Source: Bacteroidota bacterium
GTDB taxonomy: Bacteria > Bacteroidota > Bacteroidia > 2-12-FULL-35-15
Direction: 5' to 3'
DNA length: 64,000 nucleotides
Assembly: GCA_029237775.1 (NCBI GenBank)
Contig: JAQZBR010000002.1
Coordinates: forward strand, 248,001-312,000
Below are positions 1-64,000 of this stretch, in pieces. Under the pieces are notes generated by a model. That model saw only the letters and a list, made by a program, of their open reading frames with translations. It was not told the origin of the DNA and made no database searches. Position 1 is the stretch's first letter. Every line of letters begins with the position of its first letter. The position numbers and the translations under genes are program-made.

Positions 1-111
1 AATTTCAGTTAGATACATTGTTTATGTAAATAATATAATTTCTTTGCCCGGTGGTTTTGCCTGTTCGATAAAAAAAAGACAATATTCTATTTCAGCTATT
101 CCAAAATTTCT

Positions 112-119
112 TATCTTTG
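112..119 (+). promoter_or_regulatory. rpsA promoter, -7 box
   Basis: TATCTTTG matches the Bacteroidota -7 consensus TAnnTTTG. It lies 113 nt upstream of the rpsA start, implying a leader of about 110 nt. No good -33 TTTG is visible; TTTC at 90-93 is the nearest. The leader holds a small CCGGG/CCCGG hairpin at 208-225, just before the ATG, that could influence initiation; that role is speculative. Confidence 0.6.
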
Positions 120-232
120 TGTCCCTTTTAAAAGAAGGATAATCAAAATTCAGTACTAACCCCTTCAATTTCATTGATAATCAATGAATTGGATACAAAA
201 AAATGCCCCGGGACAATTACCCCGGAAATTTA

Positions 233-931
233 ATGGCAGAAACAGTAACAGCTCCTGTAGAGCTAGAAGCATTTGACTGGAACGCAGTCGGAAAAAAAGG
301 TGAAGGTTATTCACAGGAAGAGCGCGAAAAGCTGGACTCTATCTATGAAAAAACTTTAAAATCAGTAGCAGCGAATGAAATTATTGACGGAACTGTTGTA
401 GCAAAAAACAACAAAGAAGTTGTAGTTAACATTGGTTACAAATCAGACGGAGTTGTTCAGTTAACTGAATTCCGTTACAATCCGGACCTTAAGGTTGGGG
501 ATACAGTTGAAGTGTATGTAGAAAGTCAGGAAGATAAAAGCGGTCAGCTGATCCTTTCTCATAAAACTGCACGTGCAATGAAATCATGGGAGCGTGTTAA
601 CCAGGCTCTTGAAAATGACGAAATAATTAAAGGATATGTTAAATGCCGTACAAAAGGTGGTCTTATCGCTGATGTATTTGGTATTGAAGCATTCTTACCG
701 GGATCTCAGATCGATGTTAAACCGATCCGTGATTACGATATCTATGTAGGTAAAACTATGGAGTTCAAAGTTGTTAAGATCAACAATGAATTCAAAAATG
801 TTGTTGTTTCTCACAAAGCTCTTATTGAAGCTGAGCTTGAACAACAGAAAAAAGAGATCATCTCTAAACTTGAAAAAGGTCAGGTTCTTGAAGGAACTGT
901 TAAATCAGAAGATCAACGTTGTTATCCTTGA
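233..931 (+). CDS. rpsA: 30S ribosomal protein S1, N-terminal part (gene split by deletion/frameshift)
   Basis: bS1 binds mRNA on the 30S subunit during initiation and is built from repeated S1 (OB-fold) domains. This reading frame carries S1 domain 1 (about residues 49-118), domain 2 (about 137-200) and only the first strand of domain 3 (VLEGTVK), then ends after eight out-of-frame residues. The ATG at 233 (MAETVTAP) is preferred over the one at 203, because family members begin with a short acidic lead of this kind. The downstream frame resumes with QKINVVILDFD at 906. In Bacteroidota S1 about 38 residues normally lie between these two segments, so roughly 113 bp appear to be missing, not just one base. 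As bS1 is expected to be essential here, an assembly or sequencing error between similar S1 repeats is a strong alternative to a true lesion. Confidence 0.9.
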   Translation: MAETVTAPVELEAFDWNAVGKKGEGYSQEEREKLDSIYEKTLKSVAANEIIDGTVVAKNNKEVVVNIGYKSDGVVQLTEFRYNPDLKVGDTVEVYVESQEDKSGQLILSHKTARAMKSWERVNQALENDEIIKGYVKCRTKGGLIADVFGIEAFLPGSQIDVKPIRDYDIYVGKTMEFKVVKINNEFKNVVVSHKALIEAELEQQKKEIISKLEKGQVLEGTVKSEDQRCYP

Positions 932-1937
932 TTTCGATAACGAGAAAAAACGTATCGCTCTTGGCTTGAAGCAGCTTTCTGCACACCCTTGGGATGCATT
1001 GAAATCTGACTTAGCTGTTGGAGATAAAGTAAAAGGTAAAGTTGTAGTTATCGCTGATTACGGTGCTTTCGTTGAGATCGCTCCGGGTGTTGAAGGTTTG
1101 ATCCACGTTTCAGAAATGAGCTGGAGCCAGCACTTACGCACTGCTCACGATTTCTTAAAAGTGGGTGATGAAGTAGAAGCTGTTGTATTGACATTAGACC
1201 GCGAAGAGCGTAAAATGTCTTTAGGTATCAAACAATTAATGCCGGATCCTTGGAATGGTGTTATTGAGAAATATGCTAAAGGTACACGCCACACTGCAAC
1301 TGTACGTAACTTCACTAACTTCGGTATCTTCGTAGAACTTGAAGAAGGTGTTGACGGATTGATTCACATCTCTGACCTTTCCTGGTCTAAGAAGATCAAG
1401 CATCCATCAGAATTCACTAAAATTGGTGATAAGATCGATGTAGTTGTTCTTGAGATAGATGGTGAAAACCGCAGATTGAGCTTAGGTCACAAGCAATTGG
1501 AAGAAAATCCATGGGATGTATTTGAAACAGTGTTCACACTTGATTCAATTCACCAGGGAACCATCATCAACATTATGGACAAAGGTGCTATCATCTCTAT
1601 GCCATACGGTGTTGAAGCTTTTGCTCCTACACGTCACTTGTTAAAACCTGATGGTACTTCCGCGAAAATGGAAGAAGTGTTAGACTTCAAAGTGATCGAG
1701 TTCAATAAAGAAAACAAAAAGATCATTGTTTCTCACAGCAAGATCAACGAAGAAGTAACTGCAAATGAAAGAGCAGCTGTTTCTGACGCGAAAAAAGCTG
1801 ATAGAGAAGAAACAGAGAAAGCTGTTAAGAAAATGAAGAGCAGCGTTGAGAAATCAACTTTAGGTGACCTTGATGTACTTTCAAATCTGAAAGCAGATAT
1901 GGAAGAGACAGAAAAAAAATCTAAAAAATCTGAATAA
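906..1937 (+). CDS. rpsA: 30S ribosomal protein S1, C-terminal part (gene split by deletion/frameshift)
   Basis: This is the continuation of rpsA in another frame. The segment homologous to S1 starts at codon 906 (QKINVV); upstream codons open to 771 are out-of-frame shadow. It holds the end of S1 domain 3, then domain 4 (VKGKVVVIADYGAFVEI), domain 5 (ATVRNFTNFGIFVELEEG) and a more diverged domain 6 (GTIINIMDKGAIISM), followed by a charged Lys/Glu-rich tail. The repeated GLIHVSEMSW and GLIHISDLSW motifs are typical. Together with the upstream part, the protein has six S1 domains, of which domain 3 is damaged. A perfect hairpin and then an intrinsic terminator follow the stop codon. Confidence 0.9.
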   Translation, partial: QKINVVILDFDNEKKRIALGLKQLSAHPWDALKSDLAVGDKVKGKVVVIADYGAFVEIAPGVEGLIHVSEMSWSQHLRTAHDFLKVGDEVEAVVLTLDREERKMSLGIKQLMPDPWNGVIEKYAKGTRHTATVRNFTNFGIFVELEEGVDGLIHISDLSWSKKIKHPSEFTKIGDKIDVVVLEIDGENRRLSLGHKQLEENPWDVFETVFTLDSIHQGTIINIMDKGAIISMPYGVEAFAPTRHLLKPDGTSAKMEEVLDFKVIEFNKENKKIIVSHSKINEEVTANERAAVSDAKKADREETEKAVKKMKSSVEKSTLGDLDVLSNLKADMEETEKKSKKSE

Positions 1938-1940
1938 TAC

Positions 1941-1962
1941 TTTTCCTTCGCAAGAAGGAAAA
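1941..1962 (+). other. perfect hairpin with GCAA tetraloop after rpsA stop
   Basis: Nine-base arms TTTTCCTTC and GAAGGAAAA enclose GCAA, a GNRA-type loop, starting four bases after the rpsA stop. It precedes the true terminator by about 30 nt and has no T-run of its own, so it may act as a 3'-end stabiliser of the rpsA mRNA. That function is an inference. Confidence 0.5.
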
Positions 1963-1994
1963 TTCTAAAGCCACGCCATGGTTTTTAGGAAGAG

Positions 1995-2020
1995 AGCCCC
2001 GCAGAAATGCGGGGCTTTTT
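1995..2020 (+). terminator. intrinsic terminator of rpsA
   Basis: AGCCCCGC and GCGGGGCT form a perfect 8-bp GC-rich stem around a 6-nt loop, followed at once by a run of T. It separates rpsA from the next gene. Confidence 0.9.
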
Positions 2021-2053
2021 ATTTACATTGCGTTCAATTAATTCTTTCCGCGT

Positions 2054-4018
2054 ATGAAACGTCTGTACAGTTTATTTTTCCTTCTTTTTTTGATCGTTAC
2101 CAACCTTCAGTCACAGAATATGATCGACTCACTTAAAACCTCGTTAATGGGCAAACACCCTGATACTTTGAGAGTGAAGATCTATGATGATCTTGTATGG
2201 GAATTATATGTCAGAGGAAACAGGGATGAAGCCCTGAGATATGCGGTAGAAGGATTAGAGCTGGCTAAGAAAATAAACTATGAAAGAGCTGTGGCGGATC
2301 TTTATCATCAGCTTGGAAATATCTATTATTCAAAATCTAACTATACAAAATCACTTGAGAATTATTTTTCATCCTTAAAGATCAAGGAAAAGCTCGGTCT
2401 CAAAAAAGGACTCGCAAGCGGATTCGGCAGCATCGGCAATGTTTATCAGGCCCAGGGTAATTATCCCAAAGCTTTACATTACCAATTCATGGCTTTAAAG
2501 CTAAGCACTGAAGTTGATCACAAAAGCGGAGTAGCAGTTGCGCTTAATAATATCGGAAATGTTTACGGTCGCATGAATAGCAATGATTCTGCTATGAAAT
2601 ATTTTAATGCTGCGGTAAAGGTTGATGAAGAGATAGATGATATATACGGAATGTCACAGGCATTTGGAAACATCAGCAATATATATAAAGCTAAAAATGA
2701 TTACAATAAGAGTCTTGAATATATCCAACGGGCGCTTGCAATACAGGAAAAAATTGGTGATCAGCGTGGAATGGCGGGTTCATATGGTAATTTAGGAACA
2801 ATATACCTTGCACTTGGCAAATACACTGAGGCGCTCGATTACCTGACCAGATCTGTTACTCTCTCCCGGCAATCAGGTTTTAAGGAATACATAAAGGAAA
2901 ATTATGCTGATCTCTCGAAGACCTATGAGAAATTAGGGCAGAAGGATAAGGCGCTTGAGTTTTACAAAAAGTACAGCGACCTGAAGGATACTTTACTTAA
3001 TGACGAAAATAACAAGCATATTGCTGAAATGAGTGCACAATATGACAGCGATAGAAAAGACAATGAAATCAAGCTTTTAAACAAGGATAAAGAGAAAATT
3101 GAGGCTATTGCTGCAGCTGAAAGTAAAAGGCAGAATATCATCATTTCTGCAGTGACTATAGGCTTTGTCTTTGTTCTTGTCTTCGCCTTTTTCGTATTCA
3201 GGAGTAATCGCGAAAAGCAAAAGATAAATATTGAGATCACCCGGCAAAAAGAGATCATTGAAGAACGAAATAACGAAGTCCATGAAAGTATCACGTATGC
3301 AAAACGCATTCAGACTGCAATTCTACCACCTGTGAAGCTGGTGAAAAGTTATTTGCCCGAATCATTCATCCTGTTCCGGCCCAAAGATATTGTCAGCGGA
3401 GATTTTTATTGGATCGACAAAATAGATGATAAAATTTTATTTGCAGCAGTTGATTGTACAGGTCACGGAGTTCCCGGAGCAATGGTAAGTGTTGTGGGCA
3501 ATAACGGCTTGAACCGCGCTCTGAAGGAATTCGGCTTAGTGTCGCCTAAACTTATCTTAGATAAACTTAACGAGCTGGTTGAAGAAACCTTTTCTAAAAG
3601 CGAAAGCGAAGTGAAGGATGGGATGGATATATCTCTTTGCTGTTTGAATCTGTCAAGCCGCTTATTACACTGGTCAGGCGCCAATAACCCTTTATGGATC
3701 CACAGGAATGGTAATCTTGAGCTCATAAAAGGAGACAAGCAGCCAGTAGGGGCTTTTGAGTACCGCAAACCTTTTACTGAACATTCTTTTCAGCTTAATA
3801 AGGGCGATCTCATTTACATATTTACTGACGGCTTCGCAGATCAATTCGGAGGAGAGAATGGCAAGAAGTATAAATACAAACAGCTTCAAGAGATCCTGTT
3901 ATCAGGCAGCTCAAAAGAAATGAGTGAACAGCATAGAATCCTTAATTCCGCGTTTGACACTTGGAAAGGTGATCTGGATCAGGTGGATGATGTTTGTATT
4001 ATTGGAGTTAGAGTGTAG
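2054..4018 (+). CDS. TPR sensor protein with SpoIIE-type PP2C phosphatase domain
   Basis: This is probably an inner-membrane serine/threonine phosphatase of a partner-switching or stress-signalling pathway. A signal peptide (residues 1-20) is followed by five to seven tetratricopeptide repeats (about 45-310; recurring GNIYxxxGxYxxAL), a coiled-coil-prone stretch (320-360), one transmembrane helix (361-383), a second coiled coil (385-415) and a C-terminal SpoIIE/PP2C domain (436-654). Metal-binding motifs are visible: SGDFYW, VDCTGHGVPGAM, IFTDGFADQ and DDVCIIGV. The TPR part is predicted periplasmic and the phosphatase cytoplasmic, so it would sense an external or envelope cue. The usual substrate of such phosphatases is a STAS-domain antagonist; one is encoded at 9464-9811, but a link is only inferred. 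No clear promoter was found. Confidence 0.85.
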   Translation: MKRLYSLFFLLFLIVTNLQSQNMIDSLKTSLMGKHPDTLRVKIYDDLVWELYVRGNRDEALRYAVEGLELAKKINYERAVADLYHQLGNIYYSKSNYTKSLENYFSSLKIKEKLGLKKGLASGFGSIGNVYQAQGNYPKALHYQFMALKLSTEVDHKSGVAVALNNIGNVYGRMNSNDSAMKYFNAAVKVDEEIDDIYGMSQAFGNISNIYKAKNDYNKSLEYIQRALAIQEKIGDQRGMAGSYGNLGTIYLALGKYTEALDYLTRSVTLSRQSGFKEYIKENYADLSKTYEKLGQKDKALEFYKKYSDLKDTLLNDENNKHIAEMSAQYDSDRKDNEIKLLNKDKEKIEAIAAAESKRQNIIISAVTIGFVFVLVFAFFVFRSNREKQKINIEITRQKEIIEERNNEVHESITYAKRIQTAILPPVKLVKSYLPESFILFRPKDIVSGDFYWIDKIDDKILFAAVDCTGHGVPGAMVSVVGNNGLNRALKEFGLVSPKLILDKLNELVEETFSKSESEVKDGMDISLCCLNLSSRLLHWSGANNPLWIHRNGNLELIKGDKQPVGAFEYRKPFTEHSFQLNKGDLIYIFTDGFADQFGGENGKKYKYKQLQEILLSGSSKEMSEQHRILNSAFDTWKGDLDQVDDVCIIGVRV

Positions 4019-4337
4019 CTCTGCTGTTTTATTTACCACAGATAACACAGATTCGCACAGATTGTATCGCTTCGCGAATTGGATTTAAATCCATTTGTCA
4101 CCCTGAAACAACTTTGCGTTTCTCCCGTCTTTGCAAGCAATGCCTAAAATTGGTTTTGCCGCAGCTGCACTGATTAAAAAACACCACAGATAACAACGAT
4201 TTACCCAGATTATCGCTTCGCGATTTAAGGCAGGATTTGAAGTTCTCCACTTTTAATGGTGTGACTGGCAATTAATTAGTTTATCTCTTCTGGCGCATTT
4301 TTTTATAAGGGTTAAATACTAACTTAAAAATAGAGCC
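4019..4337 (+). repeat. intergenic stretch with two copies of a dispersed CACAGATT/ATCGCTTCGCGA repeat
   Basis: There is no credible gene here. Two related units are present: about 4035-4081 (ACCACAGATAACACAGATT, then ATCGCTTCGCGA) and about 4181-4228 (CCACAGATAACAACGATTTA, then ATCGCTTCGCGA). The same words recur, in either orientation, around 9.1-9.36 kb and 53.7 kb, so this is a dispersed intergenic repeat family. Confidence 0.7.
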
Positions 4338-4997
4338 ATGAAAACAAGATCCTTATTAATAATTCTATCTGTTTTAACTTTACTGTATTCCTGTGAAAAG
4401 GATACGAACGAACTAATTTCATCTTATACACCTTCACCTGCACCGGTGGTTTATCCAAATTATTCAAAGCTCGCTGTTGGGAATTATTGGGTGTATCAGA
4501 GATCAACACTGAACACAAGCGGTACATACATTCCTACTGTGGTGGACAGCTGTTATATCGATCGTGACACTATGATCGGTGGAAATACATATTATGTTTA
4601 TACTGAGCCTTCAATCAGCGGTGGTACTATGACTCACTACTACCGTGACTCTTTGCATTATATTCTTGACCTGCATAAGATCGTATTCTCATCCCAGGAT
4701 TTCAGCACTATTTTCAAATCAGGGTATATGGTAATGTCGCCAGGAGATACTGTCTCTCGTTATGAATCTAAAATGATCCAGAAAGACAGTGTAGTGAATG
4801 AAATGAATGGTTCATATACTTCTTCCACATTTATCACAAATTATTACATGTATCCTTCGTATTCTTCAGGGGGAGCTACAAGATATATTTATTCACGATA
4901 TTCTAAAGATGTCGGTATTGTTGAACAATCCCTTCCGTTCGCTTCATCCAATCCTAATTATGAGATCAGGCAATTGTTAAGATTTCATGTGAATTAA
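4338..4997 (+). CDS. predicted lipoprotein of unknown function
   Basis: The 219-residue product begins with a lipoprotein signal peptide: positive MKTR, a hydrophobic core and a lipobox ending LLYSC (Cys19), followed by a polar KDTNEL linker. The mature part is rich in Ser, Thr and Tyr and looks like a beta-rich extracellular domain (LAVGNYWVYQRS near residue 50; several MxxGDTV-like turns). The 'LAVGNYWVYQ' opening resembles small secreted domains often seen in Bacteroidota, but I do not recognise a named family. It is monocistronic, with a strong terminator directly after the stop. Confidence 0.75.
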   Translation: MKTRSLLIILSVLTLLYSCEKDTNELISSYTPSPAPVVYPNYSKLAVGNYWVYQRSTLNTSGTYIPTVVDSCYIDRDTMIGGNTYYVYTEPSISGGTMTHYYRDSLHYILDLHKIVFSSQDFSTIFKSGYMVMSPGDTVSRYESKMIQKDSVVNEMNGSYTSSTFITNYYMYPSYSSGGATRYIYSRYSKDVGIVEQSLPFASSNPNYEIRQLLRFHVN

Positions 4998-5034
4998 AAA
5001 AAGAAATCCCCGGTCAAGCCGGGGATTTCTTTTT
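4998..5034 (+). terminator. bidirectional intrinsic terminator
   Basis: Sixteen-base arms AAAAAGAAATCCCCGG and CCGGGGATTTCTTTTT surround the loop TCAAG. Because the stem is flanked by A-run and T-run, it can serve the lipoprotein gene on the plus strand and the convergent metalloprotease gene on the minus strand (stop at 5076). Confidence 0.9.
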
Positions 5035-5075
5035 AATTTCTCTGACTATATTCAGCCGTCAACAACAGAGTAGTT

Positions 5076-7172
5076 TTACTTTTGGATGATACATTTTCTT
5101 GTGATCTCCTGTTTGCCATCGCTGAATTTGACAAAGTAAACACCGCTTTTCAATTGCCTTAGATCGAGCGACAATTTATTTTGTCCTTTATTGAATATGC
5201 TCATGCCTGACTCCTGAACATTTTGTCCGAGCACATTTGTGATAATGATATTCATTGATTTCGTTGTATTCAGATCAAATGAAACATTAAGTTCCTCAGA
5301 AGCGGGGTTAGGGTATAGGCTCAGTCCGGAAACATTTTCACTTAATTCTTCCAGACCGGTGGATGTATCAATATTTATATCATCAATGTAAATGTTATTA
5401 CCTCCTTTTGAAGTGAAAATGAACTTAAACCGGAAGTTAGCTGTGCAATACAAAGCGGGCACATTAACACTTACCTGGCGCCAGTCAAGCCCGGAAGCAG
5501 GAATAAATGGTGTGTTTTGAGGTGCTACCGTTTCAAGGGCTGAACCGATCAGACTGATTCTCGGTACGTAGGCTCCTGTACATGTTTTTGTAATGTACAC
5601 CTGGAGCTGATCCTGACTGATAGTATCTTTTCTTGCGAAAGCATATTTAAATGTAAAGCTGATGTTCGGACTTGCGGAAAGATCGATAACTGGGCTGTAT
5701 AATTCATCTTTTGTCATCATTGAATTGTTGAAGTTGTTCAGCATGACCGAATGCGATCCGGTAAAAGCTGCATCAGTGGACAATTGCCAGCTGTTAACTG
5801 TATCGAAACTGTTGGAGAACCATAAAGGCCCGTTAAGAGAGGATGTCGATTCAAAACTTTCGCTGAAAGGAAAGGCATTTCCGGTGTTTGGCAAAACCGA
5901 GATCATATTGTTTCTTGTGGTTTCGGCCGAATCGGTGCCGCTAAAAACTTTTAAAGTAACAGGATAACTTCCCGCTGTGCTGTATGTAACAACAGGTGAT
6001 GATACAGTCGAGCCGGAAGGGGATCCTCCGGGGAAACTCCATTGCAGCGAGCTTATATTTCCATTAAAAGAGGTGTTAGTGAATGTAATCTGGTTACCAC
6101 CTGTTTCACATACAACGGTTTTGTTGCTTGTGAAATCTGCCTGACAAAGCGGGCCTGGAATATCATAAGTCCCTGTAGCGATCAGATTTGCTGTTTGCCA
6201 AAGATTGTTCCTTCCGGCAATTGTATCATTCAAACAGGCATGCATTCTCGCTTTTTGTCCATAGGTGAACATCTTATTACAATAAGAGTAATCCATCGCA
6301 TTCTGAACATTATCAACTGCATTTCCACAAGAAGCCCCGTTCAGATTACAGCTCTGCCAGCCGATAGTAGGAGGGGTGTCCGCCACAAGATCATCGATGT
6401 TGCAATCTTTGGCTGTGTCGGCACAGGGATAAAAATAAAATCCCGGTACGTTGTTACCACCCCAGATATGTTGCAAATTAAGGTAGTGGCCACATTCATG
6501 TGCGAAGGCAACCGACTGTGTATAATTGGAGGTTCCGATGCTACCAACATAGTTATGCGAGATCACGATGCCATCCCATGAAGGAATGGAATCTGCATCT
6601 GCAGGCCATACACAATGACCGGCAAGCCCGGCTGCATTTGCAACTACATACACATTCAAGTACTTATCAGGTGGCCATTGAATGAGCGATTTTACAGAAT
6701 GGTCACCGATGGTAGTCAGTGGCGAAGAGATCCGGTTAATTCCACTTGTACAATTTCCATCAGGGTCGATGGTTGCTAAGCGAAATTCTATATCGCAATC
6801 GGCATGAATAGGCTTAAACGCAGCGACTATACTTGCTGTATCCGGACGTTGTTTCCTGAAGGTTTGATTTAAAATATTTATTCCGTCAAGGATCTGCGCA
6901 CGCGAAATGTTTTCATTCCCGAAATTATGGATCACATGAAAAACTAGTGGAATAGTATAAGTTGCGGTTGGCGTACGTTTGTTATAGAAATCTTCAACAT
7001 ACTTTTTAGTAAAGGCTTCAAGCTGAGCATCTCTTTTGATGACAGCTTCCGCGATCTTCGGATTAGCTTTCAGAGTGGCGATGCGCATTTCATCGGCACC
7101 GCAATGAAGAGGTTCCTGAGAAAAAGATCTGATAGAAAACAGAAGTAAGGAAGAGAGTAGGAGTGTTCTCAT
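5076..7172 (-). CDS. secreted M43-family zinc metalloprotease with PKD domain and T9SS sorting domain
   Basis: The 698-residue product is predicted to be exported by Sec and then T9SS. A signal peptide (1-19) is followed by a pappalysin-like M43 catalytic domain with the zinc motif HECGHYLNLQH (225-235; family HExxHxxGxxH, with Asn in the usual Gly position) and a Met-turn region NAMDYSYC (about 291-298). Several cysteines nearby suggest disulfides. A PKD domain follows (about 345-425; QWSFPGGSPSGS and VTYSTAGSYPVTLKV), then a jelly-roll/MAM-like module (about 435-600; ESFESTSSLNGPLWFSN) and a type A C-terminal sorting domain (about 620-698; LYPNPASEELNVSF, GVYFVKF). The Gly-to-Asn change does not touch zinc ligands. 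The substrate is unknown. Confidence 0.9.
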   Translation of the reverse strand: MRTLLLSSLLLFSIRSFSQEPLHCGADEMRIATLKANPKIAEAVIKRDAQLEAFTKKYVEDFYNKRTPTATYTIPLVFHVIHNFGNENISRAQILDGINILNQTFRKQRPDTASIVAAFKPIHADCDIEFRLATIDPDGNCTSGINRISSPLTTIGDHSVKSLIQWPPDKYLNVYVVANAAGLAGHCVWPADADSIPSWDGIVISHNYVGSIGTSNYTQSVAFAHECGHYLNLQHIWGGNNVPGFYFYPCADTAKDCNIDDLVADTPPTIGWQSCNLNGASCGNAVDNVQNAMDYSYCNKMFTYGQKARMHACLNDTIAGRNNLWQTANLIATGTYDIPGPLCQADFTSNKTVVCETGGNQITFTNTSFNGNISSLQWSFPGGSPSGSTVSSPVVTYSTAGSYPVTLKVFSGTDSAETTRNNMISVLPNTGNAFPFSESFESTSSLNGPLWFSNSFDTVNSWQLSTDAAFTGSHSVMLNNFNNSMMTKDELYSPVIDLSASPNISFTFKYAFARKDTISQDQLQVYITKTCTGAYVPRISLIGSALETVAPQNTPFIPASGLDWRQVSVNVPALYCTANFRFKFIFTSKGGNNIYIDDINIDTSTGLEELSENVSGLSLYPNPASEELNVSFDLNTTKSMNIIITNVLGQNVQESGMSIFNKGQNKLSLDLRQLKSGVYFVKFSDGKQEITRKCIIQK

Positions 7173-7293
7173 AAAAAACGAATTTCTATAAAAATAGAGA
7201 AATTAATATAAATGATTTGTATCTGCCGGCTTTCGTAAAACCAGAAAGAAGGTTTTTATTTTGAGCCCTTAATCAAAAGCTCAATTTTTCGCC

Positions 7294-7301
7294 TATATTT
7301 G
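7294..7301 (+). promoter_or_regulatory. pyrR promoter, -7 box
   Basis: TATATTTG matches TAnnTTTG and ends only 10 nt before the pyrR ATG at 7312, implying a leader of a few nucleotides. No clear -33 element was found. Confidence 0.6.
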
Positions 7302-7311
7302 TTCCCTAGAT

Positions 7312-7848
7312 ATGATGAAGCCCAGGATCATTTTAGACAGTAAGCATTTTGAAATTACCGTTACCCGGCTTTGTTATCAATTAATTGAAGTTCATAATGA
7401 TTTCTCCAATACGGTGATCATAGGCCTTCAGCCCCGCGGGATCTACCTCGCAAAACGTATCCAGACCAAACTTCAGGAAATTTTAAAGAAGAAAGACATC
7501 AAATGCGGAAGCCTTGATATTACTTTTTACCGCGATGATTTTCGTAAAAAGGAGCTTGTTCCTAACCGCACTGAGATCGATTTTATTATTGAAGATAAAA
7601 ATGTCATCATGGTAGATGATGTACTGTTTACCGGAAGGACGATCCGCGCAGGACTGGATGCAATGCTGGCTTTCGGCCGGCCGAACGATGTGGAGCTTTT
7701 AGTTCTGATCGACAGAAGATTGAGCAGACATTTACCAATACAGGCCAAATACGTAGGAAAAACAATCGATTCCATCATTTCTGAAAAAGTTGTGGTAGAG
7801 TGGAAGGAGACGGACAAGAGTGATAAAGTAACCCTGATCTCGAATTAG
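7312..7848 (+). CDS. pyrR: PyrR-type pyrimidine regulator / uracil phosphoribosyltransferase
   Basis: This is a 178-residue type I phosphoribosyltransferase of the PyrR family, which converts uracil and PRPP to UMP and in some bacteria regulates pyr genes through RNA. The PRPP-binding loop VIMVDDVLFTGRTIRAG (98-114) is intact, and the PyrR-like segments GLQPRGIYLAKRI (38-50) and FYRDDFR (72-78) are present. It is followed by pyrB in the same orientation, 227 bp downstream, so the pairing of regulator with target pathway is conserved. The 5' leader is very short, so attenuation of its own gene within a leader is unlikely; the pyrR-pyrB gap is the place to look for a binding site. A second ATG lies one codon downstream. 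Confidence 0.9.
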   Translation: MMKPRIILDSKHFEITVTRLCYQLIEVHNDFSNTVIIGLQPRGIYLAKRIQTKLQEILKKKDIKCGSLDITFYRDDFRKKELVPNRTEIDFIIEDKNVIMVDDVLFTGRTIRAGLDAMLAFGRPNDVELLVLIDRRLSRHLPIQAKYVGKTIDSIISEKVVVEWKETDKSDKVTLISN

Positions 7849-7857
7849 TGAAGGATT

Positions 7858-7960
7858 GAAATAGAGAAGAAAAGGAAATTAGAGAGTTGGAGAAGGGGTG
7901 AAATGGAGAAGGAAAGAAAAATAGAGAATTGGAGAAGTGGTGAAATAGAGAATTACAAAG
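7858..7960 (+). repeat. 42-bp purine-rich tandem repeat between pyrR and pyrB
   Basis: Two full 42-bp units (7858-7899 and 7900-7941) and a partial third (to about 7960) follow the pattern GAAATRGAGAAG...TTGGAGAAGNGGT. A 13-nt word, GAGAATTGGAGAA (7924-7936), has an exact complement at 8037-8049, 27 nt before the pyrB start. The two could pair and loop out about 100 nt in the pyrR-pyrB transcript. Confidence 0.65.
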
Positions 7961-8075
7961 ATTAAACAAAATTTAGAGTTTGGATTATTTAAGTGTGAAT
8001 TATTGAATGAGATTTATAGGTTACGAGTAACAGAAATTCTCCAATTCTCCAAATCTGCAACTCACCAAATGTAAT

Positions 8076-8999
8076 ATGACAGCGTTAAGCACGAAACACT
8101 TACTCGGAATAAAGGACCTTACACCTGACGACATCAATCTTATCCTTGATACTGCCGAAAGTTTTAAGGAAGTGATCAATCGCCCGATCAAAAAAGTTCC
8201 TTCGCTGCGCGACCTTACCATTGCCAATTTATTTTTTGAAAATTCCACCCGTACAAAGTTATCCTTCGAGCTTGCAGAAAAACGTTTAAGTGCCGATGTC
8301 ATAAATTTCGCAGCGTCCTCCTCTTCTGTAAAGAAGGGCGAAACGCTCATCGATACGGTAAATAATATTCTCGCCATGAAAGTGGACATGGTGGTGATGC
8401 GCCATCCGAATCCGGGAGCTGCAGTGTTCCTTTCAAAACATATTGATGCAAAGATCGTGAATGCCGGTGACGGTGCACATGAACATCCGACACAAGCTTT
8501 GCTGGATGCTTTTTCCATTAAACAAACCCTCGGTTCTGTCAAAGGAAAAAAGATCGCGATCATTGGTGACATCCTTCATTCACGTGTTGCGCTCTCAAAT
8601 ATTTTCTGCCTTCAGAAACTTGGCGCAGAAGTGATGGTTTGCGGCCCGACCACATTGATCCCTAAATACATTGAAAGTCTTGGAGTGAAAGTGGAGAACA
8701 ATCTCCGGAAAGCACTTGAATGGTGTGATGTAGCCAATATGCTGCGGATTCAGCTGGAGCGCCAGGATATAAAATTCTTTCCTTCATTACGTGAATACAC
8801 AATGCTTTTCGGACTCAACAAAGAGATCCTTGATTCACTTTCCAAAAAGATAGTGGTGATGCATCCCGGCCCGATCAATCGTGGAGTGGAAATCACCAGC
8901 GATGTGGCAGACAGCGATCAGAGCATTATCCTTGAACAGGTTGAGAATGGCGTGGCTGTAAGAATGGCTGTTTTGTTCCTCCTGGCAGGAAGGGGTTAA
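8076..8999 (+). CDS. pyrB: aspartate carbamoyltransferase catalytic subunit
   Basis: This enzyme catalyses the committed step of pyrimidine synthesis: carbamoyl phosphate plus L-aspartate gives N-carbamoyl-L-aspartate. The 307-residue length is normal. Carbamoyl-phosphate-binding motif STRTK (57-61), the SVKKGET loop lysines (about 84-90), RHPNPGA (109-115), HEHPTQ (135-140) and the C-terminal MHPGPINRGVEI motif are all present. It lies downstream of pyrR; pyrC is about 23 kb away on the other strand, so the pathway is scattered. No pyrI (regulatory subunit) is adjacent. Confidence 0.97.
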   Translation: MTALSTKHLLGIKDLTPDDINLILDTAESFKEVINRPIKKVPSLRDLTIANLFFENSTRTKLSFELAEKRLSADVINFAASSSSVKKGETLIDTVNNILAMKVDMVVMRHPNPGAAVFLSKHIDAKIVNAGDGAHEHPTQALLDAFSIKQTLGSVKGKKIAIIGDILHSRVALSNIFCLQKLGAEVMVCGPTTLIPKYIESLGVKVENNLRKALEWCDVANMLRIQLERQDIKFFPSLREYTMLFGLNKEILDSLSKKIVVMHPGPINRGVEITSDVADSDQSIILEQVENGVAVRMAVLFLLAGRG

Positions 9000-9463
9000 T
9001 TTTTTTTAACACTCAGGCAAGGAGGCCACTAAGTGCTGTGTTCGAAATCAGACCTCTCCGCTGCGGTCGAGATGACAGACAACCCGGAAATTCTATCGCA
9101 AAGCAATAATCTGTGAAAATTCGTTTAATCTGTGGTTAAAACATGAGTGACAACCCACAATACCATCGCGAAGCGATAAATCATAACAAACACAGCTATC
9201 CATTTTAATCATAAAAATCATAACGATCCGCGTTCCTGCCAAACGGTACTTTGGGTTTCAATAATTCAAGTGTTCGAATTAGATCTCTCTGCTACTGTCG
9301 AGATGACAATAAAATCCAATCGCGAAGAAATAATCTGTGAAAATCTGTGATACCTGTAGTGATTCTTTTTATTGGCGCTTTTCCCCTCAATGCCTAAAAA
9401 TCCCCTCAAATCCCTATTGCTTTCCGAAGCATTTTTTTTATATTTGTTCAAACATTTTAGGTT
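9000..9463 (+). repeat. 464-bp intergenic mosaic of dispersed repeats plus promoter of the STAS gene
   Basis: No gene is supported. Two copies of a roughly 38-bp unit beginning TGTTCGAA and ending GTCGAGATGACA lie at 9039-9078 and 9271-9308. CACAGATT-type units (read as AATCTGTGAAAAT) lie at 9094-9141 and 9319-9358, with ATCGCGAAGCGAT at 9165-9177. A minus-strand copy of the CGCGGATTTTTATGATTTTT-type unit is at about 9210-9236. The final 50 bp hold the next gene's promoter. Confidence 0.7.
9417..9446 (+). promoter_or_regulatory. promoter of STAS-domain gene
   Basis: TTG (9417-9419), a 19-nt spacer and TATATTTG (9439-9446) match the Bacteroidota -33/-7 promoter. The box ends 17 nt before the ATG. 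Confidence 0.7.
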
Positions 9464-9811
9464 ATGAGTTTCCAGATAGAAAAGACAGACAAGTACACAG
9501 TTATAAAATTGCAGGCAGAAAAACTGGACAGTAATTTAGCCCCTGCATTAAAATCAGAATTGGTGCTGTTAAATACTGATGGCGTAAAAAGTATCGTGAT
9601 CGACCTATCTCAGACACGTTACTGTGATTCGTCAGGGCTTAGCGCGATCCTTGTAGCTAACCGCCTTTGCAAAAACAGCAATGGAACATTTGTACTTACA
9701 GGCCTACAGGAGCCTGTTAAAAAGCTTATTGCAATTTCTCAATTAGATACGATCTTAAATATTACCTCTACCTTAGCGGAAGCCTCAGAACTCTTCCACG
9801 TCAAGGCCTAA
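9464..9811 (+). CDS. STAS-domain protein, anti-sigma factor antagonist family
   Basis: This 115-residue protein is a single STAS domain of the SpoIIAA/RsbV type. The phosphorylatable serine region reads YCDSSGLSAIL (about 53-63), where the first Ser of DSSG is the usual kinase target. Such proteins are switched by a kinase and a SpoIIE-type phosphatase; a TPR-SpoIIE phosphatase is encoded at 2054-4018, but the two genes are not adjacent. No HPK- or HATPase-type anti-sigma kinase was seen in the window. Bacteroidota commonly carry orphan STAS proteins of this kind. The next gene starts 32 bp downstream and may be cotranscribed. Confidence 0.85.
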   Translation: MSFQIEKTDKYTVIKLQAEKLDSNLAPALKSELVLLNTDGVKSIVIDLSQTRYCDSSGLSAILVANRLCKNSNGTFVLTGLQEPVKKLIAISQLDTILNITSTLAEASELFHVKA

Positions 9812-9843
9812 ATCTCAAAACCACTAACTACTAAAATCTGACT

Positions 9844-10596
9844 ATGAAAAAAACTCTACTCTCGTTATTTACTGCCGCTCTTTTGGGCGGATCTGCTTTT
9901 GCACAGTGTACTCCAAATGTTTCATGTATTCCTTCAGGCCAGACCTATGGTATCTGTCCTGACAGCGCAACGGGCATGGCAATAGGAACCGTAGGTACCG
10001 CTTACACTCAGGTAATGAGCATGAAAGTGCCTGCTGACGGAACCGATTTCGGTTATCCGGGGGTGCCTATTACAAATATTACAATCACAAGCGTGGACAG
10101 CCTTGCACCGGGATTATCATATGTATGTTCTCCTTCAGGATGTGTATTCCCTGGTAACTCACAAGGTTGTATCCTTATTTCAGGAACACCGACAACACCA
10201 TGGAACCATCAGGTGATCGTGAATGCGACTGCTTCTGCTACTTTTGGCGGTTTTCCGGTTAGCATTCCTCAGGCAAACAAACAATACCGCAGCATTGTGC
10301 TTGCTGTTGCAGGAATTGAATCTATGGACCTGACAAAATTTGAAGTTAGCCAGAACAGTCCAAACCCATTCAGCTCTAAAACAGAGATCAATTTTACATC
10401 TCCGACTCCAAACGAAGTGGAATTAAAAGTATTCAACATGCTTGGAGCAGTAGTGTTTTCTAAATCGATCAAAGCTGACAAGGGTTTAAATGCTTATGAA
10501 TTAGATGCTACTTCATTTTCTCCGGGCATTTATGTGTATTCAGTTAAGAATGGTGACAAAACAGTTACTAAGCGCATGATCGTTTCAGCAAAATAA
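9844..10596 (+). CDS. secreted protein with T9SS sorting domain (paralogue of 11608-12348)
   Basis: The product has 250 residues. A signal peptide (1-20, ending FAQ) is followed by a Cys-rich N-terminal module (CTPNVSCIPSGQTYGICPDS), a beta-rich domain with paired cysteines (YVCSPSGCVFPGNSQGCI) and a type A C-terminal sorting domain from about residue 165 (FEVSQNSPNPFSSKTEINF; GIYVYSVKNG; KRMIVSAK). It closely resembles the protein at 11608-12348: shared PDGTDFG-like segment, SVDSLAPGL, FPGNS, ISGTP. No catalytic motif is visible; an immunoglobulin-like or adhesion/structural surface role is possible. Its stop codon overlaps the rnz start by one base (TAATG), and its only visible terminator lies inside rnz. 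Confidence 0.8.
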   Translation: MKKTLLSLFTAALLGGSAFAQCTPNVSCIPSGQTYGICPDSATGMAIGTVGTAYTQVMSMKVPADGTDFGYPGVPITNITITSVDSLAPGLSYVCSPSGCVFPGNSQGCILISGTPTTPWNHQVIVNATASATFGGFPVSIPQANKQYRSIVLAVAGIESMDLTKFEVSQNSPNPFSSKTEINFTSPTPNEVELKVFNMLGAVVFSKSIKADKGLNAYELDATSFSPGIYVYSVKNGDKTVTKRMIVSAK

Positions 10597-11525
10597 TGCA
10601 GAATTTTGAATTAATGATTCTTGGTTGCAGCAGTGCAACTCCAACTTCTACAAGAAATCCGACCGCTCAGCTACTCAACATAGCTGAGCGGTTTTTTTTA
10701 ATTGACTGTGGTGAAGGCACTCAGATGCAGCTTCGCAAGTTTCATGTAAAGTTTCAAAAGATCAATCACATCCTGATCAGCCACCTGCATGGCGATCATT
10801 ATCTCGGGCTAATGGGACTGATCTCCAGCATGCATCTTCTTGGCAGGACGAATGACCTTCATGTGTATTGTCCGGCCGAGCTGCAGGAGATATTAGAGGT
10901 TCAGTTCAAGCATTCCCAAACACGCCTCAATTACACTATCGTTTATCATCATCACACTTATGAAAACAATGTCCTGCTTTTCGAAGATGAAAAAGTGGAA
11001 GTGAGAGGAATTGCTTTGAACCATAGAATCCCGTGCTGTGGTTTTATTTTCAGGGAAAAGCCTTTGCCTGGCAATATTTCGAAGGAAATGATCGTGAAAT
11101 ATAAGCTCACTGTTGAAGAGATAGTTTATCTGAAACAGGGTTCCGATCTTTCGTTGGCAGATGGAACGGTAGTGCCTAATAAAGACCTTATTACCAATAA
11201 AACCTTTCCGAGGAGCTATGCATTCTGCTCAGACACTATTTATGATGAAGGTATCATTCCATATATTAAAGATGTAGACCTTTTATATCATGAGGCAACT
11301 TTTATGAATGCAATGCTCCCGCGTGCCATCCAAACGCATCATACAACTGCCCTCCAAGCCGGCATTATCGCGCAAAAGGCAAATGCCAAAAAGCTGATCA
11401 TCGGACATTATTCCGCACGCTATAAAGATATTGAGCCACTTGTTGATGAGGCGCGACAAACTTTCGAAAACACATTCCCTGCAATTGAAGGTGAGGTGAC
11501 TACAGTTTCTCCGGTTTTAATTTAG
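10596..11525 (+). CDS. rnz: ribonuclease Z
   Basis: This is the metallo-beta-lactamase-fold endonuclease that trims tRNA 3' ends. The 309-residue length fits the short RNase Z form. It begins MILGCSSATPTSTRNPTAQ; the zinc motif SHLHGDHYLGL (62-72), the RIPCCGF segment, the FCSDT/YDEG loop and a late HHTTALQAG motif are present. The ATG at 10596 shares its A with the stop codon of the upstream T9SS cargo gene, suggesting translational coupling. Codons 23-35 contain a perfect intrinsic terminator (see 10662-10699), so expression may depend on ribosomes translating through this segment. No separate rnz promoter was found. Confidence 0.95.
   Translation: MQNFELMILGCSSATPTSTRNPTAQLLNIAERFFLIDCGEGTQMQLRKFHVKFQKINHILISHLHGDHYLGLMGLISSMHLLGRTNDLHVYCPAELQEILEVQFKHSQTRLNYTIVYHHHTYENNVLLFEDEKVEVRGIALNHRIPCCGFIFREKPLPGNISKEMIVKYKLTVEEIVYLKQGSDLSLADGTVVPNKDLITNKTFPRSYAFCSDTIYDEGIIPYIKDVDLLYHEATFMNAMLPRAIQTHHTTALQAGIIAQKANAKKLIIGHYSARYKDIEPLVDEARQTFENTFPAIEGEVTTVSPVLI
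10662..10699 (+). terminator. perfect intrinsic terminator inside the rnz coding sequence
   Basis: Twelve-base arms ACCGCTCAGCTA (10662-10673) and TAGCTGAGCGGT (10681-10692) enclose a 7-nt loop and are followed by an uninterrupted run of eight T (10692-10699). It sits 66 nt inside rnz, where it encodes part of the conserved AERFFLIDCGEG region. It is the only terminator-like element downstream of the secreted protein gene ending at 10596. Confidence 0.8.
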
Positions 11526-11530
11526 ACTCA

Positions 11531-11561
11531 TTGTGATCCCGTTTATATTTTAGTATATTTG
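11531..11561 (+). promoter_or_regulatory. promoter of second T9SS cargo paralogue
   Basis: TTG (11531-11533), 20 nt and TATATTTG (11554-11561) match the phylum promoter. The box ends 46 nt before the start codon at 11608. Confidence 0.7.
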
Positions 11562-11607
11562 ATTTAGACATCAATTAGTAGATGCTGGCTTAATTAATAA
11601 AAGAGCA

Positions 11608-12348
11608 ATGAGGGTAATCATCTTTTTCTTGTTCGCATGTTTGTCAGTCAGTGCGTTGGCGCAGTGCTCTCCCGATCTATCCTGTCTTGATTCAGGTGCG
11701 ACAAGCGGGGTATGTCCGACCTCAGGTTTGGATACGGGTATTGTTGGAACTTTTTTTTCGCAGGTAGTGAGTGTAAAAGTCCCTGAGGATGGAACTGATT
11801 TCGGTCAGCCGCTCGCTACAATTATTTCCCTTGATATAGTTGGGGTAGATAGTCTCGCACCCGGGTTAACCTATAATTGTTCACCTGCAAATTGCAGTTT
11901 CCCGGGAAATTCAACAGGCTGTATCCGGATTTTTGGTACTCCCACTGTTCCATGGGATCATAAAATAGTTGTTCACGCGGAAGCGCACGTTAGGATTTTC
12001 TTTGTTAACTCAACCCAGGCACAAACTATTTCGAGTTTTTATTCCGTGGTGCGAGAAGTGGTTGGGATAGAAGCAAAGGAGGGTCAGACTATCAGCCTGG
12101 AACAAAACAGTCCAAACCCTTTTAATGCAAATACAGTTATAAAATACTATTCTTCAGTCAATTCAAATGATTTATTTGAAGTGTTTGATTTAATCGGAAA
12201 CAAAGTGTATGAAGAAAATTTAGGCACCAATCAGGGTGAAAATCTCCTGGTTCTCAAGGCTGATTATTTCAAACCGGGAGTTTATTTCTATTCACTTACG
12301 ATTGATGGAACCAGGTCGATCCGGAAAATGGTGGTGGCCGGTAATTAA
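11608..12348 (+). CDS. secreted protein with T9SS sorting domain (paralogue of 9844-10596)
   Basis: The product has 246 residues. The signal peptide (1-19, ending ALA) is followed by CSPDLSCLDSGATSGVCP, matching the N-terminal cysteine module of the paralogue upstream of rnz. Shared features include VPEDGTDFGQP, VGVDSLAPGL, FPGNSTGCI and FGTP, and a type A sorting domain from about residue 160 (LEQNSPNPFNANTVIKY; GVYFYSLTIDG; KMVVAGN). The pair probably arose by local duplication, with rnz now between them. Unlike its paralogue, this gene has its own promoter. The function is unknown. Confidence 0.8.
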   Translation: MRVIIFFLFACLSVSALAQCSPDLSCLDSGATSGVCPTSGLDTGIVGTFFSQVVSVKVPEDGTDFGQPLATIISLDIVGVDSLAPGLTYNCSPANCSFPGNSTGCIRIFGTPTVPWDHKIVVHAEAHVRIFFVNSTQAQTISSFYSVVREVVGIEAKEGQTISLEQNSPNPFNANTVIKYYSSVNSNDLFEVFDLIGNKVYEENLGTNQGENLLVLKADYFKPGVYFYSLTIDGTRSIRKMVVAGN

Positions 12349-12397
12349 CATTTTATTTTTTTTGTTAATCCTTTCTCAAAAAAATATCAGGAAATAG

Positions 12398-12428
12398 TTT
12401 GCAAAACCCTTTTCTATATCTATTTTTG
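12398..12428 (+). promoter_or_regulatory. promoter of LuxR-type regulator gene
   Basis: TTTG (12398-12401), exactly 19 nt, and TATTTTTG (12421-12428) form one of the best full -33/-7 matches in the window. Confidence 0.75.
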
Positions 12429-12461
12429 GGCATTATTTAAAATTATTCTAAATAAGCCCTC

Positions 12462-13130
12462 TTGTCACAGATCAAAATTATTATTGCCGACAGTCACTTC
12501 CTAAGCCGTAAAGGTTTGGCAGTGGTATTGAATGAAAACAGGGATTTTGCCTTGGTGTCAGAAGCTTTAAGTAATTCCGACCTTGTAAATCAATCTAAGT
12601 TTTATAAGCCTGATCTGATCATTATCGATTATACCTCAGCTAATTTTAGCCTTCAGGGCCTTGAACAAATAGTTAAAAAGCATCCTCAAGCTAAGATCCT
12701 TGCTATCACTGATTTTCAAAGCAATGCGGTGATCTCGAAAGCAATGAAAACGGGCGTAACAAGTCATTTATTGAAGGACTGTGACCAGGAAGAAATTGTA
12801 GAGGCTATTTATAAAACAGCACTCGGGCAACAGTTCATGTGTGGTAAGATCGTAAGTGCAGTGGTGGATGAGAAACCTGCTTCACTCGTTGAGTATAATT
12901 GCGAAGGACTTAACATCAGTGAAAGAGAAATGGAGATCATTAAGCTGATAGCTGAAGGCCTTTCTAATAAAGAGGTTGCAGATAAATTATTCCTTAGTGC
13001 ACACACTGTAACTACTCACCGTAAGAACATTATGAATAAGCTGGGTGTAAATAACACTGCCGGACTTGTATTATTTGCTGTTCGGGAAAATCTCATCTCT
13101 CCAAATCATTTCCTTTTCGCAGGAAATTAA
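12462..13130 (+). CDS. NarL/LuxR-type response regulator
   Basis: The 222-residue product has a receiver domain (1-120) and a C-terminal LuxR helix-turn-helix (about 148-212; SEREMEIIKLIAEGLSNKEV, HTVTTHRKNIMNKLGV). The phospho-acceptor Asp is present (LIIIDYTS) and the conserved Lys is in HLLKDC, but the acidic pocket reads IADSH instead of the usual ADDH, so one of two metal-binding acids is Ser and phosphorylation may be altered. TTG at 12462 is the only sensible start, because the receiver fold begins immediately (QIKIIIADS). No histidine kinase is adjacent. It lies just upstream of the DUF4856/imelysin operon, whose control region carries paired dyads; a regulatory link is possible but unproven. 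Confidence 0.85.
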   Translation: MSQIKIIIADSHFLSRKGLAVVLNENRDFALVSEALSNSDLVNQSKFYKPDLIIIDYTSANFSLQGLEQIVKKHPQAKILAITDFQSNAVISKAMKTGVTSHLLKDCDQEEIVEAIYKTALGQQFMCGKIVSAVVDEKPASLVEYNCEGLNISEREMEIIKLIAEGLSNKEVADKLFLSAHTVTTHRKNIMNKLGVNNTAGLVLFAVRENLISPNHFLFAGN

Positions 13131-13146
13131 TAATCATTTTATACTG

Positions 13147-13164
13147 ATACCTTGTTTTAGGTAT
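13147..13164. promoter_or_regulatory. candidate operator 1, ATACCT-N6-AGGTAT
   Basis: This 18-bp dyad has perfect 6-base arms and a 6-base spacer (TGTTTT). An identically organised dyad lies 37 bp downstream at 13184-13201. Both precede the DUF4856/imelysin operon. Confidence 0.55.
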
Positions 13165-13183
13165 TCTTCTTCAAAAAAACAAA

Positions 13184-13201
13184 ATACCTTAAATGAGGTA
13201 T
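13184..13201. promoter_or_regulatory. candidate operator 2, ATACCT-N6-AGGTAT, overlapping the -33 element
   Basis: This second dyad has the same arms and spacer length (TAAATG); pairing extends one more base on each side (AATACCT/AGGTATT, 13183-13202). Its right end overlaps the TTG of the -33 element at 13201-13203, the expected position for a repressor site. Confidence 0.6.
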
Positions 13202-13230
13202 TGCTGAGTTGCTTGATACATTTACTTTTG
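13201..13230 (+). promoter_or_regulatory. promoter of DUF4856/imelysin operon
   Basis: TTG (13201-13203), 19 nt and TACTTTTG (13223-13230) match TTG-N19-TAnnTTTG. The box ends 34 nt before the ATG at 13265. Confidence 0.7.
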
Positions 13231-13264
13231 TTCCGTTATTTATAATTAATCTAAATAAAAATAT

Positions 13265-14416
13265 ATGAGAACAAGTACACTACGTTTTTTAACACTGGGC
13301 TTAGTGACAGCCTTAACATTCAGCGCATGTAAGAAAGATAAGGACGAGGAGCCAACTCCAACTAATCCGTCCACACCGGCACCTTCTTATAATGTACCCC
13401 TGACTTATAGCTTTAGTAATGTGGATTACACAACATCTACTCAGCGTTTAGCTATGTTAAGCGAAATCACCACTTACATCAGAACAACTCACTCGGCTAC
13501 GGCTGCGCCAATTCTTGATGCGCAAAAGCTGAAAGATATGTTTGAAAATGTAAACAATCAATTTACTGATGCTACCTTAAACACAAGCGGGATCAGCCTG
13601 AAGGAAAAGTCCAGCAATGAGATCATGTTCAACACTGCGCTTGATGCTAATTTTAATGATGCCGTTACAGCCAGTACTAATGCTTCTGCCAATCCAACAG
13701 CGTCTACAGCTTATAACGGGTACGCAGGTAAGCTGATCTCAGGAACACGTTACATTCTTGTTGACACTGCCGGAATCGAATATAAAGAGTTCGCTGAGAA
13801 AGGTATCATGGGAAGTGTATTATATAGCCAGGCAATGACTATTTTGAACTCAATCGCTACATTTGATAATGTTACTGTTAACAACGGGCGCACTGCTCAA
13901 GAGCAAGTGTGGGATGAAGCATTTGGTTATTTTGGTGTTCCTATCGATTTTCCAACAAACACAGTAGGACTGAAGAATTGGGGAAGTTATTGCAATTCTG
14001 TGAGCAATGCTTTAGGTGGTACACCAACAGTGAATAAAACAATCATGGATGCATGGTTGAAGGGAAGAGCTGCTATCAGTAATAAGGACAATGCCGGTAG
14101 AGATGCTGCTAAAGCAACCATCGTGGCTACCTGGGAAAAAGTTGTTGCTGCTCGTTTTATCTCTTACGTGAAATCTGCCAAAACAAACGCAAGTGCTCAG
14201 GCTTCTTTCAATCACAACTTATCGGAAGCGATCGGCTTTATCAACGATTTGAAATACAATCCTGCTAAAACGATCTCTGACGCTGACCTGAATCTTCTGA
14301 CCAGCTATTTCCAAACAGCAGGCACAATTAATTTATACACGGTGACTATCACAAACCTGGACAATGCGATCAACAAAATGGCATTCCTGTTTAACTTAGA
14401 TGCGAGCTTACTATAA
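13265..14416 (+). CDS. DUF4856 domain lipoprotein
   Basis: The 383-residue product has a lipoprotein signal (lipobox FSAC, Cys21) and an acidic/Pro-Thr-rich linker (KKDKDEEPTPTNPSTPAP). The rest is an all-helical DUF4856 domain (YNVPLTYSFSNVDY near 40, EQVWDEAFGYFGVP near 217, followed by a long helical bundle). DUF4856 proteins are usually encoded beside imelysin-family proteins, as here, and resemble imelysins in fold, so a surface metal-binding role is likely. It is the first gene of a four-gene operon (next start 24 bp downstream) ending in a TonB-dependent receptor. Confidence 0.85.
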   Translation: MRTSTLRFLTLGLVTALTFSACKKDKDEEPTPTNPSTPAPSYNVPLTYSFSNVDYTTSTQRLAMLSEITTYIRTTHSATAAPILDAQKLKDMFENVNNQFTDATLNTSGISLKEKSSNEIMFNTALDANFNDAVTASTNASANPTASTAYNGYAGKLISGTRYILVDTAGIEYKEFAEKGIMGSVLYSQAMTILNSIATFDNVTVNNGRTAQEQVWDEAFGYFGVPIDFPTNTVGLKNWGSYCNSVSNALGGTPTVNKTIMDAWLKGRAAISNKDNAGRDAAKATIVATWEKVVAARFISYVKSAKTNASAQASFNHNLSEAIGFINDLKYNPAKTISDADLNLLTSYFQTAGTINLYTVTITNLDNAINKMAFLFNLDASLL

Positions 14417-14440
14417 CTTGGTATCTAGACATATAAGAAG

Positions 14441-15571
14441 ATGAAAAAGAAGATCAGTATTTGTTTGAGTTTGGTTTGTCTGTCGCTGTTTTTTTCCCGA
14501 TGTGATAAAAAAAAGCCAGAAGAGGAGGCTTCGCCCGAATCTTCTTTCGATAAAAGTGGCATGCTGGCAAATATCGGGGATAATCTCATTATCCCCGCTT
14601 ATGCTGATTTTAATACATCTGCTGATAGTTTCCAATTATCAGCCAATGCTTTTATTTCCAATCCTTCTCACGGTAGCCTGGACGTCCTTCAGTCTGCATT
14701 CACTAAATGTTATAAAAAGTATCAATGGATCTCAACTTATGAATTCGGTCCGGCTGAAACTGAATTTATCCGAAACAGCATGAATGTATTTCCTTGCGAT
14801 ACCATCGAGATCAATAGCAAGATAGCTGCTGCCAATTACGATCTTTCAACTATTGCAGATATTGACGTAAAGGGATTTCCTGCGGTTGATTATCTTCTTT
14901 TCGGCCATCATTTGAATGATACTGCTATCGTTTCGTTATTCAGTACCGATGCTAATGCTTCGAACAGAAAAACGTACTTGTCAACAATAATTTCGGAGAT
15001 CAAAAATAAAGCAGGAATTATTTATGCCGGATGGCAGCCTAACGGAGGGAATTATATATCTGTTTTTAAAAACAGCACCGGCAGCGATGTCGGAAGTTCC
15101 ATTGGCTTGCTTGTAAATCAGCTGTGCTACGATCTTGAATTGTTAAAAAATGCCAGGATAGCAATACCTCTAGGTAAGCGCAGTTTGGGAGTGCCTTTGC
15201 CTGAAAAATCGGAAGCATTCTATTCCGGAATTTCTGTTTCTTTGGCCTCAGAACATCTGAATAGTTTGGAAAATGTTTATCTGGGAAGATCAAAACAAAA
15301 TGTTGATGGACTTGGATTCGACAATTATCTGAACCATATTGACGCAAGATATTTTTCAGGTACGTTAGATGCAGCGATCAAAAGCAAATTCAGCGCAGCT
15401 AAGAGTAAGCTTTCTTTGATCACGGGGCGTCTGTCCGATGCGGTAATCAGCAATCCTGCAACTGTAGATGCAGCTTACATGGAACTTCAGCAACTTGTTG
15501 TCCTTTTGAAGGTAGACATGACCTCCGCTTTAGGTGTTTCCATCACTTATGTGGATAATGACGGTGATTAA
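14441..15571 (+). CDS. imelysin-family lipoprotein
   Basis: The 376-residue product has a lipoprotein signal (lipobox FSRC, Cys21) and a helical imelysin (peptidase M75/IrpA-like) domain. The family's signature GxHxxE, in the context GxHAxEyLLWG, corresponds here to KGFPAVDYLLFG (about residues 147-158), so the His is Pro and the Glu is Asp. If the motif is catalytic or metal-binding, this copy has diverged. Imelysins are outer-surface or periplasmic proteins linked to iron uptake. Close spacing to the DUF4856 gene before and the HTTM gene after (3 bp) shows operon membership. Confidence 0.85.
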   Translation: MKKKISICLSLVCLSLFFSRCDKKKPEEEASPESSFDKSGMLANIGDNLIIPAYADFNTSADSFQLSANAFISNPSHGSLDVLQSAFTKCYKKYQWISTYEFGPAETEFIRNSMNVFPCDTIEINSKIAAANYDLSTIADIDVKGFPAVDYLLFGHHLNDTAIVSLFSTDANASNRKTYLSTIISEIKNKAGIIYAGWQPNGGNYISVFKNSTGSDVGSSIGLLVNQLCYDLELLKNARIAIPLGKRSLGVPLPEKSEAFYSGISVSLASEHLNSLENVYLGRSKQNVDGLGFDNYLNHIDARYFSGTLDAAIKSKFSAAKSKLSLITGRLSDAVISNPATVDAAYMELQQLVVLLKVDMTSALGVSITYVDNDGD

Positions 15572-15574
15572 AAT

Positions 15575-16948
15575 ATGATAACCCAACGAATATCTAATCT
15601 GAGATCACGACTAACGGAGCAAGTTCACATTGCTCCGTTGTCGTTATTCAGAGTTCTGTTCGGGCTTATGATGTTCGCTTCTGTTCTGCGTTTCTGGCTT
15701 AAAGGCTGGATCACGGAATTATATGTCAAGCCGCAATTCTTCTTTAAATACTACGGTTTCGAATGGGTTGAAGTGCCCAATGAGCAGGGGTTGTACTTTT
15801 TGTTCGCTCTTGTGGCTATCTCTTCATTGTTTGTTATGCTGGGCCTTTTCTACAGAATCTCCTCGGTCGCGTTTTTCTTAAGCTTTACATACGTTGAGCT
15901 TTTAGATAAGACAAACTACCTCAATCATTATTACTTTGTAAGTATTGTTGCTTTACTGATGATCTTTCTTCCAGCCGGAAAATATTTTTCTCTGGATGTT
16001 CGTCTGCGGCTGACTCAAAAGATCACTCACGTTCAACGCTGGCTAATTGTAGTTATTCAGCTTCAGCTTGGTATCGTTTATTTTTTTGCAGGCCTCGCTA
16101 AGTTAAATTATGATTGGCTTATCAATGCCCAGCCTTTAAGAATATGGCTTCAGCCTCACACCGATATGCCTGTTATCGGATTTTTGATGGATAAAATATG
16201 GCTCGCTTATTTCTTTAGTTGGTTTGGTGCAGTATATGATCTTACCATACCTTTTTTTCTTTTAAATAAAAGAACAAGATACTTCGCCTATGCCACTGTC
16301 ATCGCCTTCCATGTGCTCACTGCAATTCTTTTCCCAATCGGAATGTTTCCGTATGTAATGATCGTAAGCACACTAATATTTTTCCCTGCACAGTTTCATT
16401 TAAAGATCATCGCGATCCTTCGCTCAATATTTACATTCTTTAAGAGTGGTGAGTCTGATGAACCGTCAGTTGCTTTAGTTTTTAGGCCCACAGTTAAAAA
16501 GATATTGATCAGCTTGTTCGTGATTCATTTTATATTTCAGGTGATCATCCCGTTCAGATTTCTGCTCTATCCGGGGAATCTTTTCTGGACAGAACAGGGC
16601 TTTCGATTTTCGTGGAGGGTTATGCTTATTGAGAAAGCGGGAAAAGCATTCTTTCATGTACGCGATCCTGACAGCAACAGAGAAGGTGAAGTGATGATGA
16701 ACAATTATCTTACACCAAACCAGGAAAAGATGATGGCTACGCAGCCTGATATGATATTGCAGTATGCCCGGTTTCTGGAAAAGAAATACGAAGAGACAGG
16801 TATGCGGGATCCTCAAATTACAGTTGAAAGTTATGTTACCCTGAATGGAAAAGGGAGCCGGTTATTCATCAACAGATATGTTGACCTGACCAGGATAAAT
16901 GATAGTTTTACAAATAAATGGTGGATTCTGCCATTAGAAGAGAAATGA
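15575..16948 (+). CDS. HTTM-domain membrane protein (gamma-carboxylase-like fold)
   Basis: The 457-residue protein belongs to the HTTM (horizontally transferred transmembrane) family, related to vitamin-K-dependent gamma-glutamyl carboxylase. About eight hydrophobic segments occur in residues 20-320 (for example LFRVLFGLMMFASVLRF, LIVVIQLQLGIVYFFAGLAK), with the typical YFFAGLAKLNYDWL motif. A soluble C-terminal region (about 330-457) contains EQGFRFSWRVMLIEKAG, a motif shared with carboxylase-like members. The biochemical activity in bacteria is unestablished. In this operon it sits between imelysin and a TonB receptor, so modification or assembly of the surface uptake proteins is a possible role. 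It overlaps the receptor gene by 4 bp. Confidence 0.85.
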   Translation: MITQRISNLRSRLTEQVHIAPLSLFRVLFGLMMFASVLRFWLKGWITELYVKPQFFFKYYGFEWVEVPNEQGLYFLFALVAISSLFVMLGLFYRISSVAFFLSFTYVELLDKTNYLNHYYFVSIVALLMIFLPAGKYFSLDVRLRLTQKITHVQRWLIVVIQLQLGIVYFFAGLAKLNYDWLINAQPLRIWLQPHTDMPVIGFLMDKIWLAYFFSWFGAVYDLTIPFFLLNKRTRYFAYATVIAFHVLTAILFPIGMFPYVMIVSTLIFFPAQFHLKIIAILRSIFTFFKSGESDEPSVALVFRPTVKKILISLFVIHFIFQVIIPFRFLLYPGNLFWTEQGFRFSWRVMLIEKAGKAFFHVRDPDSNREGEVMMNNYLTPNQEKMMATQPDMILQYARFLEKKYEETGMRDPQITVESYVTLNGKGSRLFINRYVDLTRINDSFTNKWWILPLEEK

Positions 16949-19152
16949 GAATATTAATATCAGTTTTGCTTATTGTCCTGAATCCTGTTCTTTTGTTTGC
17001 TCAGGATTCAACGGCTGTTAAAAAAGATTCTATAAAAAGGCTGAAGGAGGTCACTGTAGAGGCTGAAAAAGACAATGCTTTCGGAATTACAAGATTAAAG
17101 CAGGTCGAGGGTACTGCTATCTATGCGGGGAAGAAAAATGAAGTGATTGTTCTTGATGATGTAAATGGAAATACTGCTGCCAACAACCCCCGTCAGGTGT
17201 TCGGAAAAGTAGCTGGACTTAACATCTGGGAAAGTGATGGGGCAGGAATTCAGCTTGGGATAGGAGGAAGAGGCCTAAGCCCAAATCGCGTTTCCAATTT
17301 TAACACGCGGCAGAATGGGTATGATATCAGCGCTGATGCACTCGGATATCCTGAAAGTTACTACACGCCCCCGGTTGAAGCGCTGGAGAGGATAGAAGTT
17401 GTACGTGGTGCTGCATCCTTGCAATATGGAACTCAATTCGGTGGCTTTATTAACTTTAAGTTCCGACAGGCTCCGGAAAATAAGCTTATTCACGTCCGTG
17501 CTAAACAAACGATCGGCTCCTTTGGCTTTTACAACACCTTTACTTCAGTTAGCGGTACGATAAAAAAGATCACTTATAACACATTTTATCAATTTAAACG
17601 CGGGGACGGGTGGAGGCCGAATTCAGGTTTCAATGCGCACACGGCATTTGCAGGACTCACTTATTCCGTGAATAAGAAGTTGAAGATCGGCCTCGAATAT
17701 ACATTCATGGAATATCTCGCTCAGCAACCCGGTGGGTTGACTGATAAGCAATTTTTAAAAGATCCGCAGCAATCAAACCGCAAACGCAATTGGTTCCGGG
17801 TAAACTGGAATCTCGCTGCATTAAATTTAGATTACGAGATCAACGAAAGTTCAAGGATCAACTGGCGTTCATTCACGCTGTACGCTCAACGTGACGCCCT
17901 GGGTAATCTGGGACGCATCGACAGGCTGGATGTAGGCGCTGACAGGGATTATCTGCAGGACAAGTTCAGGAATTTCGGATCGGAGCTTCGTTATCTAAAA
18001 CAGTATTCGTTACTTAAGACCGTTTCAACCTTTTTAGTTGGCGCCAGGTATTACCAGGGAACCACTTACAGAAAGCAAGGTTTGGGTAACAATAAAAGCT
18101 CAGCTGATTTTTATTTCAATAACCCGGAAGATCTCGAGCATTCCAACTATACTTTTCCCAGCAGGAACATCGCTTTGTTTAGTGAAAATGTATTTAGGAT
18201 AACTTCCAGGCTCAACATCACTCCAGGAGTCCGTTTGGAATACATCAGCACCAACTCAAGAGGGTATTATCATGAAGAGTCCAGTGATCTCGCAGGAAAT
18301 ATTTTGTACGAAAGAAATGTAGAGGATAACCGCAGCAGCAACAGGAAATTCTTCCTTGGCGGAATAGGTGCGGGTTATAAGCTCAACAAAAGTATTGAGT
18401 CCTACATAAACTTTTCCCAGAACTATCGTTCTATTAATTTTAACGATATGCGTATCATTAACCCGAATGCCCGGGTGGACAATGATCTCAAAGATGAAAG
18501 CGGATATTCATCGGATATAGGGATTCGGGGAAATATAAAAAACTATCTGAACTTCGATCTCAGCCTTTTCTTTTTGAAATATAATGGCCGCATCGGGTCC
18601 ATCCAGAAGGTGGATAGTACAACCTATCAGATCTACCGGTACAGGACAAATGTGTCGGATTCCCGCAACTATGGCCTGGAAAGCTTTGTGGAGCTGGACT
18701 TCTATAAACTTTTTGCAGGAAGTGACAAGAAACTCGGAATCTCTGTCTTTGCAAATTATGCGTTTATAACAGCTGAGTACATAAATAGCAAAGAGCCATC
18801 TGTTAAAGACGGAAACCGGGTAGAACTTGTTCCGCAACAAATTTTAAGAACAGGATTAAATATTTCATACAAGGAGTTTAAATTAACAGGTCAGTACGCT
18901 TATACTTCGGAACAATTTACCGAAGCGTCTAACGCGGTCTCAACAAGTACATCCGTGGATGGTTTAATACCATCATACTCAGTATTGGACGCGTCATTGA
19001 GTTATTCTTTCAGATGGGTTTCAATTTCGACTGGAGTGAACAACCTGCTGAACAATTATTATTTCACAAGGAGGGCGGACGGATATCCGGGGCCCGGCAT
19101 AATTCCTTCGGACGGAAGAAGCTTTTATGTTACACTCGGCATTAAAATTTGA
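16945..19152 (+). CDS. TonB-dependent outer-membrane receptor
   Basis: The start at 16945 is chosen because it forms an ATGA overlap with the previous stop and begins a signal peptide (MRILISVLLIVLNPVLLFAQ). The mature protein of about 715 residues has a plug domain (NPRQVFGKVAGLNIWESDG, then RGLSPNRVSNF and VEALERIEVVRGAASLQYG) and a 22-strand barrel ending GRSFYVTLGIKI. It lacks the CarboxypepD_reg/SusC extension and so resembles siderophore or iron-complex receptors (FecA-like) rather than glycan receptors. As the last gene after DUF4856, imelysin and HTTM, it probably imports the substrate captured by those proteins. Substrate identity (iron chelate versus other metal) cannot be read from sequence. 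Confidence 0.92.
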   Translation: MRILISVLLIVLNPVLLFAQDSTAVKKDSIKRLKEVTVEAEKDNAFGITRLKQVEGTAIYAGKKNEVIVLDDVNGNTAANNPRQVFGKVAGLNIWESDGAGIQLGIGGRGLSPNRVSNFNTRQNGYDISADALGYPESYYTPPVEALERIEVVRGAASLQYGTQFGGFINFKFRQAPENKLIHVRAKQTIGSFGFYNTFTSVSGTIKKITYNTFYQFKRGDGWRPNSGFNAHTAFAGLTYSVNKKLKIGLEYTFMEYLAQQPGGLTDKQFLKDPQQSNRKRNWFRVNWNLAALNLDYEINESSRINWRSFTLYAQRDALGNLGRIDRLDVGADRDYLQDKFRNFGSELRYLKQYSLLKTVSTFLVGARYYQGTTYRKQGLGNNKSSADFYFNNPEDLEHSNYTFPSRNIALFSENVFRITSRLNITPGVRLEYISTNSRGYYHEESSDLAGNILYERNVEDNRSSNRKFFLGGIGAGYKLNKSIESYINFSQNYRSINFNDMRIINPNARVDNDLKDESGYSSDIGIRGNIKNYLNFDLSLFFLKYNGRIGSIQKVDSTTYQIYRYRTNVSDSRNYGLESFVELDFYKLFAGSDKKLGISVFANYAFITAEYINSKEPSVKDGNRVELVPQQILRTGLNISYKEFKLTGQYAYTSEQFTEASNAVSTSTSVDGLIPSYSVLDASLSYSFRWVSISTGVNNLLNNYYFTRRADGYPGPGIIPSDGRSFYVTLGIKI

Positions 19153-19202
19153 TGCTATAATCTCATTGGCAGACGTAACGGATCATTGGATCTACAAACT
19201 TT

Positions 19203-20585
19203 TTATTCACTCAATACCTGGAATTTCAGATCATATCCCAGCCTTAATTCTCTATTGGTAAAATGATTTGTGTCTGCCTTGATCTCGGAAGAGTAAAGCA
19301 TTCCGCTGGAAGGAAGCGGAGTAAGTGTAATGGTAGTATCAGCGGGTAATGTTTTGTTAAGCTCTGTGACATATCTGATCCGTTCATCGTGTGCTTTTGC
19401 GTACTTAGGACAGATCACGGATTGATGCCAAAGGTTATATCCTAAAATAAGAACTGCTAACATCAAAGCTGATCGTTTCAGCACGCTGATCACCGGTTCT
19501 GAAATATATCCTGAATATCCTGCGTAGAAACAAACCGCTGTGACATAAACACTGAACAAAAAAGAAATAATGAACCATAACCGTGGAGGCCCTGTCTCCA
19601 TCATCACATAAGCAATTAAAACAAATACAAGCAGAACAAGGGAAAGGAAGATTATCGTTGCTAGCTTAAAAAACGCGTTGAAGGTTATTGTCGCGTTTCG
19701 CCCACCCATGCTGCTTCCGATGACGATGAATGGAACGCCAAACGCTATCACGTAAGCCAAACGGAAAGGAATAAATAATACTCCGAATTTTATTACTGAC
19801 TTTATCGTAAACAAGAATGCCTGTCCGACATGACGTTCCGGAAACAGCTGATCACGTAAGTAATTGCCCGGGGCAATCAGAAAAATAACGAATGCTATTC
19901 CGAAAACGATATAGGGAATTGTTAGTCGCTGTACAAGCAAGTCATTTTTAAACGACTGAAAGTCTTGCGAAGCTTTATACCGATAAATAATAACAAGTAA
20001 AAAGAGAACACCATAGATCACCGAATAAACTTCCGATGACCCTCCTGCGTAAATCAAACACAGGCTTGAGAAAAGTATCGAAATTAGTTTAGAGGAATTT
20101 CCAAATATAAAAGTGCAGGCCCAGACAAATGCAATTACGCTCCATAAGTAAGAGCTCAGGCTGCAATACCAGATCCAGGTTTCACCGATATCAACGCTTG
20201 AAAAGAAGAGGAGAATAATAAAATAAACCGCGGTGATTCTTTGATTCGGTTTACTTAAGTTAAATTCAAAATGATAGGAGAGTGCCTGTATAAGTTTATA
20301 AATTCCCGTTAGCAATAGCACAAAGCTTGCAGACGGATATAAAAAGTACCAGGTCTGGTTAACATCGAGCAGGCTGTAGATCACATCCATTAAAAAGGTA
20401 GCAGCATACCTGCCGCACCATTCAATGTATTGTGAGGTAACACCAGTAATTATGCCGTGACTGCGCACGTCAGAGATGAAGAAATAATCATCTGTGGCTA
20501 AGCGTGAATAGTAACATAGAAGGGAAAAAAGAGCAAAAAAAAGTGCCGACACGAAAGCGAGTAGGAGAGTGTAGCGTTTGCTCAT
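19203..20585 (-). CDS. polytopic membrane protein, DUF6056-like (possible GT-C glycosyltransferase)
   Basis: The 460-residue protein has about ten to eleven hydrophobic helices. Its first external loop contains RLATDDYFF followed by EWCGRYAATF, an arrangement (acidic pair after TM1, then WxGR) like DUF6056 proteins and lipid-linked-sugar GT-C glycosyltransferases. The last 60 residues are predicted extracytoplasmic. No operon partner is visible. Its -7 box lies only 4 nt upstream of the ATG. A transferase activity is only inferred from topology. Confidence 0.7.
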   Translation of the reverse strand: MSKRYTLLLAFVSALFFALFSLLCYYSRLATDDYFFISDVRSHGIITGVTSQYIEWCGRYAATFLMDVIYSLLDVNQTWYFLYPSASFVLLLTGIYKLIQALSYHFEFNLSKPNQRITAVYFIILLFFSSVDIGETWIWYCSLSSYLWSVIAFVWACTFIFGNSSKLISILFSSLCLIYAGGSSEVYSVIYGVLFLLVIIYRYKASQDFQSFKNDLLVQRLTIPYIVFGIAFVIFLIAPGNYLRDQLFPERHVGQAFLFTIKSVIKFGVLFIPFRLAYVIAFGVPFIVIGSSMGGRNATITFNAFFKLATIIFLSLVLLVFVLIAYVMMETGPPRLWFIISFLFSVYVTAVCFYAGYSGYISEPVISVLKRSALMLAVLILGYNLWHQSVICPKYAKAHDERIRYVTELNKTLPADTTITLTPLPSSGMLYSSEIKADTNHFTNRELRLGYDLKFQVLSE

Positions 20586-20589
20586 GATT

Positions 20590-20597
20590 CAAATGTA
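20590..20597 (-). promoter_or_regulatory. -7 box 4 nt upstream of the DUF6056-like gene
   Basis: On the minus strand the sequence reads TACATTTG-AATC-ATG. This is a perfect TAnnTTTG box placed so that transcription should begin at or next to the start codon. No -33 element was recognised. Confidence 0.45.
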
Positions 20598-21089
20598 AAC
20601 TCTTTTTTTCTTTTGTCTTGAAATAAAAAAGAACTCCCACTTTTTGAAAGGCCAAAAAGCTCCAAAAAGCCTTTTGATCCTGTAAGGCGATTTGTTCTTC
20701 ACTCTCGTGCAGAACAAACACGGCTAAATTGATCGCTATCAATCATTATCATCCCAATTTTAATTCGACTGGCGATCATTTACCGCTATCACTTAACAGG
20801 GTCAATGTCACCTGGTGATATTGCAAATATTATAAATGTTAATTGAACTGTAATCCGAAGTAGCGCGCGAGGATTGAACCAACGAGATGCCGTGTTGCAC
20901 GCGGGAAGTCCCGCAACTGCGGGATTGGTTCTTGATCCCGATAGCTATCGGGATTTGTTTCTTTTCTTTCAAGAAAAAAGAAGTAAACAAAAAAGCCCCT
21001 CATTTCTGAGAGACTTTTTTGTCGTAGCATAAATAATAAAAAATTGTTTCCGCTGTCCCTCTCCTTCGGAGAGGGTAGGGTGAGGTATT
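20598..21089. repeat. about 490-bp intergenic repeat region with 20-bp palindrome
   Basis: There is no gene. The perfect palindrome ATCCCGATAGCTATCGGGAT is at 20935-20954 and is followed by a T/A-rich imperfect hairpin around CAAGA (20957-20981). A similar hairpin in the opposite orientation (TTGTCTTGAAA) is at about 20605-20632, so the region between may be one element with imperfect inverted ends. The part 20855-20990 resembles 62120-62236 (GATTGAACCAACGAGATGCCG-like, then the palindrome, then the hairpin). A TTCG-containing stem-loop (21057-21075) begins a GAGGGTAGGGTGAGG-type repeat. Confidence 0.6.
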
Positions 21090-21434
21090 CTATTTTACTG
21101 ACTCAACAACAGCTTTGAAAGCTTCAGGATGGTTCATTGCAAGATCAGCAAGAACCTTACGGTTCAATGACATTCCTTTAGCATGAACTTTACCCATGAA
21201 CTGAGAGTAAGATAATCCGTGAGGACGAACTCCTGCGTTGATACGCTGGATCCAGATTGCACGGAAATTACGTTTCTTTTGTTTTCTGTCGCGGTAAGCG
21301 TACGTCAAACCTTTTTCTAAAACATTCTTAGCAATTGTAAGGACGTTCTTACGAGCTCCCCAATAACCTTTTGTTTGTTTTAATACTTTTTTTCTTCTGG
21401 CTCTTGAGGCCACCGAGTTAACCGATCTAGGCAT
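21090..21434 (-). CDS. rplT: 50S ribosomal protein L20
   Basis: bL20 binds 23S rRNA and is required early in 50S assembly. The 114-residue length and signature are standard: [20 protein letters not shown] at the start, [32 protein letters not shown] and the C-terminal [12 protein letters not shown]. It is the last gene of thrS-infC-rpmI-rplT. The 159-bp gap to rpmI contains AT-rich direct repeats (AATTATGGATTATAGATTAT-like), not an obvious L20 leader structure. Confidence 0.98.
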
Positions 21435-21593
21435 TTCTTTTTTGTGTTTTGGCTACAGTGTCCGACAGTTAACGGATCTTAAAACTGGTTGCCTGGTTTA
21501 TAATTTTTGAACTGTAATTTTTTGAATTATGGATTATAGATTATAAATTATGGATGACGAACTGATTTATAATTCATCATTCATCATTTAAAA

Positions 21594-21794
21594 TTATTTT
21601 CCAATTGTCAACATTGCTTTTACGCGAGGCATATCCGACTTGTCAACAAGGCCAGTGTGAGTTAAAGCACGTTTAGCTTTTGTTGTTTTTTTGGTCAGGA
21701 TGTGACTTTTGAAAGCATGTTTTCTTTTTACTTTCCCTGTTCCGGTCAAAGAGAATCTCTTTTTTGCTCCGGACATTGTTTTCATTTTTGGCAT
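21594..21794 (-). CDS. rpmI: 50S ribosomal protein L35
   Basis: bL35 is a small basic 50S protein. The 66 residues begin [20 protein letters not shown] and contain [14 protein letters not shown], the family signature. It lies between infC and rplT in the conserved cluster, 73 bp after infC. Confidence 0.98.
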
Positions 21795-21867
21795 CTTACC
21801 TATTTATTGATTATTAATTAAACTGCTATTTTATATTCATTTTACTCTCCATTCTCCCGACTCCTAA

Positions 21868-22509
21868 CTACTTCGTCTTCTTAGGAGCGATGACCATGAT
21901 CATCTTTTTTCCTTCCAATAATGGCAGCTGTTCTGCTTTACCATAATCTTCCAGCTCATTCACAAAACGAAGCAATAAAATTTCGCCCTGCTCTTTAAAT
22001 AATATCGAACGTCCTTTGAAAAACACGAATGCTTTTACTTTTGAACCTTCCTGTAAGAATTTTATAGCGTGATTCTTTTTAAAATTGAAATCATGCTCAT
22101 CTGTCTGCGGCCCGAAACGGATCTCTTTGATCACTGTTTTCGCAGCTTTTGCTTTCAGCTCTTTTTGTTTCTTTTTCTGGTCGTATAAGAACTTCTTATA
22201 ATCAACTACCTTACATACAGGCGGCTCAGCGTTCGGAGAAATTTCCACAAGGTCTAAACCCGCTTCTTTTGCAATTTCTCTTGCCTTCTCGATAGGAAAT
22301 ACTCCCTGCTCGATGCCTTCACCTACAACACGGACTTCACGAGCTCTGATGCGCTCATTGATGTTGTGAAGATCTTCTTTTCTTCTTGGTCCGCCTCTTC
22401 CAAAACGACTGTCGGGACGAGGACCGGTTTGTGCCGGCTTTGCAAAATTCCCACCCGGTTTATTGAATGGTGGCTTGTTGTTGCTGCTGTTGTTAAATGG
22501 CGCTGCTAT
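21868..22509 (-). CDS. infC: translation initiation factor IF-3, apparent ATA start
   Basis: IF-3 prevents premature 50S joining and proofreads the start codon. The first ATG in frame (22248) would delete the whole N-terminal domain, because the open frame upstream encodes [39 protein letters not shown], the conserved IF-3 N-domain. The frame extends to ATA at 22509-22507 (ATA GCA GCG CCA TTT AAC), which lies 8 nt after AAGGAGG on the minus strand, a perfect Shine-Dalgarno in a genome that otherwise shows almost none. This gives 213 residues with an Asn/Pro/Gly-rich N-terminal extension. A non-canonical infC start parallels the AUU start of E. coli infC, where IF-3 represses its own translation; the same logic is inferred here. 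Confidence 0.9.
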
Positions 22510-22517
22510 AGCTTGTT

Positions 22518-22524
22518 CCTCCTT
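22518..22524 (-). promoter_or_regulatory. strong Shine-Dalgarno of infC
   Basis: AAGGAGG on the minus strand lies 8 nt before the ATA codon at 22509. It decides the infC start and is unusual, since other genes in the window lack such a site. Confidence 0.75.
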
Positions 22525-22590
22525 ATTATTGGTTAATGGTTAAAAGTTATTGGTTAATAGGGCCGTACTTATTCTGCCTGAATTAACTAT

Positions 22591-24513
22591 TTACTGATTA
22601 ACTACACTTAAATTCTTCTCAATCTCGTCCTGAATGATCTTTGCGAAACCTTCTATTGAAAAGCTTCCCAGATCACCTTCGGCCTGCTTACGCACTGAAA
22701 CCTGGTTTTCTGCCTCTTCTTTCTCCCCAACGATCAGCATATACGGTACTTTTTGTAACTCAGTATCACGTATCTTTTTGCCGATCTTCTCATTCCGGTC
22801 GTCAACGAGCCCGCGAATATCGTAATTTTTTAGCAATTCTAAAACTTTTTTGATCGGGAGGATCGAGATCTGTTCAGGGGTGAGCCATAAAGGGAATTTT
22901 CCGGCACAATGCTCAATTAAAACCGCTATGAATCGCTCCAGAGAGCCAAATGGCGCCCTGTGGATCATTACCGGACGGTGTTTCATATTATCAGATCCTG
23001 TATATTCCAGTTCAAAGCGCTCCGGTAGGTTGTAATCCACCTGGATCGTTCCCAGCTGCCATTTCCTCCCCAAAGCATCTTTTACCATAAAATCCAGCTT
23101 CGGGCCGTAAAATGCTGCTTCACCGGTCTCAACAACCGTTTTTAAGCCTTTTTCCGCTGCCGATTCGATGATCGCCTGTTCAGCCAGTTTCCAGTTCTCG
23201 TCTGAACCAATATATTTTTCTTTGTTTTCAGGATCGCGCAATGAGATCTGCGCAGTGAAATCCTGGAAATCCAAGGCTTTGAATACATAAAGCACCAGGT
23301 CGATCACTTTCAAAAACTCTTCTTTTACCTGGTCGGGGCGACAAAATAAATGTGCATCATCCTGTGTAAAACCACGAACACGTGTCAATCCATGTAACTC
23401 TCCCGCCATTTCGTAACGGTAAACTGTTCCGAATTCAGCAAAGCGCAAAGGAAGATCTTTGTAGGAGCGTGGCGCTGTCTTGTAAATTTCGCAGTGGTGC
23501 GGACAATTCATCGGTTTCAGGTAGAATTCTTCCCCTTCATGAGGAGTTAAGATCGGCTGAAACGAATCTTTTCCGTATTTTTCATAGTGGCCTGAAGTCA
23601 CATATAATTTCTTGTTTCCAATGTGCGGGGTAACGACAGGCAAATAACCCGCTTTCATTTGTGCCTTTTGCAAGAATTGCACTAAACGTTCGCGAAGCAT
23701 TGCGCCTTTGGGTAACCATAATGGTAATCCCATTCCGACATTCTCAGAGAAAGCGAACAATTCAAGCTCTTTTCCAAGTTTTCTGTGATCGCGTTTTTTA
23801 GCTTCTTCAAGAAGAACTAAATAATCTGTGAGATCCTTTTGTTTAGGAAAAGTAACAGCATACACACGTGTTAACTGCTTGTTCTTTTCATCGCCTCTCC
23901 AGTACGCTCCGGCAACATTCATGAGCTTTACAGCCTTGATGAATCCGGTATTAGGAATATGTGGGCCGCGACAAAGATCCGTGAAGTTTCCTTGTGTATA
24001 GAATGTGATCTGTCCGTCCTGCAGGCCTTCCAGAAGATCTAATTTATATTCGTCACCTTTTTCTTTAAAATATGAAACAGCATCGGCTTTTGATACTTCC
24101 TTCCGCACATATGCGTTACCCTGGCGAGCAAGCTCCAGCATCTTATCTTCCACTTTCTTGAAATCTTCCTGAGAGAAAGCTTTCCCACCCAAGTCGATAT
24201 CATAATAAAAACCATTTTCAATTGCCGGTCCGATCCCGAATTTTGTCCCGGGATACAATGTTTCGAGCGCTTCCGCCATTAAGTGAGCAGAGGAGTGCCA
24301 CATGGTGGACTTTCCTTCCGTGTCGTTCCATGTCAATAACTGAAGTTTTGCATCTTTTTCGATCGGACGGGAAGAGTCCCATACTTCACCATCAACTTTG
24401 GCTGCTAAAACATTTCTTGCTAAACCTTCGGAGATGGAGAGTGCGACCTGGTGCGCAGTAGTTCCTTTTTCGTATTCACGAACAGAACCATCGGGTAGTG
24501 TAATTTTTATCAT
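22591..24513 (-). CDS. thrS: threonyl-tRNA synthetase
   Basis: This class II synthetase charges tRNA-Thr. The 640-residue protein has a TGS domain (1-60), the editing domain with [11 protein letters not shown] (about 73-83) and the catalytic core. Motif 2 region [12 protein letters not shown], the zinc-ligand segment [10 protein letters not shown] and motif 3 [11 protein letters not shown] are seen, followed by the anticodon-binding domain ([13 protein letters not shown] onward). It leads the thrS-infC-rpmI-rplT cluster; the 81-bp gap to infC contains a TTATTGGTTAAT direct repeat (22528-22560). Confidence 0.98.
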
Positions 24514-24572
24514 AATTTTCTTTTATCCAAACACCCCAACAAACGGGCGCAGGTGATTAATAATAAGGGTTG

Positions 24573-24602
24573 CAAATATAGATTTATTTGGGGAGATAGC
24601 AA
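24573..24602 (-). promoter_or_regulatory. thrS promoter
   Basis: On the minus strand: TTG (24602-24600), exactly 19 nt, TATATTTG (24580-24573). The leader to the thrS start at 24513 is about 55 nt. Confidence 0.7.
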
Positions 24603-24816
24603 GGGTTTTTATCTTTTACCACTAAGGCACAAAGCCCACTAAGAAAGGAGGGGAAGAGGTTAGCAACAAAAAAATGTTAAACGGAGAGTTTCAAAGTTTT
24701 ATATGGAGTCATTGCCTTTGCGCTCTTTGCGTCTTTGCGAGAGATCATCTGTGGCTGAAGCTGATTTTCAATCAATTGGAATGTTTTTTTTACGTGAATT
24801 AATAAAAGTTCATGAG
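24603..24816 (+). repeat. intergenic stretch with dispersed ACCACTAAGGCACAAAG-type repeats
   Basis: Copies are at 24616-24650 (ACCACTAAGGCACAAAGCCC) and, inverted, at about 24711-24743 (GCCTTTGCGCTCTTTGCG, TCTTTGCGAGAG). An ATG at 24703 opens in frame with the next gene but runs through the repeat and should not be used as the start. No other gene is seen. Confidence 0.65.
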
Positions 24817-26370
24817 ATGAAAAAAATATACTTTCTGATTATTTGCGTCCTGGTTGTTTCTTCTGTTAAATCGCAAACCTGGGAATGGCTTCAGGATTTT
24901 GAGACAAACCAATATGCGCTCATTGAAATTGACGCCCAAGGAAATTCATATACTCTATTTCAATACAAGAACAGCATAACCGAACTAAGCAACAGCAACT
25001 CGTATGCAGATAGTGCCTTGCACACACGTCTGATCAAACGCGATGCACATAATAATTTACAATGGGAGAAAGAGCTTTTCTGTACCGGATTAAGCAGAAT
25101 TAGAATCACTTTAAAAAACAATTCCACGGCATATCTCACTGGGGAATTTTCCGGTAATCTGAGTTGCGACAATTTTTCCCTGAACAGCAACGGAGGGTGT
25201 GATATCGTATTAATTCAGATTGATAATTCCGGTAACTTCTCGCTCAATAAACATTTCGGGGGAGCCGGAGACGAAAGAGGTACCTGTGCTTTTGATTCAA
25301 GAGGTTATCTGATCGTAACCGGAGGATATACGAACAGTGGTACGTTTGGCAACCTCATCTATACCGGCAATACCAGTCAGGATTTCTTTCTTTTGCAGTA
25401 TGACACCAACGGAAATTTGCTTTGGTCAGAAAGAGCAGTAACACCAAACTCAGGTGGATACTGTGTTGGTTCAAAAATAAAAACAGACATTCATAACAAT
25501 ATATATGTTACTATTTCCGGGGATGCCCTGCTTGAAAACAATGGAGTGCAGGTGGGAGCGTATTATGCCGAAGAATTATGTAAATTCAACTCAGGCGGGC
25601 TTTATCGCCATACCTACGATATTGGCTCATGGTATCCTTTAGGCTACCAGCAAGGATGGGAGGTTGACAATGAAGGTAATGTATATTACGCTTCAGTAGC
25701 AGGTACCTATCACACCCCATATGTAAGTCGTATAGTGATGCAGGATTCCCTTGCACAGATCATCTGGCAGAATAATTACGGGACAGGAGATTATGGAAGA
25801 GGCGACTTTTACATCACCGGTTTTCACCTGGATACGCAGGGGCACTACTTTTTTACGGCAGAAGGTGACAGTCTGGTTGGGAATACGACACAAATGATAG
25901 TGAAAGGAAATGCCGGTGACGGAAGCATTATCTGGAAGTATTATCAGGATATAACTCATCCTCAATTTGCCACGATTCGAACTGACAATAATAATAATCT
26001 TTATGTTGCTTCGTCCTTCAGGGATACATTGTCAATCGGATCCTCCAGCATCTATTCTCTTACTAATATTTTTTTTAATCCCTTTATTGTAAAGTTAGCA
26101 GCAGAACCCATCGGGATCAATGAATTTGCTGACGCCAGCGCGATCTCAATCTTTCCAAACCCGTCCTCCGGTCAATTCGCACTTGGTTTAACCAGGCTTC
26201 AAACAAACAGTAATGTCTGCATCCGTGATGTTTTAGGCAATAGCATTTATAATGAAAAAGCTACTTCGCCAGAACAAATAATTGACCTGTCCGGAAAAGC
26301 GAAAGGGGTTTATTTTATAGAAGTGCAAACGGGCAATGAAAAAGTGAACAGGAAAATAATTCTTAATTAA
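24817..26370 (+). CDS. secreted SBBP-like repeat protein with T9SS sorting domain
   Basis: The start at 24817 is chosen because it begins a signal peptide (MKKIYFLIICVLVVSSVKSQ); the upstream extension to 24703 is repeat DNA. The 517-residue product is built of beta-propeller-like repeats of the SBBP kind (IDAQGNSYTLFQY, FDSRGYLIVTGGY, DNEGNVYYASVAG, TDNNNNLYVASSF) and ends in a type A sorting domain (IFPNPSSGQFALGL; EQIIDLSGKAKGVYFIEV). It is cotranscribed with its paralogue, whose ATG directly follows its stop codon. A surface adhesin or enzyme scaffold is possible; no catalytic residues are apparent. Confidence 0.85.
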   Translation: MKKIYFLIICVLVVSSVKSQTWEWLQDFETNQYALIEIDAQGNSYTLFQYKNSITELSNSNSYADSALHTRLIKRDAHNNLQWEKELFCTGLSRIRITLKNNSTAYLTGEFSGNLSCDNFSLNSNGGCDIVLIQIDNSGNFSLNKHFGGAGDERGTCAFDSRGYLIVTGGYTNSGTFGNLIYTGNTSQDFFLLQYDTNGNLLWSERAVTPNSGGYCVGSKIKTDIHNNIYVTISGDALLENNGVQVGAYYAEELCKFNSGGLYRHTYDIGSWYPLGYQQGWEVDNEGNVYYASVAGTYHTPYVSRIVMQDSLAQIIWQNNYGTGDYGRGDFYITGFHLDTQGHYFFTAEGDSLVGNTTQMIVKGNAGDGSIIWKYYQDITHPQFATIRTDNNNNLYVASSFRDTLSIGSSSIYSLTNIFFNPFIVKLAAEPIGINEFADASAISIFPNPSSGQFALGLTRLQTNSNVCIRDVLGNSIYNEKATSPEQIIDLSGKAKGVYFIEVQTGNEKVNRKIILN

Positions 26371-27849
26371 ATGAATAGAATATACGCCCTTACCTTTTTA
26401 ATTTTAATGAGTTTCACTGTTCAGGCACAAACATGGACTTGGGATACGTTGACCCAAGCAAACAGACAGATTAGTCTTGTGAAAGACTATGAAGGAAATG
26501 TATATTCCTGCTCTTACGGTTCTAATTCTTTTTCTAAATACACTTTCGGAGGAATCAGGTTATGGGATAAAGTACTTCCCACTTCTGCGGTAATAAACAA
26601 GATCATCTGTGGAACTGATAATGCACTATATGTAACCGGTATTTTCCAGGGTTCAATAACGATCAATAACCAGACACTTATAGCCGAGGGTATGAAGGAT
26701 CTTTTCTTAACAAAGTTTGATAAGGATGGACTTTTTCAATGGATCAGGCAAATTTCCAGTGCACGAGAAGATGAAATAAGAGATATTTGCGTTGACCGAA
26801 ACGGGAAATTATTGCTGACGGGTTCCCTTTCAGATACGATTAATTTTTCGGGGACTATTATTCCAAAAGGTGAAAAAAGAGATCTGTTTATTGCAAGATA
26901 TGATGATTCCGGAAATTTTGAAACAAGCTTTCTTTCCGATCTCCAGAGTGATTATTTTCTTGACGGCTGTACCGGAGGTGAAATAAAAACCGACTCGGGT
27001 AATAACATTATTTTATTGGCTCTTATTAACGGAACTGTAGGGTTTGATACTACAATTATAAGTGATTACTATTCCGGATACTTAATGAAACTTGACCAGG
27101 GGTTTCATCTGCAATGGAGCGAGAGAACAGAATGTAACTATGGTGTTTTTGTGCAAAATCTGATGCTCAATTCAGCTGACGAGATAATTTACACGTTGAA
27201 TGGTTATGGCCATTATCAAGACACCGGCCGGATCATAAAAAGGAATTCTGCCGGACAGGCGCCTGGCGAATTTATTTTTCTTCCTCAGGGCCATATCAAC
27301 GGAATAGATCTTGATTCCAGCGACAATATTTATTATGCCAGCTCAGAGTGTCATTGGTTCTTTAGCCCTCCTTATAAATATTTTACGCTGTTCGGACGCA
27401 TCGGCACTAATGGTAATAATACATGGCAAATGTCTGATTCAGCTTTGAGCTTAAGAGAAGGAGCTTCAATTGTAAACAGCGGGGACAATCTTTTCGTTTC
27501 CGGAATGTTTCACGACTCGGCCGACCTGTTCAATAATTATTCAGATACATCCGCTTATTTTTTAGGGGTTTATAATCTTGATCACGTTGGAATCGATGAA
27601 AAGACTGCCTTATTAAGTCAGTTCATTATATTTCCAAATCCCTCTACGGGCAAGTTCACTCTTCATTCTAATAAGTTTACTAGTAATAAGAACATTTGTA
27701 TCCACGACATTCTTGGCAACTGCATTTATAATGAAAGATCTTCTTCACCTGAACAGATCATAGATCTTTCCGGAAAAGCTAAAGGAATTTACTTCATTGA
27801 AGTCACAAACGAGGAAAAGCAATATACGCAGAAGCTGATTGTGAATTAA
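26371..27849 (+). CDS. secreted SBBP-like repeat protein with T9SS sorting domain (tandem paralogue)
   Basis: The 492-residue product has a signal peptide (1-19, ending VQA) and repeats of the same kind as the gene before it (KDYEGNVYSCSY, VDRNGKLLLTGSL, LDSSDNIYYAS). Its sorting domain is nearly the same (IFPNPSTGKFTLHS; EQIIDLSGKAKGIYFIEV). The start codon directly abuts the upstream stop, so the two arose by tandem duplication and are translated together. The body has diverged much more than the C-terminal domain. Confidence 0.85.
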   Translation: MNRIYALTFLILMSFTVQAQTWTWDTLTQANRQISLVKDYEGNVYSCSYGSNSFSKYTFGGIRLWDKVLPTSAVINKIICGTDNALYVTGIFQGSITINNQTLIAEGMKDLFLTKFDKDGLFQWIRQISSAREDEIRDICVDRNGKLLLTGSLSDTINFSGTIIPKGEKRDLFIARYDDSGNFETSFLSDLQSDYFLDGCTGGEIKTDSGNNIILLALINGTVGFDTTIISDYYSGYLMKLDQGFHLQWSERTECNYGVFVQNLMLNSADEIIYTLNGYGHYQDTGRIIKRNSAGQAPGEFIFLPQGHINGIDLDSSDNIYYASSECHWFFSPPYKYFTLFGRIGTNGNNTWQMSDSALSLREGASIVNSGDNLFVSGMFHDSADLFNNYSDTSAYFLGVYNLDHVGIDEKTALLSQFIIFPNPSTGKFTLHSNKFTSNKNICIHDILGNCIYNERSSSPEQIIDLSGKAKGIYFIEVTNEEKQYTQKLIVN

Positions 27850-28060
27850 TTCAACATCTTTTTGTCTGTCTGTCCATAAATCCCATACCATCAACCCGCT
27901 TTTCAGTTCAAATCCGGTTTTCGGCTATTTATAATTTTGATTCAACGATTTTGGTTCGGCAATAAGCCTTGATCTTTTTTTTAGCCCCTGTTTTCGTATG
28001 ATTTGGAATGAGTTTTATCCTTTTACTATAAAGAGTATTAACGCTAAAACTAAAACGAAA

Positions 28061-28402
28061 ATGAGAAGAATATACATTATTCTGTTATTACTGATTACAG
28101 GAATCGCAGGAAGCTCCGCACAAATGTCGCCATCTGTAGATATGGATGATGAAACAGGAATCAAGATCAAGCACAATCTCGAAACAAATATTCTAAGGGT
28201 TTCTTATTCATCTTCGCAAAGATCAAACCTCTGCATCAAGATCAAGGATTACAAAGGAGTTGTTTTATACACTGAAAATATCCCAGAAGAAAAAACTCAG
28301 CACAACAGCCTTATCTATATGGGTAAGTATGCTAAAGGCGTTTACTTTGTAGAAGTGGACACTGAAAGAGCCCAGGATGTGGAGCGGATGGAGCTGAATT
28401 AG
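28061..28402 (+). CDS. small secreted protein consisting mainly of a T9SS-sorting-domain-like module
   Basis: The start at 28061 begins a signal peptide (MRRIYIILLLLITGIAGSSA); codons upstream to 27998 have no such feature. After it only about 90 residues remain, and these align with the sorting domains of the two preceding proteins: NLCIKIKDYKGVVLYTEN corresponds to NVCIRDVLGNSIYNEK, and YAKGVYFVEVDT to KAKGVYFIEVQT. It thus looks like a sorting domain without cargo, or a diverged accessory protein; a decayed remnant is another option. It is convergent with the next gene, 3 bp between stops. Confidence 0.7.
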   Translation: MRRIYIILLLLITGIAGSSAQMSPSVDMDDETGIKIKHNLETNILRVSYSSSQRSNLCIKIKDYKGVVLYTENIPEEKTQHNSLIYMGKYAKGVYFVEVDTERAQDVERMELN

Positions 28403-28405
28403 AAA

Positions 28406-28867
28406 CTATTTGTATGATATCAGCAGTACGATACACTCATTTTTAGTATTTCCGTATTCTGCATTTTCACAAATGGGTATATTGTATTCTATAGTGTAGT
28501 TCCCGGATTTTGCAAGATCAAATTCAATGTACTGGTCTTTGACGGTATTAGCACCTAAAAGATCAGTACTTAATTTATCATCTTTTTCATGCTTGAAAAC
28601 GGAGATCTTCACTTCTTCCGCAAACCCTGAATTACAGAAGTAAAGCTTGTACTTTTGGCCTTTAAGAGCGGTAAATTGAACCTGCTGCTTTTTGGGTTTG
28701 GCATCCATCGTGAAGTTAGAAAGAGTAAACCCATCATAAAGATAAGCAGGATCCACCTCGAGTTTGCCTTCTTCAACGATTCGTGATACTTTGCACTGGC
28801 CTTTTGAAGTGTGAATGCAAAGAATACTGAGAGAAAATAAAAGTAATAGGGAAAGCTTGTTTTTCAT
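28406..28867 (-). CDS. small secreted protein, paralogue 3 of a tandem family
   Basis: The 153-residue product has a signal peptide (1-23, ending SKGQ). I do not recognise a named family. It shares a pattern with the next two genes upstream: a central KxxxxxxxFTALKGQKYKLYF with NSGFAEEVKISVF, and a C-terminal GNYTIEYNIP followed by a Cys and hydrophobic LLISYK. The fold is probably a small beta-sandwich. Two bases separate it from the preceding gene, so it is the last gene of a four-gene operon starting at 30740. Confidence 0.7.
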   Translation of the reverse strand: MKNKLSLLLLFSLSILCIHTSKGQCKVSRIVEEGKLEVDPAYLYDGFTLSNFTMDAKPKKQQVQFTALKGQKYKLYFCNSGFAEEVKISVFKHEKDDKLSTDLLGANTVKDQYIEFDLAKSGNYTIEYNIPICENAEYGNTKNECIVLLISYK

Positions 28868-28869
28868 TC

Positions 28870-29358
28870 TTAATCCGAGCTCGGCTCAGTTTCATAAAAG
28901 CTGATCAGCATTATGATACAGCCTTGTTTTTTCACACCGGGAGTGGTGCTCACCGGTACAGTGTATTCAATGAAATAATTCCCTTGTTTGGACGGCTCCC
29001 AGGCCCAGAAGTTATTGTCAATCCCATTGGCATTGTCATAAACCTTGTTCCTGTTCTTTTTAACTTTGTTGCTCTTGTCCCAGATATTCACTTCAACAGG
29101 CTCTTCAAAACCTGAGGATATAAATACGATCTTGTATTTAACACCGCGGAAAGCAGTAAAAGCCACTTCCTGATGTTTTACTTTGTCATCGAAAACAAAT
29201 TCATTAACGACATAGCTGTCGAACTTATATGGCTTGGTAATATTGGCCTTTGAAGATTTCATGATCTGCTTGGCCTTGCATTCCTGCGCAAATGAATATT
29301 GACCGGTACATAGCGTACCGATCAATACTAATATCATATAAGTGAGTTTGTTCTTCAT
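28870..29358 (-). CDS. small secreted protein, paralogue 2 of a tandem family
   Basis: The 162-residue product has a signal peptide (1-24, ending SFAQ). The family pattern is HQEVAFTAFRGVKYKIVF, SSGFEEPVEVNIWDK, GNYFIEYTVP and GCIIMLISFYE. The conserved Cys near the C-terminus and the closing hydrophobic strand occur in all three paralogues. Function unknown. It sits 2 bp from each neighbour and so is strongly coupled to them. Confidence 0.7.
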   Translation of the reverse strand: MKNKLTYMILVLIGTLCTGQYSFAQECKAKQIMKSSKANITKPYKFDSYVVNEFVFDDKVKHQEVAFTAFRGVKYKIVFISSGFEEPVEVNIWDKSNKVKKNRNKVYDNANGIDNNFWAWEPSKQGNYFIEYTVPVSTTPGVKKQGCIIMLISFYETEPSSD

Positions 29359-29360
29359 GT

Positions 29361-29822
29361 TTATTTATATCCAACCATCATTACTACACATCCGCTTAAC
29401 TTCTGAGAAGTGCTGTCAGCAGGAACATCATAATCAATATAAAGTTTACGAACGCGTGGCACATCGAACACCATTTCGTTTTCGCCTGCTTTCAGGTCTT
29501 TGCTTGAATAGATCGCTTCACGCTTCTTTGATTCTTTATCCTTCGTGTAAACGTTAACCATCACCGGTTTTGGCAATGAAGAAGTGTTAAACACTAAACG
29601 ATATTTTTCACCAATAAATACAGGCACTTCGATCTCAAGCTGCTGAGCTTTTTTCTGATACATGATCTTGGTGAATTTTTGGCTATCGTATTTAAATGGC
29701 TCCATCTTCTTCTTACAGCTGTTTGTAAGAGTCTTTTTATCACAATTGTCAGTTGCCTGAATGGTAGTAAATCCATAAATGAATATCAAACCAAGCAAAC
29801 CGCTAAAAAATATTTTTTTCAT
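29361..29822 (-). CDS. small secreted protein, paralogue 1 of a tandem family
   Basis: The 153-residue product has a signal peptide (1-23, ending IQA). It is the most diverged of the three: AQQLEIEVPVFIGEKYRLVF, SSLPKPVMVNVYTKDK, YIDYDVP and GCVVMMVGYK correspond to the family blocks. It lies 36 bp downstream of a lipoprotein gene, which heads the operon. No enzymatic motif is visible; a periplasmic or surface binding role for the group is a guess. Confidence 0.7.
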   Translation of the reverse strand: MKKIFFSGLLGLIFIYGFTTIQATDNCDKKTLTNSCKKKMEPFKYDSQKFTKIMYQKKAQQLEIEVPVFIGEKYRLVFNTSSLPKPVMVNVYTKDKESKKREAIYSSKDLKAGENEMVFDVPRVRKLYIDYDVPADSTSQKLSGCVVMMVGYK

Positions 29823-29858
29823 AATCTCTGAATTTGTATTTGTTTAAACCTGGCTTAA

Positions 29859-30740
29859 TTATCCATTGATGAATTTCGTTCTGATCTCTTCAATTTTAGT
29901 TGTAAGAGTTGAAACCTCTTCATCGGTCAGGGTCATTTCTTTGTCTGCCTCATCATCAGCTTCTGTTCTGTTCTTCACTGAAGGAAGTTCATCGTAAATA
30001 GCTTTCACGCTTTGAAGATCGGCAATTAAACCGCCAATAGCCGGATCTTTTTTCTCCTGTGCTTTTAATGCATTAACAATACTTCCAAGGATAGTCATTT
30101 GCTCAGCAAGCTTATTATTCAAGGATTTATCTTTACCTTTTTCATAAACCTTCGAACCAACATACATACTCTCGATCCATGCACCTGCAAATACAATAGA
30201 CGTAACCTGCTGCTGATCGTTCTCATCAAGATACATGTCAGTTACCATTTGTAATTCTGCAATGATGTAAGCTAATGAATCTTCATTTCCAATGTTCTTT
30301 TCAAAACGCTTCGAAAGATTGCCCTGCTCAAAAACAGAACCCATTCCCAGGTTATCTGCCATCTGACGGCAAAGTTTCATATAGTTCATCGCTTCCTGGT
30401 TCTGCTTGTTCAAAACAGTGTAAGAAAGGTCAGCGCTGTAAACACCAAGGTTAAGAGCTTTACTCAGGTTGGTTGTGTATTTTGAAGGATCTTTTAAAGT
30501 GCTCGTAATTCCGTCCTTGTATTTTAATCCCGATTTTTTGAAGATCGATGCGATCTGCAATGGAGAAGGCAATGAATAGGAAACATCTTCTACTTCAACA
30601 GTCGCAGTTTCAGTAGCAGTTGAGTCTTCGGCAGTGACGTTTTCGTCTTTCGGAGTTTCATTACCGCATGATGCAAATAGCATCCCGGCAGTAAGCAACA
30701 TTGCGCTGTTACGCACAAATGATTTTTTGTTTACGAGCAT
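29859..30740 (-). CDS. predicted lipoprotein, helical, unknown function
   Basis: The 293-residue product has a lipoprotein signal (LLTAGMLFASC, Cys about 25) and an acidic linker (NETPKDENVTAEDSTATE). The rest is predicted almost entirely helical, with a conserved-looking NLGVYSADLSYT segment (about 95-106) and SIVFAGAWIESMYVGSKVY (about 182-200). I do not recognise a named domain, though similar proteins occur in other Bacteroidota as hypothetical lipoproteins. It heads the operon with the three secreted paralogues; the set may work together at the envelope. Confidence 0.75.
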   Translation of the reverse strand: MLVNKKSFVRNSAMLLTAGMLFASCGNETPKDENVTAEDSTATETATVEVEDVSYSLPSPLQIASIFKKSGLKYKDGITSTLKDPSKYTTNLSKALNLGVYSADLSYTVLNKQNQEAMNYMKLCRQMADNLGMGSVFEQGNLSKRFEKNIGNEDSLAYIIAELQMVTDMYLDENDQQQVTSIVFAGAWIESMYVGSKVYEKGKDKSLNNKLAEQMTILGSIVNALKAQEKKDPAIGGLIADLQSVKAIYDELPSVKNRTEADDEADKEMTLTDEEVSTLTTKIEEIRTKFING

Positions 30741-30846
30741 TTGTTTTGGTTAATAGAAGGTTAGTAAAGATTTGTTTGTGTAAAATTTCAAGGGCTAAAC
30801 TACAAAAAAATATTAAAGTACAAAATCCGGTATGTTTTATATCTTA

Positions 30847-32115
30847 CTATTTATTCAAGGCAATCTGTTTCCTGTTTATCACTCCAATAACTTTTCCTTT
30901 GAACTTGGTGCCTTGGAATGGCGTGTTAGATGATTTCGAATGGATATGTTTTTTTTCGAACACCCATTCCATATCAGGATCGAACATTGTAATATTTGCA
31001 GCTTCATTCTCCTTTATAGTAACAGGCTTGATCTTAAGAATATTCCTTGGTTGCGTGGTCAGGCTGTTGACGATCGCTTCCAGTTTTAGCTTTCCGCGGT
31101 TGCTGTTTATAAGTGCGAAGGCGCTTTCCAGGCCGATCATTCCGTTTGAGGCATGATCAAATTCAAGATCTTTGGATTCAATATCCTGCGGACGGTGATC
31201 GCTGGTAATAACGTCAATCGTACCATCCGCAATTCCTTTTCTTAAAGCATCAATGTCGTTTTTTGTCCTCAAAGGAGGATTGAGCTTGTAGTTGCTGTCG
31301 AAACCCTGAAGTAAATTGTCATCCAATGAAATGTTATATGCGTTCACCGAAGATGTGATCTTTAAGCCTTTCGCTTTCGCATCCCGTATAAGTTCCACAG
31401 AACCTTTGCTCGAAACATTGGAAATATGAAGAGGAGCATCTGTATATTCAGAAAGGAAAATGTTTCGTGAGATCATCAGCTCTTCAGCAAGGGCCGGAAT
31501 TCCTTTTAACCCAAGTTTGGTAGAGTTTATCCCTTCATTCATTTGTCCGTCCTGCGAAATGCTTTTATCATCACAATGTGCCATCACAAGTGCATCGAAA
31601 TTTTTCGAGTAGAGGAGGGCCCGTAATAAAATCCCGGAATTTGAAATGGCGTTCTTATCATCTGAGAAAGCAATCGCACCTGCAAGCTGCATGTCGTACA
31701 TCTCAGAAAGCTCCTTTCCTTCACGATTCTGAGTGATGGTACCAATCGGATGGACTTCCACAATTGCGTTATCTGTATTCGTCTTTATATACTGCACCTG
31801 TGCCTTCGAATGGATTGGAGGGTTTGTTGAGGGCGTCACTGCAACACCGGTAAAGCCACCTGCGGCTGCAGCGCGGATCCCGCTTTGAAGATCTTCTTTA
31901 TGCTCGTAACCCGGATCACAAAAATTTGCCTGCATATCAAACCAACCGGCTGATATATGGAGATTTTTAACATCTATTACTTTAACATTTTTGTCGGTGT
32001 TGATCTTCGGCCTGACAGCGCTGATAATGCCATTTTCAATTAACACATCCATTGTTTTGCCGTTGTGTGGCGAATTCTGATCAATGATACGGGCTTGTTT
32101 GATGAGTATGTTCAT
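30847..32115 (-). CDS. pyrC: dihydroorotase (amidohydrolase family)
   Basis: This protein catalyses, or derives from the enzyme that catalyses, ring closure of carbamoyl aspartate to dihydroorotate. Its 422 residues fit the class I dihydroorotase/PyrC type. However, the first metal motif, usually DxHxH, reads GWFDMQANFCDPGYEHKEDL (positions about 57-76), so the two histidines are replaced by Gln and Phe. VTSDHRPQ with the later Asp is retained. It may therefore be an inactive or non-catalytic PyrC-like homologue of the PyrX type rather than an active enzyme. It is alone, away from pyrRB. Confidence 0.85.
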   Translation of the reverse strand: MNILIKQARIIDQNSPHNGKTMDVLIENGIISAVRPKINTDKNVKVIDVKNLHISAGWFDMQANFCDPGYEHKEDLQSGIRAAAAGGFTGVAVTPSTNPPIHSKAQVQYIKTNTDNAIVEVHPIGTITQNREGKELSEMYDMQLAGAIAFSDDKNAISNSGILLRALLYSKNFDALVMAHCDDKSISQDGQMNEGINSTKLGLKGIPALAEELMISRNIFLSEYTDAPLHISNVSSKGSVELIRDAKAKGLKITSSVNAYNISLDDNLLQGFDSNYKLNPPLRTKNDIDALRKGIADGTIDVITSDHRPQDIESKDLEFDHASNGMIGLESAFALINSNRGKLKLEAIVNSLTTQPRNILKIKPVTIKENEAANITMFDPDMEWVFEKKHIHSKSSNTPFQGTKFKGKVIGVINRKQIALNK

Positions 32116-32303
32116 GTTTGCTTGTTTTTACCGCCAAGACGCAAAGGGGCTAAGTTTAAAGTTTATGAAATTATAGTTTGTAAAAAATGTGTATTATCCG
32201 TGTTAAAACTTTTTGCCCACCTTGGTTTCCTTTCTAAATTGTTAACCCTTCTCTGTGAAACTCCCCTGACTCTGAGTATTCTCTGTGTTAAAAAACGCCC
32301 TGA
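32116..32303 (+). repeat. intergenic stretch with dispersed ACCGCCAAGACGCAAAGG-type repeat
   Basis: One unit lies at about 32126-32157 (TTTACCGCCAAGACGCAAAG, GGGCTAAG). Later text (TTCTCTGTGAAACTCCCCTG, CTCTGTGTTAAAAAACG) is degenerate repeat of similar style. The other gene's 3' end begins at 32304. Confidence 0.5.
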
Positions 32304-34364
32304 TCAACCTTTCATAAACCGCAATAAAAATACTTCAGCTGCTAAAAACAAAAGCGCAAGAATCAAGCAGAGTTTCCATAAGCGCTTCCCTTGTTCAAGT
32401 TGTGTGAGTGTGTGCGATAGGTCCGTATCTTTCGTGCTTAACGTATTGAAATTCATTAGATTTGAAGATGATAATTGATTGTTAAGTTCAGGTTCGATTA
32501 AGCAATTCAGATCGGATTCTTTTCTGTCGAAATTAAACGAAACTCCCATCAACGTTTCCTTATCGGCCATCAGTGAATAATTGCCTGCATCGCGGATCTG
32601 ATCATGTACAATTATTTCAGTTCCTGATTCATTTACCTTATGTTCCGGGATCATATCAAAAGTACCGTTTGCACTTTTTAAGTGGTAAGCTCCTTCACCG
32701 GTTAAAGTTTTAACACTTTGAAAAGATTGGTCTTTCCCAATAGTATTGAACAGTTGTTGCGTTCCTGTGCTATACATGGCAATTTTATAGATCGTAGGAA
32801 CGAAGATCGCGTGTTTCGCAAGGTTGCTCGAATTGTCATTAAGTCCGCCAGCGCAGGTGTAAAGCTTGCCTTTACCAACCGGGTTTGAATTCAGGAACAC
32901 ATCGCCATTCTGAAGCTTTAAAAGCTCCTCGGACTTGCTTCGCGTGGTTCTTGATAATTGGTAATGCGCACTGACTTTTGGCAGATCAAGATTGGATGCA
33001 TTAAAGCTTTTTTTCTCAAACACGTCCTTATAGATCTCGTGCTCCAGATTGATCTTATCCACTTTGGTGTCTGTCGTATCTAGCTTTTCGAAGTAATTTG
33101 ATTGTGAGTTAAGAAAGAATTCCTTGTAAGAATTCAGCTCTGCATCTGCCGCAGGGAATAGTAGAACACTACCGCCATTAGTCATAAAGCGCTTTAATTC
33201 CTGGCTCAAGCCGGAGGAAATACTTTTCAGCTCATTCAATATGATCAGGTTGTTAGTCGCCAGCGAAGAATAATCAAGTTGATCTTCAGAGGCATTTTTC
33301 AGAACGAACAAGGAATCAGAACCTAAAAGACGTCTGAGATACGGACTTTGTGTATTGTCACCGGAAGGGTTAATGCAAAAGGTCTGGATGGTTTTTGCCA
33401 CCTCAAAACTGAAATAAAACTTATCATCAAACGTGACAGGATAATCACTCAACTCGATCCTGCAGTTCTGAATTCCCGCTTCTTTTGAAGCAAATGAAAG
33501 AACTACTTCCGTTTCGGCATTCTTCTCTGCATTAAAGCTAGCCGGTGTCTTTTGGATGTTATTGATAAACAGCTTGATCGAATTATTCTCGAGCTCTTTG
33601 TCTGAGATGTTTCTGATCCGCACATGAAGCTTTTCAACCTGATTGAATTGTCGAACGGGTGTTTCAAACCAGCAGGTATCAATGTAAACATTGCTTTTTT
33701 CTGCCGCTGACAATGGAATAAGGTTTACCGCGATTGAAGAATCATTTTTGACGGATTGTATATCTGTATTGCTTTTCTGAAAGTCGGAAAGAATAAAAAG
33801 CGTTTTACTTTTGCTGCCGCTCTGCTGCAATATATCAAAGGCCCTTGACGTGATCTGAGATAAAGTTTTGGTAGAAGGACTGATCTTGATCTCATTAACT
33901 ACTTCTATAAATTCTTCTTTATTTATCAGGCGCTGATGCTTTCCTTCAAAATCGTTGGTAAAGAGCTGGAATTTATCACTTGGCTTATAGGCCGCTGCGA
34001 TTTCAAGTGCCTTCTTTTTTGCATCGTCCAGAAGACTGCCATTCTTATTAACGGCATCCATGCTAAATGAATTATCTATAAAGACACTGATCGCTTTTTC
34101 ACCCGTGATTACTTTTTTATTTTCTACCGGAATGAAAGGCTGTGCAAAAGCAAGGACCAGGAAAATGATAAAAAGGCACCTTGCAGCAAGGACTAAAAGG
34201 TGTTTCAGTTTTGATTTAGCCTGGGTTTCTTCTTTAACTTCTTTTAAAAAGCGAACGTTGCTGAAATAAACCGTTTTGAATTTGCGAAAGTTGAATAAAT
34301 GAATGATGATGGGAATGGCGACAGCCGAAAGTGCAAATAAAAATGCAGGGTAGGTAAAGCTCAT
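32304..34364 (-). CDS. BatA-like membrane protein with vWA-type domain
   Basis: The 686-residue product starts with the BatA N-terminal module: a first helix (PAFLFALSAVAIPIIIHLFNF), the FRKFKTVYFSNVRFLKEVKE segment and a second helix (LFIIFLVLAFAQPFIPV, about 62-78). A vWA domain follows with a MIDAS-like DNSFSM motif (about 93-98). The long central part is extracytoplasmic, and a final helix (LWKLCLILALLFLAAEVFLL) anchors the C-terminus. Proteins of this build belong to the Bat/aerotolerance group, but no MoxR ATPase is adjacent. The ATG at 34364 is preferred to the TTG one codon earlier, since it follows a -7 box by 7 nt. Confidence 0.85.
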   Translation of the reverse strand: MSFTYPAFLFALSAVAIPIIIHLFNFRKFKTVYFSNVRFLKEVKEETQAKSKLKHLLVLAARCLFIIFLVLAFAQPFIPVENKKVITGEKAISVFIDNSFSMDAVNKNGSLLDDAKKKALEIAAAYKPSDKFQLFTNDFEGKHQRLINKEEFIEVVNEIKISPSTKTLSQITSRAFDILQQSGSKSKTLFILSDFQKSNTDIQSVKNDSSIAVNLIPLSAAEKSNVYIDTCWFETPVRQFNQVEKLHVRIRNISDKELENNSIKLFINNIQKTPASFNAEKNAETEVVLSFASKEAGIQNCRIELSDYPVTFDDKFYFSFEVAKTIQTFCINPSGDNTQSPYLRRLLGSDSLFVLKNASEDQLDYSSLATNNLIILNELKSISSGLSQELKRFMTNGGSVLLFPAADAELNSYKEFFLNSQSNYFEKLDTTDTKVDKINLEHEIYKDVFEKKSFNASNLDLPKVSAHYQLSRTTRSKSEELLKLQNGDVFLNSNPVGKGKLYTCAGGLNDNSSNLAKHAIFVPTIYKIAMYSTGTQQLFNTIGKDQSFQSVKTLTGEGAYHLKSANGTFDMIPEHKVNESGTEIIVHDQIRDAGNYSLMADKETLMGVSFNFDRKESDLNCLIEPELNNQLSSSNLMNFNTLSTKDTDLSHTLTQLEQGKRLWKLCLILALLFLAAEVFLLRFMKG

Positions 34365-34371
34365 CAAAGGT

Positions 34372-34379
34372 CAAATATA
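34372..34379 (-). promoter_or_regulatory. -7 box 7 nt upstream of the BatA-like gene
   Basis: On the minus strand TATATTTG is followed by ACCTTTG and ATG, which leaves room for only a two- to three-base leader. No -33 element was recognised. Confidence 0.5.
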
Positions 34380-34480
34380 ATACTTTTGGCCGTTTTTATT
34401 ATAATAATTAAAGCTTTAATTGCATTCAGGTAAGTTTACTCGTTCTATTTATACGTATTTTGCACGCTCAGTCAAAAAAC

Positions 34481-35131
34481 ATGAAAAAGTTAATTACTAT
34501 CACGATCGTTATTGGCGCTTTAAGCCTGTTCTCTGAAAAAGGTTTCTCCCAGGACACATTAATAATGAAAAACGGAAATCATATCTCTTCTAAGATAATG
34601 GAGGTGAGCCCCGAGGAGATCCGGTATAAACGATTTGATAATCTGGATGGACCTATATTCGTTGTAAAAAGTAATGAAGTTGACATGATAAAATATAAGA
34701 ACGGAACTTCCGATTCTATCCGTTCAGCGTCTCCGAAAGTAATTGCAACAGTTGTTCCCGATCTTTTTCCACCTATTCACCGCAGGGGAATGTTTTTTAA
34801 ACAAGGGAATATCACCTTCAAGCAAAGGGAAATGCATTCTTTGGTCTCTAAAACTAAGGATCCTGTGATTCTGGCGTATACAGCAAAGGCAAAAACCGCT
34901 AAAAATGTTGAGTACGTTGGATTTGTCGCTATACCAGCATTCGTGTTTACACTCGGTTGGACAGGATATGCATTATTAAATAACAGTTTTGCTTACTCAG
35001 ATATTTCTTATGCGCCTGCAATCGCATCCGCGGTAATTGCCGCGGCAGCACTTACTACATCGATCACTTTTAAACTTAAAGGACGCAATTATGATGATGC
35101 CGCTATAAGAGCGTATAATGAGAAATATTGA
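34481..35131 (+). CDS. conserved secreted/membrane protein of unknown function
   Basis: The start at 34481 begins a signal peptide (MKKLITITIVIGALSLFSEKGFSQ). The 216-residue protein then has a small beta module common in Bacteroidota (DTLIMKNGNHISSKIMEVSP, EEIRYKRFDNLDGPIFVVKS, VDMIKYKNGT), a linker, and two hydrophobic helices near the C-terminus (about 150-195: VGFVAIPAFVFTLGWTGYAL and AIASAVIAAAALTTSI). No function can be assigned. It converges with the TIGR02757 gene, whose stop directly abuts its own. Confidence 0.75.
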   Translation: MKKLITITIVIGALSLFSEKGFSQDTLIMKNGNHISSKIMEVSPEEIRYKRFDNLDGPIFVVKSNEVDMIKYKNGTSDSIRSASPKVIATVVPDLFPPIHRRGMFFKQGNITFKQREMHSLVSKTKDPVILAYTAKAKTAKNVEYVGFVAIPAFVFTLGWTGYALLNNSFAYSDISYAPAIASAVIAAAALTTSITFKLKGRNYDDAAIRAYNEKY

Positions 35132-35899
35132 TCAGAATTTTTCGAAGACACCCAAACCGAATAGAGCAAAGTCATACTTGACCGGATCATTCGGGTCCAT
35201 TTTTCTTAGTTCTGCAGTTAGCTCTTCCACAGCCTTCCAGTCGTTTTGGGTGCGTTTCAGAATTCCTAATTTCCTGGCAACGTTTCCTGAATGCACATCA
35301 AGCGGACACATCAGATGAGCAGGGGAGAGCTTCCAGATGCCAAAGTCCACTGCGCACTTATCTTTTCTTGCCATCCATCTTAAATACATACAGAGCCGTT
35401 TTGCTGAAGAATTATCTACAGGATTGGAGACATGCTTTTTGGTCCTTTGAGGATGTGGTATTGAAAAGAATAATTCTCTGAAATTATCGATTGAGTTTAA
35501 CAGTACATCCTCTTTTTTCTTTGTTGAGAATGCCTTTTCCAGGCCACCATGGTTCTTATAGATATTTTGCAATGAACGGATAAAAAATATGGCGTCCGTT
35601 CCGTTGAATGTGCGATGCACAAAGCCTTCAAATTTCTTTAAATCCTTTTCTTTCGCCTTCATGACAAACTCGTATGGACTGTGGTCCATCAGATTCATCA
35701 GCTTGTTTGCATTATTAATTATAGTAACGCGCTGTCCCCAGGCAATGGTAGCAGCTAAAAAGCCAGCGATCTCAATATCTTCTTTCTTGGTAAACTGGCG
35801 TGGAATAGAGAGAGGATCGCTTTCAATGAAATGAGGCTGGTTGTACTTTAGAACTTTCTCATCAAGAAATTCTTTGAGCTCCTTCTTGCTGAGTTTCAT
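35132..35899 (-). CDS. TIGR02757 family protein
   Basis: The 255-residue protein matches the conserved Bacteroidota/Spirochaetes family TIGR02757: KEFLDEKVLKYNQPHFIESD at the start, IAGFLAATIAWGQRVTII, RTFNGTDAIFFI, SSAKRLCMYLRWMARKD and CPLDVHSGNVARKLGI. The helical architecture and the late DVHSGNVAR motif recall HhH-type DNA glycosylases, so a DNA-repair role is plausible but unproven. Its start overlaps the upstream regulator's stop by one base (TAATG), so the two are translationally coupled. Confidence 0.85.
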   Translation of the reverse strand: MKLSKKELKEFLDEKVLKYNQPHFIESDPLSIPRQFTKKEDIEIAGFLAATIAWGQRVTIINNANKLMNLMDHSPYEFVMKAKEKDLKKFEGFVHRTFNGTDAIFFIRSLQNIYKNHGGLEKAFSTKKKEDVLLNSIDNFRELFFSIPHPQRTKKHVSNPVDNSSAKRLCMYLRWMARKDKCAVDFGIWKLSPAHLMCPLDVHSGNVARKLGILKRTQNDWKAVEELTAELRKMDPNDPVKYDFALFGLGVFEKF

Positions 35900-36921
35900 T
35901 AGTCATTCTCGATTTTAGCAACAAGCTTTTTGAGAGTTTCATCAATTCGTTTGAAATAACGGTAACGCTGTTTCTCTGCTACACCACTGATAAGGTTAGA
36001 CTTTCGGATCAGATTTTTCAGCCACAGATCCGTTTCATTACAGAAGTTTTCATTTCTGGTGAGCATCACATTAAAAGTATGATAAGAAATATATGCCCCT
36101 TTAATTCCGCCCGTATTTGAAAGAACGCAATTGTTGCCGATCATCACATCACTGTGATAAAGTGCATAATTGTCTTCGGAAGTGGCAGGTTTGTTATCGA
36201 GGCCGAGCTTCACATTTAATTCAGCCTGCTTATTGATGCGAGCAAACATCAGATTCACATCATCACAAACCTTTAACGCATCCTCCTTGCTCTTGAAAGC
36301 ACCTGCATCCCAGTAAAATTCAATTTGTTTGATGGTACTGTTAACTGTATCATCCGACCAGATCTCAATGGATGAAACCCTGGAATAACGTTCGTAAATC
36401 CCAGCGGCCGTATCAAGCAGATCCTGATCTATATGCGTTTTCTCATACTTTTTATCTTCAAAACCTTTCGCGTTTAGAATCGATTTATTCCAATAGAAGA
36501 TCTTAAATGCAGCGAGGTCCGGATGGGCAAAGTTTTGAAACACAGGAATGTCTTCAGCCGCAAAAATTATTTGTCTGTCATTCTCGGGATATTTTAAGAC
36601 TTGGTCGAGATCATCTTTAATTCCCTGCAGGTATTCCCTGAATGTGCTTACGTGACTGCTTAACTGGTGATGCGTGAAGCTGACTACGTTATCATTTGTA
36701 TTATTGATAAAAGAATCGAATGAAACCTTAAAGTGCTTGCACATAGCTGAAAGCTCTTCAATGCTTAGTTGTGTTTCCCCTCTGATCCTTCGATAAGCAC
36801 TGTCATTACTCACACCTAACAGGTCAGCCAGTTCATCCACCAGCGATATGTTGGAAGGTAACGAGCTTTTGATCCGTTGCATGAATAAGGTTTGAGCAGT
36901 TTCCTGATTTTTTTTCGCCAT
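35899..36921 (-). CDS. XRE-type helix-turn-helix regulator with long C-terminal domain
   Basis: The 340-residue protein carries an N-terminal HTH (about 24-70; ELADLLGVSNDSAYRRIRGE, LSIEELSAMCKHFKVSFDSF). The remaining 270 residues form a ligand- or signal-binding-like domain (FTHHQLSSHVSTFREYLQGI, KIFYWNKSILNAKGF). Similar large HTH proteins occur in Bacteroidota next to unrelated genes. It is coupled to TIGR02757. A perfect inverted repeat at 36988-37006, 67 bp upstream of its start, could be its own operator. Confidence 0.8.
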   Translation of the reverse strand: MAKKNQETAQTLFMQRIKSSLPSNISLVDELADLLGVSNDSAYRRIRGETQLSIEELSAMCKHFKVSFDSFINNTNDNVVSFTHHQLSSHVSTFREYLQGIKDDLDQVLKYPENDRQIIFAAEDIPVFQNFAHPDLAAFKIFYWNKSILNAKGFEDKKYEKTHIDQDLLDTAAGIYERYSRVSSIEIWSDDTVNSTIKQIEFYWDAGAFKSKEDALKVCDDVNLMFARINKQAELNVKLGLDNKPATSEDNYALYHSDVMIGNNCVLSNTGGIKGAYISYHTFNVMLTRNENFCNETDLWLKNLIRKSNLISGVAEKQRYRYFKRIDETLKKLVAKIEND

Positions 36922-36987
36922 AAAAGATCTTGTTTGTTGAAAATGCCTGCGCTAATCTCATGCAATTTATAATAATAACATGAACCC

Positions 36988-37006
36988 ATTTGCAAAAAAT
37001 GCAAAT
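36988..37006. promoter_or_regulatory. candidate operator, ATTTGCA-AAAAA-TGCAAAT
   Basis: A perfect 7-5-7 inverted repeat lies in the divergent gap between the XRE regulator (start 36921, minus) and the small secreted ORF (start 37133, plus). The size and position suit an XRE-type dimer site, an inference. Confidence 0.45.
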
Positions 37007-37106
37007 ATTCTGATATTGAATACGCTGCAGGGACAGAATTATGATTATTCGCCTCTAAGTCCGCTTCAGACGCGGAACTCAGTTTCCCTGCCCGTGTAAA
37101 CCGCAG

Positions 37107-37114
37107 TAATTTTG
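37107..37114 (+). promoter_or_regulatory. -7 box upstream of small ORF
   Basis: TAATTTTG matches TAnnTTTG and ends 18 nt before the ATG at 37133. This supports expression of the small ORF. The -33 region (TTTC at 37083) is poor. Confidence 0.5.
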
Positions 37115-37132
37115 TTTTATAAATAACAGGAC

Positions 37133-37429
37133 ATGAAAACGTATCACAGCATATTACTAATAGTTCTTTTTTCGTCAGCAATGCGCTCACAACCAATAAA
37201 GAAGGTTATGGCTAAAGAGCATGATGTCACATTGGGCTTAAAAAGATCTATAAAAGAAGAGAGCAAGCCCGTGTTTCAAATTTTTTATTCGAAGGTCTTC
37301 CGTCCGAGTGTTTCAGTTGACTTACTGGAAAGTTCAGGGATCCATCTTTTTACGATCACAAATATTCACCCCTTGCCATCTTTCTCTGTGGGAGCAAGAT
37401 TTAAGGCAGGTTTGGTCATAACAATTTAA
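37133..37429 (+). CDS. small secreted protein of unknown function
   Basis: The 98-residue product starts with a likely signal peptide (MKTYHSILLIVLFSSAMRSQ). The mature part ends in GARFKAGLVITI, which resembles the C-terminal strand of a small beta-barrel, so it could be a truncated outer-membrane-like protein. A -7 box upstream supports it as a gene. No homologue is recognised. A very short ORF follows 12 bp later. Confidence 0.5.
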   Translation: MKTYHSILLIVLFSSAMRSQPIKKVMAKEHDVTLGLKRSIKEESKPVFQIFYSKVFRPSVSVDLLESSGIHLFTITNIHPLPSFSVGARFKAGLVITI

Positions 37430-37441
37430 AAAATAGAAATC

Positions 37442-37597
37442 ATGAAAGCGTACGCACAGATCTTCAGCAATTCCTATACAATAACCATTATTAAATGTTG
37501 TATAGCAGCCGTTTTGTTAGCGCTCGCCATAAGCATGCCCGGAAAGGTAGACGTAAATGAATTCGTTCAGAATATTCTGGATTGGGAATCAATTTAA
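37442..37597 (+). CDS. 51-residue ORF with one transmembrane helix
   Basis: The small ORF starts 12 bp after the preceding stop. It encodes MKAYAQIFSNSYTITIIKCC, then a hydrophobic helix IAAVLLALAISM and an acidic tail (VDVNEFVQNILDWESI). It runs convergently to the MFS gene, whose stop is 8 bp away. No family is recognised; the placement and a clear helix are the only support. Confidence 0.35.
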   Translation: MKAYAQIFSNSYTITIIKCCIAAVLLALAISMPGKVDVNEFVQNILDWESI

Positions 37598-37604
37598 AGG
37601 AAGA

Positions 37605-38855
37605 TCATTTTATTTGTTCCAGATCGAGATTCCTGAGTTTTGGCGACAGTCTTGCTGTAATGCAAACGATGATAACTGTCATAGCACCTCCAAAAATAAC
37701 TGATGGGACGAGGCCCATAGCACTAGCGGCCACACCCGATTCGAATGCGCCAATCTCGTTGGATGAACCAATGAAGATACTGTTAACAGCAGAAACACGG
37801 CCCCGCATGCCATCGGGTGTTGCAAGCTGAAGGATAGTATGCCTGATAACCACGCTGACATTATCGAATGCTCCTGTTAAGAACAGAAAGAATAACGATA
37901 AATAGTAATTGGTTGAAACAGCAAAGAATATTGTGGCTAAACCGAAAAGTCCAACATTGATAAATAAATTCTTTCCTGCATGTTTTGTTATAGGCCGGTA
38001 TGCAAGTATGATCGCTGTAACTATGGCGCCAACAGCAGGAGCTGCTCTCAGAAAGCCGAGTTCCATTGGGCCGGCAAAAAGAATTTCTTTTGAGAACGCA
38101 GGTAGCATCGCAACAGCACCACCAAATAGAACCGCGAAAAGATCCAGTGACAGCGCACCAAGGATCAATTGATTGCTGAATACGAACTTTATCCCTCCCG
38201 ATAAACTCTGAGTGATCGTTTCTTTCTTTTCTCTTAAAGGAACAGGTTTAGAAGCAATAAAAATGAAAGAAAGGATAGCGATACAGATAAAAACAAGATT
38301 GACCGAATATGCAGCCGGGAAGCTGACTGCACAGATAAATCCCGCAACAACCGGCCCGACAACAGCCCCAGTATGCCAGATACTGCTGTTCCAGATGGCA
38401 GAGTTACTGTAAAGTTCACGGGGAACGATCTGAGACATGAATGCGGGAAAAGCAGCAGATATAAATCCTCTCACAATTCCAATAAAGCCGAACACCAGAT
38501 AAATAGGGAGTGTGCCATACCTTTTTATAATGAAGGATCCCTCAAGTGAAAAATAGAGTAGGGCAGAAGTAGAGATCGTAAGCAAACACATAGAGATGAG
38601 AATAATGCGTTTCCGACTCACCACGTCAGCTACGTGACCTGAAAATAAAGATGTGAGAATAAAAGGCAATGCCTCCGCCAAGCCAATTATACCAAGTGAT
38701 AGTTTGTTGTTTGTGAGGTCATACACTTGCCAGGCGACAATGACACTTTGCATTTGAATGCCCAGTGTAAGGAAGAAGCGTGTATTTAAAAAGAACAGAA
38801 ATTCCTTTATACGAAGGGCTGCAAATGGGTCGTGATCAGTCTTTTTAGCACACAT
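37605..38855 (-). CDS. major facilitator superfamily transporter
   Basis: The product has 416 residues with the twelve-helix layout of MFS exporters (EntS/NreB-like type). The loop 2-3 motif reads SGHVADVVSRKRIILIS and a duplicated half begins near GILGALSLDLFAVLFGGAVAM. The ATG at 38855 (MCAKKTDHDPFAAL) is preferred over a TTG five codons upstream. The substrate is not predictable. It is not in an operon. Confidence 0.85.
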   Translation of the reverse strand: MCAKKTDHDPFAALRIKEFLFFLNTRFFLTLGIQMQSVIVAWQVYDLTNNKLSLGIIGLAEALPFILTSLFSGHVADVVSRKRIILISMCLLTISTSALLYFSLEGSFIIKRYGTLPIYLVFGFIGIVRGFISAAFPAFMSQIVPRELYSNSAIWNSSIWHTGAVVGPVVAGFICAVSFPAAYSVNLVFICIAILSFIFIASKPVPLREKKETITQSLSGGIKFVFSNQLILGALSLDLFAVLFGGAVAMLPAFSKEILFAGPMELGFLRAAPAVGAIVTAIILAYRPITKHAGKNLFINVGLFGLATIFFAVSTNYYLSLFFLFLTGAFDNVSVVIRHTILQLATPDGMRGRVSAVNSIFIGSSNEIGAFESGVAASAMGLVPSVIFGGAMTVIIVCITARLSPKLRNLDLEQIK

Positions 38856-38912
38856 AATATCAGAATGCAATTTACAATTTTAAAACAGTCAATCTATATT
38901 TATGAGAAATAG

Positions 38913-38920
38913 TATATTTG
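38913..38920 (+). promoter_or_regulatory. -7 box of PepSY-like gene
   Basis: TATATTTG matches TAnnTTTG and ends 22 nt before the ATG at 38943. Confidence 0.55.
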
Positions 38921-38942
38921 TGTACACACAACATTAAAGATC

Positions 38943-39401
38943 ATGAAAAGAATTTGCTGTTCCGTCCTGGGGCTTTTGCTCATTGGTAATATAACATTTG
39001 CTCAGAAAATACAGAGTTCAGACGTTCCACAGAGCATCCTGAATACATTTCATAATGCATATCTCAATGCTGAAAATCCACAATGGGAAATGGATTATGA
39101 TAATTATGAAGTGAAGTTCAAAAACAATAAAGCAGAAACAACCACAACTTATAATAAGGATGGGAAATGGATGAAGACCGAAACACAAGTTAGTCGGAGT
39201 TCGATGCCTGATGCAGTTAAAGAGAGTTTATCAAAAGAGTTTGATTCCTATAATGTAAATGACATTGAGAGGGTAGACAAACCTGATGGAGTATCATATC
39301 TGATCGATCTTGAGTATAAACAAGTCAATTATATAGTAAGTCTTACTGAAAAAGGGGATGTGATCAGTAAGGACGAAGCAAAGGAATATAAAAAAGATTA
39401 A
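38943..39401 (+). CDS. secreted PepSY-like domain protein
   Basis: The 152-residue protein has a signal peptide (1-20, ending FAQ). Two half-repeats resemble the BLIP-like/PepSY-like putative beta-lactamase-inhibitor fold of Bacteroidota: SSDVPQSILNTFHNAYLNAE, then WEMDYDNYEVKFK in the first half, and PDAVKESLSKEF with YLIDLEYKQVNYIV in the second. Function unknown; such proteins are periplasmic or secreted. It has its own promoter and terminator. Confidence 0.8.
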   Translation: MKRICCSVLGLLLIGNITFAQKIQSSDVPQSILNTFHNAYLNAENPQWEMDYDNYEVKFKNNKAETTTTYNKDGKWMKTETQVSRSSMPDAVKESLSKEFDSYNVNDIERVDKPDGVSYLIDLEYKQVNYIVSLTEKGDVISKDEAKEYKKD

Positions 39402-39419
39402 TCCGATATCTTAATAATT

Positions 39420-39451
39420 AAAAGCCCCGTACTGTTTGGTACGGGGCTTTT
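39420..39451 (+). terminator. bidirectional terminator between PepSY-like gene and gap
   Basis: Thirteen-base arms AAAAGCCCCGTAC and GTACGGGGCTTTT surround loop TGTTTG. A and T runs at the two ends serve both convergent genes. Confidence 0.9.
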
Positions 39452-39454
39452 ATA

Positions 39455-40933
39455 TTAATAGTAAACCAGTCTTCTTACTTCCGCGATATATTTTGAAAGG
39501 CGGATCACCTGACGAGTGTAACCATATTCATTATCATACCATACGTAAAGCACGATATTCTTTTTATCCGGTCCAACGATCGTAGCCTGACTGTCGAATA
39601 CGGATGGACAAGGATTGCCGATCACGTCCGTTGAAACGAACTCATTCGAATTCATGTATTGGATCTGTTCAACAAGAGCACCGTTTAAAGCCGCATCCTT
39701 AATAATGTTGTTTACATCTTCTTTAGAAACTTCTTTATCGATCGTCATGCTCAAGATAGCAAGAGAAACATTTGGTGTTGGGACACGCACCGAGTTAGCG
39801 GTGAATTTTCCTGAGAGCTGAGGCAACACCTTTTTCAAAGCGCTCTCTGCACCAGTTTCAGTGATTACCATATTTAGCGCTGCAGAACGGCCTCTTCTGT
39901 ATTTCTTGTGATAGTTATCCAAAAGATTCTGGTCATTCGTATAGGAGTGAACAGTCTCGATATGTCCTCTTACGATTCCGAATTTATTATGTGTAACCTC
40001 AAGGATAGGCATGATCGCATTAGTGGTGCAGGATGCAGCAGAGAATATAGTTTCTTGTTTTACATCTACTGTTTTGTGATTCACACCGTGCACGATATTC
40101 GGAATATCTTTGGCTGGTGCAGTAAGTAAAACTTTTGAAATTCCTTTTGCCTTTAAGTGACGGCTTAATTCTGCCTTGTCACGGAAAACGCCTGTATTGT
40201 CAATCAATAATGCATTGTCGATACCAAAGGAAGTGTAATCAACATCTTCCGGATTTTTTGCATCTATCATATACACGGTGTGACCGTTAATAATAAGAGC
40301 TTTCTTTTCCAGATCTTCGATGATAGTCCCCGGAAACTGGCCATGAACGGAATCAGTACGAAGCAGATCCGCACGCTTGATGATTTCTTCATTGCTGTTT
40401 CCACGTGTTACGATAGCTTTTAAACGTAATTGCTCACCTTTTCCTGCCTGAGCGATAAGTTCGCGTGCGGCAAGACGACCAATACGTCCGAAACCAAAAA
40501 GGACAACATCTTTAGGAGTAATCGTATGTTTTGCTCCAATAAACTCAACAAGCTTGTTTTTTAAAAAATCACCTGCAGTTTTGAAATTAGATTGCTCCTG
40601 AAGCCATTCAAAGGCAAGTTTGCCGATATCTATACGGGAAGGGCAAAGCTCCATTTTATTGATCTCGTTAGCGATCATCAGAGTAGCTTCAACAGTAATA
40701 GTTTTTCCTACTACATTTTTTGCATAATGATGAAGGTTGATAATCTCACTTGCGCTTCTGTCAACAAGCTGATTTCTGAAGAGAATAAGCTCAATTGACT
40801 TTTCGTACCATAATTTTCCAATCGCATTGATAAGATCAAGAGCAGCCTTTTCGTGTCCGATCCATTCATTCAGTTCCGCTTCATAAGAGCCTTTTGCTTT
40901 ACCTTTTGTAGGTTCCATCGTTTCAAGAGTCAT
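39455..40933 (-). CDS. gap: glyceraldehyde-3-phosphate dehydrogenase, long form
   Basis: It oxidises glyceraldehyde 3-phosphate to 1,3-bisphosphoglycerate in glycolysis. At 492 residues it is about 150 longer than standard GAPDH. The extra N-terminal helical region (about 1-135, ELNEWIGHEKAALDLINAIG) is typical of a long form found in Bacteroidota. The Rossmann motif LFGFGRIGRLAAR starts at about 145, and the catalytic cysteine is in SAASCTTNAIMP (Cys302). The substrate segment HIETVHSYTNDQNLLD and C-terminal WYDNEYGYTRQV are intact. Monocistronic. Confidence 0.95.
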   Translation of the reverse strand: MTLETMEPTKGKAKGSYEAELNEWIGHEKAALDLINAIGKLWYEKSIELILFRNQLVDRSASEIINLHHYAKNVVGKTITVEATLMIANEINKMELCPSRIDIGKLAFEWLQEQSNFKTAGDFLKNKLVEFIGAKHTITPKDVVLFGFGRIGRLAARELIAQAGKGEQLRLKAIVTRGNSNEEIIKRADLLRTDSVHGQFPGTIIEDLEKKALIINGHTVYMIDAKNPEDVDYTSFGIDNALLIDNTGVFRDKAELSRHLKAKGISKVLLTAPAKDIPNIVHGVNHKTVDVKQETIFSAASCTTNAIMPILEVTHNKFGIVRGHIETVHSYTNDQNLLDNYHKKYRRGRSAALNMVITETGAESALKKVLPQLSGKFTANSVRVPTPNVSLAILSMTIDKEVSKEDVNNIIKDAALNGALVEQIQYMNSNEFVSTDVIGNPCPSVFDSQATIVGPDKKNIVLYVWYDNEYGYTRQVIRLSKYIAEVRRLVYY

Positions 40934-40990
40934 AATTCGTTGATTGGTTAATTAGTTAAGTCTTAATAAAATATTAACGATTAAATATAA

Positions 40991-41046
40991 AAAAAATAAC
41001 CGCACAAAAAGCTTCAGTGTTGTTTTTTGAAGCTATTTATGCGGTT
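40991..41046 (-). terminator. terminator of the sigma factor gene
   Basis: On the minus strand the AACCGCA and TGCGGTT ends and inner TAGCTTCA/TGAAGCT arms form a long imperfect stem with a loop of about 11 nt. It is followed by a run of T (plus-strand A at 40991-40996). Confidence 0.75.
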
Positions 41047-41072
41047 AATTGGCATTTCTTAAAAGATCCGGA

Positions 41073-41936
41073 TTATCCTAAATATGTTTTAAGCAATTTG
41101 CTGCGTGAATTATGACGTAGTCTGCGGATCGCTTTTTCTTTGATCTGACGAACGCGTTCACGGGTAAGGTCGAATTTTGCACCGATCTCTTCAAGAGTTA
41201 AGCCGTGATTGATACCGATACCGAAGAACAATTTCACTACATCACGCTCTCTCTCAGTAAGGGTAGATAAAGAACGTTCGATCTCGCGCTGTAAAGATTC
41301 GTTCAATAAACCATTGTCAGCACGTGGTGAATCATGATTTACCAATACATCAAGCAAGCTGTTCTCCTCACCGTTTACAAATGGTGCATCCATTGATACG
41401 TGACGTCCTGAAACGCGCATTGTATCAGCAACTTTATCCTGAGGAAGCTCAAGTAATTCAGAAAGTTCTTCTGCACTTGGCTCACGTTCAAATTCCTGCT
41501 CAAGCTTTGAAAACGCCTTATTGATCTTGTTCAATGATCCTACCTGGTTCAAAGGTAAACGTACGATACGTGATTGTTCAGCTAAAGCCTGAAGAATCGA
41601 CTGACGTATCCACCATACTGCGTATGAAATGAATTTAAAACCACGTGTTTCATCAAAACGTTTAGCCGCTTTGATCAAACCTAAGTTACCTTCGTTAATA
41701 AGATCGGGTAAGCTTAATCCCTGGTTCTGATATTGTTTTGCAACTGAAACCACGAAACGAAGATTGGATTTAGTTAATTTCTCCAAAGCCACCTGATCGC
41801 CTTCCCTGATTTTCTTAGCTAAAATTACTTCTTCATCTGCGTTAATCAACTCCTCACGCCCGATCTCCTGAAGATATTTATCAAGGGATGCACTTTCACG
41901 ATTGGTAATTGATTTGGTTATCTTGAGTTGTCTCAT
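41073..41936 (-). CDS. rpoD: RNA polymerase primary sigma factor (sigma-70, Bacteroidota type)
   Basis: The 287-residue protein is the short primary sigma factor characteristic of the phylum: it lacks most of region 1.1 and the long non-conserved insert of E. coli sigma-70. Regions 1.2 ([20 protein letters not shown]), 2 ([46 protein letters not shown]), 3 ([13 protein letters not shown]) and 4 ([37 protein letters not shown]) are all clear. It should be the factor that reads the TTTG/TAnnTTTG promoters found here, and a TATCTTTG box stands before its own gene. Confidence 0.95.
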
Positions 41937-41973
41937 GTTTTTATTGGGGTGTTTTAATGATTAAAAATCTGTA

Positions 41974-41981
41974 CAAAGATA
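41974..41981 (-). promoter_or_regulatory. -7 box of the primary sigma factor gene
   Basis: TATCTTTG on the minus strand (CAAAGATA on plus) lies 37 nt upstream of the sigma factor start codon at 41936. No -33 element was recognised. Confidence 0.6.
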
Positions 41982-42074
41982 CTTTAAAACGTATTATAAA
42001 GCCTTTTATTTTATGTAAAATAATCTTTGTAAAATATTGAATTTCAGATATTTATAATATATTAGACCGAGTGC

Positions 42075-42097
42075 AAAAAAGCCTCTATAAAGAGGCT
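42075..42097 (-). terminator. terminator of the DegP/HtrA gene
   Basis: AGCCTCT/AGAGGCT arms close the loop TTAT on the minus strand and are followed by six T. It stands 27 bp after the protease stop codon. Confidence 0.85.
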
Positions 42098-42124
42098 CTT
42101 TTTATCGATTAATATTTGCCTAAT

Positions 42125-43585
42125 TTACATGCCAAAGCCGTAATACGCTCTCATACCGTTTGGATAAACTCCTTCTATCAACACTCCGCCCTTTTTAGTT
42201 TCCAGGGCAGATTTAATGTCATTGATGGAAGTGATTTTCTTTTTATCTACACTTGTGATAATAAAACCTTCTTTAATTCCCGCACTTAGTAATTTACCTG
42301 CAGAAAGCTTATTAACTCTCAATCCGTTCTCAATTCCAAGCTTTTTCATATCGGATGAGTTCACATCCTCAAACGAAGCTCCGAGAGTGGAAACAACCTC
42401 TACTTTAGGCTTTTCAACCACATCTGTGTTACCATTCTTGTTTTTCAGGGTAACAGGAATCAATTTTTCCTGGTTATTACGTTTTAGGGTAACAGTAACC
42501 TTGTTTCCCGGACGGAATCTTGAGATCTGCTCCTGCAGCTCAGGAACATTGTTCACATTCACTTCTCCGATCTTTGTGATCACGTCACCTTCACGGATAC
42601 CTGCTTCTTCACCTGAACCACCAGCAGATAGGCCATCCACGTAAACACCTTTTAATTCATTGATGCTTTTTTCTTTAGCGAGTTTAGCGTCCAGATCACG
42701 AATACTCACACCGATAAATGCTCTTTGAACTTCACCGAACTCTAAAAGATCGGCAACTACCTTACGCGCCATGTTAACGGGAATTGCAAAAGAATAACCT
42801 GTATACGATCCGGTATTAGATGCAATGGCTGAATTGATACCAACCAGTTCTCCGCTGGTGTTCACGAGAGCACCTCCGCTGTTTCCGGGGTTTACAGCGG
42901 CATCGGTTTGAATAAACGATTCGATTGGAAATTGCCCTTTGGAAGGATCACCGTCAAGAATATTTATATTTCGTCCTTTTGCGCTTACGATTCCGGCTGT
43001 AACCGTTGAAGTAAGATTAAACGGATTACCAACTGCAAGAACCCATTCTCCGACTTTAACGTTATCAGAATTTCCGTAGGTCATGAACGGCAGACCTGTT
43101 TCTTTGATCTTCAAAAGGGCAAGATCTGTTGTAGGATCTTTTCCGATTACATCTGCCGTATACGTCCGTTTGTCATTCAGGGTGACTTCAATTTTGTCAG
43201 CTCCGTCAACAACGTGATTGTTTGTTACGATATACCCATCCTGCGAAACAATGACTCCGGAGCCTGTAGACATAGGTGCCTCTTGTTTTTGTGGGGTTCT
43301 CTGTCCAAAGAAATCCCGGAAAGGATCATACATGTATAGCTGATTATTACTCTGTAAAGGATAAGTTGTTTTAACATTCACCACGGCATGGATCGACTGC
43401 TCGGCCGCAGCAGTAAAATTAATAGATGATTCAGGGGCAGCCGGCAGATTAACATATTTAACCGGAGTCTGATAGCTCATCAGAGATGTTTGTGTGGAAG
43501 AGCTATCCTGCAAATAATGGCTAACACCCAATGATGTTAAACCACCGATGCTTGCAATCGCAAATACACTCAATATCTTTTTCAT
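42125..43585 (-). CDS. periplasmic DegP/HtrA-type serine protease
   Basis: This is the envelope quality-control protease and chaperone of the Do/DegQ family. The 486-residue product has an N-terminal signal/anchor (ILSVFAIASIGGLTSLGV), the trypsin-like domain and two PDZ domains (about 285-365 and 390-480). The catalytic triad is complete: His124 (NNHVV), Asp154 (TTDLALL), Ser236 (GNSGGALV). A strong intrinsic terminator follows. Its start is about 1.6 kb upstream of the sigma factor gene; both run in the same direction but are separated by a terminator. Confidence 0.93.
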   Translation of the reverse strand: MKKILSVFAIASIGGLTSLGVSHYLQDSSSTQTSLMSYQTPVKYVNLPAAPESSINFTAAAEQSIHAVVNVKTTYPLQSNNQLYMYDPFRDFFGQRTPQKQEAPMSTGSGVIVSQDGYIVTNNHVVDGADKIEVTLNDKRTYTADVIGKDPTTDLALLKIKETGLPFMTYGNSDNVKVGEWVLAVGNPFNLTSTVTAGIVSAKGRNINILDGDPSKGQFPIESFIQTDAAVNPGNSGGALVNTSGELVGINSAIASNTGSYTGYSFAIPVNMARKVVADLLEFGEVQRAFIGVSIRDLDAKLAKEKSINELKGVYVDGLSAGGSGEEAGIREGDVITKIGEVNVNNVPELQEQISRFRPGNKVTVTLKRNNQEKLIPVTLKNKNGNTDVVEKPKVEVVSTLGASFEDVNSSDMKKLGIENGLRVNKLSAGKLLSAGIKEGFIITSVDKKKITSINDIKSALETKKGGVLIEGVYPNGMRAYYGFGM

Positions 43586-43759
43586 ATTTATATTAAATTA
43601 ATTAAGGTTAAAGTAAATTTATTTGGATGCAAAAAGAACACAAATTTTATTCCCATATTGCCGCTAATACTTATTTTTAACAATAATTAACAGCGGTTTT
43701 AAAAGGTTGATTACCTTTACATCCGATTAATAAAATTCAAAAACGCATCCCGATTTTTA

Positions 43760-44467
43760 ATGGGTAATTTTAAAGAAAAAGCACAGGTTTTTATAATTGG
43801 ACTTTCTATCGGTTTGCTGATAGCAGGTGCTTTTTTTATTCTAAAGCTGGATGATTATTTCAAGGAGCTGAATCTTTATAAAAAGATGTCGCAAACTTTT
43901 GTGCAGGTCCCTTCACCTGCAAAAGAAAAAGAGGTGAATAGTGAAAAGGAGAAGCCTGTAGAAGTTAAGATCTCCAAAAAAACTGAAGTGAATAATGATT
44001 CTACAACGAAATCTCCTTTAGAAGAAAATGTTCCGGATTCACCAGACACAACACTAAGCAAAGCTGATTCATCTGTTGTTAATGCGGAGGAAATTGTTGT
44101 AAGAAAAGATGAATTACTTTCTACGCGAACCCTGGAAGTAAATAATTTAAATCCCACAGCCAACAAGCAAAACGGCAAGGATTCTTTGCTTCAGAAAGTA
44201 AGTGGAATTAAGGATGACAAATTTACCGGGAAACAGATGTTCAACATCGAGCTCTGGCAGTCCCCTCTGAATTACAAGGGTTATAAGCTTGGCAAATATA
44301 AGATGGTTCTATACGGCATTAATACATTTGAGGGACTTAAGCTGTATAAGCTAGATGACGTAATTTACATGAAGATCGCATCAGCCGTTTACAGGTTGGA
44401 TTATGCAAGCGACTTTAAGCAGTATGAACGCATCACTGACGAACAGATCATAAACAAGCTCAAATAA
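43760..44467 (+). CDS. membrane-anchored protein of unknown function
   Basis: The 235-residue product has a single N-terminal transmembrane helix (about 12-29, FIIGLSIGLLIAGAFFIL) and a long low-complexity linker (residues 50-150; Lys, Glu, Ser and Asp rich). A C-terminal domain of about 80 residues follows (MFNIELWQSPLNYKGYKLGK, KMVLYGINTFEGLKLYKLDD). I do not recognise the family. It is the first gene of a six-gene operon with dapF, so a cell-envelope role is possible. The stop is one base before the dapF start. Confidence 0.7.
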   Translation: MGNFKEKAQVFIIGLSIGLLIAGAFFILKLDDYFKELNLYKKMSQTFVQVPSPAKEKEVNSEKEKPVEVKISKKTEVNNDSTTKSPLEENVPDSPDTTLSKADSSVVNAEEIVVRKDELLSTRTLEVNNLNPTANKQNGKDSLLQKVSGIKDDKFTGKQMFNIELWQSPLNYKGYKLGKYKMVLYGINTFEGLKLYKLDDVIYMKIASAVYRLDYASDFKQYERITDEQIINKLK

Positions 44468-44468
44468 A

Positions 44469-45251
44469 TTGCAATTAGATTTTTTCAAATATCAGGGTAC
44501 GGGCAATGATTTTATAATTATTGATAACCGTGCAAAAACTTTCAAGCGGGAGGAACTTCAGCTTGTTGCGCAATTGTGCGACAGAAGATTCGGAATAGGA
44601 GCTGATGGTTTAATGCTGCTTCAGAATGCGCAAGGTTATGATTTTGAAATGGTGTATTATAATTCTGACGGACGAGAAAGCAGCATGTGCGGAAATGGCG
44701 GGAGATGCATCGTTGAGTTCGCGAGGATCCTTGGTCTTGTTAAAGAAAAAGCATTTTTTCTTGCAACAGACGGTGAGCACGAAGCGCTGGTTAAACCGGG
44801 ATTTATTAGCTTACGAATGAATAATGTCAGCAAGGTGGAGATGGGGGCTTCTTATGCTTTTCTTAATACAGGTTCTCCGCATTACGTTGCTTTTGTAAAC
44901 GATATTGAGCATTATAATGTTTTTGAAAAAGGCCGCGAGATCAGGTATAACGACAGGTTTAGTGCAGAAGGGACTAATGTTAATTTTGTAGAGAAGCATT
45001 ACAATGATCTGTTTGTGCGCACTTATGAAAGAGGTGTGGAGAATGAAACTTATTCTTGCGGAACGGGCGTAACTGCAGCTGCTCTTGTTGCCTCATTAAA
45101 AAATGTTGCTACTGCAGATGATTATTGTGATATAAAAACCCTTGGGGGAAAACTCCAGGTGAAGTTTAAAAAGCATCACGATAATTCATTTACGGATATC
45201 TGGCTGGAAGGGCCTGCGACATTTGTATACAGAGGGGAAGTAAATATCTGA
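44469..45251 (+). CDS. dapF: diaminopimelate epimerase
   Basis: The enzyme converts LL- to meso-diaminopimelate for lysine and peptidoglycan synthesis. The 260-residue product starts at TTG 44469 (QLDFFKYQGTGNDFIIID), as the family motif begins right there. The two catalytic cysteines are in SSMCGNGGRC (Cys73 region) and ETYSCGTGVTAAAL (about Cys197). The spacing to the genes on either side is 1 and 3 bp, so it is firmly in the operon. Confidence 0.96.
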   Translation: MQLDFFKYQGTGNDFIIIDNRAKTFKREELQLVAQLCDRRFGIGADGLMLLQNAQGYDFEMVYYNSDGRESSMCGNGGRCIVEFARILGLVKEKAFFLATDGEHEALVKPGFISLRMNNVSKVEMGASYAFLNTGSPHYVAFVNDIEHYNVFEKGREIRYNDRFSAEGTNVNFVEKHYNDLFVRTYERGVENETYSCGTGVTAAALVASLKNVATADDYCDIKTLGGKLQVKFKKHHDNSFTDIWLEGPATFVYRGEVNI

Positions 45252-45254
45252 AGC

Positions 45255-45836
45255 GTGAAGGGACTGCATCCATATACCATTGCTATCAACAGTCAGTTAA
45301 GGGAAGATGATTTTCCGAAAGGCTTGTATGTGGTGATATTACATGCAAAACGAATTCCACCGCACATCGGAATGATTACTGATGATAAATATCATTCGCT
45401 AAGCATCAAAGGCAAGGAGATCAATCATTCGATGCAGGCACTTGTAAAAAATATCCGGATCCGGAAAATCCCATCTTTATTTATAAAAATAAAAAAGCAC
45501 GACACCTTCAGTGATGATTATCTGAAGGAGCAATTTATTTTAAATGTATCGGAATATGCGAAGGTTGAGATCGGTGTTGCAACCTGTCTGAGTCCTGTTA
45601 AAAGGTTTTTCGAGGAAAATTATAATATCCCTTCGGCCGGGGTAAACTATATATTTGAGCTATTACCACAGCTGGAAAGCAAAATGTTGATTGAAAATGT
45701 AAGGTCTGCTTTTATAGACGAGAAGCTGTTGCAATTGCCTTTATATGACCTTGAACAGATCAATATGGGAATTAAAGAAGCCGGTAAAGTCGCATCAGGA
45801 ATTAAATTAAATCACAAAGCGGAGATCCATCCATGA
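45255..45836 (+). CDS. conserved hypothetical protein
   Basis: The 193-residue protein begins at GTG 45255 (MKGLHPYTIAINSQLREDDF). It contains PKGLYVVILHAKRIPPHIGM and DKYHSLSIKGKEINHSMQAL, suggesting a small alpha/beta domain, and a C-terminal helical part with LLPQLESKMLIENVRSAF. No transmembrane segment or catalytic motif is recognised. It lies between dapF and a GNAT gene, which it overlaps by 4 bp; a role tied to dapF or cell-wall metabolism is a guess. Confidence 0.7.
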   Translation: MKGLHPYTIAINSQLREDDFPKGLYVVILHAKRIPPHIGMITDDKYHSLSIKGKEINHSMQALVKNIRIRKIPSLFIKIKKHDTFSDDYLKEQFILNVSEYAKVEIGVATCLSPVKRFFEENYNIPSAGVNYIFELLPQLESKMLIENVRSAFIDEKLLQLPLYDLEQINMGIKEAGKVASGIKLNHKAEIHP

Positions 45837-46351
45837 AATTAAAAGGAAAGCATATCACCCTCCGCGCAATAGAGCCTGAAGACATCGATGTATTATATGC
45901 CTGGGAAAACGATGAAGAGAACTGGGCTGTAAGTAACACTCAGACTCCTTTTTCGCGCTTTGTACTGGAACAATATATTTCCACTGCCCATGTGGATATA
46001 TATTCTGCAAAACAGCTTCGGCTGATGATCTGCGACAAAGAGAATAAAGCCATAGGTAGTATTGACCTGTTTGATTTCGATCCGAATAATATGCGTGCAG
46101 GCATCGGCATCCTTATAGCTGACAAAACAGACAGAAGAAAAGGCTATGCATCCGAAGCGTTAACCCTGCTCGTAAATTATTGTTTTGAAATATTGAACCT
46201 TCACCAAGTCTATTGCAATATCACTACCGATAATGAGTCGAGCATCCTGTTATTTCAAAAGCACGGATTTCAGATCACAGGTATTAAAAAGCAATGGATC
46301 CGGAGCGGATCAGGATATAAGGATGAGCTGTTATTGCAACTTATTCGCTAA
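45833..46351 (+). CDS. GNAT-family N-acetyltransferase
   Basis: The 172-residue protein has the RimJ/RimL-type acetyltransferase layout: ITLRAIEPEDIDVLYAWEND at the start, IGSIDLFDFDPNNMRAGIGI, the acetyl-CoA loop DRRKGYASEALTLLVNYCF (about 101-119) and NESSILLFQKHGFQITG (about 137-153). The substrate is not predictable. The ATG overlaps the upstream stop (ATGA). Confidence 0.85.
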   Translation: MKLKGKHITLRAIEPEDIDVLYAWENDEENWAVSNTQTPFSRFVLEQYISTAHVDIYSAKQLRLMICDKENKAIGSIDLFDFDPNNMRAGIGILIADKTDRRKGYASEALTLLVNYCFEILNLHQVYCNITTDNESSILLFQKHGFQITGIKKQWIRSGSGYKDELLLQLIR

Positions 46352-46363
46352 AGAGTTTAATAG

Positions 46364-48385
46364 ATGAGCGCCTTCCTAAAAAAGCTTTCCGTCATTACAT
46401 TATTTATCCTGCTCATCCTTTTAATGACGTATTGCGGGAACGCTGAAAAGCCTGCGGCTCCTGTGGATCAGGTTTCACCAACGACATTTCTCAATCACTC
46501 AGATACTGCCCGCTACGTAGGCATGTCGCAATGTAAATTATGCCATCAAAGCATTTACGATTCCTTTATCAAGACGGGCATGGGCAAAAGCTTCGAACAT
46601 GCGAGCAGATCAAAGAGCGCAGCAAAACTTGATAAGCACACTGTGATCTATGATAAATTCTCCGACTTCTATTATCATCCGTATTGGGATGGAGATAGTA
46701 TGAGGATAATGGAGTTCAGGCTGAAAGATAAAGACACAATTTATAAGAGAATTGAAAAGGTCGATTACATCATAGGTTCGGGTCAGCACACCAATTCACA
46801 TATTCAAAGTGTGAATGGTTATCTGAATCAAATGCCAATGACCTTTTACACCCAGAAAGGAAAATGGGATCTCCCTCCGGGGTTTGAAAACGGTTTTAAT
46901 ACGCGATTTTCCCGAAAGATCGGGTTGGAGTGCATGAGCTGTCACAATACATTACCGGGCTTTACGGAAGGATCGGAAAATAAATTTACAAGTGTACCCG
47001 AAGGGGTAAATTGTGAACGTTGCCATGGTCCCGGCAGCATCCATGTCCAGCAGAGATCAACGGGATCTAAAGTTGATACTTCAAAATACATCGATTATTC
47101 AATTGTCAATCCCGGAAAGCTAAGTATAGAAAGGCAGTTTGATGTCTGCCAGCGTTGTCATCTTCAGGGAAATGCAGTTTTAAAAGAAGGCAAATCTTTC
47201 TTTGATTTTAAACCGGGAATGAAACTGTCGGATCACCTTACTGTTTTTCTCCCACGTTACAAGGATGCAGATGATGAATTTATCATGGCTTCTCATGCTG
47301 ACCGTTTGAAGCAAAGCCCATGTTATATACAATCAATTAAAAACGCAGACACCAATTCGTTGAGGCCTTACAAAAATGCAATGACCTGTGTGACCTGTCA
47401 TAATCCGCATGTAAGTGTTAAAGTAACCGGCACTAATGTATTTAATGATGCCTGTTTAAAATGCCACAACTCATCTACGCATAATGGAATATGTACTGAA
47501 AAATTAGCTGTAAGAAATAAAGTGAATGACAATTGCGTTTCCTGTCACATGCCACGTTCCGGTGCAATTGACATTCCTCATGTTACAGTTCATGATCATT
47601 ATATCCGGAAACCAATGAAAAAATCGGATATCAATAAAGTGAAGGAATTTATCGGGTTATACGCTGTGAATGAAAAATCGCCATCTAATAAGGTATTGGC
47701 CAGAGCGTACATACAACAGTATGATAAATTTGAATACAATCCTGCGTTTCTTGATTCGGCAAAGAAATATCTTTCAGACAAAACGACTGCCGATGTTAAA
47801 GATAATTTCGAAATCCTGATCCATTTGGCGTTTATAAAGAAGGATTACGCTAAAATAATCTCTTATGTGAATCATGTTGGAAGGGACGCTGTATTAAACT
47901 CAATGCTCACTAAAAAGTCATGGAGTAATGACAACGCCTGGACCTTATACCGGATAGGAGAGTCTTATACAAGCATGGCTGATCAGGATAATGCTTACGT
48001 GTTTTATAAGAAAGCTGATGCGCTCGCACCATTTAATCCTGAGTTTAAAAATAAACTAGGAGCATCACTAATGGCGAAAAATGAAGTGCCAAACGCAATC
48101 GGAGTTTTTGAGTCGATCTTAAAGGAGAATCCTAAATTTGTACCTGCGCTGACAAATCTCGGTTATGCCTATCTTGTTTCAGGAAATGCTGTTCGGGCCG
48201 AAATTTATTACAAAAGAGCTTTGACGCTTGATCCCGATTATGAACCCTTATTAATGAATACCGCAGGACTGATGATCTATCAAAAAAAATATTCAGAGGC
48301 GAGGGAGGTGCTTAGCAGGGTTATTAAGAAAAACCCGAATAACGAACAGGCGAAAAGCGTGCTAGCTCAGCTCAAATCTTTATAA
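46364..48385 (+). CDS. multihaem cytochrome c lipoprotein with TPR domain
   Basis: The 673-residue product has a lipoprotein signal (lipobox LMTYC, Cys24) and seven CxxCH haem-attachment motifs (CKLCH, CMSCH, CERCH, CQRCH, CVTCH, CLKCH, CVSCH) spread over about residues 55-400. The arrangement (CHGPGSIHV after one motif, a late CHMPRS) resembles cytochrome c554/NrfB-like multihaem proteins. Several TPRs follow (about 520-670; YRIGESYTSMADQDNAYVFY, ALTNLGYAYLVSGNAVRAEI). It is predicted to be membrane-anchored and exposed outside the inner membrane. No reductase or quinol dehydrogenase gene is nearby, so the electron partner is unknown. It lies 12 bp after the GNAT gene and 4 bp before mltG. 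Confidence 0.9.
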   Translation: MSAFLKKLSVITLFILLILLMTYCGNAEKPAAPVDQVSPTTFLNHSDTARYVGMSQCKLCHQSIYDSFIKTGMGKSFEHASRSKSAAKLDKHTVIYDKFSDFYYHPYWDGDSMRIMEFRLKDKDTIYKRIEKVDYIIGSGQHTNSHIQSVNGYLNQMPMTFYTQKGKWDLPPGFENGFNTRFSRKIGLECMSCHNTLPGFTEGSENKFTSVPEGVNCERCHGPGSIHVQQRSTGSKVDTSKYIDYSIVNPGKLSIERQFDVCQRCHLQGNAVLKEGKSFFDFKPGMKLSDHLTVFLPRYKDADDEFIMASHADRLKQSPCYIQSIKNADTNSLRPYKNAMTCVTCHNPHVSVKVTGTNVFNDACLKCHNSSTHNGICTEKLAVRNKVNDNCVSCHMPRSGAIDIPHVTVHDHYIRKPMKKSDINKVKEFIGLYAVNEKSPSNKVLARAYIQQYDKFEYNPAFLDSAKKYLSDKTTADVKDNFEILIHLAFIKKDYAKIISYVNHVGRDAVLNSMLTKKSWSNDNAWTLYRIGESYTSMADQDNAYVFYKKADALAPFNPEFKNKLGASLMAKNEVPNAIGVFESILKENPKFVPALTNLGYAYLVSGNAVRAEIYYKRALTLDPDYEPLLMNTAGLMIYQKKYSEAREVLSRVIKKNPNNEQAKSVLAQLKSL

Positions 48386-48389
48386 CAGT

Positions 48390-49442
48390 ATGGCCAAAAA
48401 ATCATCTATGCTTAAGAAAGTGCTTGTCTCGGCAATTGTGATCATCCTCATCATTGGCGGTGCAGGTGGCTATTGGGCTTATCACAATTTATATCAGGCG
48501 AATGTCGACCTGGGAGATAAGAAATCAACTGTTATTTATATTCCAACGGGATCTACCTTTGAAGATGTAGTGAGAATTTTAGGTGAAAACAATTTGCTGA
48601 AAAATCGGAGCTCCTTTGAATGGCTCGCGGAGAAGAAGAAATACAAGAATGCAGTGAAGCCCGGCAAGTATCGCATTCTTGCAAAGATGAGCAACAATGC
48701 GCTTGTCAATTTGCTGCGAGCCGGAATTCAGGAACCGATAAAAATTAATTTTAACGGACTGCATACAATCGATCAATTAATGGTTAGGGTAGGGAGAAGG
48801 ATTGAGGCTGATTCCACCATGCTTATCGAAGCAGCGCATGACGATTCATATCTTTCAAGATACGGATTCAACACTGAAACCATTCAATGCATGTTCATTC
48901 CGGACACTTACGAGTTTTTCTGGAATACTTCAGTCGATCAGTTTTTTGACAGAATGGCAAAAGAATACAAAAAGGTGTGGACAGATGAAAGAAAACAAAA
49001 AGCGAAAAAGATTGGTTTCAGTCAGACAGAAACTTGCATTCTTGCTTCTATAGTTCAATCCGAACAGTGCTGCGACAATGAGGAAAAAAAAATCATTGCA
49101 GGTTTGTACATCAATCGTCTGAAGGCTGATATGCCTTTACAATCTGATCCTACAGTGATCTTTGCGGTTGGTGATTTTTCTATTCAGCGGGTTTCGACAG
49201 AACAAACCAGGATTCAGTCGCCTTACAACACATATTTTGTAAAAGGTCTGCCTCCGGGCCCTATTGCCTTTGTTCAGCAATCTTCACTCGATGCTGTTCT
49301 GAATTATGATAAGAATGACTACATCTATATGTGTGCAAAGGAAGATCTGTCAGGAAGTCATTACTTTGCTAAAACGTACGATCAGCATTGTGTTTACGCC
49401 AAGAAATACCGGAATGCTTTAAATAGTAAGAACATTCATTAA
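48390..49442 (+). CDS. mltG: endolytic murein transglycosylase MltG-like
   Basis: MltG cleaves nascent glycan strands and helps end peptidoglycan polymerisation. The 350-residue protein has one N-terminal helix (VLVSAIVIILIIGGAGGYWAY) and the YceG-like domain: YIPTGSTFEDVVRIL, GKYRIL, a catalytic-region motif ILASIVQSEQ, INRLKADMPLQSDPTVIFAV, SPYNTYFVKGLPPGPI and NDYIYMC. In many homologues the catalytic Glu lies in SIVExE; here it reads SIVQSE, so which Glu serves is unclear. It is the last gene of the operon that contains dapF, consistent with wall synthesis. Confidence 0.9.
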   Translation: MAKKSSMLKKVLVSAIVIILIIGGAGGYWAYHNLYQANVDLGDKKSTVIYIPTGSTFEDVVRILGENNLLKNRSSFEWLAEKKKYKNAVKPGKYRILAKMSNNALVNLLRAGIQEPIKINFNGLHTIDQLMVRVGRRIEADSTMLIEAAHDDSYLSRYGFNTETIQCMFIPDTYEFFWNTSVDQFFDRMAKEYKKVWTDERKQKAKKIGFSQTETCILASIVQSEQCCDNEEKKIIAGLYINRLKADMPLQSDPTVIFAVGDFSIQRVSTEQTRIQSPYNTYFVKGLPPGPIAFVQQSSLDAVLNYDKNDYIYMCAKEDLSGSHYFAKTYDQHCVYAKKYRNALNSKNIH

Positions 49443-49445
49443 AGG

Positions 49446-49922
49446 CTATTCAGGATTGAAGCCATTCTCACCAAGGAAAGAAGTCCTCCTTTTAAACTCC
49501 GCAGCATCATCGTCATTTGCTGTGGCCATGAATTTCAGTTTCTTTTCAATACCGTCATTGCTGAGATAGATCATTTTATAATTTTTACCTGAACGGCTTC
49601 TGTTGTTTCGTCCGCCAAAGCTGAACTTCGCTCTCTGAACGCTCCGTAGATTTTTAATTGGAAAGGTATCAGTCTCCTTGTTGAAGACATTTCTGACATA
49701 AATATACTCATCATCAAACTTAACCTTACGGAAACCGACAAACATCAAAACGGATATAAGAACCATTATGGCAAGCGGGATCAGAATAATAAGATCGCCT
49801 TCATTCTTAACAGGATCCATAAAGTATCCGATCGCAAAATAGATCATGATAATGAGAGGTCCGGCCACATTTGTAATGTGGGCGATCAATAAAAGGCCGT
49901 TGTCAAGCTTTCTTTTTTCCAT
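49446..49922 (-). CDS. small membrane protein with PH-like domain, unknown function
   Basis: The ATG at 49922 is preferred to a TTG three codons earlier. The 158-residue product has two hydrophobic segments (about 13-33 and 45-63) followed by a soluble region (VKFDDEYIYVRNVFNKETDT, PIKNLRSVQRAKFSFGG) resembling a bacterial PH-type beta-barrel. No function is known. It is convergent with mltG, with only 3 bp between the stops. Confidence 0.65.
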   Translation of the reverse strand: MEKRKLDNGLLLIAHITNVAGPLIIMIYFAIGYFMDPVKNEGDLIILIPLAIMVLISVLMFVGFRKVKFDDEYIYVRNVFNKETDTFPIKNLRSVQRAKFSFGGRNNRSRSGKNYKMIYLSNDGIEKKLKFMATANDDDAAEFKRRTSFLGENGFNPE

Positions 49923-49970
49923 GATCTTCAATTTAATGATACTACAAACCTAAGTAATTTTTTAAAACAT

Positions 49971-49978
49971 TATATTTG
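49971..49978 (+). promoter_or_regulatory. -7 box of phosphohexomutase gene
   Basis: TATATTTG ends 18 nt before the ATG at 49997. It lies over an in-frame ATG-like start at 49976, which rules that start out. Confidence 0.6.
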
Positions 49979-49996
49979 CAGCCTAATTTAGAGAAG

Positions 49997-51403
49997 ATGA
50001 CAAAGATCAAATTTGGAACAGACGGATGGAGAGCCATCATTGCGAAAGACTTTACAGTTGATAATGTTGCGCGTGTAACTACGGCTACGGCTGAATGGGT
50101 AAAAAAGAATTTTGACAAGCCGAGCGTTGTAGTCGGCCATGACTGCCGTTTTGCAGGTGAGCTTTTTGCCGAAACGACTGCAAAAGTTCTTGCGAACGCA
50201 GGTATAAAAGTGTTTTTAGCTAAAGATTTTGTTTCAACACCAATGGTTTCTTTGGGAACAAAGAATTTGAAAGCTTCATTAGGTGTCATCATCACAGCAT
50301 CTCATAATCCACCTTCCTACAATGGTTATAAGCTAAAAGGCCACTTTGGCGGACCATTGCTTCCTGCTGACATTCAGAAGATCGAAGATATTATCCCGGA
50401 AAGCAATTCAATTGATGTCGAGACACTATCAATTAACGACTTTGTGAAAAAAGGAATGATCGAGTATGTTGATCTTGAAACGATGTACGTTGAGCATGTG
50501 GAAAAGAATTTCGACATGAACGCGATCCGCAATACAAACATGAATTTCGCTTATGATGCAATGTTTGGCGCGGGTCAGAATGTTATGCGCAGGTTATTAC
50601 CGGACATTACATTCTTGCATTGTGATTATAATCCCGGCTTCGAAGGTCAAGCTCCTGAACCGATACATAAGAATTTACAGGCGTTCTCTTCATTAATAAC
50701 AGAAAGTGGAGATATTGATTGCGGACTTGCAACTGATGGAGATGCCGATAGGATCGGTCTGTACAATGGCAAAGGTGAATTCGTTGATTCACATCATATT
50801 ATTTTATTGCTTATCAATTACCTTGTAACGCAGAAGAAATTCACCGGCAAAGTAGTTAATGCATTCTCGGTTACACCACGTGTAAAGAAAATGTGTGAGC
50901 ATTACGGATTGGAATACCAGGTTGTACAGATCGGGTTTAAGCACATTGCAGGGATCATGATCTCGGAAGATGTATTGTTGGGAGGAGAAGAGAGTGGAGG
51001 AATCGCGATCAAAGGACATATTCCTGAGCGTGACGGAATCTGGATGGGTTTAACTATCTGGGAATACATGGTGAAATCAGGTAAAACACTAGACCAGCTA
51101 ATTGCGGAAGTTTATAAGATCGTTGGCGAGTTCAAGTTTGAACGCAGTGATATGCATCTGAAAGAAGATGTTAAAAATTCTATCGTTGAAAATTGCAAGA
51201 ATAATAAATACAAAGCTTTCGGCTCATATAAGATCGACCGCATCGAAACGATTGACGGCTGGAAATACTTCTTTGACAACGGAGACTGGTTAATGATCCG
51301 CGCTTCGGGAACTGAGCCTGTATTGAGAAATTACGCGGAGTCAGAAACAACTGAAAAGGCATTTGCTATTTTGAAGGCTGCGGAGAAAGAGTTACTGGGG
51401 TAA
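49997..51403 (+). CDS. phosphoglucomutase/phosphomannomutase family enzyme
   Basis: The 468-residue protein is an alpha-D-phosphohexomutase. It starts at 49997 (MTKIKFGTDGWRAIIAKDFT). The phosphoserine loop TASHNPPSYNGYK holds catalytic Ser102; the metal loop TDGDADRIGLY (about 254-264), the sugar loop GGEESGGI and the phosphate-binding RASGTEPVLRNYAES near the C-terminus are all intact. Whether it prefers glucose-, mannose- or glucosamine-phosphate cannot be read from this. Monocistronic. Confidence 0.93.
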   Translation: MTKIKFGTDGWRAIIAKDFTVDNVARVTTATAEWVKKNFDKPSVVVGHDCRFAGELFAETTAKVLANAGIKVFLAKDFVSTPMVSLGTKNLKASLGVIITASHNPPSYNGYKLKGHFGGPLLPADIQKIEDIIPESNSIDVETLSINDFVKKGMIEYVDLETMYVEHVEKNFDMNAIRNTNMNFAYDAMFGAGQNVMRRLLPDITFLHCDYNPGFEGQAPEPIHKNLQAFSSLITESGDIDCGLATDGDADRIGLYNGKGEFVDSHHIILLLINYLVTQKKFTGKVVNAFSVTPRVKKMCEHYGLEYQVVQIGFKHIAGIMISEDVLLGGEESGGIAIKGHIPERDGIWMGLTIWEYMVKSGKTLDQLIAEVYKIVGEFKFERSDMHLKEDVKNSIVENCKNNKYKAFGSYKIDRIETIDGWKYFFDNGDWLMIRASGTEPVLRNYAESETTEKAFAILKAAEKELLG

Positions 51404-51748
51404 GGTTTTTACCACAAAGGCACTTAGCGCACTGATAGCTGAAATAAAAAAAGATCACTGAGAAATTGGTGGTCTTTTTGTTTGTTGATATTTATCAGAA
51501 GTTTTCTTTACAACCGTCATCCCGTGCACCGACACGGGATCTTCTTAACTTACAGTAAGTTCTAATTAACAGATTCCGTGTCGTGGCACGGAATGACGAT
51601 GTGGTGGTGGTCACATTTTCAACAACCATTCAAATGTTTGATCTTGAGATTGCTTCGTCATACTTCCTCGCTCCCGATAGCTATCGGGAGACGCTCCAAA
51701 ATACACCTTATTTTCCCTCCGTGACCTCAGTGCCTGAGTGGTAAAAAA
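51404..51748 (+). repeat. intergenic mosaic: composite inverted repeat and palindrome
   Basis: There is no gene. In order: an ACCACAAAGGCACTTAGCGC unit (51406-51432); a composite inverted repeat (51515-51598), whose outer arms CGTCATCCCGTG and CACGGAATGACG contain two inner hairpins (CCCGTG/CACGGG and CCGTG/CACGG); the 20-bp palindrome CTCCCGATAGCTATCGGGAG (51671-51690); and an inverted GTGACCTCAGTGCCTGAGTG unit (51719-51749). A second copy of the composite inverted repeat lies at 59796-59886. Confidence 0.75.
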
Positions 51749-53083
51749 CTACGAGTCGTGTCGTCTCGTCCTCTTCTTCGCATTCTTTCCTTTCAGCTTC
51801 TCACGCTGAGCAGGTCCACCCAGGTTCACTTTCTGATTCTTCAAGCTCTTCTCATGAAATGCAGGGCCTCTTTCAGCCTTTTCTTTCTGAGCTTTCAGGT
51901 ATGCTTTATCAAATTTCGGTTTTGATTCTTCTTCTTCAATAAGCATTGTAGAAATTTTCACTTCAGAAGGCAATGGCTGATAATCCATTCCTTTGTTCAT
52001 CATCTTCTCGATGATATCCTGAAGTTCCTGTTCCTTTTCATTAGCGAATGAGATCGCAATACCATCCTTGTTTGCGCGTCCGGTACGGCCAATACGATGG
52101 ATGTAATCTTCCGGAATCTCCGGCATTTCGAAATTGATAACGTGTGACACGTCTGAGATGTCAAGTCCGCGGGCTGCCACATCAGACGCAATTAAAACCC
52201 GGATCGAACCTTCTTTGAACTCTTTAAGAATGCGGATACGATGCGCTTGTGATTTCCCTGAGTGGATGATCCCGAATGTATCTTTGATCTTCGTGTTCAT
52301 GTGCTCAAGCAAACGATCCGCGATCTTGATGGTGTTTGTAAAAACAAGCACTTTACTCAATTCTTTATCATTTAAGATCAGGTGCTCAAGTAGTGCTGCC
52401 TTTGTAAAGAAATTCGGAACGTGAAATACACGCTGTTCGATCTTCTCCAGCGGAGTACCATGGGCAGCGATCTCGATCTTTTCAGGATCGTTAAAATATT
52501 TTGAAAGAAGCTTTTCTATCTCCTCGTTCATGGTCGCGGAGAAAAGAATGTTCTGCCTTTTAACAGGCAGGGTTTCAAGGAATGTATTCAGCTGCTGCTG
52601 AAAGCCTAATCCAAGGAGCTGATCAACTTCATCAAGGACCAGCTTCTGAATTGATTTTAAACGAAGAATTCCTGTAAGAACTATATCTACAAGTCTTCCG
52701 GGAGTAGCGACCAAAATATCGATCCCGTCATAGACCTTTTGTTTTTGAGTGGTAATATTTGTTCCGCCATAAATTCCTTCATAACGAATGCTTGAATACG
52801 TTGTAAGCTTTTTGATCTCCGCCACGATCTGTAAAACGAGTTCACGCGTAGGAACAACGATCAATACACGCGGATGTTTCTGTTCGGAGTATGTTAACTG
52901 CCTTAGGATGGGCAGGAGGTAAGCAAAGGTCTTACCTGTACCCGTTTGTGCGATCCCAACTACATCCCGTCCCGACATGATAACAGGAAATGATTTTACC
53001 TGAATTGGAGTCGGCTGGATATATTCCAGATCATCCAGGGCATTTCGTAAAGGGCGGTTGAGATTGAGTTCTTCGAAGGTCAT
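51749..53083 (-). CDS. DEAD-box-family RNA helicase with DEVD motif II
   Basis: The 444-residue protein starts at 53083 (MTFEELNLNRPLRNALDDL). It has Q motif (YIQPTPIQ), motif I AQTGTGKT, Ia PTRELV, Ib TPGRLVD, motif II LDEVDQLL, III FSATM, IV VLVFTNT, V ARGLDI and VI HRIGRTGR. Motif II is DEVD rather than DEAD, a conservative Ala-to-Val change. The C-terminal basic tail (GPAQREKLKGKNAKKRTRRH) should help RNA binding. RhlE-like in build. The extension to 53191 is repeat DNA; a -7 box lies 18 nt upstream of 53083. Confidence 0.9.
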   Translation of the reverse strand: MTFEELNLNRPLRNALDDLEYIQPTPIQVKSFPVIMSGRDVVGIAQTGTGKTFAYLLPILRQLTYSEQKHPRVLIVVPTRELVLQIVAEIKKLTTYSSIRYEGIYGGTNITTQKQKVYDGIDILVATPGRLVDIVLTGILRLKSIQKLVLDEVDQLLGLGFQQQLNTFLETLPVKRQNILFSATMNEEIEKLLSKYFNDPEKIEIAAHGTPLEKIEQRVFHVPNFFTKAALLEHLILNDKELSKVLVFTNTIKIADRLLEHMNTKIKDTFGIIHSGKSQAHRIRILKEFKEGSIRVLIASDVAARGLDISDVSHVINFEMPEIPEDYIHRIGRTGRANKDGIAISFANEKEQELQDIIEKMMNKGMDYQPLPSEVKISTMLIEEEESKPKFDKAYLKAQKEKAERGPAFHEKSLKNQKVNLGGPAQREKLKGKNAKKRTRRHDS

Positions 53084-53101
53084 GATAATTACTTTAGCCT
53101 G

Positions 53102-53109
53102 CAAAGATA
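53102..53109 (-). promoter_or_regulatory. -7 box of the RNA helicase gene
   Basis: TATCTTTG on the minus strand (CAAAGATA on plus) ends 18 nt before the ATG at 53083 and supports that start. Confidence 0.55.
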
Positions 53110-53810
53110 GCTGAAATAATCGGGTTAGCCGCTTTTCGGGTTTTACGGGATGAAGTTTTACCACGGAGGAACGGAGTACACGGAGAGGCACAAAGAATTC
53201 TGATTTGATCTCGCGATGGCTTTGTGCAAAATAATTTTAAATGCAAGCAGTATCTGTTCCCCGCCTTTCAGGAGGGGCTAGGGGAGGTGTGACGGGATGT
53301 GGCTGTGTAGAATGGAACGCGGATTTTTATGATTTTTATGTTGGGCGTTATGATGAGCTTCGCTCAAATATGATAAATTATGATTTGATTTTATTATGGC
53401 TTGCCGGAATATCCGTTCTAAATAAGAAACGATGAGATCCACTCGGCCGCTCCCGATAGCTATCGGACAGGATGACAATCTACTGTGGCTTTGCGCAAAA
53501 TAATTTTAAATACAAGCAGTATCTGTTCCCCGCCTTTCCGGAGGGGTTAGGGGTGGTGGAAACGAAACTAAATACTACGTAGATTTCGCAGATTTTTTAA
53601 ATGATAAAACATGATCACTTGCGCGATTACGATGAAAATTATGATTTGAGTTTAAGATGGCTTTGCCGAAATATTTTGTTTTTAAATCAATCGAGAGAGA
53701 TTCAATTCGGCTGCGGGCAGAGTTGCGAAAATTGCGAAGCGATAATCTGTGAAAATCTGTGTGATCTGTGGTCAAAATTTTCTATGTCATCTTTGGTCGT
53801 TACAAAACCA
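53110..53810. repeat. 700-bp intergenic mosaic of at least five repeat families
   Basis: No gene is supported; short ORFs here are repeat shadows. In order: ACCACGGAGGAACGGAG (53154-53197); a unit starting GCAAAATAATTTTAAATGC and ending AGGAGGGGCTAGGGG, at 53221-53290 and again at 53490-53560; GAACGCGGATTTTTATG, then GAGCTTCGCTCA and GGCTTGCCGGAAT (53314-53410), with a partial copy at 53636-53672; the palindrome CCCGATAGCTATCGGA (53452-53467); and AATCTGTGAAAATCTGTGTG (53731-53778). Confidence 0.75.
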
Positions 53811-54635
53811 TCATTGTACAATCACCTGCAATGCCGAGTTCCTGAATGCCGATTTATTAAACGGGAGCATTTGGTTATTATCAATAACGAGCCTGTCAAG
53901 CATTTGAATGTTTCTCAAACATGTCGGCAAAAATCCAAATGCTCCGCAGCGGGACAGGTCAAGTTCTCTTAACTTGATCATAAAGCAAATGCTTTCAGGT
54001 ACCTGGACAAAACTATTTTTTCCTATGTATAAATAAATCAGGTTAGTCAGTTTCGCACTCGATTCAGGAAGTCCGGGAAGATCATTGTTATTTATATATA
54101 ACTGCTCCAATTGAACCATTTTACCCAGACTATCCGGCAGGCTTGTTAGTTTGTTGTAAGAAAGAAAGAGTTGTGTCAATTTTTTTAAATTACAAATGCT
54201 GCCCGGCAGTGCTGTAAGTTCATTGTCCTTCACAGAAAGCTGCTTTAATGAATTTAATTCGCCTATACTTTCAGGCAAAGCGGTTATTCGGTTGCTGCTG
54301 ATCAATAGAAATTCCAGCTTCTTGAGATTGCCTATACTATCGGGAAGTGATTGCAATTTGTTTCTGAAAACATTCAGCCTTTTAAGGTTTGACAGATTGC
54401 ATATCTCGTCAGGAAGCACTTTCAGCTTATTGTTGTTCAGATCAAGGATCTCAAGATTTTTAAATTTTCCTATTTCGGGAGGCAAAACGGTAAGGTTATC
54501 ATAGCTAAGCTTCAGGTGATAAACCGCAGAAGGGTTGATCAGAGCACTTTGCATCGACTTGTAAACGACCCCGCGTTGGGAATAAGCCGTACAGCTCAGA
54601 AAAAGATATATGACCGCGAACAGTCTTCTCATCAT
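53811..54635 (-). CDS. secreted leucine-rich-repeat protein
   Basis: The 274-residue protein has a signal peptide (MMRRLFAVIYLFLSCTAYSQ) and about eight LRRs of 23 residues (LxxLPxxIGxLxxLxxLxLxxN), for instance LKVLPDEICNLSNLKRLNVF and ITALPESIGELNSLKQLSVK. The repeats end near residue 250 with a short C-terminal cap (LPFNKSAFRNSALQVIVQ). LRR proteins of this kind usually bind other proteins; the partner is unknown. Its ATG overlaps the stop of the TMEM175-like gene (ATGA), so it is coupled to that operon. Confidence 0.85.
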   Translation of the reverse strand: MMRRLFAVIYLFLSCTAYSQRGVVYKSMQSALINPSAVYHLKLSYDNLTVLPPEIGKFKNLEILDLNNNKLKVLPDEICNLSNLKRLNVFRNKLQSLPDSIGNLKKLEFLLISSNRITALPESIGELNSLKQLSVKDNELTALPGSICNLKKLTQLFLSYNKLTSLPDSLGKMVQLEQLYINNNDLPGLPESSAKLTNLIYLYIGKNSFVQVPESICFMIKLRELDLSRCGAFGFLPTCLRNIQMLDRLVIDNNQMLPFNKSAFRNSALQVIVQ

Positions 54636-55222
54636 GAGTGAGTATGTGGATCAAGTGTTTTTTCAATGTTTTTATCCGGCATCCACCATAAAACGGCAAC
54701 TGCCAGGAACATCGCTCCGGAAATTAAAGGATGCAGGAAAGCCGCTGGAATAGCTATACTATAAAGAATCATAGAGGTCATGCCTTTTTTCACTTGTTTC
54801 TTTAAAGGGTTGGATAGGTCAGGATGATGAGCTTTGCTTTTAGTAATGATCCTTAACAAAACAAAATAAGTAATGCCACACATGTCCAGGATCACTGCAT
54901 ATAAAGCTACGGTAGGGGCATTGAAAGCGGACTCTCCCATCCATTCTGTTGCAAAGGGTACCAATGAAAGCCAGAACAACAAATGCATGTTTGCCCAAAG
55001 CATTTTACTGTTAACGTTCTCAACAGCATGCAGGAGATGATGATGGTTACCCCAGTATATCCCGATCATCACAAAGCTGATCACATAACTGGTCAATACC
55101 GGAAACAGATGCTTCATATCTTCCCAGCTTGTGCTTTTTGGGATCTTCAGCTGCAGCACCATAATGGTAATAAGGATCGCGATCACGCCATCACTGAACG
55201 CTTCTAACCTTGTTGATTTCAT
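54632..55222 (-). CDS. TMEM175/DUF1211-family membrane protein
   Basis: The 196-residue protein matches bacterial TMEM175-like cation (potassium) channels: the hallmark RxxxFSDGVxAIxxT reads RLEAFSDGVIAILIT (about 5-19), and about six hydrophobic segments follow, including MIGIYWGNHHHLLHAVENVN. Channel activity is inferred from the family. The start lies 32 bp inside the upstream HIT gene; no later start could retain the FSDG motif, so the long overlap appears real. Confidence 0.88.
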   Translation of the reverse strand: MKSTRLEAFSDGVIAILITIMVLQLKIPKSTSWEDMKHLFPVLTSYVISFVMIGIYWGNHHHLLHAVENVNSKMLWANMHLLFWLSLVPFATEWMGESAFNAPTVALYAVILDMCGITYFVLLRIITKSKAHHPDLSNPLKKQVKKGMTSMILYSIAIPAAFLHPLISGAMFLAVAVLWWMPDKNIEKTLDPHTHS

Positions 55223-55667
55223 ATACCAACTTGTTTTTTATCTCAGATGCTATACGGTTAAGTTCGTTTCTTTGCGGAGGATTGTAATACTCTTCACTGA
55301 ATCGAAATCCGAAACCGTCATTTTTAAATCGGGGAAAAACATGAAGGTGTGCATGAAAGACTTCCTGTCCCGCAGCTTCACCATCCGCCATAATATAGTT
55401 AACCCCTTCACATTTCAGATCATTGCTTTTTAAAGCCGAAGCAATCTGTATTCCTACTTTGAACATGTATTCACCAATCTGGTTTTGTTCCGGGCCAATG
55501 AAAGGAAGGTGTTGTTTCGGAATGACGAGAATATGTCCCGGATTTACAGGCTGAATGTCCATTACGGCAATTACCTGATCGTCTTCATAGACAATGCTGG
55601 CTTCTTCGCGCTTTTCGATGATATTGCAAAAAACACACTCTTCTTTTTCTTCTTTCATGATCTTCAT
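55191..55667 (-). CDS. HIT-family protein
   Basis: The 158-residue protein is a histidine-triad nucleotide hydrolase or transferase relative. It contains CVFCNII (zinc-type cysteine pair), VMDIQPVNPGHILVIPKQH and the triad HAHLHVFPR (about 104-112). Substrates are probably dinucleotide polyphosphates or AMP conjugates. The ATG at 55667 overlaps the RlmI-like stop (ATGA). It overlaps the TMEM175-like gene by 32 bp downstream. Confidence 0.9.
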   Translation of the reverse strand: MKIMKEEKEECVFCNIIEKREEASIVYEDDQVIAVMDIQPVNPGHILVIPKQHLPFIGPEQNQIGEYMFKVGIQIASALKSNDLKCEGVNYIMADGEAAGQEVFHAHLHVFPRFKNDGFGFRFSEEYYNPPQRNELNRIASEIKNKLVYEINKVRSVQ

Positions 55668-56875
55668 TCAATATGTACCACCAGTCCTTTGAGGTATTCA
55701 CCTTCAGGGTGAAAAATATTCACACAATGGTCGGGCGGTTGTGAAAGATGATGTAATACACGCACATTTCTGCCCGCTTCAATCGCTGCTGCCATAACAG
55801 TGCTGTTGAATGTATTTTTATCCACCACCTGTGAACAGGAGAAGGTAAATAATAAGCCACCCGGCTTTATCTGCTTCATTGCTTCATAATTGAGGCGTTT
55901 ATAACCCATTACGGCATTATGTTTTACATTCTGATGTTTTGCAAAGGCAGGAGGATCAAGTACAATAATGTCATAAGTATTATCGCGGTGCTTCAGGAAT
56001 TCAAATGTATCCATCGCGAAAGACTGGTGATTTTTTATCTCATTCAGCTGAATATTCCGGTCGGTCAGTTCAATGGCTTTTTTTGAAATGTCTATCGAGT
56101 GAACTTCTTTTGCACCGGCATTTGCTGCATATACCGAAAATCCTCCTGTGTAGCAGAATGTATTGAGAACCACTTTGTCTTTCGAGTAGTATGCCAAAAG
56201 TTCCCTGTTCTCGCGTTGATCCAGGAAGAATCCTGTCTTTTGTCCCCCTTCAAAATCAATGTAAAACTTATTATGATTTTCAATAGCGATAGTCTCTTCT
56301 TTTACCGAATCATTTCGCCACAAGTACCCGTTCGGAGCTTTTATAGCAGCTTGTTTAGGCATCGTGTCTTCACTTTTGTCGTAAGCCGCGATCAGTTTAT
56401 CCCCATAGATATCTCTCAGGCATTCAACCAATAGTGGCTTTAAAAGATGCATTCCGATAGAATGGCTTTGAAAGACTGCGGTTCCGTTATAAAAATCGAT
56501 CACCAGTCCGGGTAAACCATCACCTTCACCAAAGAACAAACGATAACAATTGGTAGCAGGATTATTTGTCAGGTTTAATTGAGATCTGAAATCATAGGCC
56601 TTTTGCAGTTTACTTTTCCAGAAAGCTTTATCCGGTTCTACAGCGGTGAATGAGAACATCCTGATCGCGATCGAACCGATCTGGTAATGTCCCATACCAA
56701 GCAATTCATTTTGTGAAGTGTACACTTCAACAACATCTCCTTCACGAAGATCTTCAGCATCATGGTCTGGTGGCAGACTTATCTTTTTAATCGCACCTGA
56801 AAACACCCAAGGGTGAAATCGTTTAAGGCTATGGTCTTTTCCGCTGTGAAGGGTAACTTTGATGTATTCGGGCAT
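55664..56875 (-). CDS. class I rRNA large subunit methyltransferase (RlmI-like)
   Basis: The 403-residue product is a SAM-dependent RNA cytosine-C5 methyltransferase of the RlmI type. An N-terminal PUA domain (1-85; RFHPWVFSGAI, EVYTSQNELLGMGHYQ) precedes a central EEHEE-like region and the Rossmann methyltransferase: FCYTGGFSVYAANAGA (SAM motif, about 240-255), IDISKKAIEL, and motif IV IIVLDPPAFAKHQ, then FTFSCSQVV. In E. coli the enzyme modifies 23S rRNA C1962. The target here is inferred. It heads the run with HIT, TMEM175 and LRR. Confidence 0.9.
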   Translation of the reverse strand: MPEYIKVTLHSGKDHSLKRFHPWVFSGAIKKISLPPDHDAEDLREGDVVEVYTSQNELLGMGHYQIGSIAIRMFSFTAVEPDKAFWKSKLQKAYDFRSQLNLTNNPATNCYRLFFGEGDGLPGLVIDFYNGTAVFQSHSIGMHLLKPLLVECLRDIYGDKLIAAYDKSEDTMPKQAAIKAPNGYLWRNDSVKEETIAIENHNKFYIDFEGGQKTGFFLDQRENRELLAYYSKDKVVLNTFCYTGGFSVYAANAGAKEVHSIDISKKAIELTDRNIQLNEIKNHQSFAMDTFEFLKHRDNTYDIIVLDPPAFAKHQNVKHNAVMGYKRLNYEAMKQIKPGGLLFTFSCSQVVDKNTFNSTVMAAAIEAGRNVRVLHHLSQPPDHCVNIFHPEGEYLKGLVVHIE

Positions 56876-56941
56876 ATTGTACGTATAACGAATTTTTACG
56901 AATTTACGAATCTGCGCTTAGTAGCAGCGCAAAATGATTAT

Positions 56942-57556
56942 TTACTTATTTAAATCGGCTATAAACCTATACGGCCATTTCGCATGCTCTCCTGCATAAT
57001 CAACACCAACGCGCGGACCGGCAATTATATCTTTTTTCGGGATTTTTAATCCGCGGTCTTCGATCCAGATCACATTACCTGTCAGGTCCAGACCTGTATG
57101 TTTGGTTTTGATCCCCAATGCCTGTGAGACTGTTCCGGGGCCTCCTGCAAGCTTATTTTTTTTATCGTCCTTAACAAAGATCTCCGGTTTTTTATCAGTC
57201 GTGATATTCCTTCGTTTTAAAATGGCAGGTAACCCCTCAACAGGTTTGATCGCTCTTACCAAAACTGCGTGAGGGGTGTCTTTAAAATTTGTAACGATAT
57301 TAAAAAGATGATGAATTCCGTAACACAAATAAACATAGCTTACTCCGCCTTCCGCAAACATGATCTCTGTGCGGTTCGTACGCTTATTGCCAAATGCATG
57401 CGAAGCACGGTCAATCTCCCCTTCATAAGCTTCGGTTTCTGTGATGATCCCGCAGGTAAGCTTCCCATCTATCTTTGTGCAGAGGTATTTTCCAAGCAGA
57501 TCTTTCGCCACCTGAACGACATCTTCATTTAAATAAAAGTCTTTCTCGAGCTTCAT
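56942..57556 (-). CDS. DNA-3-methyladenine glycosylase (AAG/MPG family)
   Basis: The 204-residue protein matches the AAG family that excises alkylated purines: DLLGKYLCTKIDGKLTCGII, TEAYEGEIDRASHAFGNKRT, GVSYVYLCYGIHHLFNIVT, VLVRAIKP, and GGPGTVSQALGIKTKHTGLD. The catalytic Glu is in TEAYEG (about 41-46). The ATG overlaps the recQ stop by 4 bp (ATGA), giving a DNA repair pair. Confidence 0.93.
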   Translation of the reverse strand: MKLEKDFYLNEDVVQVAKDLLGKYLCTKIDGKLTCGIITETEAYEGEIDRASHAFGNKRTNRTEIMFAEGGVSYVYLCYGIHHLFNIVTNFKDTPHAVLVRAIKPVEGLPAILKRRNITTDKKPEIFVKDDKKNKLAGGPGTVSQALGIKTKHTGLDLTGNVIWIEDRGLKIPKKDIIAGPRVGVDYAGEHAKWPYRFIADLNK

Positions 57557-59457
57557 TTCAGGCAGAGTTGATTGTCGTCATTGTATTTTAACATATCATT
57601 ATCTTCCATCAACTGGATAGTGTGAAGGATCTTGTTTTCATTGGACCCAATAACAGAGTCAACGAGATGTCTCAGATCCATCGGATGAACGGCCAGCAAA
57701 GCTTTGATCTGTTTGCTGATGTTCTCATAATCCTCAGTGTGCAGGGTTGTTTTATTTTCTTCCAGACAAACATCACAATGATTGCATCTTTCTGTGTTTG
57801 TTTCTCCGAAATATGCTAATAAAAGTTGATTCCTGCATTTATGGGTACTTTCAGCATAGTTCAAAACGCTTTCCATTCTTTCAATGGCCCGCTGCTTCAG
57901 CATTGAAAAGTTTTCACGCGATAAAAAAAGATCCTTTGCATCTACGCGGGCACGCAGGAAAGAAAGTTGCGGCAATTCCGTTTGCTCCGCATAGCTCAAA
58001 ACTTTAAGCTGTTGTAAATAATTCAGGATCTTGATCACTTCATCTTTTTTGATATTGATCTTCTTTGCAATATCAAATTCATTGATCTTTACAAAGCTGT
58101 CGAACAGGCCTGAATGGGAGCGAAGCAGCAGCTTAATGAAAGGATCGTATTTAGGTGTGCTGATCTGAAATTTATAAAGATCCTCCCGGTTCATGTCGAT
58201 CTTGATCCGCGAAGGCTGAAACACTGCATCAGTCAAAGCAATGTAACCTTCACGTTCAATGAATTTCAGGCTATTAAAAACAGTGATTGCCTGTAATTTA
58301 TAATTGTCGCAAAACTCGGTGATATTAAAATTGAATATCGAGCTTTCTCCCGAGCCGATCGGCATCTGGTAATAATTTGCAAGCGCCTGATAGGTTTGTC
58401 GGATCTCTTCAAGGGTAGGAAAGCTCATTTCCACATTCCGTTGCAATTCTATTTTATCACCGTTATTATAGAGCAGTATAGCGAAAGCTTTTTGCTCATC
58501 CCTTCCGGCTCGTCCAGCTTCCTGAAAGTACGCTTCCAATGAATCCGGAAGATCCATGTGCACAACAAAACGCACATCCGGCTTGTCGATGCCCATTCCG
58601 AAAGCATTCGTGCAGACAATGACCCTTGTTTTATTCTGGATCCAGTTGCTTTGTTTGAGATCACGCATTTTACCATCCAGACCGGCATGATAAAAGTCTG
58701 CTGAAATGTTTTTGCCGTGAAGATATGAAGCTATTTCCTGTGTCTTTTTTCTATTGCGGACATACACTACGCCTGTTCCTTTTACGCTATTGGCTATCTT
58801 GACAAGCCGTGTTAATTTATCTTCTTCCGGTAAAACCACATACGCAAGATTCTTTCTTTCAAAGCTTTTTTGAAGGACATTTTCTTTTTTAAAGAATAGC
58901 TTCACCTGAATATCCTTTACAACTTCCGGAGTTGCGGTTGCGGTTAAAGCAAGGATCGGAATGCCCGGCAGCAAATCACGCAACTCCGCGATCTTAAGAT
59001 AGCTCGGCCTGAAATCATAACCCCATTGTGAGATGCAATGCGATTCATCCACAGCGATCAGGATCACATTCATTTTCATTAAGCGTACCCTAACTATTTC
59101 CGATTCTAACCGTTCTGGGGAGAGGTATAAGAATTTGATCTTCCCATGAACGCAATTATCAAGTGCGATATCAATCTCCCGTTTGTGCATTGCAGATGTG
59201 ATAGCAATGGCTTTAATGTCCTTCTTCACGAGGTTCTCCACCTGATCTTTCATTAAAGCGATCAATGGAGAAACAACAATGCATATTCCTTCTTTCGCAA
59301 GAGCAGGGACCTGGAAGCAAATGGATTTCCCCCCACCGGTAGGTAAAAGGGCAAGCGTATCCTTTCCATTCAGGACAGAATTAATGATGTCTTCCTGTAG
59401 CGGACGAAAGGATTTATGCCCCCAATGCTTTTCTAGTATGTCGTGGATCGCGGCCAT
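57553..59457 (-). CDS. recQ: RecQ-family ATP-dependent DNA helicase
   Basis: The 634-residue 3'-5' helicase has motif I LLPTGGGKSICFQ, motif II VDESHCISQWGYDFRP, motif III LTATAT and motif VI AGRAGRD, followed by the RQC zinc-binding part with CRNQLLLAYFGE and CNHCDVC and a winged-helix region. The C-terminal HRDC domain seen in E. coli RecQ is not apparent, so this is the HRDC-less type. It is upstream of the alkyl-purine glycosylase and overlaps it. Bacteroidota often have several RecQ; this symbol is assigned by family only. Confidence 0.9.
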   Translation of the reverse strand: MAAIHDILEKHWGHKSFRPLQEDIINSVLNGKDTLALLPTGGGKSICFQVPALAKEGICIVVSPLIALMKDQVENLVKKDIKAIAITSAMHKREIDIALDNCVHGKIKFLYLSPERLESEIVRVRLMKMNVILIAVDESHCISQWGYDFRPSYLKIAELRDLLPGIPILALTATATPEVVKDIQVKLFFKKENVLQKSFERKNLAYVVLPEEDKLTRLVKIANSVKGTGVVYVRNRKKTQEIASYLHGKNISADFYHAGLDGKMRDLKQSNWIQNKTRVIVCTNAFGMGIDKPDVRFVVHMDLPDSLEAYFQEAGRAGRDEQKAFAILLYNNGDKIELQRNVEMSFPTLEEIRQTYQALANYYQMPIGSGESSIFNFNITEFCDNYKLQAITVFNSLKFIEREGYIALTDAVFQPSRIKIDMNREDLYKFQISTPKYDPFIKLLLRSHSGLFDSFVKINEFDIAKKINIKKDEVIKILNYLQQLKVLSYAEQTELPQLSFLRARVDAKDLFLSRENFSMLKQRAIERMESVLNYAESTHKCRNQLLLAYFGETNTERCNHCDVCLEENKTTLHTEDYENISKQIKALLAVHPMDLRHLVDSVIGSNENKILHTIQLMEDNDMLKYNDDNQLCLK

Positions 59458-60016
59458 TATAGGGAGGTGAAATTACGAATTTTAAGGGAAGAATTGCGAT
59501 GCATAGTCAACACGTCATTGCGATGAGCTTTTCGCGAAGAAGCAATCTCAAACTAGGTTTTGTTAAGTGTTAATGGAACGCAGATTTTTATGATTTTTAT
59601 GTGGCAAGTTATGATGAGCTTCGCTCATTATGATAAAATTAGATTTGATTGTGGGATGGCTTTGCCGGAATGTAATCTTCAGGTGAGCAGGATCTGTTCC
59701 CCGTCTTTCAGGAGGGGTTAGGGGTGGCGGGAGAACAATTTTAAAATTACGCGGATTTCATGGAGTCATCCTTTTATTGATCTCATTGCCAGAACTGTCA
59801 TCCCGTGCCCCGACACGGGATCTTCACCAATGTTAGCAGATTGAATGTTCTAATTAACAGATCCCTTGTCGTAGCACGGGATGACGGTAAAATCGCGATT
59901 ATGGGTCCTTAGAATCATTTTTTGAACCGGACAATACCGCATTGACATTCGACTCTGCTGTAAAAACTCAGTGGTCTTAGTGCCTTAGTCCGTAGGACTC
60001 CTATGGAATGGTAAAA
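59458..60016. repeat. 560-bp intergenic mosaic of dispersed repeats
   Basis: There is no gene. The GAACGCAGATTTTTATG, GAGCTTCGCTCA and GGCTTTGCCGGAA unit is at 59575-59671; GATCTGTTCCCCGTCTTTCA, GGAGGGGTTAGGGG at 59691-59730; the composite inverted repeat with TCATCCCGTG/CACGGGATGA arms at 59796-59886; and an inverted AAACTCAGTGGTCTTAGTGC unit at 59961-60015. The same families and partly the same order occur at 51.4-53.6 kb. Confidence 0.75.
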
Positions 60017-62041
60017 CTACTTCTCTGAAAACAATTTCTCCAAGGCAAACATCTCATCCCTCAATCTTGCAGCTTCCGCGAAATCAAATGCTTTTGCCGC
60101 AGCCTCCATGGCTTTTCGTGTTTTGTTGATAGCCTTCTGAAGCTCTTCCTTGCTCATATACTGAACGACAGGATCCGCTGCATAGTTAATCTGATCATTT
60201 TCAACGTAAGGTCTTTGAAGTTCGCCTTTTGCATCAACCACAACAGTCGTTTGTCCCAGGATAGAGGCTTTTGTTTTATTTAAAGATGTAGGAACAAGAT
60301 TATGTTCCAGGTTGTATGCAATTTGTTTCGCGCGTCTTCTTTCTGTTTCATCGATCGTGCGCTGCATAGAGTCAGTAATTTTATCAGCGTACATGATCAC
60401 GCGACCGTTAATATTACGTGCTGCGCGTCCCGCTGTTTGGGTCAATGCACGGTCGGAGCGGAGAAATCCTTCTTTGTCGGCATCGAGTATAGCAACCAGC
60501 GAAACCTCCGGAAGATCCAGTCCTTCACGTAAAAGGTTTATTCCGATAAGCACATCGAATTTCCCTAAGCGGAGATCACGAAGTATCTCAACCCGCTCAA
60601 GTGTATCAACGTCTGAATGGATGTACCGGCAACGGATGCCGATGTTCAGCATGTATTTGTTCAACTCTTCAGCCATCCGTTTGGTAAGCGTTGTTACAAG
60701 CACACGTTCGTCACGTTTCGCGACTTTCTCAACTTCCTCAAGTAAGTCATCGATCTGGTTGATGCTTGGGCGGACTTCAATGATCGGGTCTAACAATCCT
60801 GTCGGACGAATCAATTGCTCTGCAACGATACCTTCTGATCTTTCGAGTTCATATTCAGCAGGCGTTGCGCTCACATAAATTACCTGGTGGATCAATGCTT
60901 CGAACTCATCATATTTCAATGGGCGATTATCCATCGCAGCAGGGAGACGGAATCCATATTCAACAAGGTTCTCCTTGCGTGAGCGGTCGCCACCATACAT
61001 TGCGCGGATCTGCGGGATCGTAACATGACTCTCATCGATCACCATTAAGAAATCGTCAGGGAAATAGTCGAGCAGACAGAATGGTCGCGAGCCCGGTAAA
61101 CGGCCGTCAAAGTATCTAGAGTAATTTTCAATCCCGGAGCAATAGCCTAATTCGCGCATCATCTCAAGATCGTAGGTAACGCGGTCTTCAAGGCGTTTTG
61201 CTTCAAGGTGTTTCCCTAATTCTTTAAAGTAATCCACCTGCTTCACCATGTCTTCCTGGATCTGCCAGATGGCGCCTTTCATTGTTTCCGGGCTGGTGAC
61301 AAAGATATTTGCGGGATAAATATTAACCGCATCCAGACTGTCAATGCGCTTTCCTGTTGATGTTTCGAAATACTCAATTTCTTCAATTTCATCATCAAAG
61401 AATGTTACACGCAAGGAATGATCCGCGTACGCAAGGTTTATGTCAACAACATCTCCTTTCACACGAAAGTTTCCGCGTAGGAAATCAGCGGTTGTTCTTG
61501 AATATAAACCTTCAACAAGCTTGTGAAGGAACTTGTTTCGCGGAATGATATCTCCCTTTTTTATGTGTAAGACATTACTTCGAAATGAAGTCGGGTTACC
61601 AATACCGTAAATACATGAAACGGATGAAACCACAATAACATCGCGCCTCCCTGAAAGAAGGGCAGACGTAGTGCTCAAGCGGAGCTTCTCGATCTCATCA
61701 TTGATCGCGAGATCTTTTTCTATATAAGTATTTGAGGAAGGAATGAATGCTTCCGGCTGGTAATAATCGTAATAGCTGACAAAATATTCAACTGAGTTCT
61801 CCGGGAAGAATTGCTTGAATTCCCCATACAGCTGAGCTGCAAGGGTTTTGTTATGGCTTAATATAAGTGTAGGTTTTCCTGTTTGCTGAATAACATTTGC
61901 AATGGAAAATGTTTTCCCGGAACCTGTAACACCTAATAATGTTTGAGCAGGTAAGTTTTGATTGACTCCTTCAACAAGTTGTTTTATAGCTGAAGGCTGA
62001 TCACCGGTCGGCTGAAAGTCTGATATGATCCTGAATTCCAT
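60017..62041 (-). CDS. uvrB: excinuclease ABC subunit B
   Basis: UvrB is the damage-verification helicase of nucleotide excision repair. The 674-residue protein has Walker A GVTGSGKT (about 38-45), the beta-hairpin region YYDYYQPEAF, motif VVSSVSCIYGIGNP, the DESHVTIPQ box, motif VI QTAGRAARN and a C-terminal UVR domain (LQKAINKTRKAMEAAAKAFD, from about 630) for UvrC/UvrA contact. The length is standard. Its -7 box stands only 4 nt before the ATG. Confidence 0.98.
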   Translation of the reverse strand: MEFRIISDFQPTGDQPSAIKQLVEGVNQNLPAQTLLGVTGSGKTFSIANVIQQTGKPTLILSHNKTLAAQLYGEFKQFFPENSVEYFVSYYDYYQPEAFIPSSNTYIEKDLAINDEIEKLRLSTTSALLSGRRDVIVVSSVSCIYGIGNPTSFRSNVLHIKKGDIIPRNKFLHKLVEGLYSRTTADFLRGNFRVKGDVVDINLAYADHSLRVTFFDDEIEEIEYFETSTGKRIDSLDAVNIYPANIFVTSPETMKGAIWQIQEDMVKQVDYFKELGKHLEAKRLEDRVTYDLEMMRELGYCSGIENYSRYFDGRLPGSRPFCLLDYFPDDFLMVIDESHVTIPQIRAMYGGDRSRKENLVEYGFRLPAAMDNRPLKYDEFEALIHQVIYVSATPAEYELERSEGIVAEQLIRPTGLLDPIIEVRPSINQIDDLLEEVEKVAKRDERVLVTTLTKRMAEELNKYMLNIGIRCRYIHSDVDTLERVEILRDLRLGKFDVLIGINLLREGLDLPEVSLVAILDADKEGFLRSDRALTQTAGRAARNINGRVIMYADKITDSMQRTIDETERRRAKQIAYNLEHNLVPTSLNKTKASILGQTTVVVDAKGELQRPYVENDQINYAADPVVQYMSKEELQKAINKTRKAMEAAAKAFDFAEAARLRDEMFALEKLFSEK

Positions 62042-62045
62042 CTTG

Positions 62046-62053
62046 CAAATTTA
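62046..62053 (-). promoter_or_regulatory. -7 box 4 nt upstream of uvrB
   Basis: On the minus strand the sequence reads TAAATTTG-CAAG-ATG. The box is a perfect TAnnTTTG, so the transcript would start about at the uvrB start codon. No LexA-like site was recognised. Confidence 0.5.
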
Positions 62054-62119
62054 CGAAAATTAGCAGAAAGAATTCCGTAAGGTAGCGCGGAATTATAATT
62101 TGACAAGATTCTGATTTCG

Positions 62120-62236
62120 AAGCTGCGCGCGGGAATGAATCAACCCGATGCAGTGTTGTCTGTGGGAAGCGACCGTTGATTCTTGTCCCGATAGCTATCG
62201 GGATTTTTGTAACTTTTTGTGTCAAGACAAAAAGTT
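62120..62236. repeat. dispersed repeat with palindrome and perfect hairpin, downstream of aroE
   Basis: It contains CCCGATAGCTATCGGG (62187-62202) followed by a perfect 10-bp hairpin AACTTTTTGT/ACAAAAAGTT with loop GTCAAG (62211-62236). The arrangement (arm, palindrome, A/T hairpin with CAAGA) repeats that at 20855-20990. The hairpin faces the aroE 3' end; no T-run follows on the minus strand. Confidence 0.6.
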
Positions 62237-62247
62237 AAATCAAATTT

Positions 62248-63039
62248 TTAAATAAAATCAGAACTATTCCAGATCCTCCAGCCTTCTTCTGCCTGCTGCT
62301 TCAGCATGGATAAACCGTTGACCGTTGCAGCACCTTTTTCTTTTCCGCGTTTCAGGAATTCTGTTTCGGCCGGATTGTAAATAAGGTCATACAGCAAGTG
62401 AGTTGGAGTGATGTATTCATATGGTATTTCCGGAGCAGCTGCTGTGTCGGGAAACATGCCGACCGGAGTTGTATTGACAATAAGCTTAAAGGCTTTCATC
62501 ATGTGCTCGTTCAGCTCGCTGTACTCAAAAACATTTTTAAACACAACCTCTGATTCGTTTTTAAAAAATATAGGGGTTTTATCGCGTGTTGCAAAAAAAC
62601 AATCAATACCTATTTCTTTCAAAACATATTGAACAGCCCTGGAACCACCACCTGTACCGAGGATCAGGGCTCGCTCATGTTGTATTTCCAGAAAAGGTTT
62701 GATCGACTGCCGGAATCCGAATACATCGGTATTGTATCCTTTAAGAAATGGTTTTCCGCTCCCTCCGGTAATCTTAATGCAATTAACGGCACCTACAGTT
62801 TTGGCTGTTGGATCCAGCTCATTAAGGAACGGTATCACACTTTCTTTGTAAGGAATGGTTACGTTCAAGCCGCTGAGATCAGGATTGTCCATCAGCAACT
62901 GAGGCAGAAGATCTATATTGGCCAGAGGATATAACTCATACCCACAATTCATTATATTTTCTTCCTTAAACTTTTCAGAAAAATAATTCTTCGAAAAGGA
63001 GTGAGTTAGGGGATAGCCGATCAGACCGTATTTTTTCAT
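62248..63039 (-). CDS. aroE: shikimate dehydrogenase
   Basis: The NADP-dependent enzyme reduces 3-dehydroshikimate in the shikimate pathway. The 263-residue protein shows YPLTHSFSKNYF (substrate Ser region, about 8-19), NVTIPYKESVIPFL (catalytic Lys about 65), AVNCIK with NTDVFGF, the nucleotide loop GTGGGSRAVQYVL and the C-terminal NGLSMLKQQAEEGWRIW. The nucleotide loop Ala of GAGG is Thr (GTGGG), as in some relatives. One base separates it from the upstream ATPase gene, with which it is coexpressed. Confidence 0.95.
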   Translation of the reverse strand: MKKYGLIGYPLTHSFSKNYFSEKFKEENIMNCGYELYPLANIDLLPQLLMDNPDLSGLNVTIPYKESVIPFLNELDPTAKTVGAVNCIKITGGSGKPFLKGYNTDVFGFRQSIKPFLEIQHERALILGTGGGSRAVQYVLKEIGIDCFFATRDKTPIFFKNESEVVFKNVFEYSELNEHMMKAFKLIVNTTPVGMFPDTAAAPEIPYEYITPTHLLYDLIYNPAETEFLKRGKEKGAATVNGLSMLKQQAEEGWRIWNSSDFI

Positions 63040-63040
63040 G

Positions 63041-64000
63041 CTATTTTAAATAAGCTTTATTAAAAAATTGTTTCTGAAACCATAATTCAAATGCCGGATC
63101 CAGGAATTCAAATATACTTCCAGTTTCATGAATCAGATCATTGTTGATCAGAATATCTTTATTTTTACTAACGTTGCGCGGAGTGCCGAGATTGTATTGC
63201 TGCATCACCGATGTGCTTGTAAATTTTATTTCGCCTTTCGCGACTGCCTTCAACAAGTTGATCTGTGTATTACTCAAACTTTCTATTTCCTTCTGATACA
63301 ATGGTGTATTGGCCTGTATCAGCTCCTTCAATGCATTGTTGATCTCCGTGGCAGTGACTTTCTTTTTTGTAAGATTCCATGTATAATGAGAAAGCTGCTG
63401 CACATACCAGGAATGATCCTTCATGAGTTTTGGAATTATTGCTGCTTCCGTTTCGCTGATCAATTTGCCTGAAGAAGCGAAACTTTTCACAATGAATCTT
63501 ATCCATTTTTCCCTTGCGATTCTTTCCAGAAGGATGATATCGCCAAAGCGGTAAAATGGTTTGCCGGGATTATTGAATATTTCCGTCATCATATGCCTTT
63601 TGCTGCCGTATATACAATATGTAACGGAATGATGTCGCTGCCAGCAGGCCCGCATTTTCTTTTCAAATTCTATGTAATCGTTAAAGTTTGCAAGGTTCTG
63701 GAACTCATCCAGACAAATGATAAAACGAATGCCTTTTTTTTTTGCTATTGATTCAGGCAGGTCCAGTACTTCTGTGCTATGCTTCTTTAATTCTTTCCAG
63801 TCAAAACTCAGACTGAAATCCGTTTCCTCAAAGCTCATGCTGAATTTCGGTATCAACTTTTTGAAGAATTCTTTTCCGGTATTGATCCATTCCTGCCATT
63901 TGGTGGAAGAAGCTTTCAGCACTTCACGCGCAAACATTTCAAGAAATTCCTCCTCGCTACTGGCGGAGAAAAGATCGATCATAACGGTCTTCACCTTTTT
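63041..64000 (-). CDS. AAA-family ATPase, partial (5' end outside window)
   Basis: The frame is open to the window edge, so only the C-terminal 319 residues or so are seen; an apparent GTG start at 63994 is not real evidence of a start. The visible part begins KTVMIDLFSASSEEEFLEMF and contains a Walker B-like FIICLDEFQNL (about 90-100), an arginine-rich sensor region and a C-terminal winged-helix-like part (QINLLKAVAKGEIKFTSTSV, LGTPRNVSKNKDILINNDLI). The Walker A part lies beyond 64000. The layout resembles archaeal-type ATPases of the DUF234/ATPase_2 kind found in many genomes, of unknown role. Confidence 0.85.
   Translation of the reverse strand, partial: KKVKTVMIDLFSASSEEEFLEMFAREVLKASSTKWQEWINTGKEFFKKLIPKFSMSFEETDFSLSFDWKELKKHSTEVLDLPESIAKKKGIRFIICLDEFQNLANFNDYIEFEKKMRACWQRHHSVTYCIYGSKRHMMTEIFNNPGKPFYRFGDIILLERIAREKWIRFIVKSFASSGKLISETEAAIIPKLMKDHSWYVQQLSHYTWNLTKKKVTATEINNALKELIQANTPLYQKEIESLSNTQINLLKAVAKGEIKFTSTSVMQQYNLGTPRNVSKNKDILINNDLIHETGSIFEFLDPAFELWFQKQFFNKAYLK

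Follow-up and report, generated by a model that had tools for sequence, protein, structure and literature searches.

A gene whose stop codon runs into the start codon of the next one raises the question of where its transcript can end. This is the situation of a cargo gene in the window analysed here (the whole stretch of 64,000 nucleotides, whose numbering is used throughout), in which a STAS-domain gene, the cargo gene and rnz are consecutive on the + strand in this order (Table 1) and the cargo stop codon TAA (10594-10596) shares its last base with the rnz ATG (10596-10598). The preliminary description of this DNA had noted the TAATG overlap together with a perfect 12-bp stem, a 7-nt loop and eight T at rnz codons 23-35, and had claimed that the cargo gene has no other terminator; overlap and hairpin were confirmed from the sequence and its fold, and a + strand scan from 5,031 to 10,661, which found no other terminator, bore out the last point. 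In the present study we propose that an intrinsic terminator in rnz would end most transcripts of the cargo gene (and of the STAS gene) about 100 nt into rnz, with read-through yielding RNase Z at a low rnz to cargo ratio, a reading to which we give a probability of roughly 80%.

The hairpin in rnz

Table 1. Genes and hairpin elements at the rnz locus (window coordinates).
Feature	Position	Strand	Basis and remarks
STAS-domain gene (anti-sigma factor antagonist type)	9464-9811	+	TIGR00377 (E 1.3e-17), PF01740; first in the STAS-cargo-rnz set
Cargo gene, 250-aa protein with a signal-peptide-like start and a T9SS type A C-terminal sorting domain	9844-10596	+	TIGR04183 (E 1.8e-14), PF18962; ORF list
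TAATG, overlap of cargo stop and rnz start	10594-10598	+	Sequence
rnz, ribonuclease Z, 309 aa	10596-11525	+	NF000801 (E 1.1e-99)
Stem 5' arm ACCGCTCAGCTA, rnz codons 23-26	10662-10673	+	Sequence, fold; ACC, GCT and CAG almost fixed in the genus
7-nt loop CTCAACA	10674-10680	+	Fold; varies among relatives
Stem 3' arm TAGCTGAGCGGT, rnz codons 29-33	10681-10692	+	Sequence, fold, genus conservation, covariation
U-tract, 8 T with the first T paired, codons 33-35 (Phe-Phe-Leu)	10692-10699	+	Sequence; co-occurrence with the stem in relatives

The rnz product scores 333 bits against the NF000801 equivalog cut-off of 252, which identifies it as Ribonuclease Z, and a single copy of the gene was detected in the genome at E <= 1e-40. 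From codon 23 onwards rnz reads ACCGCTCAGCTA CTCAACA TAGCTGAGCGGT TTTTTTT, which gives 12 perfect pairs and a run of eight T when the last stem base is counted; an optional wobble pair between G10661 and T10693 may extend the stem further. The hairpin energy is -22.3 kcal/mol (z -7.6), equalled by none of 200 shuffles, and in the fold of a longer segment the hairpin persists, with no alternative structure displacing the stem. Likewise, none of 20,000 synonymous recodings drawn from local codon usage with the peptide held fixed was as stable as the hairpin (mean -4.7, minimum -19.9). The hairpin in rnz is not a product of chance.

Its d'Aubenton-Carafa-type score is 37.8, the next best among the scored terminators of the window being 28.2, and among the remaining candidates inside coding sequence, on both strands of the window, none folds below -15.4 kcal/mol. 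On the opposite strand no T-run lies beside the stem and the signal is therefore oriented along the operon, with a predicted RNA 3' end near 10697-10700. The stem pattern occurs once in the 4.08-Mb genome, and its 3' half has one exact match and otherwise only neighbours with one mismatch, by which a genome-wide repeat or uptake-type element was discarded. A second small hairpin, GTTGCAGCAGTGCAAC (window 10625-10640, 6 bp, codons 10-15), also has biased codons in the genus; it was not counted as a conserved element, because it is disrupted in other families and even in several members of the genus.

Conservation, covariation and the T-run

Within the genus, rnz was detected in 31 genomes (67-100% protein identity), and every one of them carries the hairpin at the identical place in the gene, allowing about one stem mismatch. 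The codons that spell it stand out among the 180 scored rnz codons: R32 (CGG) ranks first in codon bias, E31 (GAG) second and T23 (ACC) third, A24 and A30 (both GCT) tie for fifth, and the most biased 13-codon window of the gene begins at codon 23, with flanking codons unconstrained. Seven loci of the genus that have no cargo gene (L007, L008, L143, L139, L025, L029 and L137) have CGT, not CGG, as codon 32; the change costs the stem one pair and extends the T-run to nine. Cargo-bearing genus members mostly have CGG; this may reflect relaxed constraint or a single clade.

Beyond the genus, a strict pattern (ACCGCTC, 17 nt, GAGCGK and seven T, with one mismatch permitted) matched in 52 of 395 genomes of the class, belonging to 22 genera, and the reversed control pattern gave 0 matches; checked against the protein matches, every hit falls at the hairpin site in rnz. 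The order-level set contains this genus alone, so that the spread is across families. Among 217 rnz loci, namely a protein-based sample of 215 and two further loci found by the pattern only and excluded from the statistics, 73 have an aligned hairpin, and many of these relatives show 13 paired positions with a 5-nt loop. The median terminator score is 29.6 in the 73 hairpin relatives versus -66.3 in the 144 others.

The pairing itself was analysed in 50 distinct sequences picked by the T-run alone, counting 13 possible pairs. The cells are paired in 83.4% of cases, as compared with 27-39% (at most 38.6%) when the arms are slid against each other, and both-side covariation cells number 65 against 24.9 in shuffles. 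The check on paired-base conservation in relatives that the preliminary description had called for thus turned out in its favour, with changes on both sides in 9 of the 13 pairs; the outer seven pairs vary little because coding limits the possible change. Several of the exchanges alter the protein. GCC occurs with GGG in L164, L179 and L202 (Glu31 to Gly), AGTGCCC with GGGCATT in L217 (Thr to Ser, Glu to Gly, Arg to His) and CAAG with CTTG in L070 and L067 (Ala30 to Leu). Codon by codon, AGC at position 23 is accompanied only by CGT or CGC at position 32, AGT at position 23 by CAT (Thr to Ser, Arg to His), and GCC at codon 24 is paired with GGG at codon 31 (Glu to Gly) in four of five cases. 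Compensatory exchanges of this kind, made at the price of an amino acid, argue for selection on an RNA stem, and against both a DNA word bound by a protein and a side effect of the peptide. A conserved peptide that happens to spell an inverted repeat has nevertheless to be considered, since TAQxLNxxERFF is well conserved and able to spell the stem, and 50 loci have the T-run without the stem. The amino-acid replacements speak against it, as do the recoding result given above, the retention of the rare codons CGG, GAG and CTA in the genus and the occurrence of similar peptides without the stem in some relatives, and we regard such a by-product as extremely improbable.

Stem and T-run go together. 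At least six T out of seven are present in 71 of 74 loci with the stem and in 50 of 141 without it (Fisher p 6e-20; p 3e-12 with the genus removed), and Phe stands at residue 33 in 68 of the former and 17 of the latter. This tie points to a terminator, since a cut site or a binding site would need no T-run. The T-run might instead serve a programmed frameshift or transcriptional slippage, since the slippery heptamer U UUU UUA occurs here in the appropriate frame, in a run of 8-9 T; however, across the hairpin loci the +1 frame stops at once and the -1 frame stays open for a median of 2 codons, no alternative frame is conserved, and the hairpin lies upstream of the slip site, whereas the stimulators of ribosomal frameshifting sit downstream of it. 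We consider this use of the T-run close to negligible. The element combines a stable GC-rich hairpin, a same-strand T-run directly after the stem, a score in the range of intrinsic terminators and conserved pairing. Judged by these features, the rnz hairpin is a real, selected intrinsic terminator embedded in coding sequence; from it we infer termination itself, its efficiency and the expression of rnz by read-through. Many Bacteroidia appear to keep the coding of an enzyme and a stop signal in the same bases despite amino-acid change.

Dependence on the cargo gene and proposed mechanism

The presence of the hairpin follows the neighbour upstream. Of 79 loci with cargo closer than 40 nt to rnz, 55 have it; the figure is 14 of 76 where STAS lies upstream, and none of the 46 loci with other neighbours has it. 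These 14 STAS loci retain the hairpin with no cargo gene, and nine of them belong to this genus, whose other members mostly have cargo. A Pagel-type likelihood test, on a FastTree tree built without the trait codons, strongly favoured a gain and loss of the hairpin that depends on cargo (LRT 25.3, 2 df, p 3e-6); p was about 3e-5 both without the genus and when STAS and cargo contexts alone were kept. Such a test is sensitive to the FastTree topology, and one large event can distort its outcome. An independent-pairs test restricted to well-supported FastTree branches left the association unconfirmed (median p 0.5), the informative pairs being too few. Where the spacer between cargo and rnz is at least 40 nt, an intergenic terminator is present in five of seven loci, and two of these, AACCGCTC...GAGCGGTTTTTTT in L239 and AACCGCTC...GGGCGGTTTTTTTTT in L038, have outer stems that are nearly those embedded in rnz elsewhere. 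The hairpin is absent from 24 of the 79 close-cargo loci and from most STAS-rnz loci, and is therefore not obligatory. Most likely, on this comparative evidence, the hairpin serves as the 3' terminator for the cargo gene upstream. A conserved terminator-like structure that tracks the cargo gene is best read as the earlier claim has it, with the cargo mRNA ending inside rnz. Two loci of the same genus, L020 and L024, are without an intact cargo gene, and the hairpin is weakened in the former and kept in the latter. Their STAS-rnz gap is 69-77 nt, and in L024 it still ends like a cargo C-terminus (RMVLSGK and stop), so the cargo gene looks freshly lost.

A hairpin in this particular gene also invites a different interpretation, in which RNase Z regulates itself by cutting its own mRNA just after a 31-nt hairpin that mimics the acceptor/T-arm half of a tRNA. 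The tRNA minihelix has 7+5 bp and a 7-nt loop; the size of the hairpin (12 bp, 7-nt loop) matches it, and the host gene encodes the very enzyme that reads such helices. Nevertheless, the loop is no T-loop (UUCRANY), the equivalent of C56 being present in only 7 of 73 hairpin loci, while those of T55, R57 and A58 follow from the Leu-Asn codons, and many relatives depart from the minihelix with their 13 paired positions and 5-nt loop. A tRNA-like substrate, defined by a 7-nt T-loop on a 12-bp helix, was accordingly rejected. Moreover, RNase Z needs no T-run, yet stem and T-run go together, and the hairpin tracks the upstream cargo gene and has intergenic equivalents. Self-regulation of this kind seems to us very improbable.

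We thus return to termination of the cargo transcript as the preferred reading. RNA polymerase leaving the cargo gene would encounter the terminator ~100 nt into rnz and would usually stop there, and RNase Z would be made by the polymerases that read through, which would keep the ratio of rnz to cargo low. The terminator is written into rnz codons 23-35 because the TAATG overlap leaves no spacer, and the peptide TAQLLNIAERFFL is able to spell a GC-rich stem followed by Phe-Phe-Leu as TTTTTTTT. Some polymerases must pass it, since the genome has one detected copy of rnz. The stem begins 65 nt downstream of the cargo stop codon. In E. coli the terminator tR2 is fully efficient once it lies more than about 30 nt from a stop codon, terminators are efficient at distances above about 27-30 nt, and so are those placed within the first 100 bp of an ORF (PMC4824070); by analogy with these distances, the placement found here would suit full termination. 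Ribosomes that initiate on an ORF with such a terminator meet no stop codon on the terminated RNA (PMC4824070), so non-stop rescue is to be expected here too. This is the cost of a stop inside rnz, namely that ribosomes starting on the gene are given non-stop mRNAs, and a compensating benefit would be needed. If the reading is right, many truncated, non-stop rnz mRNAs are predicted, and, since terminated transcripts lack the rnz stop codon, tmRNA-tagged RNase Z fragments of 34 residues.

Ribosomes, known systems and gene neighbourhood

The terminator lies within a translated region, as it does in ribosome-gated attenuators, and a ribosome re-starting at TAATG close behind RNA polymerase might block the hairpin, in which case transcription of rnz would need translation of the cargo gene; a translation-gated attenuator was the inference of the preliminary description. 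The spacing lends this some support: it is that of TAATG (-1) or 0 in 47 of 55 close-cargo hairpin loci, and spacings of -4, -1 or 0 are commoner with the hairpin (48:7) than without (15:9; p 0.017), although outside the genus the association is not significant (p 0.13). Translational coupling is most efficient where spacing is tight (PMC12548453), and trailing ribosomes are able to prevent a terminator from folding (PMC5021804). On the other hand, the protection that a stop codon gives in E. coli is lost once it lies more than about 27-30 nt before the terminator (PMC4824070), against 65 nt here, and the strong form, gating by ribosomes newly started on rnz, would by analogy be disfavoured by the efficiency seen within the first 100 bp in E. 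coli (PMC4824070). Besides, STAS-rnz loci with gaps of 15-77 nt carry the hairpin too, no sensor, pause signal or competing antiterminator came to light in the sequence and its fold, and the hairpin forms in the longer-segment fold. No result here requires translation gating, and we consider it doubtful. Its broader version, a lineage-wide switch in which re-initiation at TAATG would carry polymerase past the terminator, RNase Z output would follow cargo translation and compensatory changes, both synonymous and amino-acid-replacing, would preserve the arrangement across many families of Bacteroidia, we judge unlikely. The link from secretion to tRNA maturation that the preliminary description had read into the locus found no support; it is a story added to the operon layout, and ordinary termination with partial read-through accounts for the data.

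A search of the open-access literature returned no paper describing a terminator in rnz, and an Rfam search gave no family above threshold. The best match there was RF04312 (trpB motif), in which a hairpin is followed by a terminator-like hairpin with a T-run; at 25.3 bits against a gathering score of 59, the rnz element is not a member. With ordinary intrinsic (Rho-independent) terminators the element shares a GC-rich stem and a T-run directly after it, and L239 and L038 have nearly the same stem in intergenic position, but the rnz element is contained entirely in conserved coding sequence, that of the gene which follows, so that no full-length rnz transcript can be made without passing it. 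The E. coli tR2 constructs likewise place a terminator in the first ~100 nt of an ORF after the stop codon of another gene, where it is efficient (PMC4824070); those are artificial, whereas the present case is natural and appears to be held by selection in a conserved gene of another phylum. Premature RNA 3' ends inside ORFs, some of them intrinsic (e.g. aceK int), have been mapped experimentally in E. coli and discussed mostly as sources of sRNAs or as premature termination of the same gene (PMC7815308), while the likely beneficiary of the stop inside rnz, as read here from sequence, is the upstream gene. Attenuators of the pyrBI type also have a terminator in a translated region, and here too its action could depend on ribosome distance; they use short leader peptides and pause sites, whereas rnz is a full enzyme gene, and neither a pause site or sensor nor an alternative structure came to light in its sequence and fold.

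Should the proposal hold, the stop signal of one gene is lodged in the conserved coding sequence of the unrelated gene downstream, which has a single copy and serves tRNA processing, and in several lineages the protein sequence has moved along with the RNA stem. Amino-acid conservation near a gene overlap can then partly be RNA conservation. Transcription-translation coupling is little known in the phylum, and the locus offers a clean natural case for measuring how polymerase passes an ORF-internal terminator.

As for the neighbourhood, pyrR and pyrB (window 7312-8999) lie upstream of the STAS gene, and in many relatives an ORF of 307-316 aa, the size of pyrB, is found immediately 5' of STAS-rnz, which suggests that pyrB-STAS-rnz is an old arrangement. 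A paralogue of the cargo gene with a matching N-terminal domain and a T9SS tail comes after rnz (window 11608-12348), so that rnz stands between two cargo copies; among the 214 loci with downstream sequence, this genome is the only one with such a paralogue.
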